Shown piece by piece: positions 1 through 64,000 of a stretch of DNA of 64,000 bases. Position 1 is the stretch's first letter. Each line of letters begins with the position of its first letter. The DNA comes from Methylocapsa acidiphila B2 (lineage in GTDB: Bacteria > Pseudomonadota > Alphaproteobacteria > Rhizobiales > Beijerinckiaceae). A model generated the notes under the pieces. The model was not told the origin of the DNA. It did not search any database and saw only the letters and a program-made list of their open reading frames with translations. Location: contig NZ_ATYA01000001.1 in NCBI RefSeq assembly GCF_000427445.1, positions 1 through 64,000 on the forward strand, given 5' to 3'. The translations under genes and the position numbers were made by a program.

Positions 1-521
1 TTGATTGAATGATAGACGCCCAAGCGAACCGACTTCGCGCCAGGGCTGCAGGGCGCCATCATGCCTTTGGATCGCTATCGCCTCCAACCTATCGTCGCCT
101 CTTCGCTACCAAAGCGCCCTTGCGCAGGCCTTGAGGACCTTCGTTGAGAGCATGCCAACTCGCTCGTTCGTCCGACTTCGTGGCGCCAACACACCTATCG
201 TCGGACTGAAAAGTCCTAGGCCACCCGGGGATGATCAATTTGAATTTGTCCGAGATGGAGGCAGCTCATGGCGGAAGACCGCATCAATTAGGTGCTGCTC
301 ACCAGACGCACTCAGATTGCCGGGTTGATCTCCCAAAAAAAGCCGTACCTCAGTCGAGTTCGCCCCCAATGCGATTCGTCTCGACGCGATTGTCGGGTTC
401 TTTGCTCCCAAATGGCAGCCAAAGACAATTTGACCAAAAAGGATCGGTTAGCGCCCATCTGAGATTTGACAAGAGATTGAGAACACAATAAGAACATCTT
501 CTATGACGCGGAGGCGCAACC
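1..521. other. No recognisable gene
   Basis: Both strands have short open frames here, but none has a convincing start, codon bias or family resemblance. The only functional-looking element is a GGAGG at about 511-515 that serves the gene starting at 522. Confidence 0.5.
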
Positions 522-800
522 GTGACCTTCAAAACGATTGAAGCGGAAGAGCGACACGCCATTCCTGCGGATTGGCGTAAGGTTCTTGCCAAATTTCCTG
601 ATGATCTTCGGGACGCTTGGGAGGAGCGAGCGGCGATAATTCAATATGACGGGCAAGAGCCGAGACCAACTGCAGAGCGGCGCGCATTTGAGTGCATTGC
701 TAGCGCTTACGAGGAAGCAGCGGCTTTACTATGGGCACATCTCCAAGTTTCAGCAGACCCAAGTTGCCGACCCGTCAGAGCTATGCGCGGAAGTTGGTGA
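522..800 (+). CDS. Hypothetical protein, 92 residues
   Basis: I do not recognise this protein. It starts with GTG, eight bases after a good GGAGG, which supports real translation. The first 65 residues are rich in Glu, Arg and Ala and look like a compact helical protein (residues 16-35 include DWRKVLAKFPDDLRDAWEE). The last 20 or so residues are Ser/Arg-rich and lie against IS256 debris starting near 846, so the C-terminus may be replaced by foreign sequence and the gene may be a fragment. Confidence 0.5.
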   Translation: MTFKTIEAEERHAIPADWRKVLAKFPDDLRDAWEERAAIIQYDGQEPRPTAERRAFECIASAYEEAAALLWAHLQVSADPSCRPVRAMRGSW

Positions 801-845
801 CGGCGTAGGAGAAAGGCCGCGTATCATGGGGGGCCAGCCGCCACT

Positions 846-1345
846 TCTCCACCGAAGGAGCGCTACGCCGTGTTCCAGGATAATGTCCTCAAGCTGGCTC
901 AGCCAGGAGCCTTCTGTGATGCGCTGAACGAGATGTTGCAGCGGGGCTACACAAAACTTAATCGTCCATACCGTCGACGTTGAGGTCGCGAGTTTTCTTC
1001 GAAATCCGTGCCGACAAACTGATCAAGGACGGGCAGCGGCGGCTAGTCCGCCACAGCGATTTGCTTGAGCGCATGATCTCAACCGGCATCGGCCGGGTTG
1101 GCGTGCTCAACCGCGTGTCCGCGACCGGCGCGCGCGACGGGCAGAGTGCATTCGCTTCTTGCCATCAATCCAGTCGTCCTACGTCCGCCGCTCGAAGAGT
1201 CTCGAGGTGCTGATCCCGGCCTTGCATCTGAAGGACATTTCTAAGGGCACTTTCGCCGCGGCCTCCCCGCACTCGTCGGTCGCGACGCCACGGGTCTGTC
1301 GGCATCGACCAACGCCCATTTGATTTGAAAGAAATTTTTGCCAAC
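846..1345 (+). pseudogene. IS256 (mutator) family transposase remnant
   Basis: Pieces of one IS256-type transposase appear in order but in different frames: NVLKLAQPGAFCDALNE near 870, VEVASFL near 980, DKLIKDGQRRLVRHSDLLER near 1015-1075 followed by TGIGRVGV, SLEVLIPALHLKDIS near 1198, and GLPALVGRDATGLSAST near 1260. These match the usual N-terminal half of the family. At least three frameshifts and the loss of the catalytic C-terminal half make it non-functional. Confidence 0.75.
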
Positions 1346-1620
1346 GAACTTGAGCGGGGGCTCAAGCGCGATCTCTCGGCCAAGTAGTATACTACCTTTG
1401 GGTCGACGCGCATCCGCGCGCAGGCCATCGCCGAACGAGCGTTGCGAGACGTCGCCATCGGGCCACGCAACTGGCTGTTCGCCAGATCACGAGCCGGCAG
1501 CCAACGTGCCGCGGCCATCTATTCCATCATCGAGCGCTGCAAGCTGAAAGGCATCGAGCCATTCGCCTACATTACCGGTGTCATGAAAAAATTGCCAGAG
1601 GATGGGCAAACACCCGCATA
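1346..1620 (+). pseudogene. IS66 family transposase (TnpC) C-terminal fragment
   Basis: The frame ending at the TAG at 1618-1620 reads GPRNWLFARSRAGSQRAAAI followed by YSIIERCKLKGIEPFAYI. This is the conserved C-terminal segment of IS66 TnpC ('RKNWLFAGSD.GGERAA.IYSLI..AKLNGIDPEAYL'). There is no TnpA, TnpB or N-terminal part, and the fragment is fused to the IS256 debris before it. Confidence 0.75.
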
Positions 1621-1939
1621 GACGAACTCATGCCATGAAGGCGGAGCCAAAGCTCTCAGCATCAAGCAGTATAAAATCTTGCGGCGGTGAAAACACGCTC
1701 ACGCCTATACCGTTTGGCGAGGACGCTCGCCACCTCTTTCGACGCTTGCAGTTAGGCTCGAACTCCCGGCGTTGTTCGGAAGCCGCCATGAAGTGTGCTC
1801 GCCATAACGTCCCCGCAGTCTTCCGTCTCAGCTTAGCAGAGTGACAGGCGTTGCTGACTATGAGACGCTCGCGATCAAATCAGACTTTGTTATATGAGTC
1901 CTATATTGCCTGATATATTGCACTAAATGTCATTTCGGT
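1621..1939. other. Intergenic, no gene seen
   Basis: The stretch becomes AT-rich towards 1940, the 3' end of the minus-strand TetR gene. No family match, strong hairpin or promoter was recognised. Confidence 0.5.
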
Positions 1940-2548
1940 TCATTCGTCCCTCGAAAGCGCCCTGAGGCAAAAATCGACCATCTGATCAACCGTTGGCTTA
2001 GGAACTTGCGCGGCGTTCGCCAGCAAGCTCGGATGGAAGAATTGAATGCAGACGCTGCGGATAAGAATTGCGGCGAGCTCGCCGTCTCCGGGTAGGAACT
2101 CCCCCGCCGACATGCCCTGACGAACAATTTGCGTTATAGCCTCATCGAGAGCGTCGAAGTGTTCGCGTAAGATCGCCCAGTTTTCATTATAGGCCGTCTC
2201 GACCAATTTATGAAGCTTGTGATCCGAATGGAAGCGCTGCGCGTTGAGATTTTCGATCGCTAAGACGACATCCCGCAATTTCTTGCTGGCAGGACCCGGC
2301 CGTCTTGCGATTTCCGCGACGGCTCTTTCGATCTCGCGCAGGATGTTGCGGCCTACCGCCTCGTTGATTGCGTTTTTTGCTGAAAAAAAGCGATAAATAT
2401 TGGCTGGCGACATCTGGAGCTCGCCAGCGATGTCGGCTACCGTGGTTTTTTGAAAGCCGATCTGGCGAAAGAGGCGCTCAGCCACCTCAACTATATTGAG
2501 TTGCGTACTGACTTCTCTCTGAGCGCTTAACGCCTTCATGATGTCCAT
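1940..2548 (-). CDS. TetR/AcrR family transcriptional regulator
   Basis: A 202-residue one-component repressor. Residues about 17-65 form the TetR helix-turn-helix (AERLFRQIGFQKTTVADIAG ... SPANIYRFFSAKNAINEAV); the rest is a helical ligand-binding domain that fits the TetR C-terminal group often found beside efflux genes. It starts with ATG at 2548. It is not closely related to the four TetR paralogues at 23-37 kb. No divergent target gene survives: upstream there is only AT-rich spacer and then IS21 debris, so its original neighbour may be lost. Confidence 0.92.
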   Translation of the reverse strand: MDIMKALSAQREVSTQLNIVEVAERLFRQIGFQKTTVADIAGELQMSPANIYRFFSAKNAINEAVGRNILREIERAVAEIARRPGPASKKLRDVVLAIENLNAQRFHSDHKLHKLVETAYNENWAILREHFDALDEAITQIVRQGMSAGEFLPGDGELAAILIRSVCIQFFHPSLLANAAQVPKPTVDQMVDFCLRALSRDE

Positions 2549-2601
2549 CTCAAAAACTTAAATGAAAAAACAATCACCCTTTTCGGGAAGAAATATATCA
2601 T

Positions 2602-2613
2602 ATCCATATGGAT
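2602..2613. promoter_or_regulatory. Perfect 12-bp palindrome upstream of TetR gene
   Basis: ATCCATATGGAT is a perfect palindrome about 55 bp upstream of the TetR start, in an AT-rich promoter-like region. TetR proteins often repress their own promoter through such sites, so this is a reasonable operator candidate; no binding data support it. Confidence 0.35.
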
Positions 2614-2869
2614 TCGCAAAAGTACGCATTCAAGTTAATATTATTTCATATTGTAATTTCTTACACCTAAAATGGATCTAAATCGCTACGCGTATTGGAA
2701 TGCCTATGCTTAAGCTAAACTGGAGCAACGCGCCCCAACTAAATTTGTATTTTGGAAGATAGGTCCTGACAGCCCCTAAGAAAGGGTCCCCCTCACATAC
2801 GGGTTTTGGAATTTACGAAACGTTTGCCTCAACTGAGCCAATTCTCCACTCTCAGGCCGCGGGCGCGGC

Positions 2870-3635
2870 GGAATTCTCCTACATTGTCCGTAAAGAGAGG
2901 GCGGCGCTCGCTACGCAGAGCGTCCTGCGCTGTCATATCGCCGCTCTCGAGGCGATCGGCGGCGCGCCGCACGAAATCCTCTACGATCGGATGAAGACAG
3001 CGGTCATCGGCGAAGACGCTGACGGCCTCGTCGTCTATAATCGCGCGCTTGTCGATCTCGCCCGCCATTATGGTTTCCAGCCCCGCGCTTGCCAGCCTTA
3101 CCGGCCGAAAACAAAGGGAAGGTGGAACGGCCGTTCCGTTATATTCGCGAAGACTTCTTCCTCGGCGGCTCCTTTCGCAATCTCGACGATCTCAACGCCC
3201 TATTGCGGGCATTGGCTCGATGCGGTCGCCAATCCGCGCGTGCATGCGACCACGTAGCGCGTCGTCAACGAGGCCTTCGCCGGGGAGAAGGCGGCCCTAA
3301 AGCCCTTGCCGCTCGCCCCTTATCGAACTGTCCTCAAGCTCGAAAGGCGGGTCTCGCACGAGGGCACGGTGAGCGCCGGCGGCAATCTGTACAGCGTGCC
3401 GAATACGACGCGCCGCGGCGTCCTCGACATTCATGTCCTAGCTGACGAGATCCGCATCTTCGTGGCCGGCGTTCTCATCGCCAGCCACGCGCCGCTCGAG
3501 GGGCGCGACCAGAGGCGCCTCGATCCCGCCCACCGCAAGCCCTTGCCGCCGCGCCGGCGATCGCGTCGCTCGACGCTCCCTCGACTTCTATGAGGCGGTC
3601 GGCCGCCGCCTCGCCGGCCAGGGGAGGACGCGATG
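2870..3635 (+). pseudogene. istA: IS21 family transposase IstA, decayed
   Basis: Segments of the IstA catalytic domain and C-terminus occur in three frames: LEAIGGAPHEILYDRMKTAV (2950-3005), LVVYNRALVDLARHYGFQP (to about 3090), then frame-shifted KGKVERPFRYIREDFFLGGS, and finally YRTVLKLERRVSHEGTVSAG with the YSVPN motif. The N-terminal helix-turn-helix is missing. It is followed directly by an istB remnant in normal IS21 order. The sequence is distinct from the two other IS21 elements in the window. Confidence 0.8.
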
Positions 3636-4230
3636 ACCGCGCATGCCGAGATCGTCCCCTCCGTCGTCGACCGCATCAAACGGAGCCTGGTCGGCCTGAA
3701 AATGCCGCGCGCCATCGAAATCCTCGACGCCACCTTGCGCCGGATCGAGCGCGGCGAAATGAACGCGCTCGAAGCCATCGACGCCTTGCTCGCCGAGGAG
3801 CTCACTCTGCGTGAGAACCGGCGCGTGAAAATGGCCCTCGTCATGGCCCGGCTCTCCGCCATCAAGACCCTCGCCGGCTTCGACTTCTCGTTCCAGCCCT
3901 CGCTCGACAGGAACCGCATCATGGCGATCGCCGAGCTGCAGTTCATCGATCGCGCCGAGGCCCTGCATCTAATCGGGCCGCCTGGAACCGGCAAAAGCCA
4001 CTTGAGCCTGGCGCTCGGCGTCGAAGCCGTGAAGGCCGGACGCAGCGTCTACTTCGGCAGCCTCGCCGACATCATCGGCGCGCCCGCCAAGGCGGAGCGC
4101 GAGGGAGTTCTGCGCGAGAAAATCAGGTTCTTCTGCCGCCTCGCCTGCTCATCGTCGATGAGATCGGCTACCTCCCGGTCATTCCGGGCGGCGGCAATCT
4201 CTTCGACCAACTCCGCCACCTGCGAAGGCC
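3633..4230 (+). pseudogene. istB: IS21 family ATPase IstB, frameshifted
   Basis: The first 160 codons are intact, with Walker A GPPGTGKSH near 3978-4005. Near 4120 the frame shifts; the next frame carries the Walker B segment RLLIVDEIGYLPVIPGGGNL. After about 4210 the sequence no longer resembles IstB, so the sensor and C-terminal parts are lost. It is the partner of the decayed istA upstream. Confidence 0.8.
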
Positions 4231-4503
4231 ATCCTCGGAGTTCCCGACGGCGCGCCGTTTCGCGAGATCGTCGTCGCCGCCTACGGCGGCTTTCCGCAGT
4301 CGCCGCGATCGGCGGCGGCGACCATTTTTGAAGGGGCCGCCTTGACGGGCCGACGTCACGGTGAAGCGCGAGAATCCAGTGATTTTCGAAGGAGCGAGGA
4401 AAAAAGAGGCCGTGGCGTTCTCGCGTCCGAGCAGATCGCTTCCGGCGGGTTGCGTCCAATTTGTCGCCATGCGGCATTACGGCCACCTCTCCCAGTCCTT
4501 TTC

Positions 4504-4640
4504 GGCGCGAAGCTCGATGGGTTGTTCGTTGAATTGACCGACGCGGCCGTGGAATGATCTCTATCGGATGATAGATATTTCCTGAGGCGAGCCCCCATGG
4601 CCGACACCGCAAAGCTGTTCATGTATGGCGAGCAAGCCGG
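4504..4640 (+). pseudogene. Beheaded vapB with its operator
   Basis: From about 4530 to 4625 the sequence is a diverged copy of 8515-8612, the promoter, operator and first codons of the live vapB gene. The operator right half GATAGATA (4570-4577) is intact and the left half is TCTCTATC (4558-4565). The ATG at 4597 begins MADTAKLFM as in the live antitoxin, but after about ten codons the frame runs into an IS1182 remnant. A vapBC locus was evidently duplicated and one copy destroyed. Confidence 0.7.
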
Positions 4641-5125
4641 CCTGATGCCGCATGTGCCGCGCCCGCAACGCGGGCCGGTAGTGAAGACCGGCTTTTCCCC
4701 AAGCACGAATTCCATTACGACGCGCAACAGAATGCCTACATTTGTCCGACCGGGCAGGCGCTGACGCCGATCCGCGAAGGCAAGCTGCGCGAATTGAAAA
4801 GGTCGCCTACGGCAATGCCAAACCCCGCCGCGCCTGCGCCCTGCGTCCGCGCTGCACCAAGGATGTTCGCGCTGTCTCGCGCCTCGAAAACGAGGAGGCG
4901 CACGATCGCATGGCGGAGCGGCTGAAGGCGAGGCCGAGGATTCTCTGCCGGCGCCGCGAGATCAGCGAGCATCCCTTCGGCGCAATCAAGCAATGGATGA
5001 ATCAGAGAGCCTTCCTCATGCACGGCCTGCAAAAGGGCGCTCGCCTACAATCTACGACCAGCGCTGAATATTATCAGCGTCTAGGGCATGGTGAGGGCGG
5101 TCGCGGCGGTGTGAAAAAGCCTTGA
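4640..5125 (+). pseudogene. IS1182 family transposase C-terminal fragment
   Basis: Two frames carry the zinc-ribbon and C-terminal part of an IS1182-type transposase: FHYDAQQNAYICPTGQAL near 4710-4760, then KVAYGNAKPRRACALRPRCT and later HPFGAIKQWMNQRAFLMHGL (to about 5035). The catalytic N-terminal half is absent. An unlinked IS1182 N-terminal piece lies at 5981-6388 on the other strand, possibly from a similar element. Confidence 0.75.
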
Positions 5126-5448
5126 CTAGCGCCAGATCGGGAGGCATGGGCCGCTTCAGGTCGGTCCTCGAAGTTCAAGCGAGGTCAGAAGCAGATTTTG
5201 GCGGGAAATCACGAACCCAAGCCAAAATCCCGACCAAGCCACTGGCGATTGTCAACCCGACGCCACTCTCACCCGGGCTGCAAGATTTTTGCTATGAAGC
5301 GGCTTTGCAAAAGAGCACACTGAACTCTTCCGCCTCGACCCGTCCCGCCGAGCCCGTCTCGAAGTACGCGCGATTTGAGCGATTCATGACGCCGAGCGCC
5401 AATCGCCCTTCGAAACGATGGCTTTGTCACCTCAGGGTAAGATCTTCG

Positions 5449-5919
5449 CTACTCGGCGTTGCCCGTGTTGAGTGCCGTAAAACCAGCGTCCGTCAGCCGG
5501 TAGAAACCGGGCATTGAGGCGTTTTCCAGCCAGCGGTTCGTCAAGATTTTTTCCAAAGCTGGTTTGAGGTCGCCGTCGCGAAAGCGTTTGAGGACCAGGC
5601 TCTCTTGCACGGGCGCCCAAATGAACGATTTTCCGATTTTTATGCCGCGCGTACCGATTTCGGTCATGATCGCTTGGATCGTATCGTCTTCCGACGGCGG
5701 CGCGCCAAAGAATTTGACATATCCAGCCATCGTCATTTTGTAAGAGCCTTCAGAGGTGTTTACGATCACACCCTCTTCGCCCATCTGCTTCAAAACGGCG
5801 CGCAACTCGTCTGGGTGAGGATAGCGGATTTGCAGAGACGCGAATAAAAAGGTTTCCCCTTCTCGAAAGCCTCTGGCTTTGATGAAATGATTGATTGCCT
5901 CTACTGCCGTCGCCGCCAT
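5449..5919 (-). CDS. Hypothetical protein, 156 residues
   Basis: I do not recognise the family. The frame is clean with balanced codons, a plausible ATG start (MAATAVEAINHFIKARGF) and a middle rich in alternating charged and hydrophobic residues. Residues 30-75 (RYPHPDELRAVLKQMGEEGV ... SYKMTMAGYVKF) and the C-terminal tail (FYRLTDAGFTAL) read like winged-helix segments, so a DNA-binding or adaptor role is possible but unproven. It is flanked by IS debris on both sides. Confidence 0.65.
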   Translation of the reverse strand: MAATAVEAINHFIKARGFREGETFLFASLQIRYPHPDELRAVLKQMGEEGVIVNTSEGSYKMTMAGYVKFFGAPPSEDDTIQAIMTEIGTRGIKIGKSFIWAPVQESLVLKRFRDGDLKPALEKILTNRWLENASMPGFYRLTDAGFTALNTGNAE

Positions 5920-5980
5920 TTCGATACTCGCAAATCAAGGCTTCATGGATTGCCTGCAATGGAATGGACGCTAGCAAAAA

Positions 5981-6388
5981 TCAAGCTGACTGCTTCTTTC
6001 TCGGCGTCTCGATCTTTTCCCCCAGATTCTTGCCCCGCGAACCGCCAGTCGCGCGCTCCCGGGCGTCGTCCGCGTCGAGCCGTTTCAGATAGTCCGCTAG
6101 CTTCTTATCGGCGGTCTCAATGAATTTTTGCAGCGATTTCGTCGGGAAGCTCCGGTCTATATTGTTGACCTCCTTGATGCGCGTGCCGTCAACCGCCCGC
6201 AACTCACGTCGGAACAGATCGAGCCGTCCGCACAGGATCACGAACTGCCGGAAAATCTTCTTGAATGCGGCGCGATTGTTGTTCCTGAAATCGGCGATGG
6301 TCGTGAAATTCGGCTTAAAGCTCCGCAACAGCCAGATGACCTCAACGTTGCGATGCCATTCGTCTTCGAGACAGCCGCTCGACCGCAC
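5981..6388 (-). pseudogene. IS1182 family transposase N-terminal fragment
   Basis: The minus-strand frame reads EDEWHRNVEVIWLLRSFKPN ... TIADFRNNNRAAFKKIFRQF ... LRAVDGTRIKEVNNIDRSF, the conserved N-terminal region of IS1182 transposases including the first catalytic Asp in AVDGTRIK. It is truncated on both sides: no natural start, and the frame ends soon after a coiled segment. Confidence 0.78.
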
Positions 6389-6532
6389 CAGATTTTTGGC
6401 TCACCGCTAAATGGCCGGCGCCTTCGGCCAGCGCTTCCGGACAAGTGGCCCGTCAGGAGCGAACAAAATAGCCATGAGGACGCGCCAAGCCTATCATCAA
6501 GGCCCATTCAAGATGACGGGTCCGAACCCAAC

Positions 6533-7177
6533 ATGAAGCAAACGCCTCAAGACCTGGAAAAGATTGCCGCCTTCACGCTGGAGGATTACGACCGACGCGC
6601 CGAAGATTTCTGGGAAGGCACGCGCGGTCACGACGTCAGCCAGAACGTCGCGACAATGTTGCAATATATCGAGGGCGAACGGCCCTTCAGGCTCCTCGAT
6701 TTTGGCTGCGGGCCCGGGCGCGACCTGATGGTCTTCGCCAAACTCGGCCATATCGCGATAGGTTTGGAAGGCGCCCCACGCTTCGCCGCCATGGCGCGCG
6801 CCCACAGCGGCTGCGAAGTTTGGCGGCAAGATTTTCTCAAGCTCGATTTGCCAGAGAACCATTTCGATGGCGTATTCGCCAACGCGACGCTTTTTCACGT
6901 CCCCAGCCAGGAGTTGCCGCGCGTCTTGCTGGAGCTGCATGCCTGTCTGAAACCCGGCGGCGTGCTGTTTAGCTCGAATCCGCACGGACGAAATGAAGAA
7001 GGCTGGAGCCGTGGGAGCTATGGCGCATATCATGACCTGGAGGCTTGGCGCCGGTACCTGTCGGCGGCCGGCTTCGCTGAACTGACCCATTATTACCGCC
7101 CGACCGGCCAGCCGCGGGAAAGACAACCCTGGCTTGCGAGCGTCTGGCGGCGGGAAGCCCGCGGGCCGCGTCCATGA
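6533..7177 (+). CDS. Class I SAM-dependent methyltransferase
   Basis: A 214-residue enzyme expected to transfer a methyl group from S-adenosylmethionine to an unknown acceptor. Motif I, LLDFGCGPGRDL, lies at residues 54-65, the acidic end of motif II follows (IGLEGAP), and motif IV-like FDGVFANATLFHV comes at about 115-127. The frame is open far upstream, but that part is IS1182 sequence; the ATG at 6533 gives the normal length for the family. There is no signal peptide and the neighbours do not reveal a substrate. It appears intact among IS fragments. Confidence 0.88.
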   Translation: MKQTPQDLEKIAAFTLEDYDRRAEDFWEGTRGHDVSQNVATMLQYIEGERPFRLLDFGCGPGRDLMVFAKLGHIAIGLEGAPRFAAMARAHSGCEVWRQDFLKLDLPENHFDGVFANATLFHVPSQELPRVLLELHACLKPGGVLFSSNPHGRNEEGWSRGSYGAYHDLEAWRRYLSAAGFAELTHYYRPTGQPRERQPWLASVWRREARGPRP

Positions 7178-7297
7178 GTTCCACATTGAAACTCAAGTCG
7201 CGAATCCGAACGCCCGCAACGGCGAGGTCGATGGCAACCGCAATCGCTTTACCAGAGGCGGCCGCCGAACTGGGCAATCCTCCTCTCGTCGAGGACC

Positions 7298-7744
7298 TTG
7301 ATCGATAAAACGGCGGCTGCCGCGAGATCGCAATCATATCCCGGCCGCGACTTGACGTCCCTGATTCCTCCCCGTCTCTTCGCAAAGGCGATCGTTTCGG
7401 CGGTCGACCCCGCCCCGTCGATCATCGGGGGACGGTTTGGACGACATTGCGCCGGATCTACATTATTGCTCGGATACGACGTGTCTTTCATTCCGCATAG
7501 CGGGCACGGCGTGTTGGAAACGGGCTTCGGGCATTGGTTTGATTTCCAATTGTGGCCATATGAACCTCGCCGGCAGATTTACGTTAAGGCTTCCTATTGG
7601 CCGGAACCTTCGCGCCAACCGCGATGCGCCAGCCCCAATTATTTGACACGATCCATGTTCGCCGAATGGCTTCAGGCTTGCTACGGTAATATGTTGCTGA
7701 AGGTCGACGATCGCGCCAAATTTAACGGCGATAGCAAAGAATGA
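7298..7744 (+). CDS. Possible hypothetical protein, doubtful
   Basis: An open frame of 148 codons with a TTG start and no clear ribosome binding site. The C-terminal half (residues 70-148, with GHWFDFQLWPYEPRRQIYVK) looks more protein-like than the N-terminal half, which is Ser/Arg/Pro-rich and may be an antisense shadow. No family is recognised, so it could be spurious. Confidence 0.25.
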   Translation: MIDKTAAAARSQSYPGRDLTSLIPPRLFAKAIVSAVDPAPSIIGGRFGRHCAGSTLLLGYDVSFIPHSGHGVLETGFGHWFDFQLWPYEPRRQIYVKASYWPEPSRQPRCASPNYLTRSMFAEWLQACYGNMLLKVDDRAKFNGDSKE

Positions 7745-7790
7745 AATTAAGGCGGTTATCGCAACGATCAGCTATCGCCAAGTTTGGCTT

Positions 7791-8048
7791 TTGTCGGAGC
7801 AATATATCGTGCCGGAAATTAAAATACTTTCGCGCGATGACGAGTATCCAACTGGAGACCGCGTCGTCGTCAACACGCGACTTGCCCCCAATAATAGCGT
7901 CGTCACGGACATAATTTGTATCAAAGACGACACGCCTGTAAAAACAATAACGGACAGGCACTTGGCGCCAGATGTCGCTATACGAAAAGCCTCGGAAATC
8001 GCCGACGATTATGAAATTGATGTGATCTATGTCCAAAACGATTTGTGA
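7791..8048 (+). CDS. Hypothetical small protein, 85 residues
   Basis: An acidic, Ile/Val/Asp-rich small protein (IVPEIKILSRDDEYPTGDRV ... DYEIDVIYVQNDL) with strand-like hydrophobic alternation. The only in-frame starts are TTG at 7791 or GTG near 7810. Composition and codon use are more coding-like than its surroundings. No function can be assigned. Confidence 0.45.
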   Translation: MSEQYIVPEIKILSRDDEYPTGDRVVVNTRLAPNNSVVTDIICIKDDTPVKTITDRHLAPDVAIRKASEIADDYEIDVIYVQNDL

Positions 8049-8305
8049 TTTACGCTGCAGTAACTAAAGCGGTGCAATTTGACTTTTCGTTAGTTCTTCC
8101 AACCGACAAAATGAGAATAGTTTGCTCATTGGCCGAACATTGCGCTTTCGTTCGCTTGAGCGACATATTTTTCGCTTTCAACGCCTTCCCCTGAAAACGA
8201 TTCAAGGAGCATGCGGAGGCGCATGTCAGATGGCAGTTAATGAGGGTCTTCGTCACTTTCTGCGGAGCGAATTGCTAAGGTCGTGTCTTCCGTGCAGAGG
8301 AAGGC

Positions 8306-8509
8306 ATGCGAAAGAAAATCAAGCTGGCCTTTGGTCCTGAAATTGAAGTCGGAGTCGTCGAGTTGCGCGCGGGCCGCTGGATCCTTTCGGCGCGTGGCGC
8401 TGGGGAGCTCCCCTGCCCGTTCTGCGGTGAGCTGGCGAGCTCTCGGCACGGCTTGCATCATAGACGGCTGCAGAGGATCTCTCCCCTTCAAGGAGCCCCC
8501 CACTCATGA
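8306..8509 (+). pseudogene. ISL3 family transposase N-terminal fragment
   Basis: The frame starts MRKKIKLAFGPEIEVGVVEL and continues RAGRWILSARGAGELPCPFC with the CxxC zinc-binding pair and the 'SSRHGLHHRRLQ' segment typical of ISL3 N-termini. It stops after 67 codons where vapBC sequence begins, so only the DNA-binding domain remains. Confidence 0.7.
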
Positions 8510-8543
8510 ACGATTTGCATTGACCGACGCCCCCGCGGAATGG

Positions 8544-8563
8544 TATCTATCAAATGATAGATA
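8544..8563. promoter_or_regulatory. VapBC operator, 8-4-8 inverted repeat
   Basis: TATCTATC-AAAT-GATAGATA is a perfect inverted repeat 20 bp before the vapB ATG. VapB antitoxins of this type bind such repeats over their own promoter and, with VapC, autoregulate the operon. A degraded copy of the same site is at 4558-4577. Confidence 0.75.
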
Positions 8564-8582
8564 TTTCGTGAGGCGAGACCCT

Positions 8583-8834
8583 ATGGCCGACACCGCAAAG
8601 CTGTTCATGCATGGCCGCAGCCAGGCCGTGCGCTTACCAAAAGAATTCCGCATGCCGGGCAACGAGGTCCGCGTGACGAAAATCGGCAACCGCGTCGTGC
8701 TCGAGCCGATAACGCCGGAGAGCAAGGCGACGCCATGGACCATCATCGACTCGCTCGGCGACCAGCAATTCATGCCCGGAGGACGCGAACAACCGGCCTT
8801 GCCGGCCGATGAGCGGCGCGTCTTCGACCAATGA
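8583..8834 (+). CDS. vapB: VapB-type antitoxin (AbrB/SpoVT-like DNA-binding)
   Basis: An 83-residue antitoxin with an N-terminal swapped-hairpin AbrB domain (KLFMHGRSQAVRLPKEFRMP, then VRVTKIGNRVVLEPI, residues 5-50) and a C-terminal tail that should wrap the toxin. The ATG at 8583 follows GAGGCGA. It overlaps the start of vapC by four bases (ATGA), which implies translational coupling. Its operator lies directly upstream. Confidence 0.9.
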   Translation: MADTAKLFMHGRSQAVRLPKEFRMPGNEVRVTKIGNRVVLEPITPESKATPWTIIDSLGDQQFMPGGREQPALPADERRVFDQ

Positions 8835-9238
8835 TTCATCTTGACGCCAATGTCGCCATCGCGCTCCTCAATGCCCAGCCGCCGGTCGTGCGCGACAGAT
8901 TCGACGCTGCGCGTTCCGATGGCGCCGCGCTCTTCATGTCCAGCATCGTGCTCCATGAGCTCATGTTCGGCGCGGCGGCGAGCCAGCGGCGCCAAGGCAA
9001 TGAAGAGAAGATCGCGATGCTGGTCGCAAGCGGCATCGAGATCCTATCCTTCGACGCCGACGACGCCGGACATGCCGGAGACATCCGGGCCTATTTGAAG
9101 CGCGCCGGCACGCCGATTGGCCCCTACGATGTGCTGATCGCGGCGCAGGCACGCAGGCGCGGCGCGACGCTCGTCACGGCGAATGGGCGCGAATTCGAGC
9201 GCGTGCAGGGCCTCGTGGTGACGGACTGGGCGGCATGA
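8831..9238 (+). CDS. vapC: VapC PIN-domain ribonuclease toxin
   Basis: A 135-residue PIN-domain endoribonuclease, normally cleaving tRNA or rRNA when freed from VapB. The metal-binding acidic residues are visible: Asp5 (MIHLDANV), Glu43 (VLHELMFG) and Asp100 (GPYDVLIAA), with the C-terminal TANGREF motif in the fourth position. Length is normal and the gene looks functional. On a plasmid the pair would act as an addiction or stress module. Confidence 0.92.
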   Translation: MIHLDANVAIALLNAQPPVVRDRFDAARSDGAALFMSSIVLHELMFGAAASQRRQGNEEKIAMLVASGIEILSFDADDAGHAGDIRAYLKRAGTPIGPYDVLIAAQARRRGATLVTANGREFERVQGLVVTDWAA

Positions 9239-9435
9239 CGGCGCGCGGAAAGAGCGGCTGGCCTACGAAACCGGATAGAGAAAGAAGCAACCTGCTTGTC
9301 GCTTGCCTCTCGATCGGAGTGCGAGGAATAAAGACGCCTTTCTTTCGGCTATCCGGATTTGAATGTGTTTGCAACAATGCAAAGCTTGGCCGAGTGAAAT
9401 TCAATGAATGTGATTTTCGGCCGAATACGAGATTT

Positions 9436-10604
9436 TGAATTCGCAAGCGGACCAAGACGGTCGCCGGCAGAAATTGACGGTAATCGAACTGGAGCTGAAG
9501 TCCGGTGAAGCGACGGCGCTCTATGAGTTGGCGGACCGTCTTGCGGACTCGTTGCCGGTCTGACTTGAAATCATGAGCAAGTCTGCCCGCAGCTTTATGC
9601 TCGCGACGGGCGACAACCCACCACCTGTCCGGGAGGAAAATGTTCAGTTTTCCACCGACGCAACGCTCGGCGAGGTCATCCAGACGGTCATCGCGAACGC
9701 ACTTGGGCAGTTTGTCGCAAACTGGCCCGCGATGACGGAAACCTCTCACCCTGAGTCAATCCACCAAATGCACGTGGCTGTCGTCGATCGCGCACTGCTC
9801 CGCGGTTTTTCGATCGGGTTCTGACTTGGGCTGAATTCGACATTTTCCGGGCCGCGGCACAGCACATCGCTTCGGGCCTGGGGCCTGCCCGCGTTTTGGA
9901 CGCGCGTCGAGAGTTGATCGAAGACCGCCCCCTCGCTCAGCATGCGCTAGCGAATAGTTTCAAAGCCTTGTTGAGCAATGTCGACAGCCGGCGCTCAGCT
10001 GCATACGCTAACACCCGAGATGCAATTAATGACTCGGACACGACCCGATTCGTGCTGAACTTGCAAGCGGCCATGGTGCGCTGTTCTCGGCCGCGCGGCT
10101 TGTCGGGCGCTGGCCAACAGTAGCCTGGCGGGACGGCAGCACCTTTCGCTTGTAAGGCCTTGGAGCGACTTCACAGGCGTATTCTCAAACGAGGTAGGCA
10201 CTTGGCGCTGAAGTCGCCCGAAGAACGACACGGGCTCCGATTGGTCCTGAAGAACCTCCGCTATGCCGTGGGATTCTTCAGCTCATTTTTTTGGCGCTCG
10301 AACTTACATCCGAGAAATCACCCAGCTTCAGGATCTTCTTGGTGCATATAATGACGCAGCGAGCGCTACGCGCCCGCTGCAAGATATTGATGAAATTCGC
10401 GATCCCCAGGTCGCGCGAGCCGCTGGCGTAATTCTCGATTGGTGTGGGCGAAAGACCACGACCGCAGATGAAAATCTAGTGACGACGTGGGATAATTTCA
10501 AACAGATCCACTCATTCTGGGACTGTCCGAACTGCGTCGCATACGACCCATCACACATTTGCAAGGCAAACAAGCTATCGCAGAGCTCATATTCGCAAAT
10601 CTAA
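9436..10604 (+). pseudogene. CHAD-domain (CYTH-CHAD type) protein, decayed
   Basis: A broken polyphosphate-associated CYTH-CHAD gene can be followed through several frames. The end of the CYTH domain is IELELKSGEATALYELADRL near 9483-9550; a TGA then interrupts LPV*LEIMSKSAR; the CHAD domain starts with HPESIHQMHVAV near 9750, shifts frame near 9805, continues VLTWAEFDIFRAAAQHIASG (9817-9880), and resumes with SPEERHGLRLVLKNLRYAVG near 10210 and TYIREITQLQDLLGAYNDAA near 10305. The metal/phosphate-binding His and Arg residues of CHAD are still visible. At least one nonsense and two or three frameshift mutations make it inactive. Confidence 0.75.
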
Positions 10605-10852
10605 ACGGTGAGGCCGGCTTTGCCGGACGATGCGACTTTACACGTCAAAGCTCCCGGGCTTTGGATGCAAGAACGACGATGCGCCTGGCTAAGCACGGGG
10701 GCGACGTGAATGACGTCGCGATTGCGCCCATGCACGAACCCGCTTCGCGGGATTGCCCGAGCTGGCAAGGTAGCGCGTTTTCCATAAGATCTTGAGCGAG
10801 GCGTGGCGGCGCCTTGAGCATGGAGTTCCCTTCATCATGAAAGGAACTTCCG
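10605..10852 (+). other. Leader of the IS91-type element, no gene
   Basis: No coding sequence is recognised. It contains the segment upstream of the interrupted recombinase gene at 10853 and probably one boundary of the IS91-type element, which I cannot place exactly. Confidence 0.35.
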
Positions 10853-10939
10853 ATGTCCGTTTCATCTGTCGAACGCCCCGTCAGCGCGCTGCGGCAGCGC
10901 ATGCTCGAAGATATGGCGATGCGCGGCCTGCGATCGGAT
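10853..10939 (+). pseudogene. Tyrosine recombinase, N-terminal part (split by IS21)
   Basis: The ATG at 10853 opens a frame reading MSVSSVERPVSALRQRM followed by LEDMAMRGLRSD, the start of the phage-integrase-like recombinase that accompanies IS91-type transposases. The IS21 element at 10940 stops it. Joining position 10939 to 13664 restores the frame exactly (RGLRSD then TQRDYIRFVRSF). Confidence 0.85.
10933..10939. repeat. IS21 target-site duplication, left copy
   Basis: ATCGGAT directly precedes the element's TGACACACGACAATTA end and is repeated at 13657-13663 after the other end. Seven bases fits the usual 4-8 bp of IS21. Confidence 0.85.
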
Positions 10940-11165
10940 TGACACACGACAATTATGATGGCCGGTCATCGACAATTAAACTGGCCGGCAGGGGCCATCG
11001 TCGAGTAGCGCTGATAGAGGTATCAATCTAATTGTCGTTTGGCAACAGGTTAGCGCAGCGACAACTACATTAACTGTCGCTGATCAAAGCACGGGTTTAT
11101 GTTGGCAGACGCTCTGTGGCCGGCGATTATGTTTCCATCATGCGAGGGTGTTTGGCCGCGCATGG

Positions 11166-11939
11166 CTATTCCGATGCGCCGGGTTCTTCCTTCGTTGTTC
11201 TGCGGACAGCGGAGCGCTTTCGGTAAGAGTCGCCATTCATCTCGATGATGGTTGCGTGATGGACCAATCGATCGACGGCCGCCGCGGTCATTGCGGCATC
11301 TGGAAAAACCTCGCACCAAGCCGAAAATGGCTGATTGGCGGTGATGGCGATGCTGCGGCGTTCGTATCGATGCGCGATGAGTTCGAACAAGACGCTGGTC
11401 TCGGCTTGATCTTTTCGAACATACGAGAGGTCGTCGAGCACGATGAGATCATACTTGTCGAGCTTCTCGAGGGCGCTGACCAAGGAGAGGTCACGGCGCG
11501 CGATCTGCAGCCGTTGAACGATGTCGATGGTTCGATTGAATAAAACCCGGGTTCCAGCATCAATGAGCGTATGGCATATGGCCGCCAGGGCATGGCTTTT
11601 GCCGGTGCCGCTTTGACCAAAAACCAAGAGATTGTCGCCATCCTTGATCCAGTCTCCGCCGGCGCCCAGCGCCAAAAGGTGCTGCTTGCGCACGCCCGGC
11701 GCGGCCTTGAAGTCGAAACTGGCGAAGGTTTTTCCGGCTGGCGCTTCGGACTGATCACGATAGCGCTGGATGCGCCGTGACGCCCGCTCGGTGACTTCGA
11801 TCTCCATCAGCGTGGCAAGCAGCTTCTCGGCCGACCATCCATCTCGATTGGCGACCTCGGTGATCCGCTTCCAATTGCGGGCGATGCTGGGCAGCCGAAG
11901 GGTGGCCAGCAAGGAAGGAAGAATGGTCGTGTCGGTCAT
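11166..11939 (-). CDS. istB: IS21 family ATP-binding protein IstB
   Basis: AAA+ ATPase helper of IS21 transposition, about 257 residues from the ATG at 11939 (an upstream in-frame start at 11954 is also possible). Walker A is GQSGTGKSHALA and Walker B is LIVLDDLSYV. The C-terminal RLVHHATIIEMNGDSYR is the standard IstB ending. It overlaps the 3' end of istA by a few bases, which indicates coupled translation. Confidence 0.93.
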   Translation of the reverse strand: MTDTTILPSLLATLRLPSIARNWKRITEVANRDGWSAEKLLATLMEIEVTERASRRIQRYRDQSEAPAGKTFASFDFKAAPGVRKQHLLALGAGGDWIKDGDNLLVFGQSGTGKSHALAAICHTLIDAGTRVLFNRTIDIVQRLQIARRDLSLVSALEKLDKYDLIVLDDLSYVRKDQAETSVLFELIAHRYERRSIAITANQPFSAWCEVFPDAAMTAAAVDRLVHHATIIEMNGDSYRKRSAVRRTTKEEPGASE

Positions 11940-13459
11940 GGCCGCACCTCGCACGCGGAAGGCAGCAGCAGATTATAGTCATCGAGGTTTGGCGGAGGGA
12001 TGGTGACGTCGCGGGACTGATGTGGCGCGGTCTGGAATTCCTTTTTGAGCTCGCCGAGGTCGGGTAGCAGGCCTGCGTCAAGGATGGCGTCGAGCCGGGC
12101 GGCCAAAGCCGTCTCGCAGGCTTCGCCGGATGCTGCCAGAACGAGCAATCCGACCATGGTTCGGCATGCATGCCTGGGGGCCAAGCCGGCGTCGAGAGCC
12201 GCCCACGAACGGGCATATGGGGCGCTCGGGAAGAGAGCTTCTTGATAGACGAGATATCGAAGGGCTTGCGGCTTGCGCCGGAGCGAGCCGATCAGGTGAC
12301 GATAATTGATGGAGTGGGCGCGCTTGCCGTCCGTTCTCACCCGCGCCATGCGCATGACCGGATCCGGCCCAAGGAAACATTCAAGCCGATCGTCGAAGAG
12401 ATGCACCTCGATCATGTGTCCGATCAGGCGAGACGGGACGGAGTAGATGACTCGATCGACATTGATGGTGCTATTGCGCGTCGCTTTCACCGTCACCGTA
12501 GCAAAGTCGGTCGTCCGGCGCTTGGGCAAGGGCTCGAGCTTCTCGCGCTCGATCGCGACGAGCGTCGCGCAACGGGCGTTGTAACGGCTGCAGACGCCGT
12601 CGACAAAGGCGCGGTAGGCTTCAAGGCTGACGAAATCTCGGCTCTCCCGCCGCCGGAGCCTTTGGTCGAGGCGGATCTTGATATGGCCGTTGGCCGCCTC
12701 GATGCTCCCGTTCTCATTGGCCACGCCTGGATTATTACGGGTCGCCTTCATGCCGTAATGCCGGCACAGCTCGTCATAACGCTTGGTGAAATCGAGCTGG
12801 GCGTCACGGTCAAGATTTTTGAAGGCGGCCGACAGCGAGTCGGTCCGATGCTCTTCCGGGACGCCTCCGAGCTTCCAAAGCGCATCTTGCAGCCCCTCGG
12901 CGACGGCTGAAAAGCTCTCGCCTCCAAGGATCACTTGCGCGTGCTCCCAACCGCTGAAGGCCAGCCGGAAATGATAAAGGCGATGCGGCAAGGGCTCGCC
13001 GACGATGGTGACCCCGAGGCTGTCGGCGACGGTGAAATCGGACAATGCCTGGCGGCCGGGATCATGGCGTTGAGGGAAGAAAACCTCCTTGTCCGCGCCG
13101 TGAAGGGCGCGCCATTTGGCGATGCGGCGTTCAAGCGTCCGGCGGACGCTGTCTGGGAGAACCTCGGCGCCGAGCTCATCCTGGAGCTCTTCGAAAATCG
13201 TCACCGCCATGATGCCGGGGATTTTGAGCATCTCCAGAACCCGCGGCCAGACAGTCTCCAGTGGATCCGGGCGGGTTCGCCAAGTTCGCGGCTGCTTCTT
13301 CTGGGACGGAAAACGCGGATCTTTGTCAATGCGGCGCGCTGAGCGCTCGCTGATGCCGGCCATTGCCGCGGCGGCTGCCTGATTATGGTGCTGTGAACGC
13401 GAAGCCATGTAGCGCATCACCTGTCTGTCGGAAATATGAGGGTTCGGCATCGAGCTCAA
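11936..13459 (-). CDS. istA: IS21 family transposase IstA
   Basis: A 507-residue DDE transposase of normal length. The N-terminus holds a helix-turn-helix region (SDRQVMRYMASRSQHHNQ ... AAAMAGISERSARRID). The catalytic acidic residues fall in ALSDFTVAD, EHRTDSLSAAF and NENGSIEAANGH, followed by the beta-barrel region (NSTINVDRVIYSVPSRLIGH). No stop or frameshift is seen. Confidence 0.94.
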   Translation of the reverse strand: MSSMPNPHISDRQVMRYMASRSQHHNQAAAAAMAGISERSARRIDKDPRFPSQKKQPRTWRTRPDPLETVWPRVLEMLKIPGIMAVTIFEELQDELGAEVLPDSVRRTLERRIAKWRALHGADKEVFFPQRHDPGRQALSDFTVADSLGVTIVGEPLPHRLYHFRLAFSGWEHAQVILGGESFSAVAEGLQDALWKLGGVPEEHRTDSLSAAFKNLDRDAQLDFTKRYDELCRHYGMKATRNNPGVANENGSIEAANGHIKIRLDQRLRRRESRDFVSLEAYRAFVDGVCSRYNARCATLVAIEREKLEPLPKRRTTDFATVTVKATRNSTINVDRVIYSVPSRLIGHMIEVHLFDDRLECFLGPDPVMRMARVRTDGKRAHSINYRHLIGSLRRKPQALRYLVYQEALFPSAPYARSWAALDAGLAPRHACRTMVGLLVLAASGEACETALAARLDAILDAGLLPDLGELKKEFQTAPHQSRDVTIPPPNLDDYNLLLPSACEVRP

Positions 13460-13535
13460 TCTTTGGTTGATTGAGCCGCGATACCACCCTCGACGCCGAG
13501 CGGCAGATGCCCCCAGAAGGGAGTTTAACAGCGCC

Positions 13536-13602
13536 GTCGTCCGCCAGCGCCGATCTCCGGTCGGGGGCTCGCCCCTCCCTTCAACCGGCGCTGGCGGACG
13601 AC
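13536..13602. repeat. 17-bp perfect inverted repeat upstream of istA
   Basis: GTCGTCCGCCAGCGCCG (13536-13552) is repeated inverted at 13586-13602. The 33-base loop contains a smaller GGGGC/GCCCC stem. It lies between the right end of the IS21 element and the istA start, where it could insulate the transposase from outside transcription. Confidence 0.7.
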
Positions 13603-13656
13603 CTTACCGGCCAAGATAGTTGTCGTTGAACCGGACAGTTTAATTGTCGGCGCGCA

Positions 13657-13663
13657 ATCGGAT
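13657..13663. repeat. IS21 target-site duplication, right copy
   Basis: ATCGGAT, identical to 10933-10939, immediately after the IS21 right end. Confidence 0.85.
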
Positions 13664-14482
13664 ACGCAGCGCGACTATATTCGCTTTGTGCGCAGCTTCG
13701 CAGCCTTCCTCGGACAGGCGCCGGATACCGCGACGGCCGGGGATATTCGCCGGTTTCAGGTTCACCAGCGTGAGAGCGGGGTGCAGCCGCCAACCATCAA
13801 CTGCTCCGTTTCGGCGCTGCGCTTCTTCTTCACCGTGACGCTCGATCGGCCGGATCTGTCGCGGCGCCTGGTCCTGGCGCGCTATCCGCGGAAGTTGCCA
13901 GCGGTGCTGAGCGTCGAGGAAGTCGGCCAACTACTCGAGTCGGCGCCAGGGATAAAATACAAGGCCATACTCGGCGCCGCCTACGGCGCGGGCCTGCGTG
14001 TGTCCGAAGTGGCCACCCTCAAGGTCGACGATATCGACAGCACGCGCATGCTGATCCGGGTCGAACGGGGCAAGGGACGCAAGGACCGCAACGCCATGCT
14101 TTCACCCCAGCTACTCACGCTGTTGCGGCTGTGGTGGAAGGAAGGCAAACGACGCGGCGTCATGCTGCCGCATGGCTGGCTGTTCCCTGGACGCAGTCAC
14201 GGCGATCCGATCTCAACCCGGCAGATCAACCGCGCGATCCACGAGGCGGCCGAAGCGGCTGGCATCAGGAAACGGGTGTCGCCCCATACGCTGCGCCATA
14301 GCTTCGCCACCCATCTGCTGGAACAGGATGTCGATATCCGTGTGATCCAAGTCCTGTTGGGGCACAGCAAGCTCGATACGACCGCGCTCTACGCTCGCGT
14401 CGCGACCAAGACGATCCACTCAGTGACCAGTCCTCTCGAACATTTGGCGGCGCTGATGCAGGGCGAGGAGCATAGCGACTGA
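13664..14482 (+). pseudogene. Tyrosine recombinase, main part (split by IS21)
   Basis: This holds the SAM-like N-terminal domain (DYIRFVRSFAAFLGQAPDTA) and the complete catalytic domain of the recombinase that normally partners IS91-type transposases. Catalytic residues are visible: Arg in GAGLRVSEVATL, Lys in RGKGRKDRN, SPHTLRHSFATHLL (H-x-x-R), and the HSKLDTTALYARV block with His and Tyr. The frame has lost its start to the IS21 insertion; an internal start could still make a shortened protein. It ends six bases before the IS91-type transposase gene, so the two were one operon. Confidence 0.88.
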
Positions 14483-14488
14483 ACCGGC

Positions 14489-15682
14489 TTGGGCGCCTCG
14501 CTTGAGGTCGCCGATATCTTCCGAGCGGAAGGGGCCGGCTATCGCGCCGTTCAGGCCGGTCACCTGAGCCTTACCCAGCTCAAGGTCATGTCGGCGATCG
14601 AGAACTGCCGGACGGCGGCGCTTGGCGGCCATGTCGAGGGCTGCGACGACTGCGGCTACCTTCGGGTCGCCTATAACAGTTGTCGCAACCGGCATTGCCC
14701 CAAGTGCCAAGGCGCCGCCGCGCGAGCCTGGCTCGCCGAGCGCGAGGCCGACCTGTTGCCGGTCGGCTATTTCCACGTCGTCTTCACGCTGCCGGCCGAG
14801 ATCGTCGACATCGCTTGGCAGAACAAGGCGGTCGTCTACGACCTGCTGTTCCGGGCGGCGTCGGAGACGATGATGACGATCGCGGCCGATCCCAGACATC
14901 TTGGCGCCCGGATCGGCATCACCGCCGTGCTCCACACCTGGGGATCGGCGATGACGCATCATCCCCATATCCACATGATCGTGCCAGGCGGCGGCATCTC
15001 ACTCGATGGGCGGCGATGGATATCGTCGCGTCCGGCCTTCCTCCTGCCGGTGCGGGTGCTGGGCGCGCTCTTCCGCCGCCTTTTTCTCACCCGGCTGATC
15101 GAGTTGCACGATGCCGGCAAGCTCGTCTTCTTCGGCGCTCACGCCGATCTAGCCGACCAGCGCCGCTTCCTGCGCCATCTTGCGCCAGTCTGGAAGAAGC
15201 GATGGGTGGTCTATGCCAAGGCGCCGTTCGCCGGCCCCGAGGCTGTGCTCGCCTATCTCTCGCGCTACACCCACCGGGTCGCCATTTCTAATCAACGTCT
15301 GATCGCCTACGATGAGACCGGCGTCACCTTCCGCTACAAGGACTACCGCCGCGATGGTCCGGAGCGGCAGCGCGTGATGACGCTCGCGCCGCACGAGTTC
15401 ATCCGCCGTTTCCTGCTCCATGTCCTGCCACATGGCTTCCACCGCATCCGCCATTACGGCTTGCTCGCCAGCTCCGCACGGAAGGCCAATATAGCGTGCG
15501 CCCGCGATCTCCTTACCGTGGCGCCGGCGCCACCAGAACCTGTCGAAGCGCCAGAACCGCTCGATTGGCTCCTGCCGTGTCCCTGCTGCGGCGGGCGAAT
15601 GCGCATCATCGAGACCTTCGAGCGCTGGATGCAGCCGCGCGCGCCGCCCCGCGCTCCCGCGGCGCCCGGGCCCCCGTCGTGA
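14489..15682 (+). CDS. IS91 family transposase
   Basis: A 397-residue HUH-superfamily (Y2-type) single-strand transposase. The N-terminus has a zinc-binding cluster (CDDCGYLRVAYNSCRNRHCP, residues 52-71), then the metal-binding HUH motif HHPHIHMIVPGGG (157-169) and the region YLSRYTHRVAISN that usually bears the catalytic tyrosines. A further C-terminal CPCCGG lies near residue 373. These elements move by rolling circle and can carry neighbouring DNA. The gene is intact, but its recombinase partner is disrupted. Confidence 0.92.
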   Translation: MGASLEVADIFRAEGAGYRAVQAGHLSLTQLKVMSAIENCRTAALGGHVEGCDDCGYLRVAYNSCRNRHCPKCQGAAARAWLAEREADLLPVGYFHVVFTLPAEIVDIAWQNKAVVYDLLFRAASETMMTIAADPRHLGARIGITAVLHTWGSAMTHHPHIHMIVPGGGISLDGRRWISSRPAFLLPVRVLGALFRRLFLTRLIELHDAGKLVFFGAHADLADQRRFLRHLAPVWKKRWVVYAKAPFAGPEAVLAYLSRYTHRVAISNQRLIAYDETGVTFRYKDYRRDGPERQRVMTLAPHEFIRRFLLHVLPHGFHRIRHYGLLASSARKANIACARDLLTVAPAPPEPVEAPEPLDWLLPCPCCGGRMRIIETFERWMQPRAPPRAPAAPGPPS

Positions 15683-16147
15683 CCCGGCACGGCCTACGCT
15701 TACCTCCCGCCGCAACGTCCCTTGTTCCGGCGACCGCCATCTGCACGCCCTTCGCCAACTCCGTGACAAAAGACTTGAACCTCGCATGCGGCCAGCTCCC
15801 AATCCAGCGACCGTCCGGCGCAAAGTCTCACTCGCCGCGTCCTCGTCCGCGTCGTCACCGCCTCGGCGGCGCGGTCATCGCCCTCAGGCAAAACCTGAAA
15901 TCCCCATAGACCGTTGCCGCAGGCCCGCGGGTTCGTGCTTGGGCGGTTTTCGTACGCCTGAAGGCAGCCGAAAACCTTCACCATCCCGGCCGTTTATGAG
16001 CGCTCACGAATTTCCTGAGATCTGCCGTTCGTTCAGTTTCACTACGGCAGGCCGCTTAGCGCCAACGCTTACTATCATGGGTCGGAGTTGATTGCTCAAG
16101 CGTAAGGCGTGGCTACCATTGCGGCGTGACCTGCTCCCTCTTCAGGC
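15683..16147. other. IS91 downstream region, no gene seen
   Basis: GC-rich to about 15960, with an inverted motif GGCGGTTTTCG ... CCGAAAACC near 15941-15976 that could be part of the element's terminal hairpin region. No coding sequence is convincing. Confidence 0.35.
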
Positions 16148-16297
16148 CTCCGTATCCGGACGCCAACGGAAATAGGTCATCTCCGTCACTGCGATCGCCT
16201 TCACTGCCCCGGCGATCGAGTTGCCCTGCGCCGTAAGGACATCAACCTGACGGAGCTCGGCGACAATCTCCTCGGGCTTGTGGCTCTTTATTCCCAT
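16148..16297 (-). pseudogene. IS3 family OrfA fragment
   Basis: The frame starting at 16297 reads MGIKSHKPEEIVAELRQVDV and then LTAQGNSIAGAVKAIAVTEM, followed by TYFRWR, before breaking. It is a diverged copy of the OrfA at 39971-40244 and keeps only the helix-turn-helix half. Confidence 0.75.
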
Positions 16298-16471
16298 CGC
16301 TCCATCATTCCAAATGATCCGCGGTCAGACATACTGGATGAATTGCTTCAATGGGCGCCGACCGGAATTGTCGGCGCTCCCTTTAGAATGCCATGCATCG
16401 CGCAAGCGCTGCATGGCTACTACCTTATTGGTCTGAGCCGTAATGGCGTCTCGAGATGAGCTTCAATTTGT

Positions 16472-16491
16472 AATGTACCAATCGGTACATT
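16472..16491. promoter_or_regulatory. Operator-like inverted repeat upstream of HPP gene
   Basis: AATGTACC-AATC-GGTACATT has perfect 8-bp arms and a 4-bp centre. Its core TACC-NATC-GGTA resembles TetR-type operators. It is about 180 bp before the HPP gene. A related palindrome with the same core is at 27525-27538. Confidence 0.5.
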
Positions 16492-16669
16492 GCGTCGGTT
16501 AGAAGTCATGGAGCAAAAAGATTGGCCACCGAAACCGATCTTCCCCTCATGCACCCTTTCAATCCCGCTTGTACTGCCTCATGGATGCTTTGACGTGGCA
16601 AGGTTCGCGCAGGCTTTCTAAACGAACCTATTCTCATTCGGCCCCTACGTAGTGAGGAATATAATAACC

Positions 16670-17230
16670 ATGCTAAACAAAGGCATACTAACGGGTATAG
16701 ATAGTAGAGGTTGGAGCACATTTCCAGTGAACGCAAAGGTTCCAATCGGAAATGAGGCCTACCCATCGAGACCTCCTCTGCGGCAGGTGGCAATCGCCTT
16801 CCTCGGCGCCTTCATCGCAATTTCTGTTGTCGCGTTCGCGGCGGCAGCTAGCCAGCTCCCTTGGGTATTAGGTTCCTTTGGTGCATCCTGTTTTATCCTT
16901 TTCGGGTTTCCAGACTCACCGTTCGCACAACCGCGCTGCGTTATCGGCGGCCACTTTCTCGCGTCGGCGACCGGACTTATCGTTCTATCGCTATTTGGCG
17001 CTCATTGGTGGAGCATGGCTTTGGCCGTCGCTGCTTCGATTGCGCTGATGCAGCTCACGCGCACAGCGCACCCTCCAGCGGGTTCAAATGCCGCTATCGT
17101 AATGTTGAGCACTCCCAATTGGTCGTTCTTAATAATCCCGACTCTGCTTGGAGCATGCGCGCTAGTCACCGTGGCATTTGTCTACAATAATTTTATTGTG
17201 AACCGCGCATATCCTAAACATTGGCTTTAA
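16670..17230 (+). CDS. HPP family integral membrane protein
   Basis: A 186-residue inner-membrane protein of the HPP family, named for the motif seen here as TAHPPAGSNA. Other family landmarks are LGSFGASCFILFGFPDSPFA and QPRCVIGGHFLA. Four hydrophobic helices are evident (about residues 40-60, 65-80, 98-125 and 150-172). Some HPP proteins have been linked to nitrite transport in plastids and cyanobacteria; the substrate here is unknown. I chose the ATG at 16670, preceded by GAGGA, over the GTG at 16652. It lies 38 bp upstream of the diiron-type gene and probably forms an operon with it. The DNA is more AT-rich than the IS neighbours. Confidence 0.85.
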   Translation: MLNKGILTGIDSRGWSTFPVNAKVPIGNEAYPSRPPLRQVAIAFLGAFIAISVVAFAAAASQLPWVLGSFGASCFILFGFPDSPFAQPRCVIGGHFLASATGLIVLSLFGAHWWSMALAVAASIALMQLTRTAHPPAGSNAAIVMLSTPNWSFLIIPTLLGACALVTVAFVYNNFIVNRAYPKHWL

Positions 17231-17268
17231 CACTTCAGACATATGATTAAGCGCAAGGAAGCACAAAT

Positions 17269-18036
17269 ATGCAAGTTGGAAATAGAGAACTCGCAATCTA
17301 TCAGAATGCCGATTTCACGAAGATTAGTGAATTGGAAGCGCGCCATGAATGGATAGTGGCACCCATTTTCCGGGCAAGCGCCTTAGTGAGCAAAATGCCA
17401 TTTTACGATCATATCTCCCGGATGCGGTCGCCAATGGAATTTAAGCCGATTGCAACCCAATTGTATTTCCATTCGGCAACCTTTCCGAAGGTGATGGGTT
17501 TGATGCTCGGCCTAACTCCAATTTCTGAAAACTACATGATGCCGTTTTATGCAAAACATGCATTTGGAGAAGCGGATCATCATCAGATGCTTCTGCGATG
17601 GATGTTGCGGCACAAAATAATTGCAAGTCCAGACGAAATTGATGCAACTATTATTGGTCTGGAAACTAACGCCTGCATAAATCTCGCCTATCGACTGGCT
17701 GCCGAGCAGGATCGCGACAAATGGTTGGCTGCAATCAACAGCGGAATTGAACGCTGCTCGAATGATTTCTTTAAGGCGGTTGCCCCCAAAATGCGTGAGA
17801 TCGGCGCCGGCGATGCCTATTTCGATATACACGTTGAAGCAGATGAACATCATAGCATCATGGGCCTTGACTTCATTCAGGTTCAAGACCCATCTTCTGT
17901 GCGGGCGCGGCATATTCTTGCCAAAGCGCTGGAAGGGATAGCCCTTTGGGCTGATATGATTCATTCCTGGATTGGCGTTGATTATCATCCACGTTTCAAT
18001 CTTGATGGATCTTTGATTAGCTCGCCACCTCACTGA
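17269..18036 (+). CDS. Heme-oxygenase-like (diiron oxidase type) protein
   Basis: A 255-residue all-helical protein of the PqqC/CADD/heme-oxygenase-like fold. The third core helix has the diagnostic H-x3-D-x2-H pattern at His188, Asp192 and His195 (DIHVEADEHH). Glu161 (GIERCSNDFF) and Glu101 with His104/105 (FGEADHH) are the likely remaining metal ligands, although the first helix spacing differs from the E-x6-H of well-studied members. YFHSATFPKVMGLMLG matches the conserved entry helix. Members oxidise diverse amino-acid-derived or fatty substrates with O2; the substrate here is unknown. There is no signal peptide. It follows the HPP gene by 38 bp. Confidence 0.7.
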   Translation: MQVGNRELAIYQNADFTKISELEARHEWIVAPIFRASALVSKMPFYDHISRMRSPMEFKPIATQLYFHSATFPKVMGLMLGLTPISENYMMPFYAKHAFGEADHHQMLLRWMLRHKIIASPDEIDATIIGLETNACINLAYRLAAEQDRDKWLAAINSGIERCSNDFFKAVAPKMREIGAGDAYFDIHVEADEHHSIMGLDFIQVQDPSSVRARHILAKALEGIALWADMIHSWIGVDYHPRFNLDGSLISSPPH

Positions 18037-18341
18037 TACAGCGCGGAGGCGTCGGCCTAGCGGACGACAATTATAGACTGTTGCCCGCTGGCCTGAGACA
18101 TCGCTAAATTATATTTAGCCCTTCGTTCCCTGACTTTGTTTCCAGCTCCAGGCTCATTTGCCGTTCTCGAACGATGTATGCTTCACTAATTGAGGGGCAT
18201 TTTTACATCGGGTCATCTATGCGTGTTAATTTTGCAAGAAAATGCTCTGCCAAACTCGCTTTGGGGAGTGGTAGGATAGCAAACGCAATGGCCCAATCCC
18301 ACGCTACGGCCGTTCGCAATTCCAGCACACGAGAGATTTCA
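18037..18341. other. Intergenic, no gene seen
   Basis: AT-leaning spacer after the diiron-type gene. An open frame from 18174 joins the next gene but its first 56 codons are not protein-like, so I treat it as leader. Confidence 0.4.
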
Positions 18342-18695
18342 ATGCAACCTGTCGCCATCGAACGGTCGGTCACGACCTATAACCAAATCACGATCGCGGA
18401 ATGCGCAGCTCTTTGCGGTTTGGATTCGAATGAAATGATATTGGGCGTCACTCCAACCATCGTGCATGAATCCCTCTATGCTAGCTACATGCTTCATAGT
18501 AAGCGGGGGCGGAAGTCTGTTTGCGAAGCGATCATTGCGGATATCCGTGCTTCGCTCGATCTACGCGAGCTAACACAAGCAGCTGACTGTCTGATTGTGC
18601 TGCGGCGTTTCCTTTCCGAAGAAGGTATAAATAATTTCGGTGTGCCTTGCTTTGAGGTGGAAGGCCCAGTTATAGGAATCAGTTCGAAAGCGTAG
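18342..18695 (+). CDS. Conserved small protein, unknown function
   Basis: A 117-residue protein from the ATG at 18342 (preceded by GAGAG). The segment AECAALCGLDSNEMILGVTP followed by HESLYASYMLHSKRGRKSVC and then IIADIRASLDLRELTQAADC resembles a short helical protein common, without known function, in rhizobial genomes (my recollection, not a search). It has no membrane segment. It is downstream of the HPP/diiron pair on the same strand but 300 bp away. Confidence 0.7.
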   Translation: MQPVAIERSVTTYNQITIAECAALCGLDSNEMILGVTPTIVHESLYASYMLHSKRGRKSVCEAIIADIRASLDLRELTQAADCLIVLRRFLSEEGINNFGVPCFEVEGPVIGISSKA

Positions 18696-18710
18696 GGGAC
18701 GGAATTCGGG

Positions 18711-19345
18711 TGGTCCGCCCCCGGCGGATGATTCAGGCACAACGTTAGTGCATTGGGCTAGCTGACACGATAGTTGGGCTGGGCGAGAGCGCGCCTTCAA
18801 TAGCTGGCGCGCTCGCCCATGGCTTGAGCGCGCAGCGCCGGGGGACGATTGTCTCGGGCGTCGGAGGTCGATAGTTGAGCGAGCTGCGCGGGCGGAAGGC
18901 GTAGTAGTGGCGCCGCCAGGCTTCGATCAGGACTTGTGCTTCGGAGAGCCTGAAGAACAATTCGTTATTGAGCAGTTCGTCCCACAGCTTGCTGTTGAAG
19001 CTCTCGCAGTAGCCGTTTTCCACGGGCTCCCAGGCTCGATATAGGCCATCTGGGAGCCGACGGCGGCGATCCATTCACGCAAGGTCTCGTCGATGAATTC
19101 CGGGCCATTGTCGGCGTTCACCGTCCAGCTCGCGCAGCGCAGCAAAGCCGTGATCCGCCGATAGCCGTAGCGGCCATAAGGCTTAGCGAATTCGACGATG
19201 TCGGCGGTCAGGTCGCCTCGGCGTCGCGGCCGCGCGCGGGCTTGCGCTGAGCGGACCGGGGCCGCCGGAGCACCGCGCAGGCGCGACGCTCCGACACCTT
19301 CAGTTCCGACCCCACCTTAACGACGCAGGCCCGGCGTCGGACGGG
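18711..19345 (-). pseudogene. IS3 family OrfB (integrase) remnant, copy 1
   Basis: Frameshifted minus-strand remnant of the same IS3 type as 37662-38616: LSPVRRRACVVKVGSELKVS near 19325, NADNGPEFIDETLREWIAAV near 19090, and NGYCESFNSKLWDELLNNEL near 19010, then the C-terminal YRPPTPETIVPR. The IS end TGGTCCGCCCCC starts at 18711. Its 5' side abuts an IS110 copy at exactly the same codon region as in copy 2. Confidence 0.82.
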
Positions 19346-19417
19346 GCTTAGATGTAATGGGATCGTCCGCTTTGTTCCCCCGCCGCAGAATGAGGCGTCT
19401 GGACGAGAAGGACCGGC

Positions 19418-19910
19418 ATGATTCGGAACAAGCCGCGCGACGCCGCCGTTTACCGCGTCGACCTTGGCAAGAATATCTTCTACGTCCTTGGGGTCGACAC
19501 CGCACGCATGCCTATTCAAAAGGCGAAATTTCGGCGCGAGACCTTGTTGCAATTTTTTGCGCGAACGAAGCAGACGATCGTCGGAATGGAGGCATGTGGG
19601 GGCTTGCAATGGTTGGCCCGCAAAATCCGTGCGATGGGCCACACGGTTCGCATCCTGCCGGAGCAATTCGTCAAGCCGTATGTAAAATCGAACAAGAACG
19701 ACGCGACCGACAAAGCGGTTCGTCGAGATCAAGACCCCAGAGCAGGTGGACATGCGGACGCTGCATCGCATTCGTGATCAATTGGTTGCTGCCCGAACCG
19801 GCTTGCTCTGCCAGACGTGCGCGTTTTGTTTCGAATACGGCGTCGCCATCCGTCAAGGCGTCGGCGTCTTCAAACTCGATCTTCCCCACGTTTTGGCCCG
19901 AGTCGAAAGC
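19418..19910 (+). pseudogene. IS110 family (IS1111-type) transposase remnant
   Basis: The first 90 codons match the intact gene at 38683 (DAAVYRVDLGKNIFYVLGVD ... KQTIVGMEACGG). A deletion after KSNKNDATD removes about 35 bases and shifts the frame; pieces continue to FKLDLPHVL near 19895, where an IS5 remnant takes over. It is inserted into an IS3 orfB remnant, as in the second copy. Confidence 0.82.
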
Positions 19911-20435
19911 GGCAATGCCCCGCGCCGATCGCTCGAAAGGCGGACTCCTGCCGTTCGATCACGTCCTGATGTTGAAAGTACTGATCCTGCCGGCGCCGCA
20001 TTCGCTTTCTGATGAGCGCGCCGAGTATTTGAACTAGGACCGGCTGTCGTTTATACGTTTGTCGGGCATGGGCCTGGCCGATGCGGTGCCGAGCGCCAAC
20101 ACGATCTGGGCCTTTCGCGAGGCGCCGATGCAGGCTGCTGCGATCGACGGCCTTGTTCCGCCCCAAGAAGCCCCAGGGCAAGCAGATGCCGGATCGCAGC
20201 ACATCGCCAAAGCGCAGAAATCGAAAGTCCGCTCCAAGGTCGAGCACGTCTTTGCGCATCGGAAGAGACCTATGAGGCTCGTCGTGCGAACCATTGGCAT
20301 CGCCAGAGCCCAGGTGAAGATCGGGCTCGCCGATATCTCCAACAACATGCGCCGCGCGGTCTGGCTGCAAAGCAAAATCGCCTCGGCCTTGCCCGAAGGC
20401 GGGCGGCCAAGGCCGCTTCGAGTAAACCAACCCGC
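19911..20435 (+). pseudogene. IS5 family transposase remnant with internal deletion
   Basis: It begins PRADRSKGGLLPFDHVLMLK, continues through DRLSFIRLSGMGLADAVPSA and NTIWAFREA, then jumps to the C-terminal KSKVRSKVEHVFAHRKRPMR and GIARAQVKIGLADISNNMRR. The central catalytic part is deleted. The matching N-terminal piece, KGTPGFFDVVKRW, occurs separately at 25564. Confidence 0.78.
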
Positions 20436-20499
20436 ATCAATCCGATCGGCGCAGGAAGCCGCTGACCTCCTTCGATCGCTTGAAAGCATCGGTTCTTGG

Positions 20500-20730
20500 A
20501 GGTGCCCGGTTTTCTGAGCAGGTGGAACAGGAGGGCGTCCCCAGATGGACTGAACGGGAGATATCTGAGCTCGTCGAGGATAATGAGGTCGAGGCGCAGC
20601 AGGCGTTCGACCAACTGGCCTGCCTTGTTCAGGGCTTTTTCCTGCTCGAGTGCGTTGATGAGGTCGACCCAGGCGAAGATGCAGACTTTTTTGTGGTGAT
20701 GTTCAGCGGCCGCACTTCGATCGGCTGATT
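20500..20730 (-). pseudogene. IS21 IstB internal fragment
   Basis: The minus strand encodes [20 protein letters not shown] then [20 protein letters not shown] and DALLFHLL, almost the same as the central part of the IstB at 27698-28471. Both ends are missing. Confidence 0.8.
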
Positions 20731-20734
20731 TTGG

Positions 20735-21436
20735 TCACTCCTTAAGGATTAGCTGAGAATGATCCGAGGGTCCCGCCTCTTCCTTTAATTGATCGGCGGT
20801 TCTGATAACCAAAGCAAGGGCTTTGGCCAAAGCTATCAGGGACTCCTCTGGGCATCGAGCGGTCTCTTCGCCGCAGTCGCGGAAGCGGGACCGGTCCCGT
20901 ACCTCGCTAGCCACGACAAGGGTGGCCTTGTCGGCGACGATCGTGTCAAACATTGCTGCGAAACGGCGTTCCTGCTCATTCTCCCTGTCGGACCCTGATG
21001 CAGCGACACCCTCAACTACCATGCGCAATGCAGCTGCAATCGCGTAGATATGTGCAACACGTTCAGAGTTCTCTCCCACCGAAGAAGTACTTTCGTCGCG
21101 GTCATTGATTGCGCCGACAAGTTTTCGGGCGCTTTTGATAACGGGTGTGTGGCCTTCATTCGGGAAGCCCATCAGGAAGCCGCCCGCGAAGACCGGGGCG
21201 AAGACAATAATTTGGAAGATGTAAACTACCCATTTTTCAGCTGGGTCGAGCAGAGTCGTTGCGGCCTCCGCAATGGCCGCGACAAATAAACCGCCGAACA
21301 CAAGGCCAATCTTGCCCCCCCTGCTCCACTTGGAACAGCGCGTCAAAAGGCTGTGGATCTGCGCTCGTAAAAATTTCTTTTGTTCATCTATCTCCGTCAA
21401 TTCAGCCGTCCCTGATCCATAATTCACCATCATCAA
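20735..21436 (-). CDS. Hypothetical membrane protein with two TM helices
   Basis: A 233-residue protein with a soluble N-terminus (about 40 residues), two closely spaced transmembrane helices (IGLVFGGLFVAAIAEAATTL near 43-62 and VVYIFQIIVFAPVFAGGFLM near 70-89), and a 140-residue charged cytoplasmic-type C-terminal domain with predicted coiled segments (ERVAHIYAIAAALRMVVEGV; EESLIALAKALALVIRTADQ). I do not recognise the family. It stands alone between IS fragments. Confidence 0.7.
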   Translation of the reverse strand: MMMVNYGSGTAELTEIDEQKKFLRAQIHSLLTRCSKWSRGGKIGLVFGGLFVAAIAEAATTLLDPAEKWVVYIFQIIVFAPVFAGGFLMGFPNEGHTPVIKSARKLVGAINDRDESTSSVGENSERVAHIYAIAAALRMVVEGVAASGSDRENEQERRFAAMFDTIVADKATLVVASEVRDRSRFRDCGEETARCPEESLIALAKALALVIRTADQLKEEAGPSDHSQLILKE

Positions 21437-21737
21437 ATTCGAAATAATTGGCTTTGACGACAGGCCGAGTCACCTTAACAGGAAAGACGCGCAAAGTCTG
21501 GTAGGGCGCTAAATTTAAACTGCTCGCGCTTCGATTATCGCCGCGATCGCTGTCCGCCTAAAATCGGCGATATGGGGAGCTGGCTTTATTCTGTTTCCGT
21601 TGCGCCACCGGATGGCCGAGGAGATGCTGGAAGTGCAGAGCGCTTTCGCAAGCGCAATGCCCTGTGTCGATTGGCCAGCTTGTTCGGCCACTCATTTTCC
21701 AGTCGGATCCGTCGTCGGGCTTCTGCAGACGGCGACT
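21437..21737. other. No gene recognised
   Basis: About 300 bp between the membrane protein start and the IS3 left end. No family similarity was seen on either strand. Confidence 0.4.
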
Positions 21738-21797
21738 GAGCTGCTGCCGGCTTCGTGGACACTGAGATGAGGTGTTTTACGAAGCCGGAGGTGGAGT

Positions 21798-22120
21798 ATG
21801 GAGCGGCGCCAGTTCATTCGAGAGTTCAAGGTCGAGGCGGTTCGTCTCGTTCGCGAACGGGTTGTGAGCGTTGCGCAGGAGGCCCGCGATCTGGACATTC
21901 ACGAGAACATGTTGCGCCGTTGGGCGAAGGCGCCGAGCGCCGATCCCGCGCAGGCCTTCCCGGGCCACGGTCAGGCGAAGCCCGAACAGATCGAGATCGA
22001 GCGCCTGCGATGTGAAGTCGCCAAACTGCGGGCGGAGCGCGACATCCTAAAAAAGGCCGCAGCCTTCTTTGCGAGGGAGGCGAGACAAGGTTCGTTTTCA
22101 TCGCGAAGCACCGGAATGTC
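21798..22120 (+). CDS. IS3 family OrfA (helix-turn-helix protein)
   Basis: The ATG at 21798 starts MERRQFIREFKVEAVRLVRE, the usual HTH_Tnp_1 domain, ending in the leucine-zipper region KPEQIEIERLRCEVAKLRAE and RDILKKAAAFFAREA. The frame runs on to 22226, but the functional product normally ends or frameshifts around 22090-22110 into orfB. Confidence 0.8.
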
Positions 22121-22907
22121 TGGCCGGTGGCGTGGCTCTGCGAATCGCTGGACGTATCCCGCTCGGGCTTTCACGCCTGGCTGCGACGCGGGCCGAGCGC
22201 GCGGACGAAAGCCGACGAAGAGCTGACGCCGAAGATCCGCGCGAGCTTTGTCGGCAGCGCCCGGACCTACGGCGCTCGCCGCGTCTGGCGCGACGCGCTG
22301 GCGGAAGGCGTTTCTTGCGGCCTGCTATACGATCGAGCGGCTGATGCGGGCGAACGCCTTGCGGGCGCGGCCGCGCCGCCGGGGCTTGCCGAAGGACGAG
22401 GGCGAACGTTCGTATTCGGTCGCGGGGCCGAACGCGCTCGACCGGCAGTTCACGGCCGATCAGCCGAACCGCAAATAGATTGCCGACTTCACATATGTCT
22501 GGACGGCCGAGGGCTCGCTCTACGTGGCGGCCGTCATCGATCTCTTCTCGCGAAAGGTCGTCAGCTGGTCGATGAAGGCCGAGATGACCGCCCAACTCGT
22601 CACCGACGCCCGTATGATGGCGATCTGGCGTCGCGGCAAGCCGGACGCCCTGCTATATCACTCGGATCGCGGCAGCCAATATACGAGCGAACAGTTCCAG
22701 CGCCTGATGGCCGACGACGCCGCGATGGAAAGCGTCTTTTCGTTGCTCAAAACCGAGCGGTTCGGCAGGAAGGTCTCCCGCACGCGCGATGCCGCCAGGG
22801 CCGACGACTTCGACTACATTGAGCGCTTCTACAGCACGGTCCGCAGACATTCGACGATCGGCTGCCTCAGCCCGGTTGAGTTCGAAAGGAAGGTGGGATT
22901 AGCTTAA
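22085..22907 (+). pseudogene. IS3 family OrfB integrase, decayed
   Basis: The reading frame FVFIAKHRNVWPVAWLCESL begins near 22092, shifts near 22315, has a TAG after FTADQPNRK (near 22478), continues IADFTYVWTAEGSLYVAAVI with catalytic Asp, YHSDRGSQYTSEQF with the second Asp, and then jumps from MADDA directly to AMESVFSLLKTERF with the catalytic Glu. About 15 residues are deleted there, so no active integrase can be made. Confidence 0.85.
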
Positions 22908-23068
22908 CTGCCTGTCCACGAAACCGGCAGCAGCTCGGTCGCTCTCTCCAAACGGCGAGTTTTCGCCCGGTATGCCCCACCTCCACTGTTTGCACCATAG
23001 TCGCTCAAAGTACCGCAGATCCAATTCAATGTATCCTGATAGTCACTGGTCGACACCCTGTATATGCA

Positions 23069-23671
23069 TCATACGGAAAGCTTCAAAGAAGCCTTCTTTT
23101 TAGCCGATGCATCGAAGTGTGACGCCTCGAGTAGGCGGGCTGATAATCTACGGAGAGGAGCATCCTTCCCCGTAACCCTCATCATGATAAGCGCACCTTG
23201 TAAGTCTGACACAAAGCCGTCGGCAAGCGCTTCAAGCTCGTCCTTTTTATATAGTTTATGGAAAATTGCCTGATATGCCTTCGACCAACAGTTAAAATAA
23301 TGTCGAATAGGATCTGAAAAGTCTGGGATCGACTCCATTGTCTCAATCGCAAAATTAGCGAACACACAACCACTATCCTTAATTGAAAAGTATTGCTCAA
23401 GTGCCTTGTTAAGTTTTAGAAGACGACTTTGCGACGACAAGGATTCGTCATATGCATAAATAAATATGTGGCTGTCGAAAAACTCTTGAGTCCTTTTCAT
23501 AACAGCAATCGCAAGATCCTCCTTACTCGCAAAGTGATAGTATAAACTAGGCTTCTGGATACGGCAAGCTTCTGCGACGTCACTCATTGACGTCGCATGA
23601 TATCCTTTTGCTCTAAAGAGTGAAGCCGCAACCGACACAATATCATCGGTTCGCCTAACATCTATTACCAT
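23069..23671 (-). CDS. TetR family regulator, paralogue 1
   Basis: 200 residues. The N-terminal helix-turn-helix reads IVSVAASLFRAKGYHATSMS ... CRIQKPSLYYHFASKEDLAI (residues 10-58). The ligand domain ends with FVSDLQGALIMMRVTG and PLRRLSARLLEA, a signature shared with paralogues at 24470, 35005 and 36433. The gene is markedly more AT-rich than its IS neighbours. It starts with ATG at 23671. No adjacent structural gene survives, so its target and ligand cannot be inferred. Confidence 0.92.
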   Translation of the reverse strand: MVIDVRRTDDIVSVAASLFRAKGYHATSMSDVAEACRIQKPSLYYHFASKEDLAIAVMKRTQEFFDSHIFIYAYDESLSSQSRLLKLNKALEQYFSIKDSGCVFANFAIETMESIPDFSDPIRHYFNCWSKAYQAIFHKLYKKDELEALADGFVSDLQGALIMMRVTGKDAPLRRLSARLLEASHFDASAKKKASLKLSV

Positions 23672-23832
23672 ATTCTAGGACTCTTGCTGGCATCAATGTT
23701 CAAAATGCGCTCCGATAAAAAAGTATGCCGCCGAAAGCTAAGCGTTTTAAGCTTCGAGAAACGTGCCAAAAGCACCTATTTGACCTACCTACCGAGTCGC
23801 AGCATTCGATGCAATCTGCCACCTCCGGTTGA

Positions 23833-24317
23833 TTAAGGATACCCCCCAGATTGGGGATATTCTGGACAACCGGTGGATTGCACCTGACTTTTGAATTCCT
23901 GAAGGCGTTCCCTGGATGGATGCGGCGTGCGAGTCTGAGACTTGCGCTCAGGAAAATCGCTTACCGCTTCGCCACGACATCCCGTTTGGCGCGGAGCCGG
24001 AAATCGACCGTCTTTCCCGCGCTGTCGACCGCGCGATAGAGGTAGGTCCAGAGGCCCTCGATCTTCGCGCAGGTTTCGTCGACGCGCCAAGAGGAGCCGG
24101 CTCGGGCGCTCGAAGCGGTCGCAGCGCCGTTCAAACTCCGGAACATGGCGCTGGACCCAGCGCATGATCGTCGTATGGGCGAGCACAACGCCCCGCTCGC
24201 CATCATCTCCACGAAATTGCGAAAGCTGAGCTTGAACCGGAGATGCCGGTGGACACAGAGGACAATGATCTCCCGGTCGACATGACAACCCTTGAAAAGG
24301 TCAGCTATGCTCTGCAT
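23833..24317 (-). pseudogene. IS6 family transposase remnant
   Basis: The frame from 24317 reads MQSIADLFKGCHVDREIIVL ... FRNFVEMMAS then shifts, regains SSWRVDETCAKIEGLWTYLY and RAVDSAGKTVDFRLRAKRDV, and breaks again. It is clearly related to the intact IS6 transposase at 52851 but lacks the C-terminal third. Confidence 0.85.
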
Positions 24318-24469
24318 CCGGGTTCGCTATCTCCAAACGACGAGTTTGCATCCAATACGCCACGCCTTAGCCGTTGGCGCCAAAGCCTGCTCGAGGATAT
24401 TCGCTCCTCCCGCGTTCATCTCGTCTCGATCGAAGCAATCGGCCCCAGACGACTACAGGCTCTTTAACA

Positions 24470-25051
24470 TCACAACGGCAACGCCATTTGATTAGCGTTT
24501 AGCACTTGGAATAGGCGCGCAGATAATCTACGGAGCGGCAAAGTTGTTCCCGTGACGCGCGTCATAATGAGCGCACCCTGCAAATCCGACACGAAGTCAT
24601 CCGCCAGAGACTGGGCTACGCTGGGCTCGTAGGCGGAGGCGAAAATTGCTCTATATGCATTTGAGAAAGAACGAAAATAGCCGTTAATTGAAGCCGCGAA
24701 TGCAGGGACATAATCTATGGTTTCAATAACAAAATTTACAAACACACACCCGCTATTTTCAATAGAGAAGTACCTCTCAACAGCCTCATTCAATTTCGCG
24801 AGACGTACCTCTGATTCAATCGCTTCGTTGCAGGCATGCTCAAATATATTTCTATCAAAATAGGTCTGCACCTTATTCATTACCGCAATTGCAAGCTCTT
24901 CTTTGTCGAGAAAATGCCTATATAAATAGGGCACACTTATCTTACACATCTTTGCAACGTCATTCATTGACGTCTCGTGATAGCCTCTTGCCCGGAATAA
25001 GACCGCCGCGACCGATAAAATTTCATCTAATGTAATTGGTTCGTTTTCCAT
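24470..25051 (-). CDS. TetR family regulator, paralogue 2
   Basis: 193 residues starting MENEPITLDEILSVAAVLFR. The DNA-binding region (FRARGYHETSMNDVAKMCKI ... YLYRHFLDKEELAIAVMNKV) and the C-terminal FVSDLQGALIMTRVTGTTLP with LRRLSARLF closely parallel paralogue 1, and the central FSIENSGCVFVNFVIETIDY aligns with FSIKDSGCVFANFAIETMES there. It follows an IS6 remnant, and the DNA is AT-rich. The ATG at 25051 aligns with the other paralogues' starts. Confidence 0.92.
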   Translation of the reverse strand: MENEPITLDEILSVAAVLFRARGYHETSMNDVAKMCKISVPYLYRHFLDKEELAIAVMNKVQTYFDRNIFEHACNEAIESEVRLAKLNEAVERYFSIENSGCVFVNFVIETIDYVPAFAASINGYFRSFSNAYRAIFASAYEPSVAQSLADDFVSDLQGALIMTRVTGTTLPLRRLSARLFQVLNANQMALPL

Positions 25052-25563
25052 TGTCGGCGATCTATCGTTTGTGCTTTTGCTATGGGTGAAGACTTGGTAA
25101 CTCTAAGTCTCGGTCGCCTCATTAGATCTGCGCGAAACACCATAGAGACTGGGAGAGTTCGAAAGAGAGAGGAAACCACGTACGCTAAATTACGTGATTG
25201 CGATCGTGCGGGAGATCCTGAAGTCGGCTGTCTCGTCAAAATCAAATCTGCCAATTGCAGCGTCGAGTGCAGCTAAAAATTGAAGTACGCGGCATATGCG
25301 CGCTTGAGTCATATTTCGGATCCTTCATCGCCCGAATTTCGAACATGTTTTTATCATAATTATAAAACCACATTTGAAAATACATTGCTATCGCCATCTG
25401 TAAACGGGTCAATTTTGGCTCTGATGCAAGCGGTTGAGGCGGGGCACGCGCCGTTTGGAGAGAGCGACCCCGGATTTGGAGCATGGCTGGACGCCTCCAA
25501 AAACCGCTGGCCAAATCGTCGTTGACTTGCTTCACTCGGTCAAGTCGCGATCAAAGTAGGGCT
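25052..25563. other. Intergenic, no convincing gene
   Basis: Upstream region of TetR paralogue 2. A plus-strand frame 25280-25525 (81 codons) exists but has no family match or ribosome binding site and I do not call it. AGACTT and AAGTCT form a loose inverted pair near 25089-25109, a weak operator candidate. Confidence 0.35.
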
Positions 25564-25791
25564 ATGGCGAAGGGGACGCCCGGATTTTTTGACGTAGTTA
25601 AACGATGGGCGGAATTGTCGGCCAAAGGCGACGATCTGGAGCGTGTGAAGGCGCTGGTCGAATTCGAGATGTTCCAGGCGCCGCTCGAAACGGCTGTTCC
25701 ACGTGGCGACCATTCGAAGGGCGGCCGGCATCCTTTCGAAGGCTATGGTGCAAACTTTTGGAATCGACGCGACGAAACGTCGAAGGCGTGA
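25564..25791 (+). pseudogene. IS5 family transposase N-terminal fragment
   Basis: The frame reads KGTPGFFDVVKRWAELSAKG, DDLERVKALVEFEMFQAPLE and VPRGDHSKGGRHPFE, the standard start of an IS5-type transposase whose later part survives at 19911-20435. It breaks at about 25770. Confidence 0.7.
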
Positions 25792-25796
25792 GTCGG

Positions 25797-25900
25797 TACA
25801 CGAAGCGAGAACAGCGCTCCAGATCTCGAGCGCAGTCTTGCCTTTGACGCCAAACTTGCCGAGTTTGAACTGACTTTTCCTGACTCTGTGCATCAATTCG
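25797..25900 (-). pseudogene. IS6 transposase C-terminal fragment
   Basis: The minus strand encodes MHRVRKSQFKLGKFGVKGKT then ALEIWSAVLAS, matching the last 30 residues of the intact IS6 transposase at 52851-53558. Confidence 0.75.
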
Positions 25901-25984
25901 ATGCCGGCTATGGAGCGCCTCTACAAAATTTGACTTATTATGTGATGATTGGCGTTCGAGTTCGCTGCGGGGCTGATCGCTCAA

Positions 25985-26420
25985 TCCTTGGCCTCTCGTC
26001 GAGGCTGCCTGAAATCGCCCCCCGGTTTCTCAGGCGGGTGTGGCGACTTTGTCCGCTCAGCTCACGCGGCCCAAACGCGCGGCGCGCTGGTTCACCCGGT
26101 CGCGGCCGACGTTCTTTTGAGGCAGACGAGCGGCGCATGTTGTAGACGAGGTTGGTCCTGCTCATCTGTAGAGCGCTGCATTCACGTGACGCGTCTCAAG
26201 CAAAACCGCATCACGTCCGGAGGCCACAAGCCGGGCCATACAGCCACTGCGACAATGGTCCGGCCTCAAGCCCGATGCGGCTGACAGGCAATTCCAGCTC
26301 GCCGAAATAGCGAACAAGCACCTCAGGCTCGCAGGGGACCTTCATCTCGTGGACGATCTTGTCAGTCCCGTCCCCAACGCACACGCTGCACTTTTTTCAA
26401 AGACATATCGATTCCCGTAT
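25985..26420 (-). pseudogene. IS110 family transposase N-terminal remnant
   Basis: Mutated minus-strand frames give TDKIVHEMKVPCEPEVLVRY, ELPVSRIGLEAGPLSQWLY, and then, after stops, DAVLLETRHVNAALYR. This is the N-terminal part of an IS110 transposase of a subgroup different from the two IS1111-type elements here. There are several stop codons. Confidence 0.65.
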
Positions 26421-26546
26421 AATATTTCATAGCTGTTCTTCACATGATGCTTCGAGCCGATCGCTAGGACTCCGTTTCAATAACATCATTTTGAGAGACA
26501 GCCGCCCAACTTGGCAATGCTCGAGAAGGCCGGCCCCCTCCGGCAT

Positions 26547-26864
26547 TTAGATCGTGCAGACGGCTTTAATCAAGCATAGTCCAGCGCCGAAACCGACGAC
26601 CGATCTGAAGTCAAGTTCTATACTTTCGCGTCGTAGAGCAATTCTATTGACGTGCTTCAATCGGCTGAAGCCGTGTTCGATTCGGGCATCGGCCTTGTAG
26701 AGGCCTTTCGCGAAGAAGGCAGGCCTATTCTTTTGGTTAGGCATGCGCGACACATCACGGAAGCGATGCAAAGCTTTCGCGCAGCTTCGTGGTCCACCTT
26801 GCTGGCGTAGCCTTAGTCGCGAACGACAGCCCGAGGTCTTATGGTCTGGTCCAATGTCGAGCAC
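26547..26864 (-). pseudogene. IS5 family transposase C-terminal fragment
   Basis: KNRPAFFAKGLYKADARIEH with the catalytic Glu, then GFSRLKHVNRIALRRESIEL and FRSVVGFGAGLCLIKAVCTI, is the C-terminal end of an IS5 transposase. Nothing upstream in frame is recognisable. Confidence 0.7.
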
Positions 26865-27162
26865 GGTTTCGAAGTGGCGCGCAGCCTCGCCGTCTACGCT
26901 TTGCAGCCACGGCGACGAAGACAGACGTTAAATACCGCAAGTATACGCGCTCCGTCATCTTCATCCAACCTCGTCGACAATGATTTCTGCACCCCGAATT
27001 GGGTCGGATGTCTGTGACACTCTCCCGATTCAGTCTACGACACTCAAATGACGCTTCAATTTTAAACTTACCCACAGGACCTAACGCATTAGCCCACATG
27101 CCTAAATCACGACAGCTCGGCGTATAAGGCGCGACAAATACGCTGTAGCCAGATCATAGTAA
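26865..27162. other. Intergenic, nothing recognised
   Basis: About 300 bp with no coding or structural signal that I can support. Confidence 0.4.
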
Positions 27163-27402
27163 CTAAATATTATCTCTTGATTGCCGTCGAGAGCTGCTGT
27201 GAAAGCAGACGATCTCAGCCTGTAGCTTTGCACTATTTAGACAATTACATAGAAGCTCAAGGCCGCTTGATTTCGCTAAGCGGGCTAAATCAGCGGACAT
27301 ATCTGCAATATATGATGCCGTCTCTTCTGCGGAGATATAATTGATATGTGAATCAACGCAAGCATCATTTCTACGTTTCTGACCGCTTAATTCTGCCGAC
27401 AT
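27163..27402 (-). CDS. Small conserved protein, unknown function
   Basis: 79 residues from the ATG at 27402, eight bases after GAGGG. The C-terminal half (ISAEETASYIADMSADLARL then AKSSGLELLCNCLNSAKLQA) resembles short proteins frequent in rhizobial genomes that end in a helical 'YI.EM..ELA.LA...GL..LAY.L..A..EA' segment; their function is unknown to me. The longer open frame reaching into the IS21 element is an artefact. A TetR-like palindrome lies 120 bp upstream. Confidence 0.65.
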   Translation of the reverse strand: MSAELSGQKRRNDACVDSHINYISAEETASYIADMSADLARLAKSSGLELLCNCLNSAKLQAEIVCFHSSSRRQSRDNI

Positions 27403-27524
27403 TGCGTAACCCTCAGGTACGAGATTGCTATTAGTGGATAATATAGAATCATTGCCATCGCTATTAACTATTGTTATAGTTATATTCAGATGCCGCGTTC
27501 CTATATCATGTATTGTTACGGTAC

Positions 27525-27538
27525 CTACCGATCGGTAG
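27525..27538. promoter_or_regulatory. Palindrome CTACCGATCGGTAG
   Basis: A perfect 14-bp palindrome upstream of the 79-residue gene. Its TACC-GATC-GGTA core nearly matches the TACC-AATC-GGTA core at 16472-16491 in front of the HPP gene, suggesting a shared TetR-type regulator. Confidence 0.45.
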
Positions 27539-27697
27539 TCCGTCAAGCGGAATCTTGGCAAAAATTGAGCGAGGAGGCGAAAGCGAGCTTCATCGCGGTG
27601 AAAGAAATTGTTCTGTTGATTTCCGCTTCGAACTGACCCGGGATTTTCATTGAGAAGTGACCCGGGTGGAAGTTGTGTCCCGCGTTGTGGGCGAGGG

Positions 27698-28471
27698 TCA
27701 AGCGGCGGATTTTCCCTTTCGTGTTTTGGGAGCTGCGGCGCTTGCTGTGAACTGGTAGCTGTCATTGCCTTTCTCAAGGATATGGCAATGGTGGGTAAGC
27801 CGGTCCAGCAGTGCGGTGGTCATCTTGGCGTCGCCGAACACCCCAGCCCACTCGCTGAAGCTGAGATTGGTGGTGATGACGACGCTGGCGCGCTCGTAAA
27901 GTTTGCTGAGCAGGTGGAACAAGAGTGCGCCCCCTGACGGGCTGAACCGCTGATAGCCGAGCTCGTCGAGGATAATGAGGTCGAGCCGAAGCAGGCGTTC
28001 GGCCAACTGGCCCGCCTTGTTCATGGCTTTTTCCTGCTCAAGCGCATTGACGAGGTCGACCGTGGCGAAGAAGCGGACCTTTTTGCGGTGATGTTCGGCG
28101 GCCTGAACGCCAAGGGCGGTGGCGATGTGAGATTTGCCGGTTCCGGGCCCGCCGATCAGCACGACATTGTCGGCGCCGCCCATAAACTCGCCGCGGCGCC
28201 GTTGCCGGACCTGAGCTTCATTCACTTTGCTGGCAGCGAAGTCGAAGCCGGCGAGGTCCTTGTAGGCTAGGAACCGGGCCGATTTGATCTGATAGGCGAT
28301 GGACCTGACCTCGCGCTCGGCCATTTCCGCCTTGAGCAATTGAGCGAGTATCGGCACGGCGGCCTCGAAGGCCGGGGCCCCTTGCTCGATCAGGTCGCCC
28401 ACGGCCTGCGCCATGCCATACATCTTGAGGCCGCGCAAACATGACCACGACGGCGGCGCGGGCGGGATCAT
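27698..28471 (-). CDS. istB: IS21 family ATP-binding protein IstB
   Basis: 257 residues with Walker [12 protein letters not shown], Walker [13 protein letters not shown] and the C-terminal [18 protein letters not shown]. The ATG at 28471 overlaps the ancestral stop of istA in an ATGA arrangement, so translation was coupled. Intact, but without a working IstA in this element. Confidence 0.93.
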
Positions 28472-29992
28472 GACGCATGGGGCAGCCCCCTGTCGCGAAG
28501 GGCGTCATAACGCTCGACATTGGCACGCGGCTCCCGGTTCAGGCCCAGAGCCTGAGGCGCGTCGATCGGGGATGCCGCAGGCGCCTTGCCGTCGGGTCAG
28601 GCGGTGCAGCACATTGAGGACATGGGTCTTGGCAGCGACGCCAGCCTCGATCGCCAGTTCGACCGCGCAGAGTACGGCCTGCTCGTCATGGCAAAGGACC
28701 AGGGCCAGGATCTCGGCCATTTCCCTGTCCCCGCCAGGACGCTTGAGGAGCTGGCTCTGCAACTGCCTGAAGGCTTCCGGCAGTTCGGCGAACGGCGCGC
28801 CATTCCGCAGGGCGCCGGGCTTGCGCTGGATCACCGCCAGATAATGACGCCAGTCAACCGTCCGCCCCGGCTTCTGATGGGAGCGATCGATGATCCGCGG
28901 GTGTTCGCACAGGATTTGCCCTCCCGCGGCGGCCACGATCCGTTCCGGATAGATGCGCAAACTGACGGGCCGATTGGCGAAAGAGGCCGGCACGCTATAG
29001 CGATTGCGTTCGAAGGTCACGAGGCATGTCGGCGATACGCGCTTGGTATGCTCCACGAAGCCATCGAAGGGGCGCCCCAGCGGCATCATGCGCCCGACTT
29101 CCTCGGCATGAACATCGGCGATCGCGCCGGGCAGGACGCCATGCTGGATTTGCCGCCATTACTCGATGCAGCGCTCCTCGAGCCAGGCGTTCAGCGCCTC
29201 CAGATCGGGGAAGCTGGGCATCGGCTGCCATAGCCGGCGCCTTGCATCCTGCACGTTCTTCTCGACTTGCCCTTTCTCCCAGCCAGAGGCCGGATTGCAA
29301 AAATCCGTCTCGAACAGGTAATGGCTGGCCATGGCGGCGAACCCGGCATTGAACTGCCGGGCTTTGCCCGACCCGATGCGATCGACCGCGGTCTTCATAT
29401 TATCAAAGATCCCGCGCTGAGGAACGCCGCCCAGAACCCGGAATGCCTCGGCCAGCACGTCGAACAGCATCTCGTGGGTCTGAAGCAAATAGGCCCGTAC
29501 GATAAACACCCGGCTGTGAGACAGTTTGGTATGGGCGACCTGCAGCTTGGTTCGCTCGCCGGCGACAATGGCCCAGTCCTCGCTCCAATCGAACTGAAAC
29601 GCTTCCCCAGGCTGGAAGACCAGCAGCACGAATGTTCCGCGACCGCTGGTCTGCTCCTCGCGCTGTCGGTCGGTCTTCCAGTGACGAACAAAGGCGGCGA
29701 CGCGGCCATAGGAGCCGTCATAGCCGAGCGCGACAAGGTCGGCGTGCAGGCGCTTCACCGTCCGCTTCTGCTTGCGCGATTTGACTGCTTCCTGCCGCAG
29801 CCAACCCGCCAGCTTCTCGGCGAATGGGTCCAATTTGCTTGGCCGATCGGGAACCTTGGACTTTGGCTCCACCGCGTCCCCCCGCAGGTATTTGCGGATC
29901 GTGTTCCGGGACAATCCCGTCCGCCGCTCGATCTCTCGGATCGGGACGTCCTGCCGGAAATGCCAGCGCCGGATTACGCTCAATAACGCCAT
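28468..29992 (-). pseudogene. istA: IS21 family transposase IstA, nonsense and frameshift
   Basis: The gene starts at the ATG at 29992 (MALLSVIRRWHFRQDVPIRE, a helix-turn-helix start). The catalytic core is present (FQFDWSEDWAIVAGERTKLQ; GGVPQRGIFDNMKTAVDRIG; GWEKGQVEKNVQDARR). A TAA after ERCIE near 29159 interrupts the frame, which resumes WRQIQHGVLPGAIADVHAEE. Near 28590 a one-base change shifts the frame so that the normal end, [20 protein letters not shown], is read in another frame. Confidence 0.9.
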
Positions 29993-30121
29993 GTCGATCA
30001 CTCCTGGATCCCCCGACCAATCAGCCAGGGGGAGGTCAAAACATGGGTTAGTTCTCAATGAAAAATTCTGGCCTTCCAGGGTCACATCTCAGTGGAAATC
30101 AACACAATAGCCTCGCAATTT

Positions 30122-30147
30122 CCTCGACGCCTACCGAAGCGTCGAGG
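30122..30147. terminator. Hairpin downstream of the beta-helix gene
   Basis: CCTCGACGC and GCGTCGAGG form a perfect 9-bp stem with an 8-base loop, 19 bp past the stop of the minus-strand gene. The following T-run is weak, so it may be a bidirectional or imperfect terminator. Confidence 0.55.
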
Positions 30148-30165
30148 AAAAGTAACCGAACAAGA

Positions 30166-32736
30166 TTAAGGGCCTACAACGCTACCAGTTGATGCTTTGG
30201 TCGTCGTCTTCCAGATCTTTATATCGGTCACAAATTGCGAGGCCAACACCGAATTTAGAGCCGCCGTCACGCCGCTCTTCGTTACAGAGGAATTCCAAAT
30301 CACTGTATCGAGATCGCCCGTGCTCAGAGTGTAGCTTGGCGAGCAACTCGCGCAGACATTGCTTTGCATGACAGTGCCGACGATCGCATTCACCCCTTGG
30401 TCGACAAAATCGGCGTTGGGATTTTGATAAGCGACATAGTTGAAATATCCATCCGCGGGCGCGTCGTCGATCGGGGTTCCGGAAAAGCCGGCGATGGAAT
30501 TGCCGCGCATCTCGACGCCGTCTACGCTGGCGCCCCAAAGCGCGGTCGGCGAAATGAGCGCGAAATTGAGGAAAATATAAGAGTCGAATAGGCCGGAAGA
30601 ATTTGTCAGCTTATTGCGGTTGACTTCTATGTTGCGCATTCTGCCGAAATGAAATTGGCCGCCATTGGGCCCATTCATTACATATTGATCTGGGCGCAGC
30701 AGGACTCCGCCATTGTCGGTCATCGAGTTTTCGATGATGGACGTATTAAGAAAGGTGCCTGTATACAGGACGATCCCACGTCGATTGCCGCTCATGTTAT
30801 TGTAGGTGATAAGAGCATTTTGCAACGAGGGCACGTCGATTGCGAAATGATCTCCCGACGACGGAATAACGTCCCATGACCGATCGATCGTGAAGGTATT
30901 GTTGTTGCGGGACACGATATTTCGGATCTGTCCCGCGCCCGCGCCGCTGACGACGCTCACGACCGAATTCGGATTATAATTCCAGGCGCCGCTCGAGCCA
31001 CGCGAGTCGTCCGTGATGGTCAGCGAGGTCGCCGAGGTCGCCGTCCCAGCGTCCGATCTCGGCGAGGCGCCGCCGCCCTCGCTAAGGAAAGTCTCCCCGT
31101 CGTCCCAATTGAATTTCATCACGGCGCCGGCGGTGTCGAAAATATTGTTCTCAATCACAACTCTGTTGCCGAAATTGATGCTCATCTGCCGGCCGGGCGT
31201 CCGCTCGATGACGTCGCCGACGGCGATCGGCGTTCCGGGCCAGGGCCAGGTGACATAGGGCCAGCTCGTCTGCGCCGCCGTCGCGACCATCTGGTCGGCG
31301 TTGCGGGTGAAATGGTTGCCGTCGATCACGGCATTGGTCATATCGTTCATCAAATTCTGGCCGCTGAACCAGGACACAGTATTGTGCAGAAAGGAGAGAT
31401 TGCTCACTTGCCCGAAATTGATCGGACCCAAACCGCTTGCGCCGTTGGAATAGCGGGCCTGATTGTTAGGCGATTGGGTGATCGTGCAGTCGCGGATCAT
31501 GACCCTGTCGCCTTGCATAAAAATGGGCTGGCCGCTGCCTTCATCCCAATTGACGCGCAAAAGGGCGATCTTGCTCACCGAGCCATGGTTGACGGTGGTG
31601 CTGACGACGACCTGGCTCGTCTTGTCGACATTTTGAAGCGAAAGATCGGCGATCCCGGAGAGGCTGGTTCCGGGCGGCCAGTAGATGGCGAAGAATTGAT
31701 AGGAGGAGCCTTGCGGCGTCGTCGGACCATAGACGATCTTGGTGTCGGCGGCGCTGTGGCCCCTCAACATCACGCCGGATTTCAAGGTGAGCCCAACCCC
31801 AATCGGAGAGGCGAGGCGATAGGTCCCGGCCGGAAGATAGACGAGGCCGCCGCCATGCGAGGCGGCGGTGTTGATCGCGAGCTGGATCGCCCAAGTCGCG
31901 TCGGTGACGCCGTCGCCCTTGGCGTGGACGCTTAGGGACGGATCGCCGGTCACGTCATAAACGTGGTGGTCGTTCTCATTGGTTCCGGCGACGCCGGCCT
32001 TGTAGCCTGGTCCATTCTGGGTGATGAATTCGCTCCCCCAGGCTTGCCCCACGCCATAGGCGTCGGTTCCGGCGGCGTGGCCGAGAAGCGTGCTGTCGGC
32101 GGTCGCCGAGCCAAAGGTGTTGGTCACCACGACCTGATAGGTCTTTCCGGCAGCTATGCCGTTCGGCGCCTTGAAGTAGAGCTGATAGGCGTCGTTGGGT
32201 CCGGTGAAGTCCGGCGTGACGGGCGCGAGCCAGGAATTGGTCGCGACGTCGATGAAGTAGATTCGCGGCGTTGCGCCGTTCAAATAGAGGTTTCGGCCCC
32301 AGATTCGGAAGACTTGGCCGGGAGCGATGTCCGGCCCGCTGAACTGCATGGCGCGCGGCATATTGATGTAGGCGTGAGCGCTCGAGGTCGCGCCGTCTGA
32401 GATCCAAAACTCGTAAGTGTCGATGGATTGGGTCGCGGGCACTTGAAACACTGCGACGGTGCTCTGCCCGCGCAAGATCGCAAGCTGTGCGGTTTTGGAT
32501 TCGTGGACCGACTTGAAAAAGACCTGCGGCGCCGCGCCGAAGCCGGTTCCAGTGACGCTGATGACGTCGCCAGGACTGGCCGAGAAGGGCTGGTTGAAAA
32601 TGATCGGCGTCGCCGAGGCCGCGTGGGACGAAACGAGAAGCAACAGTGGCGCAACGCAGACGCCACTGATCCATCGCGCAATCCTCTGCGTTGGCCACTT
32701 CACTAACTTACTCGGCCTGTTGTTTTGTGTTTGCAT
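30166..32736 (-). CDS. Exported right-handed beta-helix protein (pectate-lyase-like)
   Basis: About 856 residues. I chose the second ATG (32736) because GGAGG lies five bases before it. A signal peptide follows (RIARWISGVCVAPLLLLVSS, cleavage likely after ASA). Two IPT/TIG-like beta-sandwich segments come next (PFSASPGDVISVTGTGFG; DIAPGQVFRIWGRNLYLNG). From about residue 255 a beta-helix begins with the pectate-lyase-3 signature GDGVTDATWAIQLAINTAAS followed by GGLVYLPAGTYRL, and repeats (VSKIALLRVNW, VVIENNIFD, ALITYNNMSGNRRGIVLY) continue to about residue 760. It is likely secreted or surface-bound and may bind or cleave polysaccharide, but no catalytic residues can be assigned. It is flanked by IS elements and GC-rich. 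Confidence 0.85.
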   Translation of the reverse strand: MQTQNNRPSKLVKWPTQRIARWISGVCVAPLLLLVSSHAASATPIIFNQPFSASPGDVISVTGTGFGAAPQVFFKSVHESKTAQLAILRGQSTVAVFQVPATQSIDTYEFWISDGATSSAHAYINMPRAMQFSGPDIAPGQVFRIWGRNLYLNGATPRIYFIDVATNSWLAPVTPDFTGPNDAYQLYFKAPNGIAAGKTYQVVVTNTFGSATADSTLLGHAAGTDAYGVGQAWGSEFITQNGPGYKAGVAGTNENDHHVYDVTGDPSLSVHAKGDGVTDATWAIQLAINTAASHGGGLVYLPAGTYRLASPIGVGLTLKSGVMLRGHSAADTKIVYGPTTPQGSSYQFFAIYWPPGTSLSGIADLSLQNVDKTSQVVVSTTVNHGSVSKIALLRVNWDEGSGQPIFMQGDRVMIRDCTITQSPNNQARYSNGASGLGPINFGQVSNLSFLHNTVSWFSGQNLMNDMTNAVIDGNHFTRNADQMVATAAQTSWPYVTWPWPGTPIAVGDVIERTPGRQMSINFGNRVVIENNIFDTAGAVMKFNWDDGETFLSEGGGASPRSDAGTATSATSLTITDDSRGSSGAWNYNPNSVVSVVSGAGAGQIRNIVSRNNNTFTIDRSWDVIPSSGDHFAIDVPSLQNALITYNNMSGNRRGIVLYTGTFLNTSIIENSMTDNGGVLLRPDQYVMNGPNGGQFHFGRMRNIEVNRNKLTNSSGLFDSYIFLNFALISPTALWGASVDGVEMRGNSIAGFSGTPIDDAPADGYFNYVAYQNPNADFVDQGVNAIVGTVMQSNVCASCSPSYTLSTGDLDTVIWNSSVTKSGVTAALNSVLASQFVTDIKIWKTTTKASTGSVVGP

Positions 32737-32748
32737 CAACGCCTCCAT

Positions 32749-33197
32749 TCACTCTTGACCTTCTTACAAGTCAACGCGTCGGCTTACTTTTGTAGACGCG
32801 ATCTCGACGATGAGGTGACGCTAAGGGAAGCACCGATCCTTGTAAGTTATGTTGACGCGGCAACTCGAATTTATTGGTTTTATTTCACAGTGCTTTTGTC
32901 TTAGGCGAACGGCCGGCCAGCTGTAGACACATCTAGCAACCGAACGGTGGATAAAATTGATGTAGAGATACTCAATTTGTCGCCAAAAAGGGCGTGCGGA
33001 AGCGATCATTTCGTTAGAGCCGATCCAAGAAGAACGGATTCGAGAGCAAGGGCTTGGTTTGGTCAGGGGCTTAAGCATGAGGCAGATCATGGAAAGGCGG
33101 ATGATGGCTTGGAAGCCTCCAGAACGGCGTACGAAGTCTCGAACCAAGCGGCGGATTCGACTGATCCATGTGAAGGTCGGCTGGATTACCCATCGCT
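32749..33197. other. Intergenic, no gene recognised
   Basis: The region upstream of the beta-helix gene and the left part of the IS630 remnant. Short frames on both strands show no family resemblance. Confidence 0.35.
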
Positions 33198-34125
33198 TTG
33201 GCAAGACGACAAAGCGGTGGAGATTACAGCCAGGATTTGCGTGACCGAGTGATCGACGTCGCGCTGAAGGGCTTTTCAGCGCGCCAGGCGGCGGCGCGTT
33301 TCGGGTTCGGCGACGCGACAGCGATCGTCTGGGTTCGCCGCGCGCGTCAGACCGGCGAGCGCGGGGCGAGCAAACAGGGACAACCGAAGCGCTGCAAGCT
33401 CGACCCGCATAGTGGTTTCCTGCTGACGCTGATCGAGACGACGCCGGACCTGACCATCAGCGAGCTGTCGGAGCGTCTTCTCGCCGAACGCGGGATAAAG
33501 GCCGGCCACGCGACACTATGGAGTTTTCTCGACCGTTGCGGTCTGACTTGCAAAAAGAGACCCCCCATGCGAGCGAGCAGGATCGGGAGGACGTGAAGGA
33601 GCGGCGGGAGGCTTGATTCGACAGCCAGCTCGATCTCGATCCCGAAAAGCTCGTCTTCATCGACGAGACCTGGACCACGACCAATATGGCGCGCAAGAAC
33701 GGCCGCGCGCCGGGGTTCCGCATGGGCATTGGAAGACAACGACATTCGTCGCCGGCCTGCGACTGACCAGAATGACGGCGCCGATGGTTCTCGACGGCCC
33801 GATCAACGGTCAATGGTTCCAGGCCTATGTCGATCAGATTCTCGTTCCGACGCTCTCGCCGGGCGACATAGTGGTGATGGACAATCTCGGAAGCCACAAG
33901 GGCGCTCGCGTGCGCAAGGCCATCGAAGCAGTCGGCGCGACGCCGCTCTATCTTCCGCCCTACAGCCCAGACTTCAATCCGATCGAGAAGGCCTTCTCCA
34001 AGCTCAAAGCGCTGCTCCGCAAAGCCGCCGAGCGGACCATCGACGCCCTACGGAACAGGATCGGCGCATTGCTGAAGGAGTTCTCCCCCACCGAATCCGC
34101 AAATTTCTTCGCCGCCGCAGGATAG
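33198..34125 (+). pseudogene. IS630 family transposase, frameshifted
   Basis: The N-terminal part (DYSQDLRDRVIDVALKGFSA, helix-turn-helix AARFGFGDATAIVWVRRA) is open to about 33560. A base change then shifts the frame, a TGA replaces Trp near 33615 (ERREA*FDSQLDL), and a third shift occurs near 33720. The catalytic residues remain readable: Asp in LVFIDETWTTTN, Asp in IVVMDNLGSHKG and Glu in FNPIEKAFSKLK. Not functional as it stands. Confidence 0.88.
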
Positions 34126-35004
34126 GAGCCGGCTTAAGACGAATCCGCTCTAGCTCGTGCCGCAGGCGAGGCGAAACGACTTCCTTCATCGAGGCGGCGC
34201 CCCTTAAAATTGGAAAGCGTTCTTCGCAATATACAATCAGATCGTGATCCGCTCCGCGGCAGGCGGCCTCCTTGCTTGGTCCGACTCATTCGACCGGTAA
34301 GGTTTGGCACGATGATGCCGTCGGGGGTCAACCGTTTGGATGAAGCGAGCGGAGCTTTCCAACGGTCTCTAATGCCCTGCGCCCGCCATGATCATGTGTA
34401 AGGATCCTTTCGGTACAATCTCGCCGAAAAGGGGCATTGAGGTCCGATGACTGCGCGGTGGTGCGGGCGATCCAGAAAATCCGATTTGAAGCAAATCCGT
34501 GACTTTGGGCGCGCTCCCGCTAGGCGCTACTTGAGAGAAGTACGTGAAATGGTCTCTTATTTGTCAACGCCCCGTAACCAAATCTTTGAATTTATGAGCC
34601 TCAGTGGGTGACGAGTGTTAATATGCGTCTTAATCAGTTACCTTATCGAGGTTTCGACGAAAAGGATGTAGACACATCTTGCTTCTTTTGTTATCTTGGC
34701 CGTGTTTTATGTTTAAATGACATAGTAAATTATAATTATATAATACGTGATTTTGCAGAAAATCGTTTTCTTTGTAAGCAAATGGGCGGCATTTTTATTC
34801 TCTAGCGCATTTGCGCTCAACCGCGTCTTACGCATACAGCAGTCCGATAGGCGGGCGTCAATGTGTTTTGAAATAAGCAAGGATTGATAGCTGATTTAGA
34901 AGATATCAATACGGTGCTGCACCTCAAATGTAGGTTTTTAATATTTGTTTACGCATATGAATTGTAGTGTGCAGACGCAGACAAGCGGAAAGAAATTCAT
35001 CGCT
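34126..35004. other. Long AT-rich intergenic region
   Basis: 880 bp that change from GC-rich IS630 flank to AT-rich sequence before TetR paralogue 3. A 65-codon frame at 34608-34805 has no support and I do not call it. No hairpin or tRNA is evident. Confidence 0.4.
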
Positions 35005-35589
35005 ATGCAATCACAGCAGAATTATATCGATGATATTTTAAATACGGCTGAATTATTGTTCAGAGCTAAGGGGTATCATGCGACAACGTCTAAGGATATC
35101 GCCGAACTATGCCACATCCCAGAAGAGGAGATTTTACTTCAATTCGGAGGGACGCAAGAAATCGCACTTGCCGTCATGCAAAAACTCCAATTGTATTTCG
35201 ATAGAAATATATTCATTTATGCCTACGAAAACAAGCAGTCTCCTGACATGCGGCTGTTGAATTTTAATAGCGCAGTCATGAAATTTTTTTCAACCGATAA
35301 CCCTTGTTGCGTGTTTGGGATGCTCGCGGTAGAAGCGCTAGACACTACACCTCGTTTTATAGCGCCAATACAATACTATTTTGATACTTGGACTAATGCA
35401 TACGAGGTGATCTTTGCAAATGTTTATGATACTGATGAGGCTGCTTTATTAGCTAACGATTTTGTTTCTGACCTTCAGGGAGCTCTCATAATGATGCGGG
35501 TCGTCGGCACGAATGAGCCTTTGTTACGACTGTCTGCGCGATCGCTAAAAGCGTTAAGATCTAGGTTGGCGACTCATTCAGATCCATGA
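35005..35589 (+). CDS. TetR family regulator, paralogue 3
   Basis: 194 residues from the ATG at 35005, which aligns with the starts of the other three paralogues; longer upstream starts are unlikely. The helix-turn-helix region (LNTAELLFRAKGYHATTSKD ... EEILLQFGGTQEIALAVMQK) is more diverged, with EEEILLQFGG where YLYRHF-type residues normally sit, so DNA contacts may differ. The C-terminal signature FVSDLQGALIMMRVVG is kept. AT-rich, and the only one of the four on the plus strand. Confidence 0.9.
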   Translation: MQSQQNYIDDILNTAELLFRAKGYHATTSKDIAELCHIPEEEILLQFGGTQEIALAVMQKLQLYFDRNIFIYAYENKQSPDMRLLNFNSAVMKFFSTDNPCCVFGMLAVEALDTTPRFIAPIQYYFDTWTNAYEVIFANVYDTDEAALLANDFVSDLQGALIMMRVVGTNEPLLRLSARSLKALRSRLATHSDP

Positions 35590-35599
35590 AGTCATTATG

Positions 35600-36289
35600 G
35601 CGGCAAGTGCGTGGCCGGGGAGATCGTTTTGTGTGTGGTGATCATGTCCTGTTGCGACGCGTCGCAATTTCTTCAGCTTCCAGAACATGCGTTTGATAAA
35701 GTTTCTGCGTTTGTAGGCTTTGGCGTCGAGCGGGTAAGGCGTCAGTCTTTAGTCGGTCGATAGAATGACCGCCTTAGCCTTCCTGTGCTTGAGCCATGTG
35801 CGCAGGCTGGCAGCGTTGTAAGCTTTGTCCGCCACAGCCGCTTTGGCCTTGCGATGGCTCCAGACAGCGGAATAACCATCGAGATGTCGGCGACATTTCC
35901 TGGGGTCAACGCAAAAGCGCCCGGTCTGCCACGATCATCGTCCAACTCATGCATTTTTGCCTGTTCTTCGGCCGCGCGATGCGCCTTAATATGGCGAGAG
36001 TCGATTGAAAGTTCGTTCGATACGGGACCGGCGGCCGCTACTGTTTCGAAGGTGGGCTGCCAGACGCGGCGCTGTGACGAACGATTGTAGTGATTGTAGA
36101 TAATCGTCGCGGCCCATAGGCCGGTGGAACATTGCGCCAGCGACATTCTGTTTTCAACACATGCAGGATGCTGGAAATGACTGTCCGATCGTCAACGCGT
36201 GGGCCTTTCCGGCTTGCTGCGCGGCAGGTGCGGCTCCAGCGCTTCCCATGCCGTATCTGACAGCCAGAACAAAGGTCTCGCCATGACAT
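35600..36289 (-). pseudogene. IS5 family (IS427-like) transposase remnant
   Basis: Frames from 36289 downward give KGPRVDDRTVISSILHVLKT, ECRWRNVPPAYGP, SKVAAAG-type text with VSNELSIDSRHIKAHRAAEE (catalytic Asp), then DDRGRPGAFALTPGNVADIS and PLSGAIARPKRLW. Several frameshifts separate these pieces and the C-terminal third is lost. Confidence 0.82.
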
Positions 36290-36432
36290 TCGCCCCCACG
36301 ACTCAAATCATTGCAAAAAGATATCATAGAATCAACTGTCGGTATGGGTTCCTAACCTAACCGAATCGTCGCTCCTCAAGTCGACGATATCGACGCATTC
36401 GTCAGGAAGTTGGCCACGGTCCGTCTGTTCCG

Positions 36433-37035
36433 TCACCACGCGGGATTTTTGTCATGAGCATTCAGCTTGCCAGAAGTTTTGTCCAACATCCGAAGTGATC
36501 GTTTAAAAAGTTGACGTAGAGGCTCAACGGAGCCGGAGACTCGCATCATGATCAGTGCGCCTTGCAGATCAGATACGAAATCACAGGCCAATGACTGCGC
36601 TTTTACGTCTGCATATATTGCTGAAAACACAGCATAATATGCAGCGTTGCATGAGTCTATATAATTATTAATTGGGGTTGCAAATGGGGAAACGCGGTGC
36701 AAATTCTCAATTATGAAGGTTACAAAAACATAATTGCTTTTATCGTTAACAAATAGTAACCGACTTGCGTTATACATTTCAACTAGTTTTGATTGTATTA
36801 CGGTAGTGTTGGAATATGCATGACAAAATACTAATGTATCTAAACGCAATTGGGCCGCCGCCAACACTTCGAGGGCTAGCGCTTCTTTATCTTTAAATAA
36901 TTCGCTTTGCTTGCATGTTCCAATAAGGCATCTGTCTGATATATCGCTCAACGAAGTAGTTCTATAGCCAATTTCTGTAAATAATACTGCCGCGACAGCG
37001 ATTATATCATCCGCGTTGCCTATTGTCGTTTTCAT
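36433..37035 (-). CDS. TetR family regulator, paralogue 4
   Basis: 200 residues starting MKTTIGNADDIIAVAAVLFT. The helix-turn-helix (EIGYRTTSLSDISDRCLIGT ... ELFKDKEALALEVLAAAQLR) is the most diverged of the four: the recognition-helix region CKQSELFKDKE replaces the usual LYYHF-type motif. The C-terminal FVSDLQGALIMMRVSGSVEP is conserved. Very AT-rich. The promoter region carries an inverted repeat at 37084-37100. Confidence 0.9.
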   Translation of the reverse strand: MKTTIGNADDIIAVAAVLFTEIGYRTTSLSDISDRCLIGTCKQSELFKDKEALALEVLAAAQLRLDTLVFCHAYSNTTVIQSKLVEMYNASRLLFVNDKSNYVFVTFIIENLHRVSPFATPINNYIDSCNAAYYAVFSAIYADVKAQSLACDFVSDLQGALIMMRVSGSVEPLRQLFKRSLRMLDKTSGKLNAHDKNPAW

Positions 37036-37083
37036 TGTAGTAAGCTTCTATGGGAGAGCTATAACTATTTAATGTAATATAGT

Positions 37084-37100
37084 AATGCATATTCTGCATT
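37084..37100. promoter_or_regulatory. Inverted repeat AATGCA-N5-TGCATT
   Basis: Perfect 6-bp arms with centre TATTC, 49 bp upstream of TetR paralogue 4. A plausible autoregulatory site; the other paralogues have no identical site upstream. Confidence 0.35.
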
Positions 37101-37429
37101 TAAAGGCAGCAATCTATTGGCTCATTTGAGCACCTATGACGGCCTTGAGACAACGATGTTAAGAAGGCGTACACTGGTTTGGACATGGATGTCCCGTTTG
37201 ATTGTCTTGATATAGACGATTTGCGCCGGAGACAGACGATGAGGCCCTTTTAGGAGCAATTAAATTGTTGAGACGCATTTCAGCACAAATTCGCCATAAT
37301 CATAGTCGCTATATGATTATGCGAAATCAATTATCAGCATAGTTGCGAAAAAGGCACAGCCTCTTTAGTCCGTCTGACAACTGTGCGGGTCCAAATCACG
37401 ATGGCAGTGATTTCTGAGATAGCTTGTTA
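37101..37429. other. Intergenic, nothing recognised
   Basis: AT-rich spacer with a loose TCATAATCATAG/CTATATGATTATG symmetry near 37295-37322. No gene is called. Confidence 0.35.
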
Positions 37430-37661
37430 TTCGGCGTGCAAATGTGGGCCTGACGCAAATTTGATGATGGCTGTTTGAATCTGCGCCGATCCGGCGAGCC
37501 TGGAGAAGATCGATCTTTGCGCGTCCATACATCTGTCGCTTAACGAGCTTGAGTTTAGTGACCTAGCCTTCGGTCTGGCCGTTTGACCAGGTTGACGAGA
37601 TGGCGGCGCGGACAGCTAGCTCGTCGCGCGATGCCGTTGGCAAATGAAGCGACAAGGCTGT
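37430..37661 (-). pseudogene. ISL3 family transposase C-terminal fragment
   Basis: The minus strand reads FANGIARDELAVRAAISSTW, SNGQTEG, a stop, then VTKLKLVKRQMYGRAKIDLL, the conserved ISL3 C-terminal 'WSNGQ.EG.V..LKLIKRQMYGRA' block. It is cut by the IS3 end at 37662. Confidence 0.75.
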
Positions 37662-37695
37662 TGGCCTGCCCCTGGCGGGTGATCCAGGTTCAATG

Positions 37696-38616
37696 TTAGT
37701 GCATTTGACCCGCTGACGCTATGCTGGGGCTGGGCGAGCGCGCGCCTCCAATAGCTGGCGCGCTCGCCCATGGCGCGATGGTTCCACCTCGGGGGATAAT
37801 TGTCTCGGGCGCTGGCGGCCGATAGCTGAGAGAGCTGTGTGGGCGCACGGCGTTGAAATGCCGCCGCCAGGCCTCGATCATCACCTGAGCCTCGGCCAGG
37901 CTGAAGAACATCTCACCGTTAAGCAGCTCGTCGCGGAGCTTCGAATTGAAGCTCTCGCAATGGCCATTCTCCCACGGGCTGCCTGGCTCAATATAGGCCG
38001 TCTGGGACCCGATGGCGGCGATCCATTCGCGCAAGGTCTTGGCGATGAACTCCGGGCCATTGTCCGACCTGACATAGGCTGGCGGCCCGCGCAGGATCAT
38101 CAGATCGGCCAAGGTCTCCAGCACGTCGGTGGAGTTGAGGCGCCGCTTGACCCGGATCGCCAGGGCCTCGCGGGTGAACTCGTCGATGATGCAGAGCATG
38201 CGGAACTTCCGTCCATCATGGGTCCGATCCTCGACGAAGTCATAGGCCGATACATGGTTGGGCCGCTCGGCGCGCAGGCGCACGCAGGAGCCGTCGTTCA
38301 GCCACAGCCGGCCGCGTTTCGGTTGCTTTTGTGGGACTTTCAGCCCCTCCCGTCGCCAGATCCGCTGCACCCGCTTGGCGTTCACCATCCAGCCCGCGTG
38401 GCGCAGCAAAGCCGTGATCCGCCGATAGCCGTAGCGGCCATAAGCCTTGGCGAGTTCGACGATGTCGGCCGTCAGAGCCGCCTCATCGTCGCGGCCGCGG
38501 GCGGGCTCGCGCTGAGTGGACCGGGGCTGCCGGAGCACCGCGCAGGCGCGACGCTCCGACACCTTCAGTTCCGACCGAACCTTATCGACGCAGGCCCGGC
38601 GACGGGCGGGGCTTAG
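37696..38616 (-). pseudogene. IS3 family OrfB integrase, separated from orfA
   Basis: The integrase is complete in domain content: LSPARRRACVDKVRSELKVS at its N-terminus, KRGRLWLNDGSCVRLRAERP, catalytic Asp in SAYDFVEDRTHDGRKF, Asp in VRSDNGPEFIAKTLREW, Glu in PWENGHCESFNSKLRDEL. The IS110 insertion removes its link to orfA, whose frameshift would normally supply the start. The apparent 5' extension to 38829 is antisense IS110 sequence. Confidence 0.88.
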
Positions 38617-38626
38617 AAGTAATGGG

Positions 38627-38639
38627 ATGGTCCGCTCCG
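38627..38639. repeat. IS1111-type subterminal inverted repeat, left
   Basis: ATGGTCCGCTCCG, perfectly inverted at 39957-39969. Subterminal repeats of about 12 bp are a hallmark of the IS1111 subgroup of IS110. Confidence 0.85.
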
Positions 38640-38682
38640 CTCCCCCGCCGCAGAATGGGGCGTCTGGACAAGGAGGACCGCC

Positions 38683-39732
38683 ATGATTCGGAACAAACCG
38701 CGCGACGCCGCCGTTTACGGCGTCGACCTCGGCAAGAACATCTTCCACGTGGTCGGGCTCGACGCCGCAGGCATGCCTATTCAGAAGGTGAAGTTTCGGC
38801 GCGAGACGTTGTTGCAATTTTTCGCGCAAGCGAAGCAGGCGATCGTCGGAATGGAGGCGTGCCCCGGCTCACAATGGTTGGCCCGCAAAATCCGTGCGAT
38901 GGGCCACACGGTTCGCATCCTGCCGGCGCAATTCGTCAAGCCGTATGTCAAATCGAACAAGAACGACGCGATCGACGCCGCCGCGATCGCCGAGGCGGTC
39001 ACGCGACCGACAATGCGGTTCGTGGAGATCAAGACCCCCGACCAGATGGACATGCAGGCGCTGCATCGCATTCGTGATCAATTGGTTGCGGCCCGAACCG
39101 GCTTGGTCTGCCAGATGCGCGCGTTTTGTTTGGAATACGGCGTCGCCATCCGTCAGGGCGTCGGCGTCTTCAAACTCGATCTTCCCCGCGTTTTGGCGGA
39201 CGAGCAAAATGACCTCACGCCAACGATGCGACGTCTTCTTGGCGATCTCTTCGACGACTTACGCCGCTTGGAAGAGCGGATCGCCGCCGTCACGAAGGAG
39301 AACGAGGCGGCCGTCGGACAAGATGAAGTCGCCAGACGACTGATGAGCGTTCCCGGCATTGGGCCTCTGGGGGCCAGCGCGCTTCGGGCAGCCGCAGGCG
39401 ATGCGAGGCAATTCCAGAAAGCCCGAGACCTCGCGGCGTGGCTTGGGCTTGTTCCGCGTCAGCATTCCACCGGAGGAAAGCCGACGCTCCTGGGCATTAG
39501 CAAGCGGGGAAACTCGTATGTTCGCCGATTATTGATCCACGGCGCGCGATCATGCGCCATGCACCTGGATCGATCGAGAGACCGATTGGGGCAATGGATC
39601 GACCAGCTTGAGCGTCGGATGCACATCAACAAGGTCGTTGTGGCGCTCGCCGCCAAGATCGCGCGCGTCGCATGGGTCATTATGAATAGGCCGGGGTCGA
39701 TTTACCAGCCGCGCTCCCTCAGCGCCGCCTGA
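38683..39732 (+). CDS. IS110 family (IS1111 subgroup) transposase
   Basis: A 349-residue DEDD recombinase. The RuvC-like domain has Asp in YGVDLGKNIF, Glu in AIVGMEACPGS, and the DxxD-type KSNKNDAIDAAAIAEA; the C-terminal domain has the catalytic serine region VPRQHSTGGKPTLLGISKRG. A helix-hairpin-helix-like SVPGIGPLGASALRAAAGDA lies between. The gene is intact. It is followed by 224 non-coding bases before the right subterminal repeat, where IS1111 elements are expected to encode their bridge RNA. Confidence 0.94.
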   Translation: MIRNKPRDAAVYGVDLGKNIFHVVGLDAAGMPIQKVKFRRETLLQFFAQAKQAIVGMEACPGSQWLARKIRAMGHTVRILPAQFVKPYVKSNKNDAIDAAAIAEAVTRPTMRFVEIKTPDQMDMQALHRIRDQLVAARTGLVCQMRAFCLEYGVAIRQGVGVFKLDLPRVLADEQNDLTPTMRRLLGDLFDDLRRLEERIAAVTKENEAAVGQDEVARRLMSVPGIGPLGASALRAAAGDARQFQKARDLAAWLGLVPRQHSTGGKPTLLGISKRGNSYVRRLLIHGARSCAMHLDRSRDRLGQWIDQLERRMHINKVVVALAAKIARVAWVIMNRPGSIYQPRSLSAA

Positions 39733-39956
39733 GACGACCCAGGCCGAGTTTGCGAGGTTCGAGGAATGATGACGAGACAGTCGATCGGCGCTTCGTAAGC
39801 CCTTCGGGGAAACAGGGCCTCGCGCCCGCCGAAAGTATTTGGGAACGAAGCGCGCGGATCTCATCACGGCCTGGCTGCAACCGCAGCTCGCTCGCGAGAG
39901 GCCGGATACATTTAAGCAAACTGTCGACGCCGTCAGGAACCAAAGCCTTGCAAAGA
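39733..39956 (+). ncRNA. Candidate bridge RNA of the IS1111-type element
   Basis: IS110 elements use a structured bridge RNA whose loops pair with donor and target DNA; in the IS1111 subgroup it is encoded 3' of the recombinase (established knowledge). Here a hairpin with perfect stem GCCCT/AGGGC (39799-39803, 39814-39818) presents the loop TCGGGGAAAC, whose CGGGGAAA is the exact complement of the right target flank TTTCCCCG at 39973-39980. A weaker match to the left flank (GGCGCTT, 39787-39793, versus GGGGCTT) precedes it. The order fits left guide then right guide. Ends of the RNA are not known. Confidence 0.45.
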
Positions 39957-39969
39957 CGGAGCGGACCAT
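39957..39969. repeat. IS1111-type subterminal inverted repeat, right
   Basis: CGGAGCGGACCAT, the exact inverse of 38627-38639. IS3 orfA sequence resumes two bases later. Confidence 0.85.
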
Positions 39970-39970
39970 A

Positions 39971-40244
39971 CATTTCCCCGGGCGGCTTCGGTCAGGATCA
40001 GCTTGTCCAGGGTCAGGTCCGATGCCACCCGCCGCAACCGGGCGTTCTCCAGCTCCAGGTCCTTCAGCCGCTTGACCTGGTCGCTCTTCAGGCCGCCGTA
40101 CTCCGCACGCCAGCGGAAGTACGTCGTCTCCGTCACAGCGATCGTTTTCACCACCTCGGCGATCGACTTGCCTTGTGCTGTCAGGACATCAACCTGACGC
40201 AGCTTGGCGACAATCTCCTCCGGCTTGTGGCGCTTTATTCCCAT
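39971..40244 (-). CDS. IS3 family OrfA, cut at its 3' end by IS110
   Basis: The frame starts MGIKRHKPEEIVAKLRQVDV at 40244 and carries the helix-turn-helix (AEVVKTIAVTETTYFRWRAE) and leucine-rich LKDLELENARLRRVASDLTL. The end TEAARGN is where orfA normally stops or frameshifts into orfB; the IS110 element begins just there, so the product runs a few foreign codons further. It is the 5' half of the IS3 whose orfB is at 37696-38616. Confidence 0.82.
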
Positions 40245-40319
40245 CGCTCCATCCTTCCAAATGGTCCGCAGACCAACATACCGGATGGATCACTTCAAGG
40301 GGCGCAGACCATCCGGCGC

Positions 40320-40976
40320 ATGACCCACGCCGATGTTCCGCAGAGCGCCGTCCGGTTCCTGACGCCAAAGCCTATCCAGATTTGCCTTGCATGCGCCCAG
40401 AAGAATGAACAACGGGACGCCGCCGCGGCAATTTTGCGAAGTTCTCTTGAAGGCTGGCGGTTCACCTGCGCCGTCTGCGGATCGAAACTCGTCGAAGTTG
40501 AACAGCACAAGGCGCCATGTCCTCAAGTACCGTCGACGCCGTTCGCAGAAATATGGAACAAGGCGCTTCACGGACAACAGCTCTTTGACAACGCCATCAT
40601 CCACAATGAATGGCCGTGGGCGTCGCCCATTCACGTTTTCCGCATGCTCCTTGTGCGACGGCATTGCAGTCGCACCGAGCTGGACAATGGGTTTGACCAC
40701 GGCAGAACAGCCAATCTCTTAGTTCCAGGCTTCGATGAGACCGTCCAGCAGCTCGGCATCGAGCCGCCCCGAGGTGGTCGACCCATAGTTCCCCTGCCTA
40801 TTCGGCCGGCTCTCCTCGCCGCCGTGTCAATCGTCATCGACCAAGGCCCACCTGCGATCTCAGCGCTGTCGGAGGCGACAATCTTTGGCCATCGCCTGCA
40901 GTTCGAAAAGATCGTTTCGCAAATGCAGGCCGAAATTCGCGCCCGCCGGACTGTCTCACAATTGCTGCAATTCTGA
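40320..40976 (+). pseudogene. TniQ-like transposition protein, N-terminally truncated
   Basis: A 218-residue fragment. The first part has two Cys pairs typical of the TniQ zinc-binding region (IQICLACAQK and RFTCAVCGSKL) with tryptophan-rich spacing. The second part (QQLGIEPPRGGRPIVPLPIR and PALLAAVSIVIDQGP) also fits my recollection of TniQ-type proteins. TniQ recruits Tn7-like transposases to target sites. Its true start is lost to the IS3 inserted at 40311, and no tniA/tniB genes are nearby, so it is a relic. Confidence 0.55.
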
Positions 40977-41049
40977 GACGCCAACGAGCTTTTATCTCGC
41001 AATTAAGTGCGATAAATTGCAAAATTCGATAGAATCTCATGATTAAGCG

Positions 41050-41450
41050 CAACGCGACACACAGCGGCTTGAAGGAGCGTGTCGCGCTGAGCATGGCGAG
41101 GCAGGAATATTTCGTGTTGGCGAAGACGATGCGGCCCGAGGGCTCGACGGCGATCTCATGAATGTCGAGCTCCCCGGTGACCTGCGCATTGCGCCGGACG
41201 TAGAGGCGATCGAACAGATCATTGGCGAGTTCATCCGGCCCGAGCACAATCTCGAGCCGCCAGACTTCGCGCGCGGTCCCGACATAGACGCGCTGTGAGA
41301 AAGCGGCGAGACGCATGCCGCGAGAAAATCCCGCCGCGCTGATAATCGGCTGGCCGTCGCTACTACGGGCGTGCTCCAGCGCGCGGCGATAAATGGCAGC
41401 TCGATGAAGTCGTCGTCTCCATCTCCAGTGAAACTAACTGACTGCGGCAT
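41050..41450 (-). pseudogene. TIGR03032-family (DUF4915) protein fragment
   Basis: The frame from 41450 begins MPQSVSFTGDGDDDFIELPF, then shifts near 41370; the next frame reads AAFSQRVYVGTAREVWRLEI, LYVRRNAQVTGELDIHEIAV and GRIVFANTKYSCLAMLSATR, matching the beta-propeller-like N-terminal half of this family ('RLALGT...IWEF...HFTGDIDIHE...LWFVNT.FSCL'). The C-terminal half is gone. Function unknown. Confidence 0.6.
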
Positions 41451-41637
41451 AGCACTCCCAACTCTGAGACGGTCTCGTCTCGGCTTTAGCTCGCCGCAAC
41501 TGCATGAGCCTTTTTGTGTCAGAGCAACCGCGAGATCCAAAAATTCATGAAAAACCAAGCCTGCATCGAGTTCCGCGCCATTTCTGCTCACTATATTATG
41601 TTTGATTGGACTGGGTCAGGTTCGTGGAAGGGCTTTG

Positions 41638-42228
41638 ATGGCGCGGCAAAATCAAAATGAAAGAAGTGCATCGCGGTCAGCGGCGCACAGGGGTCTCGCT
41701 TCCCAGCAATCCGCCAGGCTCTCGTTTGAGAAAGACTTGCGAGAGGTTGGATTTGGACCTGAGGAAATTCAGGGGGCTTGGTCGCGGACGGACGAAGTCG
41801 ACAGGGTATCGATCGAATTAATGACCTTAGCCGCCGGTCTAGCCTCGGAGGAGGATCTAGCGTCTGAAACGGTGAAGCGTGCGCGGAACACATTGGCAAA
41901 CGTCGTTGAAATGCCGTTCGAAGAGTTTGAGCGGCTTGCATTCAAGTTGTGGAGCCAATGGGAAGAGCGGAGCGGCCGAAGCCTCGCCGAAAGACCTCTT
42001 GATGCGTTTGGCGCGGGAGTCATGTTGCTAGTCGAAGATTGCGAAGAGAGGCTTGGTTGGTCCCAGTATCCGCAGGGAAATATCGGAATGGCCGCCCGCA
42101 TCATCGTTCGCAGAGAGATTTATGACGCGATCGAACGGCGCTATCCTCGTCTTGGCGACGAGTGCCATCGCCAATTTAGAGCGGAATGGGATCGCTGGCT
42201 CAGCATGAAACGCGCTCAGCGCGACTAG
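41638..42228 (+). CDS. Hypothetical protein, 196 residues
   Basis: A clean frame from the ATG at 41638, preceded by GGAAGGG. The protein is helical and charged (EKDLREVGFGPEEIQGAWSR; RARNTLANVVEMPFEEFERL; EWDRWLSMKRAQRD). No membrane segment or recognised domain. It stands between the TIGR03032 relic and the repABC operon, on the opposite strand to repC. Confidence 0.65.
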   Translation: MARQNQNERSASRSAAHRGLASQQSARLSFEKDLREVGFGPEEIQGAWSRTDEVDRVSIELMTLAAGLASEEDLASETVKRARNTLANVVEMPFEEFERLAFKLWSQWEERSGRSLAERPLDAFGAGVMLLVEDCEERLGWSQYPQGNIGMAARIIVRREIYDAIERRYPRLGDECHRQFRAEWDRWLSMKRAQRD

Positions 42229-42253
42229 GACGCCTTTTTCGTCGCGACGTTCC

Positions 42254-42427
42254 ATGGGCGTGCGGATCGAAAAAAGGAAACGTCCTACGAAAAAGCGCGC
42301 TGCCCTTATCGATCCAGCCGCGAAAGACTTCGCCTGGGCATTCGCTTTTGGCGAGAGGCACGATGTTTTGCGGTTGTCTATGATCATGAACGAGTTAAGC
42401 GACGCGCGCATGCAAAACCTTTGCTGA
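42254..42427 (+). CDS. Possible small basic protein, 57 residues
   Basis: A short frame opening MGVRIEKRKRPTKKRAALID and ending in a helical ERHDVLRLSMIMNELSDARM. The basic start and coding-like composition suggest a real gene, but there is no ribosome binding site and it lies immediately downstream of repC on the opposite strand. Confidence 0.3.
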   Translation: MGVRIEKRKRPTKKRAALIDPAAKDFAWAFAFGERHDVLRLSMIMNELSDARMQNLC

Positions 42428-42444
42428 TCAAGCGGACACACGAA

Positions 42445-43659
42445 TTAACCTCGCTTTCGCGCGCCATCGCGCAATTTCGTCCGGATCAAAGCCATGAGGA
42501 CGGGACCAAGCGAGAACTCCCCTGCCCTCGCCTTCTCAGTCAAATTGCGCAAATAGCCGCCAGGACTCTTGATCGAGTCGGAGCGCTGCAGAATCGCCGC
42601 GACCACAACGGCAGCATCTTCGGCGCCGAGAACATTGCTAGCCTCCTCGAAGGCGCTTGGACTGATCCCGAGCATGGATCGGACCAGCGTCGCCGTGGCG
42701 ACAAAGTCACGCCAAGACGCAATGCCTTGCTTGGCGTAATCGATCATGTCGGGGCAAGCCTCAAGGACCATACCAAGCGGATAGGATCGTTGGGGAGGCC
42801 TCGTAGGTTCCGGACAAGGCTGGATGGTCGGCCCGTGGCTTATTGGTAAGCCATGTTCAGATTCAATTTGGATGTTTGGATTTGAATTTTGTATGTGCCG
42901 TCCACTTTGGGACTCATTGGCGTCTTTTTTTATTGAATCGAGATAGTCCTCCAAGAGCTTACGGATTTCCGCCGCGAGCCTCTCCAGATCCTCCGCCAGC
43001 GGTTTGAGTTGGGCCACGCTTGCCGTTCGAGGGATGTTTGCTGCGATTGCCGCATAGGCCTTGTGGAAGCCAGCCCAGTCTCCCGGCGCGCCTTCTTCAA
43101 CGCCAGCCGCGATCATTTTCACGATGTCCCGGCGGCAAAGGGTGATCCGTTCACGAACGAGAAGAAGGGCGCGCCTCTCTACCCTGGCCGCTTCGGCCAT
43201 TCGCTCGAACTCGTCCGCACGGGCCACTAGAGGCGTGAGGTCAAAGCCGAAGGCGGTTTCGATCACTCCCCCCTGCCCTTTCCGGGCGTAGCGCTTGCCG
43301 TTGGGGCTATCGCGACGAATGATCAGGCCACAGTCGACCAACGCAGCCAGATAGCGGCGGAGCGTGGTCGGCGCCATGCCATGCGCCCGAAGCATCAACT
43401 GATCGTTGGACGGAAAGACGACGACGCCCCTCTCCCCGGTCAAAGTAGTCTCTGGATGAAAGGTCAAAAGCGCGTTGAGGACCGCGAGCGCGCGGTCGGA
43501 AACCCCGATCGCAGCTTTGCCCTCGCAGATAGAGCGGAAGACTTGCCATTTATGCACAGCCGCTTCAGACGGGCATGCTTTCGCTGCCGCCTGACTCGCC
43601 ACCATGGCGAGCGTCAGCGGCCGCCGCCCAAAGGGCGTCGTTGATAGATCTGGCTGCAT
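42445..43659 (-). CDS. repC: RepC replication initiator of a repABC plasmid
   Basis: About 404 residues. The N-terminal TTPFGRRPLTLAMVASQ and winged-helix region (FPSNDQLMLRAHGMAPTTLR ... LVDCGLIIRRDSPNGKRYAR) are typical of RepC, which binds an origin inside its own coding sequence. The C-terminal half (ASWRDFVATATLVRSMLGIS; LQRSDSIKSPGGYLRNLTEK) is the conserved RepC end. I prefer the ATG at 43659, with AGGGTG upstream, over the GTG at 43668. A counter-transcribed RNA candidate lies just upstream, and a decayed repC mosaic separates it from repB. Confidence 0.95.
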   Translation of the reverse strand: MQPDLSTTPFGRRPLTLAMVASQAAAKACPSEAAVHKWQVFRSICEGKAAIGVSDRALAVLNALLTFHPETTLTGERGVVVFPSNDQLMLRAHGMAPTTLRRYLAALVDCGLIIRRDSPNGKRYARKGQGGVIETAFGFDLTPLVARADEFERMAEAARVERRALLLVRERITLCRRDIVKMIAAGVEEGAPGDWAGFHKAYAAIAANIPRTASVAQLKPLAEDLERLAAEIRKLLEDYLDSIKKDANESQSGRHIQNSNPNIQIESEHGLPISHGPTIQPCPEPTRPPQRSYPLGMVLEACPDMIDYAKQGIASWRDFVATATLVRSMLGISPSAFEEASNVLGAEDAAVVVAAILQRSDSIKSPGGYLRNLTEKARAGEFSLGPVLMALIRTKLRDGARKRG

Positions 43660-43716
43660 GTTCTTCACCCTGTTTTAGGCAAAGAAAAATCGCTCGCTGA
43701 AACGGCGTTGCTAGTC

Positions 43717-43808
43717 TTGACAACAATGGCCGGAAGTGGAATCTCTCGATTGCGAATTCTTGAGATTAGGGCTTCCTGGGCGGTGACGTTTCGGGGGCCT
43801 TTTTCTTT
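43717..43808 (+). ncRNA. Counter-transcribed RNA (ctRNA/incA) candidate upstream of repC
   Basis: repABC plasmids encode a small antisense RNA between repB and repC, on the opposite strand, that limits RepC synthesis. Here the plus strand has TTGACA (43717), a 17-base spacer and AATCTC (43740), then a terminator-like stem GGCTTCC/GGGGGCC (43770-43776, 43793-43799, two G-T pairs) followed by TTTTTCTTTT. An alternative stem GGAAG..AATCTC/GAGATT..CTTCC (43732-43776) uses the same CTTCC and would form in the repC leader strand too. Confidence 0.65.
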
Positions 43809-43970
43809 TGCCTTTGTTTCTCCTGGATCGACTGGGTACGCGGTTCACTCTTCCTCAGGGCTTTCAACGGCCAAGCGGAACTCTGATTTGAGATGACGAC
43901 TATGGCAGAATCTCAGTCCTTGGACTGCTTTGTGTCTCCCTAATTTCCCCACGACGGGATTACAGCGTTG

Positions 43971-44636
43971 CTATCGCCTACTGTTGAGCAGCGGCGAGCA
44001 CGACCAGAACACACTGCGAATTATGGCAGGAGTGTCATTCTCTCGCGAAAGAGTTGGAATGTGATGATGGCGTTCCCGCCTAATCGGAGTGGTTGCTGGG
44101 TTAGCGCATGAAAGCAAACCTCGCGCTTGCACAAACAATGTTGGGTCGGGAGTTAATTGCATCCCCTGCCCAATCTGTCGGCGGTGCTTCCCGTTTGGGC
44201 CTTTGCGTCGGGTGACCAAGCCGCAATTGACGAGTGCATGTTTAAGGAAGCACTCCCCAATCCGCGTTCCGACTATTTTGATGATGTCACGTCGGCTACG
44301 CATAGCCCTCTCCGGAGGCACTGCCCAAGCGCGATGCTCCCTCTGCACCACTACGACCAATGTCGTGGCTTCGCCCGTCTTTGCCAGGATCGTCTGCGGA
44401 TCGGAGCCGAGCACGATCTCGGGCACGCTGGCCTGCCCTTTTCCTAGGTAGCGCATGCCTTTTGGGGTGCCACGGAGGAGGATCATCAAGCCCCCGTTGG
44501 CCACTGCCACCGGACAGCGGTGGAAGGTGAATGGCAACAGGTCGTTCGACCGGCCCCCAACTTGATTATCAGTGGCACGAGTCAGTGGCCGCCGCTCAAA
44601 CAGCGTCGTTGAAAATTCTAGTTGCATCTTCTTCAC
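43971..44636 (-). pseudogene. Decayed repC mosaic between repB and repC
   Basis: The frame opens like repC (MQLEFSTTLFERRPLTRA) but then contains two successive remnants of the same RepC segment: GGLMILLRGTPKGMRYLGKG ... RAMRSRRDIIKIVGTRIGE, and NCGLVTRRKGPNGKHRRQIG. Both correspond to one stretch of the intact protein (CGLIIRRDSPNGKRYARKGQ ... CRRDIVKMIAAGV). It is therefore a fusion of at least two old repC copies, with no C-terminal half, and cannot be a working initiator. Confidence 0.8.
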
Positions 44637-44685
44637 CTTATTTCAGGCAAAGAAAATCCGCCCGCCGAAACGGCGCTAAAAGCTC

Positions 44686-44769
44686 TTGACTACGATTCGC
44701 GGAAGTGGGATTCTCTTAAGTGCTAGTTGAAGAGAAGGGCTTCCGGAGCTGATGTTTCGGGGGCCTTTT
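44686..44769 (+). ncRNA. Second ctRNA-like region upstream of the repC mosaic
   Basis: A duplicate of the ctRNA region: TTGACT (44686), 17 bases, GATTCT (44709), then GGCTTCC/GGGGGCC (44738-44744, 44759-44765) and TTTTC. The alternative long stem GGAAG..TTCTCTT/AAGAGAA..CTTCC (44701-44744) keeps the outer arms of the first copy while the inner arms have changed together, so pairing is conserved though sequence is not. Confidence 0.55.
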
Positions 44770-44810
44770 CTTTGCTATATCCCTCGGTTTGTGGTTGATT
44801 CGTAAGAAGA

Positions 44811-45827
44811 TTACTCTTCCCGGCGATCCTCGGGGCTCGTTTGTTGGAACGTTTCGAACAGGCCCGGAAGTTGATTGATCAAATAGGCCGCAAATCCAGC
44901 GTCCGCCTTGCGATCAATTAAGATTTTCACTTCATTCTCTGATTGCGTCACCCGAGCAACTTGATGACCCGATATCGTGGCGACTGTCCAATTCGGCTCT
45001 TTGCGGACTTCTACTTCCGAGTTGGAGGCCGATAACAAGACTAAAAATCGTGTATCAGAATCATTTTCATTAAAGCCCGGATTTCTAATCGCTGCTCGCA
45101 TTCTCTTAATGGAATCTAAGTTCTTTGCGGCATCCGCAAGTGCTTGCCACCTACCTCGTCCCACCTTCGGAGCCCGCCCAATAGCAGCTATTAGATCGTC
45201 TGGAATCGTTCGCGCCACAGAGACAAGCTTCGATGCCTCAGCACGATCGACAGACAAAGCTTCTTGGATTACGGACCGGTCGTGACCAGCATCTTCGAGG
45301 CGCATAGCGAAGACTGCGCGCTCAATGAAGGAAAGATCTTGCCGGGCCGAATTTTCGATACCCTGCGCGATGACGAGATCTTGATCCGATAATGTTCTAA
45401 TGGCTGCTTTGACCAGCTGGCCGAGTTCGCGAAGAACTCGAACCCGTCGATGTCCATACGCAACTTGGTATCGGCCCGGCGACGCCGGATGCTGGCGAAC
45501 CAAAATTGGCACTTCTTGCCCATTGGCTTTGATTGAGGCTTTGAGGGCCTCCAATGACGGATCGTCGACGTCGGCGAACCGGTCGGCAACAGGAGACGGA
45601 TCGATCAGTGTCGGATCGATGTCGAGGATCGCCGCCCCTCCCGCCAAGGCCTCACGGAGCGCATCGTTCTCTCGCTCGATCCCCGTCAACGAATCCTTCA
45701 TTGACCGAACCGAACCTGGAGAGACCTTGGGCCGGAATGCGGCATTGTTGTCGGCTGACAACGTCTCCGCCTGCGGGGCCGTGAACAGGGACCGGATGGT
45801 GTCAGTGCGCTTACTCATCGACCCCAA
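44811..45827 (-). CDS. repB: RepB, ParB-family partition protein
   Basis: 338 residues. The N-terminal ParB domain contains VPILVRQHPASPGRYQVAYG and HRRVRVLRELGQ (the ParB box II-like GHRR motif), followed by the helix-turn-helix segment AGHDRSVIQEALSVDRAEAS. It binds parS, spreads, and stimulates RepA. The first codons overlap the end of repA (45815-45827). A parS site lies within its own 5' coding region at 45747-45762. Confidence 0.95.
   Translation of the reverse strand: MGSMSKRTDTIRSLFTAPQAETLSADNNAAFRPKVSPGSVRSMKDSLTGIERENDALREALAGGAAILDIDPTLIDPSPVADRFADVDDPSLEALKASIKANGQEVPILVRQHPASPGRYQVAYGHRRVRVLRELGQLVKAAIRTLSDQDLVIAQGIENSARQDLSFIERAVFAMRLEDAGHDRSVIQEALSVDRAEASKLVSVARTIPDDLIAAIGRAPKVGRGRWQALADAAKNLDSIKRMRAAIRNPGFNENDSDTRFLVLLSASNSEVEVRKEPNWTVATISGHQVARVTQSENEVKILIDRKADAGFAAYLINQLPGLFETFQQTSPEDRREE
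45747..45762. promoter_or_regulatory. repABC parS site within repB
   Basis: GTTGTCGGCTGACAAC matches the repABC centromere consensus GTT-N4-GC-N4-AAC exactly. It lies about 65 bp inside repB. Confidence 0.85.
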
Positions 45828-47023
45828 ACCCTTTTTACAAGATCAACGATCTCTGCATTGACAGCATCGATCGATTCCAAAGCGCGATCGTAAGCGGCCC
45901 TGCCAACTGAACCCCGATCAAGTTCATAGAGTGACTGCTTAGTAAGTCCGGCGTTAGCAATCGCCGTCGATTTCCATGCCGTCGCCCTCAATACATCGTT
46001 GACAAAAAGACCTCTCAAAAGAGCAACAATCTGCGCTTCAGGCACGTCGTTCGGGTCATGGCGCGTCACGACGTATCGCAGAAAATCGTGGTCTATATGG
46101 CCGCCAGCGTCTTCGATCACTGACATCAGATCGGCCGTCATAAGCAGGAATTGGCTCATTGACGCTACATCGACCATCTGTGGATGGATCGTAACGACCA
46201 TTGCCGTAGCAGCATTGAGCGCCCCGAGAGTCAGATACCCAAGCTGCGGCGGGCAGTCGATTACGACGACATCGAACTCATCTGCAACTTCCTCAATTGC
46301 AGCGGCGACGCGCCGAAAAAACATCTGGGAGCCCCGCGCCTTGCCATCTGCGATAGCCCTTGGGGTATCGTGCTCGAACTCCATAAGTTCCAGGTTACCC
46401 GGGACCAAACTGACCCCATCAAAATAAGTCGCGCGGATAACGTCTCGCATCGATCTTCGACTCGCGTCATACCGTATCGCGCCGTACAGGGTCTCGTTTT
46501 CTCCGATCTCAAACTCGGGCTGATAGCCAAACATTGCCGACAAGGAGGCTTGTGGATCAAGATCAATCGCCAGAACACGAAACCCGTGCAAAGCAAGGTA
46601 TTGCGTCAGGTAGAGACTGGTCGTGGTCTTAGCTGAACCGCCTTTAAAGTTCGCTACAGCGAGCACCTGAAGCTTATCGCCCGACCGTCGACCAGGCTGA
46701 AAATGAAGCGCTTCCTTCGGTCTAGCTCGTGCTAAATATGTGCGAAGATCGTTAATCTGTGCCAAACTATAGGATCGGCGGCCGCCCGACGACAAGACCG
46801 GCTTTGGGCCAAGTCCATCGAGAGAGAGTTGACGTAAATAGCCGTCTGAAACACCGAGAACGCGAGCTACTTCACCAGAAGTAAAGGAGCGCAGGCTCTT
46901 GACCGAAGATGGCGGGAACATTGCTGAGCGAAGCGACCGCAGCTGGCCGGACAAAATAGCAGCATGTCTGGCGACATGTGTCGAAGACGTTTCTATGGGC
47001 CGTTCTGCTTGAGCTGGTAACAC
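45815..47023 (-). CDS. repA: RepA, ParA-family partition ATPase
   Basis: About 402 residues from the GTG at 47023 (preceded by AAGGAT); a longer TTG start at 47140 is possible but exceeds normal RepA length. A MerR-like DNA-binding segment (FTSGEVARVLGVSDGYLRQL) precedes the deviant Walker A ANFKGGSAKTTTS and LAIDLDPQASLSAMFGYQ; DVVVIDCPPQLGYLTLGALN is the Walker B region. RepA with RepB partitions the plasmid and represses the operon. It is the first gene, overlapping repB by about 13 bases. Confidence 0.95.
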   Translation of the reverse strand: MLPAQAERPIETSSTHVARHAAILSGQLRSLRSAMFPPSSVKSLRSFTSGEVARVLGVSDGYLRQLSLDGLGPKPVLSSGGRRSYSLAQINDLRTYLARARPKEALHFQPGRRSGDKLQVLAVANFKGGSAKTTTSLYLTQYLALHGFRVLAIDLDPQASLSAMFGYQPEFEIGENETLYGAIRYDASRRSMRDVIRATYFDGVSLVPGNLELMEFEHDTPRAIADGKARGSQMFFRRVAAAIEEVADEFDVVVIDCPPQLGYLTLGALNAATAMVVTIHPQMVDVASMSQFLLMTADLMSVIEDAGGHIDHDFLRYVVTRHDPNDVPEAQIVALLRGLFVNDVLRATAWKSTAIANAGLTKQSLYELDRGSVGRAAYDRALESIDAVNAEIVDLVKRVWGR

Positions 47024-47598
47024 CGCCGGTATCCTTGCCAGACGGTAGACTGGCGTCAGACGCCTAGTTTCCGTCTCGTGAAAGAGACGCACGATTCGGC
47101 GTTCGTGGCAAGCGATTATGTGTTTACGAAAGGTTAACAAGCAGACGTTTAGCAGACTACAATTGCCCGCATACTTTCAATTCGGCAACTTTGCTGAAAC
47201 AAATGTACTTTGAAAAGCATTCATTGTGACTGCTTCTGGCTTCGTGTGAAGTCGGCTTTTGACCGAGAAGTAAGCGGCGGCGATCGGGGCTATGCGCAGT
47301 CACAAACACCACTTTTCATCCCCGAAGGTCAGCGGAGGGCTCTATTATGGCGTGGGATCGATAAAGCCCCCGCCCGCACGATGCGAATGTTGTCAGCAGA
47401 CAACGTCCGTCGCCAAAACGCCCAAACCAAACACACCGTCAGTCCATTCCAAGCGTACGCGATGTAACGTACATGACACCTCACCCTAGTCCTTAAGACC
47501 AGCCCTTTGGGGGGAGCTAAATTGGGGCTCCGCCGATCACCGAAGCACGCTAATCTCTTCAGCCTCAGACTCGGCCTTGTTCGCCGATACTAGCAAAG
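47024..47598. promoter_or_regulatory. repABC upstream region
   Basis: 575 bp upstream of repA holding the operon promoter and one parS site (47389-47404). A 15-bp leader around 47110-47130 is AT-rich. I see no convincing gene; short plus-strand frames here are probably chance. Confidence 0.5.
47389..47404. promoter_or_regulatory. repABC parS site upstream of repA
   Basis: GTTGTCAGCAGACAAC fits GTT-N4-GC-N4-AAC, one mismatch from full symmetry. It is about 365 bp upstream of the repA start and differs from the internal site only in the central bases. Confidence 0.85.
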
Positions 47599-47892
47599 TT
47601 AGCGTAACGCCGTGACATTGCGCAAATGAGCCCCAAAGCGCACCGGGAGCACAGAAAATCCTTCGACTTGAGCTCCTGCCCTATTAAACCATCCATATGG
47701 CCTTGCCCGACTGCTGCTCGGTGTCTTTGTAATAGCTAGCGCATCTCGGGCCGCGCGCTGTTGTGACTGCTGCTTCGCCTCAGGAAACGCGGCTCCGCGC
47801 CGAGCCGCCTCAGTGAGACCGCCGGTCTGCGAACCATAAGAAAACTCATTCGAATTGCGCCAAGCCATCCCGATCCACGGCTTCAGGGTCAT
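47599..47892 (-). CDS. Hypothetical protein, 97 residues, weakly supported
   Basis: The frame opens MTLKPWIGMAWRNSNEFSYG and is rich in Ala, Arg and Gln. No domain is recognised and the ribosome binding site is unclear. It could be genuine or a shadow. Confidence 0.35.
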   Translation of the reverse strand: MTLKPWIGMAWRNSNEFSYGSQTGGLTEAARRGAAFPEAKQQSQQRAARDALAITKTPSSSRARPYGWFNRAGAQVEGFSVLPVRFGAHLRNVTALR

Positions 47893-47989
47893 GTTGCCTG
47901 CCTGCGGGGGGGCCCTCTATCCTTGAGGGCGCTCCGTCGATCGATTCTCCGGAAGATCGCCACGGGGTTTCACGGCTGCTCCCTCCGCC

Positions 47990-48400
47990 CGAGGTCAAGG
48001 CCACAACCATGAGCGCCGCGGCACTGCGTCAACGAGGCAACCAACTTGCCGATCGCAAGGAGCTTCTCGAACATGTCCGCCGTAACTACCGTTTTGCTTT
48101 TGGTTTTGCACTTCCGCGTCATCCGCCGCGCCGCCGCCCTGACCGCGAGCCTGATTGCCGGCCGCACCGCCGGCCAGGCGAAAGGTCCCTTCGCCCCCTT
48201 CCAATGATGCAGCGCCGTCCAGATCGACCGGGCGGCCACACGGTCGCAGGCGCATGCGGACTCTCGACCCGCAACAGATCTTCCGCGCGCAAAAACGCAG
48301 CGATCTCGGCTGGCATGCCATGGTTCGGATTGGTTTCGCGCTGGGCCGAGTACCAGAGATGATGTGCTAGAAATTTCAAGGCGAGCGCCGCCTCGGGGCG
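47990..48400 (-). pseudogene. Broken hypothetical gene
   Basis: Two minus-strand frames read as one broken protein: LALKFLAHHLWYSAQRETNP, NHGMPAEIAAFLRAEDLLRV in one, then SIWTALHHWKGAKGPFAWPA and TADMFEKLLAIGKLVASLTQ in another. They look like parts of a single helical protein of unknown function joined by a frameshift near 48255. Confidence 0.4.
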
Positions 48401-48439
48401 TCGGCCAGGGCAGGGCCTCCGGTCGCCGCGAGCGGCCGG

Positions 48440-48806
48440 GGCCTTTGAGATGCGGTCGAGGGTCGCAAGCGGAGCGGCCTCGCCAATCGCCAGAGCGAGA
48501 TAGGCGGCGTCATAGGCGCTGAGCTGATGCACTCTGGCCAAGGTCAGAACCGCATGATCTTCGCCCGTCCCGAATGCCGCAGGGGCAAAAGGTTGAACCG
48601 CTCGATCGCCTGAGGCAAAAAACTCTCGCGCACGCCCTGTCGCTTCACGGCGCCAGAAACAGGCTGCGGTTCTCGTGGCGCAAAAGATCAGGGACCAAAG
48701 CCGGACTCTCGCGCAAAAAATCCAGGAGCGCGTCCCTCTCCGGCGCCTGTTCGTCCGGCATCAGCCTGGCGGCGACCATCGACGCGTCAGCGACGAACGC
48801 CATTTA
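48440..48806 (-). pseudogene. PIN-domain (VapC-like) toxin, frameshifted
   Basis: The ATG at 48806 starts MAFVADASMVAARLMPDEQA, a PIN N-terminus with the first acidic residue, and continues ALVPDLLRHENRSLFLAP to a stop near 48655. The C-terminal PIN block LARVHQLSAYDAAYLALAIG with LATLDRISKA is in another frame at about 48440-48545. The toxin is inactive. Confidence 0.65.
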
Positions 48807-48935
48807 GCACTGCCCCTCGGCTTTCCAGTCCAGAATCTCGTCCAGGCTGACCGGAGCCAGCGCGAAGGCGTTCCGTCCGGCCTTAATCTCGGCGATGACC
48901 GCGGTGACGTCATTGTCTGTCGCTTTTGCTTAAAA
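48807..48935 (-). pseudogene. Antitoxin remnant next to the PIN pseudogene
   Basis: The minus strand reads TDNDVTAVIAEIKAGRNAFA and LAPVSLDEILDWKAEGQC, ending with TAA directly before the toxin ATG. The arrangement and the EI..GR......SLDEIL text suit a small antitoxin tail; no clear start remains. Confidence 0.4.
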
Positions 48936-49036
48936 ACGGCAATTTGAATCGTTTAGTTAAAAACGCTGTGTTCGATTTTGTCTTAGCGATTCGACGTCAT
49001 GCTCAAGATCACTTTGACTTCATCAGTTTTTTTGCC

Positions 49037-50230
49037 TCATAGCCCGGCAGCCTTGGTGAGATTGACCCGGAACTTATCCCGTCGCCGCTGATAGCGGCGC
49101 GTCATCTCGGCGGAGGCGTGGCCAAGCTGCTTTTGGACATAGCGCTCGTCGACCTCGGCCGAGCTCGCGAGCCCGGCGCGCAGGGAGTGGCCAGCGAATT
49201 TGCGCTTGCGCTCGCCCTCTGAGAGGTCGCCGCGCACGCCGGCGGCGAGCGCCGTCCGCTGCACGAGCCGTGCGACATGTTTGTCGGTCAGGCGGTCGGC
49301 GCCGACTTTGGCCCCGCCGACCCGGCGGAAGAGGGGCCCGTGGCTGATCCGGGCGAACTTGAGCCAGCGTTCGAGGGCGGCGACCGGACAGGTCGCCTCG
49401 GACGAACCGCGGCCGATCTCGACCTCGCGCCAGCCGGTCTTCCCTTTGATCTGGACGAGAAGGCCCTTTTTCTCGATCGCCGCCCAGCCCGAAGCGTCCT
49501 CCGTCTGGCCTGGGCCGCAATCGAGGCCGACGATCTCGCTCCGCCGCAAGCCGCCGGCGAAGCCGACGAGGAGGATGGCGCGATCGCGCAAGCCGCGCAG
49601 CTCATGATCGAGCGTCGCCAGCATGGCCAAGAGATCCACGGCGAGCACCGCCTCCTTCTGGTCGGGCGGGCGACCATGCTTGCGGCGAATCCCGGCCATG
49701 ACCTCGGCGATATGTCGGTCGTGCCGGTCCAGCTTTAGGCCGCGCTGGGCGAACTGCCAGGCTAGCGCCGAAAGCCGTCGCTCGATCGACCGCACGGCAA
49801 GGGCCTGTCCGCGCGCGCCCAAGGCGGCGTCGGAGGCGCAGGCGGCGAGATAGAGGCCAACGACTTGCGAGTCCGGGGGCAGGGGAGAAAAGCCGCGGCG
49901 CCGCGCCCAGGCGGAAAAATGACGCCAATCGGCGGCGTAGGCGCGGTTGGTGTTCTCCGCCTTGGCGCCGCGGGCGTAATCCTTCGCCGTCTCGGCGAGC
50001 TTTTCGAGAGGGGTTGAAAGCCGCGAAGCGTGTTCGGGCGCGGGCGCCAAAGTCTTAAGCGCATCGTCCTTTCGCGCCTCCTTGGCGGGGTCCGGGGCCT
50101 TTGGCGGCCCGGCGGCGGGGCGGGGCTGCGGCGCGAAAGGCGCTTCTCGGGGGGAATTTTCGGTCATTTCGCCGGGGCTCCCCGCGGCATTCGGGCCGAT
50201 TTCCGGGCTTTTGGGCGGATTTTCCCGCAT
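49037..50230 (-). CDS. Plasmid tyrosine recombinase (site-specific integrase)
   Basis: 397 residues. A disordered Pro/Ala-rich N-terminus (about 80 residues) precedes the SAM-like core-binding domain (TNRAYAADWRHFSAWARRRG) and the catalytic domain with Arg in FAGGLRRSEIVGL, Lys in KGKTGWREVEIG, HSLRAGLASSA (H-x-x-R) and LGHASAEMTRRYQRR with His and the Tyr nucleophile. Likely role: resolving plasmid multimers or integrating. A perfect dif-like repeat lies 31 bp upstream (50261-50289), and the divergent DUF1403 gene follows. Confidence 0.93.
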   Translation of the reverse strand: MRENPPKSPEIGPNAAGSPGEMTENSPREAPFAPQPRPAAGPPKAPDPAKEARKDDALKTLAPAPEHASRLSTPLEKLAETAKDYARGAKAENTNRAYAADWRHFSAWARRRGFSPLPPDSQVVGLYLAACASDAALGARGQALAVRSIERRLSALAWQFAQRGLKLDRHDRHIAEVMAGIRRKHGRPPDQKEAVLAVDLLAMLATLDHELRGLRDRAILLVGFAGGLRRSEIVGLDCGPGQTEDASGWAAIEKKGLLVQIKGKTGWREVEIGRGSSEATCPVAALERWLKFARISHGPLFRRVGGAKVGADRLTDKHVARLVQRTALAAGVRGDLSEGERKRKFAGHSLRAGLASSAEVDERYVQKQLGHASAEMTRRYQRRRDKFRVNLTKAAGL

Positions 50231-50260
50231 TTCGAGCTCGCCTTCCTGCGCCGCGAATCT

Positions 50261-50289
50261 ATGTCCGATAATGCAATCTTATCGGACAT
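50261..50289. promoter_or_regulatory. dif-like inverted repeat, 11-7-11
   Basis: ATGTCCGATAA-TGCAATC-TTATCGGACAT has perfect 11-bp arms and a 7-base centre, the geometry of a tyrosine-recombinase core site. The inner GATAA/TTATC halves recall the ATAA..TTAT inner parts of Xer dif sites. It lies in the 134-bp gap between the divergent recombinase and DUF1403 genes, so it could instead be an operator. Confidence 0.6.
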
Positions 50290-50364
50290 GATAACGCAAG
50301 GACAGGCGCGGCGGTTTTTGCCATTTTAGGTAGCATTAAGCGCCGCATCGAGCTAAGCTTCGCC

Positions 50365-51480
50365 ATGCCTCCGCGCCGCCGGACCCTTCCGCCAAACCCG
50401 CCCGCCTTCCCGCCCTTTCCGAGCTGGGCGAGAGTCGGCGCCCCGCCGGAATCGCCCGGGGAGGCCGCATTCCTCGCCGGCGCGGCGCTCGCCGCCCTCC
50501 ATCCGATCGCCCGCGCCGAGCATCCCCTCGCTTCGCTCTGGCGCCAACGCCTGGCGCTCGCCTGCGCCGCGGCCGTCGCAAGGCGGGGCGGCCGCACGGA
50601 AGACGAGGCGGCGCTGCGCGACGCCTGGTATCTCCGCCGCGCCGGCGACGATCCCGGCCCCGCCGGGCGGATCCTCGAAGCCTGGCGCGCCTTAAGCCAG
50701 CGCGCCGCCTTGCGATCGGAGGACTGGACGCTCCATCTCGCCGCCATGCTGGAGTTGCGGCTCGATGACGGTCTGCAAGACGTCCTCTCCGTCGCGGCCA
50801 AGCTCGCAAAAGGGCAGGGGAGCGCCGTCGCGGCGGCGGCCGAGATCGCCGCGGTCAGCCTGCGCTTCCGGCCGGATTCGGACGCCCTCGCGCTCTGGCT
50901 CGCCGACGCCGTGCTCGCCCATCGCCTGAATTGGCCGGCGCCCGTTCCGCTCCTTGCGGGCCAAGTCCTGGCGGGCCAAGTCCTGGCGGGCCAAGTCCTG
51001 GCGGGCCAAGTCCTGGCGGGCCAAGTCCTGGCGGGCCAAGTCCTGGCGGGCCAAGTCCTGGCGGGCCAAGTTCTGGCGGGCCAAGTTCTGGCGGGCCAAG
51101 TTCTGGCGGGCCAAGTTCTGGCCGGCCAGCGCCGCCGCGGCGATTTTTTCCGCGCGGCGAAGCGGCAGGGCGACGACGACGCCCGGCTGACCGCCTGCTG
51201 CGTCGGCTACGCCCGGGCGGCGGCCGCCGCGGCGGATCTTTACGCCGATCTCGCCCGCCGCGCCGAGCGGCTTTTGGCGGTCGCGCCCAAGCTGCGCGGC
51301 AAGGACGCCGACATCATGGCGGCCATCCTGATCGGCGAAGACGCGCAAGCCGCCAATTGCGGCGGACCGGGGAAGACGACGAGCGACCGCTCGAGCCGGC
51401 GGCTGTTCGAGCGGCTCGTCGCCCTTGGCGCCGTGCGCGAGCTCACCGGCCGGGCGACGTTCCGGCTCTACGGGTTGTGA
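50365..51480 (+). CDS. DUF1403 family protein with tandem LAGQV insert
   Basis: 371 residues. The flanking parts match the DUF1403 family found on alphaproteobacterial plasmids beside ScpB-like genes (AAFLAGAALAALHPIARAEH; AALRDAWYLRRAGDDPGPAG; GGPGKTTSDRSSRRLFERLV; ALGAVRELTGRATFRLYGL). Around residues 197-255 eleven copies of LAGQV and a twelfth LAGQ, encoded by a 15-bp minisatellite, replace ordinary sequence, yet the frame stays open. The function is unknown; the neighbours suggest a part in plasmid or chromosome maintenance. The stop is four bases before the scpB-like start. Confidence 0.85.
   Translation: MPPRRRTLPPNPPAFPPFPSWARVGAPPESPGEAAFLAGAALAALHPIARAEHPLASLWRQRLALACAAAVARRGGRTEDEAALRDAWYLRRAGDDPGPAGRILEAWRALSQRAALRSEDWTLHLAAMLELRLDDGLQDVLSVAAKLAKGQGSAVAAAAEIAAVSLRFRPDSDALALWLADAVLAHRLNWPAPVPLLAGQVLAGQVLAGQVLAGQVLAGQVLAGQVLAGQVLAGQVLAGQVLAGQVLAGQVLAGQRRRGDFFRAAKRQGDDDARLTACCVGYARAAAAAADLYADLARRAERLLAVAPKLRGKDADIMAAILIGEDAQAANCGGPGKTTSDRSSRRLFERLVALGAVRELTGRATFRLYGL
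50953..51129. repeat. 15-bp tandem repeat, about 12 copies, within DUF1403
   Basis: The unit CTGGCGGGCCAAGTC repeats without a break. Units 1-7 end in GTC, units 8-11 in GTT, and the last unit has GCCGGCCAG, so it grew in at least two amplification steps. Because 15 is a multiple of three, length changes keep the frame. Confidence 0.97.
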
Positions 51481-51484
51481 CGCG

Positions 51485-52192
51485 ATGGTCCGGCGCGCCA
51501 AACGCGAAGCTGCGTTCGATGCGGAGCTGGCGGACCTCCCGTCGGAGCTGCGCTGGCGGACCTGGATGGGCCGCGTCGAGGCCGTCATCTTCGCTTCCGC
51601 GGAACCCGTCGCGCGGGAAATGCTGGCCCGGCTCGTCGGCCGCGCCTGCAACCTCGATCTCATCATCGCGGACATCAGCGACGAGCTCTCCGGGCGGCCC
51701 TATGAGCTCGCTTCCGTCGCCGGCGGCTGGCGACTCCAAACTCGGAAAGGTTTCGCTGACGCCATTCGCGCCGCTTCAGGCATAAGCGAGGAGGGGAAGG
51801 CGCTGTCCCAGGCCGAGGCGCTCGTGCTCGCCGCGATCGCCTATTATCAGCCGATCGCCCGCGCCGAGCTTTCGGAATTTTTCGGGAAGGAAGTAAGCCG
51901 TGACTTGATCGGCCGCCTGCGCGCGCAAAATTTCATCGCCCCGGGACCGCGGAGCCCGCGTCCCGGCGCGCCCTACGCCTTGGTGACGACGAAAACCTTT
52001 CTGGCGCAATTCGGGTTCGAGAGCCTGCGCGACCTGCCGGATATGGAGGCCCTCGAGGACGCCGGCCTGCTCGCCAAGGAGAATCTCTTGGCGGGGGATT
52101 TTCCGAGCGGATTCGCCGCGGCGGGCGACGCCGACGAAGGCGACGATCGGCCCGAAGCGGACGAGACCGCCGTCGACGGGACGGACGCATGA
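51485..52192 (+). CDS. ScpB-like segregation protein
   Basis: 235 residues from the ATG at 51485. Winged-helix ScpB domains are visible (MGRVEAVIFASAEPVAREML; LASVAGGWRLQTRKGFADAI; LSQAEALVLAAIAYYQPIAR; SRDLIGRLRAQNFIAPG). ScpB partners ScpA and SMC in condensin; plasmid forms next to DUF1403 are known but their role is unclear. The C-terminal 40 residues are acidic (DADEGDDRPEADE). Translation is probably coupled to DUF1403. Confidence 0.9.
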   Translation: MVRRAKREAAFDAELADLPSELRWRTWMGRVEAVIFASAEPVAREMLARLVGRACNLDLIIADISDELSGRPYELASVAGGWRLQTRKGFADAIRAASGISEEGKALSQAEALVLAAIAYYQPIARAELSEFFGKEVSRDLIGRLRAQNFIAPGPRSPRPGAPYALVTTKTFLAQFGFESLRDLPDMEALEDAGLLAKENLLAGDFPSGFAAAGDADEGDDRPEADETAVDGTDA

Positions 52193-52259
52193 GGATCGGG
52201 CGCGATCGCAGATGTCAAAACGTCGATGGTTATTGAAGCGCAGATCCCTTAGCTTTCCG

Positions 52260-52781
52260 TCAAGGTACGGTCGCCTTAATCTCGCGAAGCTGCGCGGCGA
52301 TGAAATCCGCGAAGGCCCGCGCGGACGCCCTCGCAGCGCGACCGGCGGGCAGGATCAAATTGATATCGGATGTCCCAATCTCCCAGTCCGGTAAAAGCCT
52401 CACGAGAGAGCCCGCTTCAAGCTCGGCCTGGACGCCTCCCTGTCCGGTGGAGAGCACCCCCAAGCCTGCGATCGCTGCCGCCGTCGCCGCTTCCGCGGCA
52501 TCAATGACAAGGCGCCCCTGAACGCGAACCGATGTCGTCTTTCCACCTTTGCGGAATGACCAGCCTTCAGAACTGCGGCCCGCCGGCCCAATGATGAGCG
52601 TGTGTCCCAACAAATCGGACGGCGTGAGCGGCGTTTCCACTTGGGCGAGGTAAGCGGGAGCGGCGACAAGAACCCGATGGACTGCGCCGACCTTGCGGGC
52701 GACGGCGGTGCTATCGCTCAACGCTCCAATGCGCACAGCCACGTCGATGGAATCGCCAATGTGTCAGCGACTGGTTAATGA
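52260..52781 (-). pseudogene. LysR family regulator, N-terminus removed by IS6
   Basis: Only the substrate-binding domain remains (VRIGALSDSTAVARKVGAVH, RVLVAAPAYLAQVETPLTPS, LLPDWEIGTSDINLILPAGR and a RASARAFADFIAAQL end). The helix-turn-helix half is missing: the frame runs into the left end of the IS6 element at 52782. It cannot bind its promoter. Confidence 0.85.
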
Positions 52782-53572
52782 GGCTCTGGTGCGAACCGCT
52801 GAGACGGGTCATATTCGCCGCAAACTGGCCTTTGGAGCAAGCGAACCCCGATGCTGAGCATGGATGATCTTTTCAAGGGCCGCCATTTCGACCGGGAGAT
52901 CATCATCCTCTGCGTCCGGTGGTATCTTCGGTTCAAGCTTAGCTTTCGAGATCTCGTAGAAATGATGGCTGAGCGGGGAATGACCCTGGCGCATACGACC
53001 ATCATGCGCTGGATCCAGCGCTATGTTCCGGAATTCGAAAAGCGCTGGAACCGCTTCGCCTGCCGGGCCGGAGCCTCGTGGCGCGTCGACGAGACCTATG
53101 TGAAGATCAAAGGCTGCTGGACCTACCTCTATCGCGCTGTCGACAAGCAAGGAAAGACGGTGGATTTCCTCCTCCGCGCCAAGCGGGATGTCGCAGCCGC
53201 CAAGGCGTTTTTCCGTCGGGCGTTCAAGAGCCAGGGGCGGCTGCCGCGCGCCATCACGCTTGATGGCTATCAGGCTTCGCATCGGGCGGCCCGGGAAATC
53301 CTTGGCGAACATCATCGTGGCAAGCGAACCAAAATCAGGTCCTCGAAATATCTCAACAATCTGATCGAGCGGGACCATCGTTCGATCAAACTTCGATTGG
53401 GTCCAATGCTTGGATTGAAGCGCTTCCGGAGCGCCTCAATCACCATAGCCGGCATCGAACTGATGCATCGGATCAGAAAAGGTCAATTCAAACTCGGAAG
53501 GCTTCGCATCAAAGATAACCGGGCGCCCGAAATCTGGAATGCGGTGCTCGCTGCATGACCTCGCACAGGCCC
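52782..53572. mobile_element. IS6 family element, about 0.8 kb
   Basis: It carries one intact transposase gene. The ends GGCTCTGGTGCGAACC (52782) and the inverse-like TCGCACAGGCCC (to 53572) are imperfect inverted repeats of the IS6 type; the right border is approximate. Fragments of related elements are at 23833-24317 and 25797-25900. Confidence 0.75.
52851..53558 (+). CDS. IS6 family transposase
   Basis: 235 residues, normal for the family. DDE residues: Asp in SWRVDETYVKIKG, Asp in ITLDGYQASH, Glu in LNNLIERDHRSIKLR. The N-terminal zinc-like/HTH region (FSFRD-type KLSFRDLVEMMAERGMTLAH) is complete. IS6 elements move by copy-in cointegration and can fuse replicons. Confidence 0.94.
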   Translation: MLSMDDLFKGRHFDREIIILCVRWYLRFKLSFRDLVEMMAERGMTLAHTTIMRWIQRYVPEFEKRWNRFACRAGASWRVDETYVKIKGCWTYLYRAVDKQGKTVDFLLRAKRDVAAAKAFFRRAFKSQGRLPRAITLDGYQASHRAAREILGEHHRGKRTKIRSSKYLNNLIERDHRSIKLRLGPMLGLKRFRSASITIAGIELMHRIRKGQFKLGRLRIKDNRAPEIWNAVLAA

Positions 53573-53874
53573 CTGTCGTTTCGTTGTGCTCTCATGGAAA
53601 ATTTGCACCATGTGTGGACGCCCCCATCGGCGCAAGGAGAATCTTCTGGATAGCTGCAGCGCGTCGTCGGGTGCTGACATGTGTCCGGCCTCTAATGCAG
53701 CTCTTCACGCGCCGCGGGCCCGTATGGGAGTTCGCGGATCGGGTCCAAATCAGAGCCACGTGCTTTATGCACGCCGGTGCAAACTGGTTTTCCCGATCCC
53801 GTCTCGCCGACCGTTGCGCCATACTTTCCGTTTGACCTTCCTACGCCTACGACTGCCCACGACCGCGAGCGCGG
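53573..53874 (-). ncRNA. 3' non-coding region of second IS1111-type element (bridge RNA candidate)
   Basis: The recombinase at 53875-54900 is followed on its own strand by about 250 bases without a gene before the subterminal repeat at 53614-53625. IS1111-subgroup bridge RNAs are encoded in this position. I could not identify guide loops here, so the call rests only on location. The outer 40 bases (53573-53613) are flank. Confidence 0.3.
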
Positions 53875-54967
53875 TTACGCCGCCGCGACCGGAGCCCGGT
53901 AAATCCCGCCCTTGGCCATCAAAGCCCAAATGATGCGGGCCATCTTGTTCGCCAATGCAACCCTCACCAGCATTGGCGGCTTGCGCGCGAGCATGCCCGC
54001 AAGCCACGATCCCGCCGGAGGCCCCTTTCGCGCCGCCCAACGCACGACAGCGCTCGCGCCGATGATGAGCAGACGCCGCAGCGTTCGGTCGCCCATCTTC
54101 GAGGTTCCGCCGAGTTTCTGTTTCCCGCCTGTGGAGTGTTGCAGCGGCGTGAGCCCCAGCCAGGCCGCAAAGTCGCGACCCCGTTTGAACGTGTCAGCCG
54201 GCGGCGCCAGCGCCGCGACCGCCGTCGCGATCACCGGCCCCACGCCGGGGACGCTCATCAGGCGGCGCGCCAGGTCGTCTTCTTTGGCGCGCCGAGCGAT
54301 CTCGACGTCCAGGAGCTTGATCCGTTGGTCCAGCAAACCCAGCATATCGACCAAGACGCAAAGAATTGGGCGCGCCGCCTCCGGGAGAGAATGTTCCGGA
54401 TCCTGCACCGCCATAACGAGCTTGGCGACGTGGGCCGGACCTTGGGCGACGACCAGCCCGAACTCGGTAAGATGCCCCCGCAGGGCGTTGATGATCTGCG
54501 TACGCTGACGCACCAGGACATCACGGGTGCGAAACACCACCGCCGCGGCTTGCGCGGCCTCGCTTTTGATCGCCACGAAGCGCATAGTCGGGCGCTGGAC
54601 GGCTTCACAAATCGCCTCGGCGTCAGCGGCGTCGTTCTTCTGCCGCTTTACAAAAGGCTTGACATAGGCCGGTGGGATCAATCGCACGGCATGGCCGAGC
54701 TTGCCGAGTTCGCGACCCCAGAAATGCGCCCCTCCGCAGGCCTCCATCGCCACCGTGCATGGCGGCTGGCTTGAGAAAAACTCCAGCACTTGCGCGCGCC
54801 GCAGCTTCTTGCGGAACGTGACGGCGCCAGATGCATCCGCCCCATGCGCCTGAAAAACATTCTTCGCCAGATCCAATCCGATAGTGCTAGCTTTTTCCAT
54901 GGACGCCTCCCTCAAGTGGTGTTCAACACCTCCACTTTGGCACATCGATGCCGTCGGGGGGCGTCCA
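53614..54967. mobile_element. IS110 family (IS1111 subgroup) element
   Basis: GTGGACGCCCCC (53614-53625) and GGGGGCGTCCAC (54956-54967) are perfect 12-bp inverted repeats about 1.35 kb apart, flanking an intact recombinase gene. The layout equals that of the element at 38627-39969, though the sequences differ. The outermost bases beyond the repeats are not defined. Confidence 0.8.
53875..54900 (-). CDS. IS110 family (IS1111 subgroup) transposase
   Basis: 341 residues from the ATG at 54900, six bases after GGGAGG. DEDD core: Asp in TIGLDLAKNVFQ, Glu in TVAMEACGGAHF, KRQKNDAADAEAICEA; serine region TPLQHSTGGKQKLGGTSKMG; helix-hairpin-helix SVPGVGPVIATAVAALAP. It is intact and about the same length as the copy at 38683, but clearly diverged from it. 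Confidence 0.94.
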   Translation of the reverse strand: MEKASTIGLDLAKNVFQAHGADASGAVTFRKKLRRAQVLEFFSSQPPCTVAMEACGGAHFWGRELGKLGHAVRLIPPAYVKPFVKRQKNDAADAEAICEAVQRPTMRFVAIKSEAAQAAAVVFRTRDVLVRQRTQIINALRGHLTEFGLVVAQGPAHVAKLVMAVQDPEHSLPEAARPILCVLVDMLGLLDQRIKLLDVEIARRAKEDDLARRLMSVPGVGPVIATAVAALAPPADTFKRGRDFAAWLGLTPLQHSTGGKQKLGGTSKMGDRTLRRLLIIGASAVVRWAARKGPPAGSWLAGMLARKPPMLVRVALANKMARIIWALMAKGGIYRAPVAAA

Positions 54968-55119
54968 CCCCATCAGAGCCTGCACGACCATCCGCTCGAC
55001 CTCGTCGAGTGTCATTCCCTCCGTGCGACACTCAACATGGCGTTCGCCGCCGTCGTCGAGGTCGGCATGTGACAGGGCAGGGGGCTGCCGCCAGAAGCAG
55101 TCCGTCCTCGCTTTCTTGA

Positions 55120-55143
55120 CATTTCATGATATATCATGAAATG
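55120..55143. promoter_or_regulatory. Perfect 24-bp palindromic operator of the Doc module
   Basis: CATTTCATGATA followed by its exact complement half, overlapping a TTGACA -35 box at 55116-55121, about 27 bp before the antitoxin ATG. This is a typical toxin-antitoxin autoregulation site. Confidence 0.85.
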
Positions 55144-55169
55144 CTGAGAACAGATAATGGAGGTGTGCC

Positions 55170-55400
55170 ATGGCGTCCCAGGCCCGCGAGAAATTCGCAA
55201 CCCAGGTGAATTCGGAGATTCTGGCCACTGTCCGCAATCTTGCGCAGAGCGAGGGTCGGCAGCTTCAGGCGCTTGTCGATGAAGCCTTGGCTGATCTGAT
55301 TGAAAAGCGGAAGCAGGGTAAGCCTCGCGCCAATGTCATGGCCGCCTATCAGGCGAGCCATAAGAAGTTCGGGTCACTTTACAAGAAGCTGGCTGAATGA
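55170..55400 (+). CDS. Antitoxin of the Doc module
   Basis: 76 residues from the ATG at 55170. The N-terminal FATQVNSEILATVRNLAQSE with GRQLQALVDEALADLIEKR is a ribbon-helix-helix-like DNA-binding domain; the C-terminal tail (NVMAAYQASHKKFGSLYKKL) probably neutralises the toxin. It overlaps the toxin start by ATGA and lies behind a perfect palindromic operator, so autoregulation is likely. Confidence 0.85.
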   Translation: MASQAREKFATQVNSEILATVRNLAQSEGRQLQALVDEALADLIEKRKQGKPRANVMAAYQASHKKFGSLYKKLAE

Positions 55401-55783
55401 CGGACTATCTGACCGTTGTTGAAGTCCTTGCCATTCATGACGACCAAATTGACCGTTACGGCGGCTCTGCCGGCATGCGCGATCGCGGCCTGCTGGAAGC
55501 GGCCCTATACCGCCCCCAGACAGGTTATTACGCCGATCTGATCGAGGAAGCCGCCGCGCTTTGGGAAAGCCTGGCGCAGAACCATCCTTTCATCGACGGC
55601 AACAAGCGCACGGCCTTTGCCGTCACCTATACCTTTCTCGCCATCAATGGCGCGCGCATCACGGCGGACGCCGACGCGATCTATGATTTCATCAACGGCC
55701 TTTATGAGACCGGCACATTCGAGTTTGGCCGATTAGTAGACGACTGGCTCCGCGCCAACGTGACGCCGGCGCCTCCGGCCTAG
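55397..55783 (+). CDS. doc: Doc-type (Fic superfamily) toxin
   Basis: 128 residues. The Fic/Doc signature is at His63-Arg71 (NHPFIDGNKRTA), matching H-x-F-x-D-x-N-K-R; known Doc phosphorylates elongation factor Tu and stops translation. The length and the N-terminal VVEVLAIHDDQIDRYGGSAG are typical of death-on-curing proteins. With the upstream antitoxin it should act as a plasmid addiction or phage-response module. Intact. Confidence 0.92.
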   Translation: MTDYLTVVEVLAIHDDQIDRYGGSAGMRDRGLLEAALYRPQTGYYADLIEEAAALWESLAQNHPFIDGNKRTAFAVTYTFLAINGARITADADAIYDFINGLYETGTFEFGRLVDDWLRANVTPAPPA

Positions 55784-56007
55784 TGGCCATGCCACACGAT
55801 TCGTCCAAATCCCCCCGATAGCGTTCGCTTCTTCGACTCAAGTCACGTCTCATCTGCGTCGCACGCCCCCTGGTTGGACCTCCAACACAAGGCGTAGGCA
55901 CCCAAAATGGCGCCAGAAATAGTACCAAAATATCTTAGTTAAAAGTGCCAGATTGGCCTCGAAAGCCTTCGCCGCCTGCATGATGATCATCCGACGGAGA
56001 AGTTCAA

Positions 56008-56283
56008 ATGATCGAATTATCAAGACATGCAGAGTTGCGATGCCAACAGCGGAGCATCACTCCAACGCGGTGGAAGCGGCTTCTTGAATACGCGGACGTC
56101 GAGAAACAGATCGGCGACAATTGCACGGTATTGCGGGTCAGCCGAAGGACCGCAAAACATCTCGATGAAGCGCGCGGACTTGAACGCGTCGCCGTCATAT
56201 GGAGCGATGGCAACGCCAGAATTGTGTCTGTGATGCACCTTCATAAGGCCAAATCTGGCCGCCGTTATCGCGCTCGCCGCTGA
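56008..56283 (+). CDS. Small DUF4258-like basic protein
   Basis: 91 residues from the ATG at 56008 with GGAG 12 bases upstream. The start IELSRHAELRCQQRSITPTR resembles the 'H...R..QR.I' opening of DUF4258/BECR-like proteins, some of which are toxins; the end (VSVMHLHKAKSGRRYRARR) is strongly basic. It precedes the 514-residue gene by 8 bp on the same strand, so the two are probably co-transcribed. Function unproven. Confidence 0.7.
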   Translation: MIELSRHAELRCQQRSITPTRWKRLLEYADVEKQIGDNCTVLRVSRRTAKHLDEARGLERVAVIWSDGNARIVSVMHLHKAKSGRRYRARR

Positions 56284-56291
56284 GGCTTACT

Positions 56292-57836
56292 ATGAACGAC
56301 AATATTATTCCTTTTCGTCCTCAGTCCAAACGCCCCGACGCTCTTGCCGCCGAGCGCATGCACCAAAATCGCGATCGGCTTCGTTTGAAGCAGATTGTAG
56401 AGGCGTGCAAAAAGGAAAAGGCACAACTTCGCTTCGCGGGTGATGACGCCGCGCGAGCAGGAAAGGCTCTCTACGAACTCAAAGAAGAGTTCCTGACCCG
56501 GCGGGGGCAGGTGGCGGAGGCGAAAAAACACTTCGAGAAACTCCATCGGTTTATTGTTTCCGATGATTTCCCAACTGCCGAGGAGATGGCCGCGAAGGCC
56601 AAGACGATGACCCAGAAAGTCGGCGGATATCTTGATGCCGCAAAAGCCATCGCCAAAGCTGGCAATGCAGCTCCAGACGAATGTCAAATGCGCTGCTTAC
56701 GCGGAACTGCCCTTTGGCAACATTGGAACTCCTCCACAGCCAAGCGAGAAAAGGCGTCTCCTGCAAGTTACGGATCGGACCATGTTGCTTGGCTGCTTGA
56801 GGCGATGGCAAAGCGCGTTGTCAGAGATACAAGGCTCGACGAACTCCTCGCGCGCATGCGCCGCGTACCAGCACAATACAATATCTCCACCCGAGAGTTC
56901 GAGAACAGCAGTATGGCCGCATTGTTCCAAACCGCATACCAAGCGTGGTTTGCGTTCTACGGGGAAGCGCCGCCACTGCCATCTGTTCCGCTTGTAAGGA
57001 TTCCACATAGGACCTGGCTCTGGCCTGTGCGGCTGACGCGCGAGGGTAGCGGCCATCCTTATGACGATGACGTTTTAGACAATCCCGTGAGCGAAACTGA
57101 GGGCGTCGAATGTCGTGCCGAGGTCATTCTTTTTCGTGAAATCAGGCTTGCGCTCGGACCTACCGTTAACGCAACGACCATCGCCCCGATGTTCGAAAGC
57201 CGGCCATGCCTCGAAATCACAACTCTGAACAGCGAGGGCGAACCGGTTAGGTCAAGCGTTGTCAGGAATGTTTATGATGCAGGTCAACTTACGGAGACAA
57301 AGTCATTCGCTGTATCCTTTGATAATAATTGGCACCGCTTCACGCCTCTCCCGACGATCGAAAAAGGCGATGTCATAAAAAGCGTGACTTCGGTAATTGT
57401 GGGCGAAGACGTTGCTGATTGGGAGTATTGGTCAACTCAGCCTTTGTCCGATGATAAAAATTGCGTTGAGCATTACTATATTTCATGGACGGCAGTTGAT
57501 GGATCGTATGTCCAACACTGGCTGGAGCGGATTAGCGGAGATGCACAACCAATTGAACCCATGCCAGACGTTGCTCCTCTAAAGAACCCGAAATACGGAA
57601 CTTGGTTTCCCAGACCATATATTGGAAATCACGTAGAGGTTGCGGTCAACGACGGGCGGTTGGAGTCAGCTCTCCGCGACGCAATCGAACATATCCGCTC
57701 ATCCTTCGATAAATACGAAGCAAATTGGAGGTCTTCTATGCAAGCGCAAACGGCTGATCAAATTTCGGAATTTGAATCCGATCTCCGGGCCGCCGAAGCA
57801 CTCCTCCGCGATGAACAGGACATCAGCGATGAATGA
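56292..57836 (+). CDS. Unknown 514-residue protein in a GIY-YIG gene cluster
   Basis: I do not recognise this protein. Residues 15-125 are charged and helical, probably coiled coil (RLRLKQIVEACKKEKAQLRF; EEFLTRRGQVAEAKKHFEKL). The middle (residues 130-260) has scattered Trp and Arg, and residues 265-460 look beta-rich (VSETEGVECRAEVILFREIR; SFAVSFDNNWHRFTPLPTIE; DWEYWSTQPLSDDKNCVEHY). The end is again helical (DQISEFESDLRAAEALLRDE). It lies 8 bp after the DUF4258-like gene and overlaps the start of the GIY-YIG gene by eight bases, so the three are probably one operon. Normal codon use and no signs of decay. Confidence 0.8.
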   Translation: MNDNIIPFRPQSKRPDALAAERMHQNRDRLRLKQIVEACKKEKAQLRFAGDDAARAGKALYELKEEFLTRRGQVAEAKKHFEKLHRFIVSDDFPTAEEMAAKAKTMTQKVGGYLDAAKAIAKAGNAAPDECQMRCLRGTALWQHWNSSTAKREKASPASYGSDHVAWLLEAMAKRVVRDTRLDELLARMRRVPAQYNISTREFENSSMAALFQTAYQAWFAFYGEAPPLPSVPLVRIPHRTWLWPVRLTREGSGHPYDDDVLDNPVSETEGVECRAEVILFREIRLALGPTVNATTIAPMFESRPCLEITTLNSEGEPVRSSVVRNVYDAGQLTETKSFAVSFDNNWHRFTPLPTIEKGDVIKSVTSVIVGEDVADWEYWSTQPLSDDKNCVEHYYISWTAVDGSYVQHWLERISGDAQPIEPMPDVAPLKNPKYGTWFPRPYIGNHVEVAVNDGRLESALRDAIEHIRSSFDKYEANWRSSMQAQTADQISEFESDLRAAEALLRDEQDISDE

Positions 57837-58749
57837 ACAACTTCAAGACCTACGGCCAACGCTTGTTGAAGAACTCGACTTCACGACATTGCAGATGCTC
57901 GATGCCGCAGGTGTCAGACGTGCGCTCGGAAACGGCAAACCATTTTACGTCTATATCCTCATTCGGCCAGATGGGACGCCATTCTACGTCGGCAAGGGCG
58001 TGAGGCTACGCGTATTCGATCATGAGGCCGAGGCACGCAATACCAAGCTACTTACGCACAAATTGAATCTCATCCGCAGTCTGCATTCACGCGGCCATTC
58101 CATTGGATATCGCATCGACAGCTTTTTCGATGATGAGACAGACGCTTTGGCCAGAGAACGGCATCTCATCGCGAGCATCGGTCGGCATGACCTAAAAGCG
58201 GGCCCCCTCACAAATCAAACCGATGGAGGCGAAGGCACGTCGAATCCATCGGAGGAGAGCAGGCAGCGCAGACGGGATTCGCTCTGGGGTAACGACGCCG
58301 CCGATCCAGAGCGTCAGATTGCCAACCGCTACTTTCAGCAGCTGACGCCTGTCCGTTCCGTCCCTATTAAGCCGGTCAACACATTCAAGAGAGCCGCCGG
58401 TCTTTGGAAGAACGATGACACTATCGGGATGAAACCGCGGCAGGCCGGAGCTCTGCTTGCCAGTGCGATCGCGAACCGCGTGCTGCTTGAACCAGGCGCG
58501 TTGCTTCCCCGGCGCCTTCACATCGATAATGTTGAGTATATTATTGAGAATGGGGCAGGAAGGGATATGATCTCAAACGGGATGATAACACTCGCCGACA
58601 ACACTACTACACGCGAAGTTCTTCGACTGACAGATCTTGGCTTTCGTTATGTCATAGCTAAGTTCAAGGTAGAAATATTGATTGACGCCGGCATTCTATT
58701 GCCGAATTCCAGCTCATATAGCGATCACCCTCAAACCAAGCTCGGCTGA
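57829..58749 (+). CDS. GIY-YIG nuclease (LEM-3-like)
   Basis: 306 residues from the ATG at 57829 (57811 is an alternative). The N-terminal GIY-YIG domain shows Tyr42 and Tyr53-Gly55 (FYVYILIRPDGTPFYVGKG), Arg61, Glu110 (ALARERHLIASIG) and the NQTDGGEG element (129-136) typical of the LEM-3-like subgroup. The C-terminal domain (residues 200-300, GMKPRQAGALLASAIANRVL; VEYIIENGAGRDMISNGMIT) is unfamiliar. Expected to cut DNA; it may act with the 514-residue protein whose gene it overlaps. Intact. Confidence 0.85.
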   Translation: MNEQLQDLRPTLVEELDFTTLQMLDAAGVRRALGNGKPFYVYILIRPDGTPFYVGKGVRLRVFDHEAEARNTKLLTHKLNLIRSLHSRGHSIGYRIDSFFDDETDALARERHLIASIGRHDLKAGPLTNQTDGGEGTSNPSEESRQRRRDSLWGNDAADPERQIANRYFQQLTPVRSVPIKPVNTFKRAAGLWKNDDTIGMKPRQAGALLASAIANRVLLEPGALLPRRLHIDNVEYIIENGAGRDMISNGMITLADNTTTREVLRLTDLGFRYVIAKFKVEILIDAGILLPNSSSYSDHPQTKLG

Positions 58750-58779
58750 GGCGCGGTCCTTGTCCTGGATCTGCGGGGC

Positions 58780-59736
58780 TCAGACAAGAATCCGCTCGAC
58801 CTCGTCGAGCGTGACTTCCTCAGCGCGCCGGTCATAGAGCTGCGTCGTGCGCGTCGAGGCGTGGTTCGCCATCAGCGCGGCGCGTTCGAGCGTGCCGCCG
58901 TTCTTCAGGTAAGCGGAGACGCCCGTCGCCCGAAGGGTGTGGTTGCCGACATGCGTGGTGATGCCTGCGGCCTTGGCCCGCCTCTGGATCATCGCATAGG
59001 CGTTCGCTTGGGGCAGGGGCGCGCCGCTGAGCTGGCGACTTGCGCGGTTATAGGTCTGGAACAAGAGCGCCTTGAGATCGGCCGCGAGGCCCGCGCCCTC
59101 GATATACGCGTGCAGATAAGCCTCTAAATTGTGATGGCACGGCATGGCGTGCTCCTTGCCGCCCTTCTCGTGAAGCCGCACCCAAAGCCGCCGGTTCTGC
59201 GGATAAGCGTCCTCGACGCGCATGGCGATGGCCGCGCCGATGCGGGCGAAGGAATAGACCATAAGCCCGATGAGGGCGCGGTCGCGGAGGCCGATGACGG
59301 TCGCGACATTAATCGCGTCGATGAGCTGGCGCGCCTCCTGCGGATCGAGCACTGGCGTCTTGCCGCGCCGGACGATGTGGCGCGGCCCGCGCACGGCGGC
59401 GGCGGGATTGACCGGCATGATCTGGCCGATCACCATCCAGTCGAACAAATGCCGCAAGGCGGCGAGGCGCAGCTTCGCGGTCGGCGCGGAGCGGGCCTTC
59501 TGAAGCTCTTCGACATAGGCGGCGACATGCACGCTCTCGATGGCCGCAATCCGCGTCACGCCCTTGGCCGCCAGCCAGTCAAAGAATTCATGCGCCGCAC
59601 GCGCATAGGCGCGGCGCGTGTTCTGGTTGCGGATGTTGGCGGTGAAGAATTCAAGGAAGCGATAGGCGGCGCGTTCGCCGGAGGCGGCAACGAGAGTGGG
59701 GGCATGCGAGGCAGCAAGAGTTGGAAGTGGTGTCAT
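58780..59736 (-). CDS. Tyrosine recombinase (integrase)
   Basis: 318 residues from the ATG at 59736. Core-binding domain: NQNTRRAYARAAHEFFDWLA. Catalytic residues: Arg in FARIGAAIAMRVEDA, Lys in EKGGKEHAMP, VGNHTLRATGVSAYL (H-x-x-R) and NHASTRTTQLYDRR with His and Tyr. Its start overlaps the stop of the upstream membrane protein (ATGA), so the pair is translationally coupled. A dif-like inverted repeat is just upstream of that pair. It probably mobilises or maintains the neighbouring cargo. Confidence 0.92.
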   Translation of the reverse strand: MTPLPTLAASHAPTLVAASGERAAYRFLEFFTANIRNQNTRRAYARAAHEFFDWLAAKGVTRIAAIESVHVAAYVEELQKARSAPTAKLRLAALRHLFDWMVIGQIMPVNPAAAVRGPRHIVRRGKTPVLDPQEARQLIDAINVATVIGLRDRALIGLMVYSFARIGAAIAMRVEDAYPQNRRLWVRLHEKGGKEHAMPCHHNLEAYLHAYIEGAGLAADLKALLFQTYNRASRQLSGAPLPQANAYAMIQRRAKAAGITTHVGNHTLRATGVSAYLKNGGTLERAALMANHASTRTTQLYDRRAEEVTLDEVERILV

Positions 59737-60092
59737 CGAGTTGAACACCTCACGGATGCAGCCTTTCCGGCGATAGTCAGAGCACCGCCAATGGCGAACA
59801 AGGCGAAAAGCCAAGGCCGCCAGCGCCGCTTGCGTTCGTCTGCAATCACGACCGGCAGCTCTTCCAATTGCTCGCGCACGGGCCTGAGGAGAGTTTCAGT
59901 CAACGTCTTTTTTTGCGGGCCTGACACGAGCCCTTCAATCCGGCTCAGGCTGTCATGCTCCCAATTGAAATAAGCGCGCATGAGATCGGCTGAGGCAGGG
60001 TCGACGACGAAGAACTGCACGCTGAAAGCCAGGACGGCGAATGTTTGACCAACGGGCTCAAGCCATCTTGCTTTGCTGATAAGCGAGCCCAT
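59733..60092 (-). CDS. Small membrane protein coupled to the recombinase
   Basis: 119 residues with an excellent AAGGAGGGG before the ATG at 60092. Hydrophobic helices at about 14-32 (VGQTFAVLAFSVQFFVVDPA) and 92-110 (WLFALFAIGGALTIAGKAA) flank a helical loop (TLTETLLRPVREQLEELPVV). No known family. The four-base overlap with the recombinase gene suggests joint expression. Confidence 0.7.
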   Translation of the reverse strand: MGSLISKARWLEPVGQTFAVLAFSVQFFVVDPASADLMRAYFNWEHDSLSRIEGLVSGPQKKTLTETLLRPVREQLEELPVVIADERKRRWRPWLFALFAIGGALTIAGKAASVRCSTR

Positions 60093-60102
60093 GCGCCCCT
60101 CC

Positions 60103-60136
60103 TTAGTATTTGATAAAAGACATTATCATATACTAA
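60103..60136. promoter_or_regulatory. dif-like inverted repeat, 14-6-14
   Basis: TTAGTATTTGATAA-AAGACA-TTATCATATACTAA has arms matching at 13 of 14 positions and a six-base centre. It ends 11 bp before the membrane-protein/recombinase operon. The inner GATAA/TTATC is the same as in the 50261-50289 repeat. It may be the recombinase core site, an operator, or both. Confidence 0.6.
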
Positions 60137-60361
60137 TGGGGACGGACAACCGCGAAGGTTATGGCTTCCTTACCGGACCGCCTCCGGCGACGTTCCCGGA
60201 TCGGGAACGCGAGCCCAGACAGAGAATGGAAGCGGCACGAATCAGCTTCCACCCTCTCGGCGCGTGTTTGCGTATGTTCTTGGTGTCCAGCAAAGGACGG
60301 GCAAGGTTACGCGCGGCCATCTGTGTTTATATATCCAGCAGGGCGCGACGACGAGGGATAC

Positions 60362-61621
60362 ATGGAGAACGATTGGCAGCGGCGGCTGACGGAGGCAAAC
60401 AGCTTCGTGCGCGAACATGAAGAGCAAATGCGACGCCTAAGGGAATTCGCCGCGTCGACCCGACCATTTGGCCTTGATAGCGAAACGCTGCGCTCAATCG
60501 CCAAAATGCGGGAGCAGGCGAATTTTCTTAAAGTAATGCAGTCAAATCCGGCTATCGCCGATGTGGCGGCAGTGATCAGGGGAGTAACCGGTCCGGGCAG
60601 CGCCCTCATGGCAGCAAAAGCACAAGCAATGGAGTCACATTCGGCTATGGCCCATGCGGCGGCAGCGATCGGGAAGATAACCGGTCCGGGCAGTGCTTAT
60701 GATCTTGCCACGCAATCCCTCAGCGAGTTCGCCAAGCGCTTTCGTGTCCCTGAATTCGATGAAATGTCGAGGTTGTTACCAAAGGTGCAGAATTCTATCT
60801 GGCTGCAATATGGCCTGCCAAAATCGCACTTTGAAACGATTCTCAGCGGGTTTCGTCAGCCATGGCTGGATGTTCGGGATCAGCTAGGCTCACTGACAGG
60901 CGTCGCAAAACTGCAAGGCATCGGGCACCTGATCGCCACGAAGCCCCCCTTCGATCTGGACGCAGTCTCGGCCCTCAGGATCGATCTCGGCGATTGGCGG
61001 GATCGGATCAATTGGCCAATTACCGCAGCAACGGATGTTACCGTCCGCACCGCACTTTACGCCGAACGCGGCTTCAACCCGGCCCTTACCACGTTTCCCT
61101 CCGAAACTTTCGAGGAAGGTATCGCCGGGCTGCGCAGTGGTCTGCCTCCGCTTGTCGCGGCCTATGGCGATCCAGTGCCGCGGTCTGACGATGATGAGGA
61201 AGAAGAGTCATTCTTTCGGAACAACGTCATTCACGATTGGCTTCAGCGGTTTGAGAGTCAAATTCGCCGCTTCATCGATATGCTAATGACGGAGCATTAC
61301 GGAAGCGATTGGCCGCGCCATCAGCTACCGAATGGGCTGTATGACACGTGGGTGGAAAAGCAGGTGAAAGATAAATCAGGGCGCGATTGGCCACTCGTTT
61401 ATTATGCCGATTTCACCGAATATGAGCTTGTTATCTGCAAGAGGGACAACTGGAACAAAATATTCGGGAAGTATTTCAAGCGCCAGGAACATGTTCGGGA
61501 ATCATTACAACGGCTATATCTACCGCGAAATGCCACCATGCACGCGCGTCCGTTGATGCCTGAAGACGAATTGTTTGTGTTCGTGGAAGTCCGACGGCTT
61601 ATCAAGCTGTTCTACCCGTAG
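60362..61621 (+). CDS. Swt1-type HEPN protein, putative ribonuclease
   Basis: 419 residues from the ATG at 60362. The C-terminal 135 residues resemble the Swt1-type HEPN domain (FESQIRRFIDMLMTEHYGSD and W; LVYYADFTEYELVICKRDNW; LYLPRNATMHARPLM) with the HEPN R-x4-H motif at Arg389-His394 (RNATMH), the catalytic signature of many HEPN RNases in toxin and defence systems. The N-terminal part contains a duplicated 20-residue unit ending VTGPGSA/ITGPGSA near residues 60-110. An acidic patch DDDEEEESF precedes the HEPN domain. It has its own promoter region, divergent from the recombinase operon. Confidence 0.7.
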   Translation: MENDWQRRLTEANSFVREHEEQMRRLREFAASTRPFGLDSETLRSIAKMREQANFLKVMQSNPAIADVAAVIRGVTGPGSALMAAKAQAMESHSAMAHAAAAIGKITGPGSAYDLATQSLSEFAKRFRVPEFDEMSRLLPKVQNSIWLQYGLPKSHFETILSGFRQPWLDVRDQLGSLTGVAKLQGIGHLIATKPPFDLDAVSALRIDLGDWRDRINWPITAATDVTVRTALYAERGFNPALTTFPSETFEEGIAGLRSGLPPLVAAYGDPVPRSDDDEEEESFFRNNVIHDWLQRFESQIRRFIDMLMTEHYGSDWPRHQLPNGLYDTWVEKQVKDKSGRDWPLVYYADFTEYELVICKRDNWNKIFGKYFKRQEHVRESLQRLYLPRNATMHARPLMPEDELFVFVEVRRLIKLFYP

Positions 61622-61742
61622 AGCGCACAGCCCAAATATTGGCATACTTCTGCTCATGATTTATTCAACAGAAATGGCCTTTACAAACAACACTCTAATT
61701 TTTTTAGCATAATTCTTGATTTCTGAGACAGACCCAAGGCTT

Positions 61743-61771
61743 TTGACGAAAGCCACTACGTCACCTATCCT
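61743..61771 (+). promoter_or_regulatory. Sigma-70-type promoter
   Basis: TTGACG (61743-61748), 17 bases, TATCCT (61766-61771), placed about 40 bp before the ATG at 61810. A good match in spacing and position. Confidence 0.55.
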
Positions 61772-61809
61772 CGCCGGATAGAACGCCTAGCGCGGAGACA
61801 ACAGGACCC

Positions 61810-62169
61810 ATGCCGCCTCGGTCCAAGCCAAACCCGGAGACGATCACGATCTCGGCCTTCTTGGGCCGCCTAAAGATCGGCCAAGCGGTCGCTCTTGGCA
61901 CTGGTATCCTTGCCCTGATCGGAGGTGCTGGTGGTTTTGGGGCATACATACAAAGCGGCCGAGACGAAGAACGTGCTGCCGTTCAGGCCAGAGCGCTCAC
62001 CGATGCCAACACTAGAATTAATGAGCTTTCCGGTCAGATCACCGATCTTAAGCGTGGTCTTACAGCAATAGGAGATGCTCTAAGGTCTTCTGAAATCACC
62101 CGCCAATCCCTCGAAGGAGAGGTTGAGTTCCTGAACCGCTATGTTTCCTATGTATCTAGGCCGCGTTGA
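61810..62169 (+). CDS. Single-TM coiled-coil protein, 3' end changed by IS5
   Basis: 119 residues. A basic start is followed by one transmembrane helix (AVALGTGILALIGGAGGFGA, residues 31-50) and a coiled coil (ALTDANTRINELSGQITDLK). Function unknown. The last codons and the TGA come from the IS5 element: the 4-bp target CTAG is at 62156-62159 and the IS starts at 62160. Across the IS the original frame could have continued with different residues, so the native protein was probably longer. Confidence 0.65.
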   Translation: MPPRSKPNPETITISAFLGRLKIGQAVALGTGILALIGGAGGFGAYIQSGRDEERAAVQARALTDANTRINELSGQITDLKRGLTAIGDALRSSEITRQSLEGEVEFLNRYVSYVSRPR

Positions 62170-63008
62170 CAAATAGGATTCCCCTTGGGGCAAGGTTCTG
62201 ATTCAAGTTCGCTTTCGGAAGGAGGCGGGCTTGATTCGGGGATTGATGTCGGATGAGGAATGGGCCTGCTTTGAACCCTTCGTGATGGTTCGCGGCGCAC
62301 ACAGCGGACGCCGCCCAAAAGATCACCGGCTTGTTCTGGATGGAATTTTCTGGATTGCCCGCACCGGGGCGCAGTGGCGGGACCTGCACGAGCATTTCGG
62401 CAAGTGGTCGTCGGTCTATCGACAGTTCCGGCGCTGGACGCTCGCCGGATTATGGGAACTCCTGCTGGAAGCCCTGAACGAGACCGAAGGCGTCGGCGAG
62501 AGCGTCCAGATGATCGACTCGACCATTATCCGGGCGCATCACTGCGCCGCCGGCGCTAAAGGGGGACTCCGCCTCAGGGTCTTGGGCGCTCAAGAGGTGG
62601 CTTCACGACAAAAATTCACCTCCGCACGAACGGCGAAGGGTTGCCGATAGCCGCCGAGATCAGCGCGGGCGAGGTCTCGGACTATTCCGGCTTCGGCCCA
62701 TTGATGGAAGCGGAGGGGCCGCAGCCCAAAGTCCTTCTCGCAGATCGCGGCTACGACTCTGATCATATTCGCGAAACTCTGGAGGAAAAGGGCGCCGCGG
62801 CGGTCATTCCGACGCGCCGGAACCGCAAAGCTCAAATCCCTGTCGACGGCTATATCTATGCCTTGCGCAACCGCATCGAGCACTGCTTCAACAAGCTCAA
62901 GAACGCGCGTCGGCTCGCAACCCGATACGACAAAACCGCAGCCAGCTATCTCGGCTTCGTCCAAATCGCCGCCATTCGCTTATGGACAAACCAATTTGTC
63001 AACAGGAC
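62160..63008. mobile_element. IS5 family element (IS427-like), 849 bp
   Basis: The ends share TTGACAAAT in inverted orientation (GGCCGCGTTGACAAATAGG at the left; GGTCCTGTTGACAAATTGG read inward from the right). CTAG is duplicated at 62156-62159 and 63009-63012. It encodes a transposase in two overlapping frames. The insertion looks recent. Confidence 0.88.
62231..62650 (+). CDS. IS5 family transposase, 5' frame
   Basis: The frame (ATG option at 62246) reads LMSDEEWACFEPFVMVRGAH, GIFWIARTGAQWRDLHEHFG and QMIDSTIIRAHHCAAGAKGG, with the first catalytic Asp. At the AAAGGGGGA run near 62560 the normal protein continues in the -1 frame (TPPQGLGRSRGGFTTKIHLR). This could be a programmed frameshift, as in some IS427-type elements, or a simple mutation. 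Confidence 0.85.
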   Translation: MIRGLMSDEEWACFEPFVMVRGAHSGRRPKDHRLVLDGIFWIARTGAQWRDLHEHFGKWSSVYRQFRRWTLAGLWELLLEALNETEGVGESVQMIDSTIIRAHHCAAGAKGGLRLRVLGAQEVASRQKFTSARTAKGCR

Positions 63009-63012
63009 CTAG
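62641..63012 (+). CDS. IS5 family transposase, 3' frame
   Basis: Continues the transposase in the -1 frame: IAAEISAGEVSDYSGFGPLM, VLLADRGYDSDHIRETLEEK with the second Asp, and ALRNRIEHCFNKLKNARRLA with the catalytic Glu. It has no natural start of its own, so it must be made by frameshifting from the 5' frame. Its effective beginning is near 62560. Confidence 0.85.
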   Translation: MPIAAEISAGEVSDYSGFGPLMEAEGPQPKVLLADRGYDSDHIRETLEEKGAAAVIPTRRNRKAQIPVDGYIYALRNRIEHCFNKLKNARRLATRYDKTAASYLGFVQIAAIRLWTNQFVNRT

Positions 63013-63156
63013 CCCCAAGTTAGGTCCAGCAACAAAAAGCAAAGCTGGCGAATTTGGGATCGCCACGCGCCGCCGCCGAGCCACGGCCCTGATTAGAAAA
63101 AAATCGGCCCAACGCGCTATTGGGCTTTACAGGGACTTATCCGAAGGTGGGACAGA

Positions 63157-63549
63157 TTACCCCCCGCGGTAGGGGTCTGGGCCATGGTCGCTTCTATCGA
63201 CAGGCGCCGCTAGCGAGCCCGTCGCACGGCGTTTACTCGGTCCGGCGCTATGATTGACGGCGTCGGAGAGAATCTTCGAGGGCTTGAACGACAGAACGCG
63301 GCGGGCGCTGATCGGAGCAGCGACTCCAGTGCGCGGATTGCGCCCGGCGCGCGCCCTTTTCTCTCGCACCGTAAACGTCCCTAGGCCAGGCAATTTCACG
63401 GTTTCGCCACGAGCCAAGGCCTCTACGATAATGTCGAGCGTCGCGTCCACCATCTCCTTTGCTTGAACCCGTGAAAGCGCAGGACAAGAGGCGCGAACGG
63501 CAGCGGAAAGGAGCTCTCTGGTAGCCGATTTTGGAACAAGCCCAGACAT
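63157..63549 (-). CDS. HU/IHF family DNA-bending protein
   Basis: About 130 residues from the ATG at 63549 (an open frame reaches 63618). The DNA-bending domain shows ELLSAAVRASCPALSRVQAK, MVDATLDIIVEALARGETVK, LPGLGTFTVREKRARAGRNP and the intercalating arm RNPRTGVAAPISARRVLSF. A further 30-residue tail (GPSKRRATGSLAAPVDRSDH) follows the usual HU end. Such proteins assist recombination and replication; here it would be a plasmid nucleoid protein. Confidence 0.88.
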   Translation of the reverse strand: MSGLVPKSATRELLSAAVRASCPALSRVQAKEMVDATLDIIVEALARGETVKLPGLGTFTVREKRARAGRNPRTGVAAPISARRVLSFKPSKILSDAVNHSAGPSKRRATGSLAAPVDRSDHGPDPYRGG

Positions 63550-63781
63550 TAGATCCCAATGAGCCTCTTCAGGAATTGTCGCCGGTCTCGCCGTTTCGGA
63601 AAATAGATCCACGGCCACGCTTCAGGTACTCGAAGATATTGTTAGACGCCACGCTAAATTTGACGCAATCTCGACGCGCGCCATCGTCGACGCACGCGAG
63701 AAATGCGTGCAAGTAGGCGCCGAAGGGTTTCCTCGGCATGCGAAGCAGGGCGAGCGATCTCGATGGAATTCAGACGCAGAG

Positions 63782-63838
63782 TGTTGATTTCCACTGAGAT
63801 GTGACCCTGGAAGGCCAGAATTTTTCACTGAGAACTGG
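63782..63838. mobile_element. Orphan right end of the IS21 at 27614-30104
   Basis: These 57 bases equal 30048-30104 in inverted orientation with one mismatch (TTTTTCACTG versus TTTTTCATTG), starting with the IS tip TGTTGATTTCC. The rest of the element is absent; ISL3-related sequence follows. Confidence 0.85.
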
Positions 63839-63901
63839 CTCTGACTCATATTTGCTGCGTTTCGCCGGGACGCTCTTGCTGATTCGTCAGAGGAGCCGTG
63901 A

Positions 63902-64000
63902 ATGGGTCAGCAATTTCAACGGGCCAGCCTGGCGCCAGACGGCTTTGCAGTTGATGGCGTCACGGTGGAAGGCGCCCGCGTCCAGATCCGGTTGCGGTCT
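63902..64000 (+). CDS. ISL3 family transposase, start only (runs off window)
   Basis: The ATG at 63902, preceded by GGAGCC, opens MGQQFQRASLAPDGFAVDGV and then TVEGARVQIRLRS, resembling ISL3 N-termini just before the zinc-binding cysteines. The gene continues beyond the window, so its integrity is unknown. Confidence 0.55.
   Translation, partial: MGQQFQRASLAPDGFAVDGVTVEGARVQIRLRS

Follow-up and report, generated by a model that had tools for sequence, protein, structure and literature searches.

Three adjacent genes of Methylocapsa acidiphila B2 encode a small toxin-like protein, a large protein and a GIY-YIG nuclease, and in this cluster and its relatives the fixed partnership is that of gene 1 with gene 2, not that of gene 2 with the nuclease. 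Our preferred reading, which we hold tentatively, is that the genes form a mobile, rare and modular cassette, most likely guarding against phages or other mobile DNA. The cluster was found in a stretch of 64,000 nucleotides (contig NZ_ATYA01000001.1, positions 1 to 64,000), and the whole of this stretch is called the window below. The features of interest are the following:

Doc toxin gene, 55397-55783, upstream of the cluster: DOC_P1, 73.5 bits (cut-off 38.65)
Gene 1, 56008-56283, + strand: 91 aa, DUF4258-like, predicted BECR-like (RelE/BrnT/colicin E5-like) fold
Gene 2, 56292-57836, + strand: 514 aa, family apparently undescribed, follows gene 1 directly
Gene 3, 57829-58749, + strand: 306 aa from the ATG at 57829, GIY-YIG nuclease
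Tyrosine recombinase gene, 58780-59814, downstream of the cluster, on the strand opposite to genes 1-3

As originally predicted, the three frames are intact, free of internal stops and on one strand (91, 514 and 306 codons), with 8 bp between genes 1 and 2 and an 8-nt overlap of genes 2 and 3, and they are flanked by a Doc toxin module, in which a small antitoxin-like gene accompanies the Doc gene, and by the recombinase. The G+C content over the cluster is 0.51-0.57 (in 1-kb steps) as compared to 0.62-0.74 at 48-52 kb of the window, and low values are also seen elsewhere nearby, at 60-62.5 kb. Both the low G+C content and the recombinase next door favour the view that genes 1 and 2 serve mobile elements as a stress-response or maintenance toxin module and play no role in defence, and so does a remnant of the same tyrosine recombinase family at 5823-6008 of locus L007 (E 8e-6), on an Azospirillum plasmid, which is located directly behind the syntenic GIY-YIG gene. 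Such a module would not need the nuclease or nuclease-like gene found in six of the nine loci described below, nor the restriction and Abi genes that neighbour two of them, and we consider this explanation improbable.

Just past the recombinase the window encodes, at 60161-61621 (+ strand), a protein of 486 aa whose C-terminal domain is HEPN_Swt1 (28.2 bits, cut-off 27.5) and which matches the PADLOC candidate PDC-M34B (E 1.7e-10); it looks like another candidate defence gene. On the other side of the cluster a 15-bp unit is repeated 11.9 times with 98% identity (50951-51128) inside an ORF (50365-51480), where it encodes a repeated VLAGQ stretch.

A scan with a GIY-YIG profile and one peptide pattern, covering one genome per species in 84,980 species, yielded 53 loci. 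The order gene 1-gene 2-gene 3 with tight spacing recurs in three other alphaproteobacterial genomes, those of Bradyrhizobium pachyrhizi (L039), Siccirubricoccus soli (L012) and a Rhizobiales MAG (L026) whose gene 2 frame is broken. These three were found through the GIY-YIG bait, and a further locus, on a Microvirga terrae plasmid (L008), through gene 1; gene 2 is supported in all four by profiles from which the member under test was left out. Because three loci had been found via the nuclease, a search was done with the gene 2 profile only, in 161 genomes of the genus of L039 and 160 of the family of L012. Beyond the two starting genomes gene 2 was detected in 1/160 and 2/159 genomes, respectively (3/319), at four new loci: L181 and L182, which belong to one genome (G970), L183 and L184. 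Gene 1 was immediately upstream in 4/4 of these loci, as it is in 9/9 profile-verified loci. L008 was found through gene 1 and is therefore not counted as a test of the pairing. The existence of full-length gene 2 relatives at 32-35% identity, together with the presence of gene 1 before gene 2 in all four loci found by gene 2 alone, indicates that the cluster is more than a chance arrangement.

The nuclease behaved differently: a GIY-YIG gene was present in 0/4 loci found by the gene 2 profile alone and it was missing also from L008, so that none of the five loci with the pair that were detected by other means than a GIY-YIG bait had it. The suggestion that the nuclease and its partner make up a defence pattern thus stands in part: the gene order recurs in L039, L012 and L026, but the GIY-YIG gene is not a constant member. 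Similarly, a defence setting is seen at some loci, L039 being surrounded by restriction genes (REase-ARP, AAA_21, C5 methylase) and L008 by reverse transcriptase, TIR and Abi genes, but L012 and L026 are located among ordinary genes. In L012 the three genes and one 73-aa ORF lie between phosphatase-like and ABC-transporter genes of the other strand, which suggests that the three genes can be a whole unit. The two larger genes do recur together in L039, L012 and L026 and gene 2 has no housekeeping match, so that neither of the doubts attached to the original prediction, rare co-occurrence of these genes or a housekeeping identity of gene 2, was borne out.

Rare and mobile is the best reading of the cassette's distribution. 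The tblastn search with gene 2 gave no relative in plasmids, phages, viral contigs or the first genome-contig scan, a single-sequence query found no accepted relative in 198 genomes of the family and 396 of the order, and the gene 2 profile detected none in 384 other genomes of the class. Plasmid searches with the gene 2 proteins of L039 and L012 gave no match, and the one with the putative gene 2 of L007 returned only L007 itself. It must be noted that the genome searches, those with the single sequence included, scored a few candidates per genome, the best 3 in the 384-genome search and the best 9 in the genus and family search, and therefore these absences are soft. Genomes with gene-1-like sequences, 13 of the 14 from the class (all except G796) and 2 plasmids, contained gene 2 in 0/15 cases.

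Several candidates were rejected. L002, a match of the single-sequence gene 2 query (E 6.9e-5), was judged a chance match, which overlaps another long ORF, presumably homogentisate-dioxygenase-like. L007 has the layout of the cluster and a relative of gene 1 (held-out E 3.9e-6). For its gene 2, however, the E values of the held-out profiles were 0.8-8.8, or there was no match, as with the L012+L026 profile, and it is not counted as a verified locus. It was kept in the GIY-YIG trees, the gene 2 tree with the window+L012 rejection, the topology tests and alignments A3 and A4; being included in A3, its own A3 score carries no weight. In L024 a DUF4258 gene is accompanied by a GIY-YIG gene sister to that of L026, but other genes, which we take to be RmuC-like, intervene. 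L040, also checked, looks like an enzyme gene, presumably of a carboxyl transferase.

The third position is occupied by a nuclease or nuclease-like gene in 6/9 verified loci, by a GIY-YIG gene in four (the window, L039, L012 and L026) and by a PD-(D/E)XK-like gene in two, the latter being 2 of the 5 loci found without GIY-YIG bait. Genes 2 and 3 overlap by 4 nt in L026, and also in L012 if the start is the GTG at 5776, and are separated by 12 nt in L039. The two PD-(D/E)XK-like genes have weak matches, with the motifs recognised by eye:

L181 third gene, 2 bp behind gene 2: 333 aa, PDDEXK_4 E 0.028, PDC-S26 E 1.4e-4, D62 / E76-x-K78
L182 third gene, 20 bp behind gene 2: 188 aa, VRR_NUC E 0.025, D81 / E99-x-K101

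NCBIfam and the PDB sequence search contributed nothing to these two assignments. Genome G970 has the gene 1-gene 2 pair twice: the copies have diverged, and the PD-(D/E)XK-like gene behind one differs from that behind the other. No recognisable nuclease was seen behind the pair in L008, L184 and L183: there was no third-gene candidate in L008, only a 103-aa ORF without matches in L184, and in L183 a 232-aa ORF (6642-7337) 272 bp from gene 2, which matched no family and is vaguely reminiscent of uracil-DNA-glycosylase-like motifs.

The latter three loci favour the main rival explanation, according to which the genes are independent neighbours, genes 1 and 2 forming a TA-like addiction pair and gene 3 being a restriction-type nuclease that works on its own and travels behind the pair. 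The same is suggested by the GIY-YIG tree, in which 30 of the 34 rows do not adjoin a verified gene 2, by the related CMoRE, a single-gene defence in the portion of PMC12923530 available, and by the listing of DUF4258 as a BECR toxin family in the accessible part of PMC11980606. It is harder to reconcile with the position of the nuclease, whose start overlaps or almost touches the gene 2 stop in four loci, with the nuclease-like genes of a second fold in the same slot of L181 and L182, and with the very low probability of finding gene 2 near a GIY-YIG gene by chance in 3/53 loci (P 3e-10 at a gene 2 rate of 0.8% of genomes and 3e-7 at ten times that rate, the rate in the gene-2-only survey being 3/319). 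We think that independence of the pair and the nuclease is somewhat unlikely.

Phylogenetic trees of genes 1 and 2 have groups in common, whereas that of gene 3 disagrees with them. In the nine-row gene 2 tree L181 joins the window and L039 in a clade (100/99) and L012 is paired with L026 (93/94, not starred). In a gene 2 tree that includes L007 the window likewise groups with L039, and the window+L012 grouping is rejected. The trio of the window, L039 and L181 is found again in the gene 1 tree (83/89), where window+L012 is weakly rejected with six rows (p-AU 0.0175), and the distance tables of genes 1 and 2 have a correlation of 0.36, a value reached in 179/5000 shuffles. In the five-row tree of gene 3, L039 pairs with L026 (100/99), and in the 34-row tree the window is in a set of seven that includes L012 (95/92), with L039 apart at an unresolved fork. 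The 34-row tree omits L001 and L009 (copies of the window), L034 and L035 (identical to L033 in length and score) and all matches below 160 bits. For gene 3 both window+L039 (p-AU 5.8e-6 with five rows, 2.1e-5 with 34 rows) and L012+L026 (2.1e-6 and 7.5e-40, respectively) are rejected. The cluster rows, L007 included, are scattered over five positions of the GIY-YIG tree and their union in a single clade is rejected (p-AU 4.4e-5), while the gene 2 clade of the window, L039 and L181 carries two GIY-YIG lineages and one PD-(D/E)XK-like gene. Exchange of the nuclease, with the gene 1-gene 2 pair remaining stable, is the simplest reading, to be taken with caution in view of the long branches and the 16-35% identity of the gene 2 proteins.

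Gene 3 scored 24.2 bits against Pfam LEM-3_GIY-YIG, just under the cut-off of 27, and matched PADLOC PD-T4-3 with E 2.1e-8. The catalytic set of GIY-YIG nucleases consists of Tyr, Tyr, Arg, Glu and Asn. Y40, Y42, Y53, G55, R61, H65, E110 and N129 of gene 3 are identical in 34/34 aligned GIY-YIG rows, which agrees with its earlier assignment to the GIY-YIG nucleases and with the role given there to Glu110, and the active site appears intact; the catalytic Arg and Glu are also described in the part of PMC12923530 available. The A1 profile of gene 3 matched the CMoRE structure 9u75 with E 1e-13, in the nuclease domain only, and also 9u7u; the match to CMoRE stops at residue 122 of the 262-residue chain. 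Judged from these matches gene 3 is kin of the phage-defence nuclease PD-T4-3/CMoRE, in the nuclease domain only. The C-terminal half of gene 3 is common to most of the 34 GIY-YIG rows.

The relatives of gene 3 include phage homing endonucleases (phrog_314, E 9e-4; some other matches are so annotated), and the upstream neighbours of its family are very diverse, metabolic enzymes included: it is found behind an amidohydrolase, an FAA hydrolase and a metallo-beta-lactamase, as well as behind GmrSD (L030), a type I specificity-like gene (L028) and T5orf172 (L032). Taken together with a gene 3 tree that is not parallel to that of gene 2, these observations would fit a selfish GIY-YIG gene of the homing type, able to insert behind many different genes, for which the gene 1-gene 2 pair is only one landing place. 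Homing of one family would not explain the PD-(D/E)XK-like genes in the same slot, and the rare gene 2 is followed by GIY-YIG genes of four lineages. NUMOD3 (PF07460) was not detected in the own genome at E 10, a weak test as the same search gave a result above the cut-off in 0/14 control genomes. We regard homing as quite improbable. Members of the gene 3 family were also seen behind AAA_27/YhaN ATPases in L003, L011, L019 and L031, possibly a second recurrent partnership that occurs in several lineages.

The DUF4258 likeness of gene 1 held as a resemblance for the protein of the window (12.9 bits against PF14076, E 0.14, Pfam cut-off 25 bits), and as a family match for its L039 relative, which is 45% identical to it and scored above the cut-off (25.6 bits). 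The predicted model is similar to RelE/BrnT/colicin-type RNase toxins, thus gene 1 is predicted to be a small protein of BECR-like, RNase-toxin fold, and we infer that it is toxic. DUF4258 genes are found also on plasmids of Aminobacter (L175) and Mesorhizobium (L176), beside a WYL protein and a TM0106 RecB-like nuclease, and in L175 additionally near a PD-(D/E)XK nuclease. Our literature searches found no paper on DUF4258 with GIY-YIG, nor one on the gene 1-gene 2 core pair as a combination.

Gene 2 had been described as impossible to place in any family, and our searches agree. There was no match at E 1 in Pfam, PADLOC or PHROGs, the one match in NCBIfam was far under the cut-off (13.8 bits vs 248), a Pfam scan of nine gene 2 members gave a sub-threshold match for one of them (DUF7078, E 0.057), and nothing credible was found in the PDB with the sequence or the nine-member profile. 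The predicted model has low confidence (mean pLDDT 48), with helices at 16-191 and 442-513 and strands at 231-352, in agreement with the coiled-coil ends and beta-rich centre proposed originally; its best Foldseek match (E 0.024) was not interpretable. By these searches gene 2 appears to be a protein of an undescribed family.

The defence reading of the cassette is based on the pairing of genes 1 and 2, the exchange in the third position, the tight coupling of genes 2 and 3, the setting with restriction, Abi and HEPN_Swt1 genes and the kinship with CMoRE. A defence role is plausible from the neighbours and the kinship of the nuclease. In the mechanism that we propose gene 1 would be an RNase-type toxin held silent by gene 2, and gene 2, the probable partner, would both inhibit gene 1 and sense the intruder. 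As the sensor, gene 2 would license the nuclease, infection would release toxin and nuclease, and the third gene, a nuclease that can be exchanged (GIY-YIG in the window, PD-(D/E)XK-like in other loci), would cut DNA once the sensor fires. We infer the inhibition and sensing by gene 2, the licensing of the nuclease by the pair and phage DNA as the target. In its most specific form, which we put forward as a possibility only, this would be an undescribed anti-phage system in which a BECR-fold toxin and a sensor/inhibitor, fast-diverging and of a new family, make up the core, interchangeable DNA nucleases (GIY-YIG, PD-(D/E)XK) are recruited by it and the cutting of RNA and DNA is co-triggered. 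If true, there would be a defence system whose core is an RNase-fold toxin and a large protein of a new family and whose nuclease is replaceable.

It is instructive to compare the cassette with known systems. The accessible part of PMC11980606 lists DUF4258 among the BECR toxin families, with its target given as unknown, and the table entry gives, with no reference, the antitoxin-first order. Gene 1 is similar to the DUF4258 branch of the RelE/ParE-superfamily TA modules in its DUF4258 resemblance and BECR-like model, but these modules, as described there, have a small antitoxin encoded first, whereas here the partner is a 500-aa protein encoded downstream. If our reading is correct, the cassette offers a concrete setting for testing the function of DUF4258.

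Lamassu (LmuA/LmuB/LmuC) is, according to the portion of PMC10586767 available, an established defence design with a conserved core and varying effectors, PD-(D/E)XK nucleases among them. The likeness is in logic only, a core with an exchangeable effector, and homology by sequence is absent: Lamassu has the SMC-like LmuB, whereas genes 1-3 gave no AAA/SMC match at E 1 and the gene 2 profile found none in the PDB, and in place of the Lamassu components there are a BECR-like model (gene 1) and a protein with no family match (gene 2). SNIPE, a membrane-bound GIY-YIG nuclease active in phage defence, shares the nuclease type with gene 3, but it is, in the part of PMC13190303 available, a single protein that combines DUF4041 with a membrane anchor, and gene 3 has no DUF4041 match.

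The closest likeness is to CMoRE/PD-T4-3, which the accessible text of PMC12923530 describes as type IV restriction by a single GIY-YIG gene. The pattern YxY...YVG, R, H, E, LTN of gene 3 aligns with 9u75, and Y40-x-Y42 with the double tyrosine of the CMoRE GIYxY-YIG motif. CMoRE acts alone, whereas gene 3 is in an operon with two partners. CMoRE has a C-terminal 5hmC-sensing domain; the profile match of gene 3 covers the nuclease domain only. The acidic loop of CMoRE, as described in the same source, is autoinhibitory, restrains the nuclease and is negatively charged in most members. Gene 3 does not have the four consecutive acidic residues of this loop; its segment at that position has a net charge of +2 and no acidic run, and of the 34 GIY-YIG rows 27 have a net positive segment, 2 a neutral and 5 a negative one. 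If our reading of the cassette is right, GIY-YIG nucleases that lack the autoinhibitory loop of CMoRE might be held in check by their partners.
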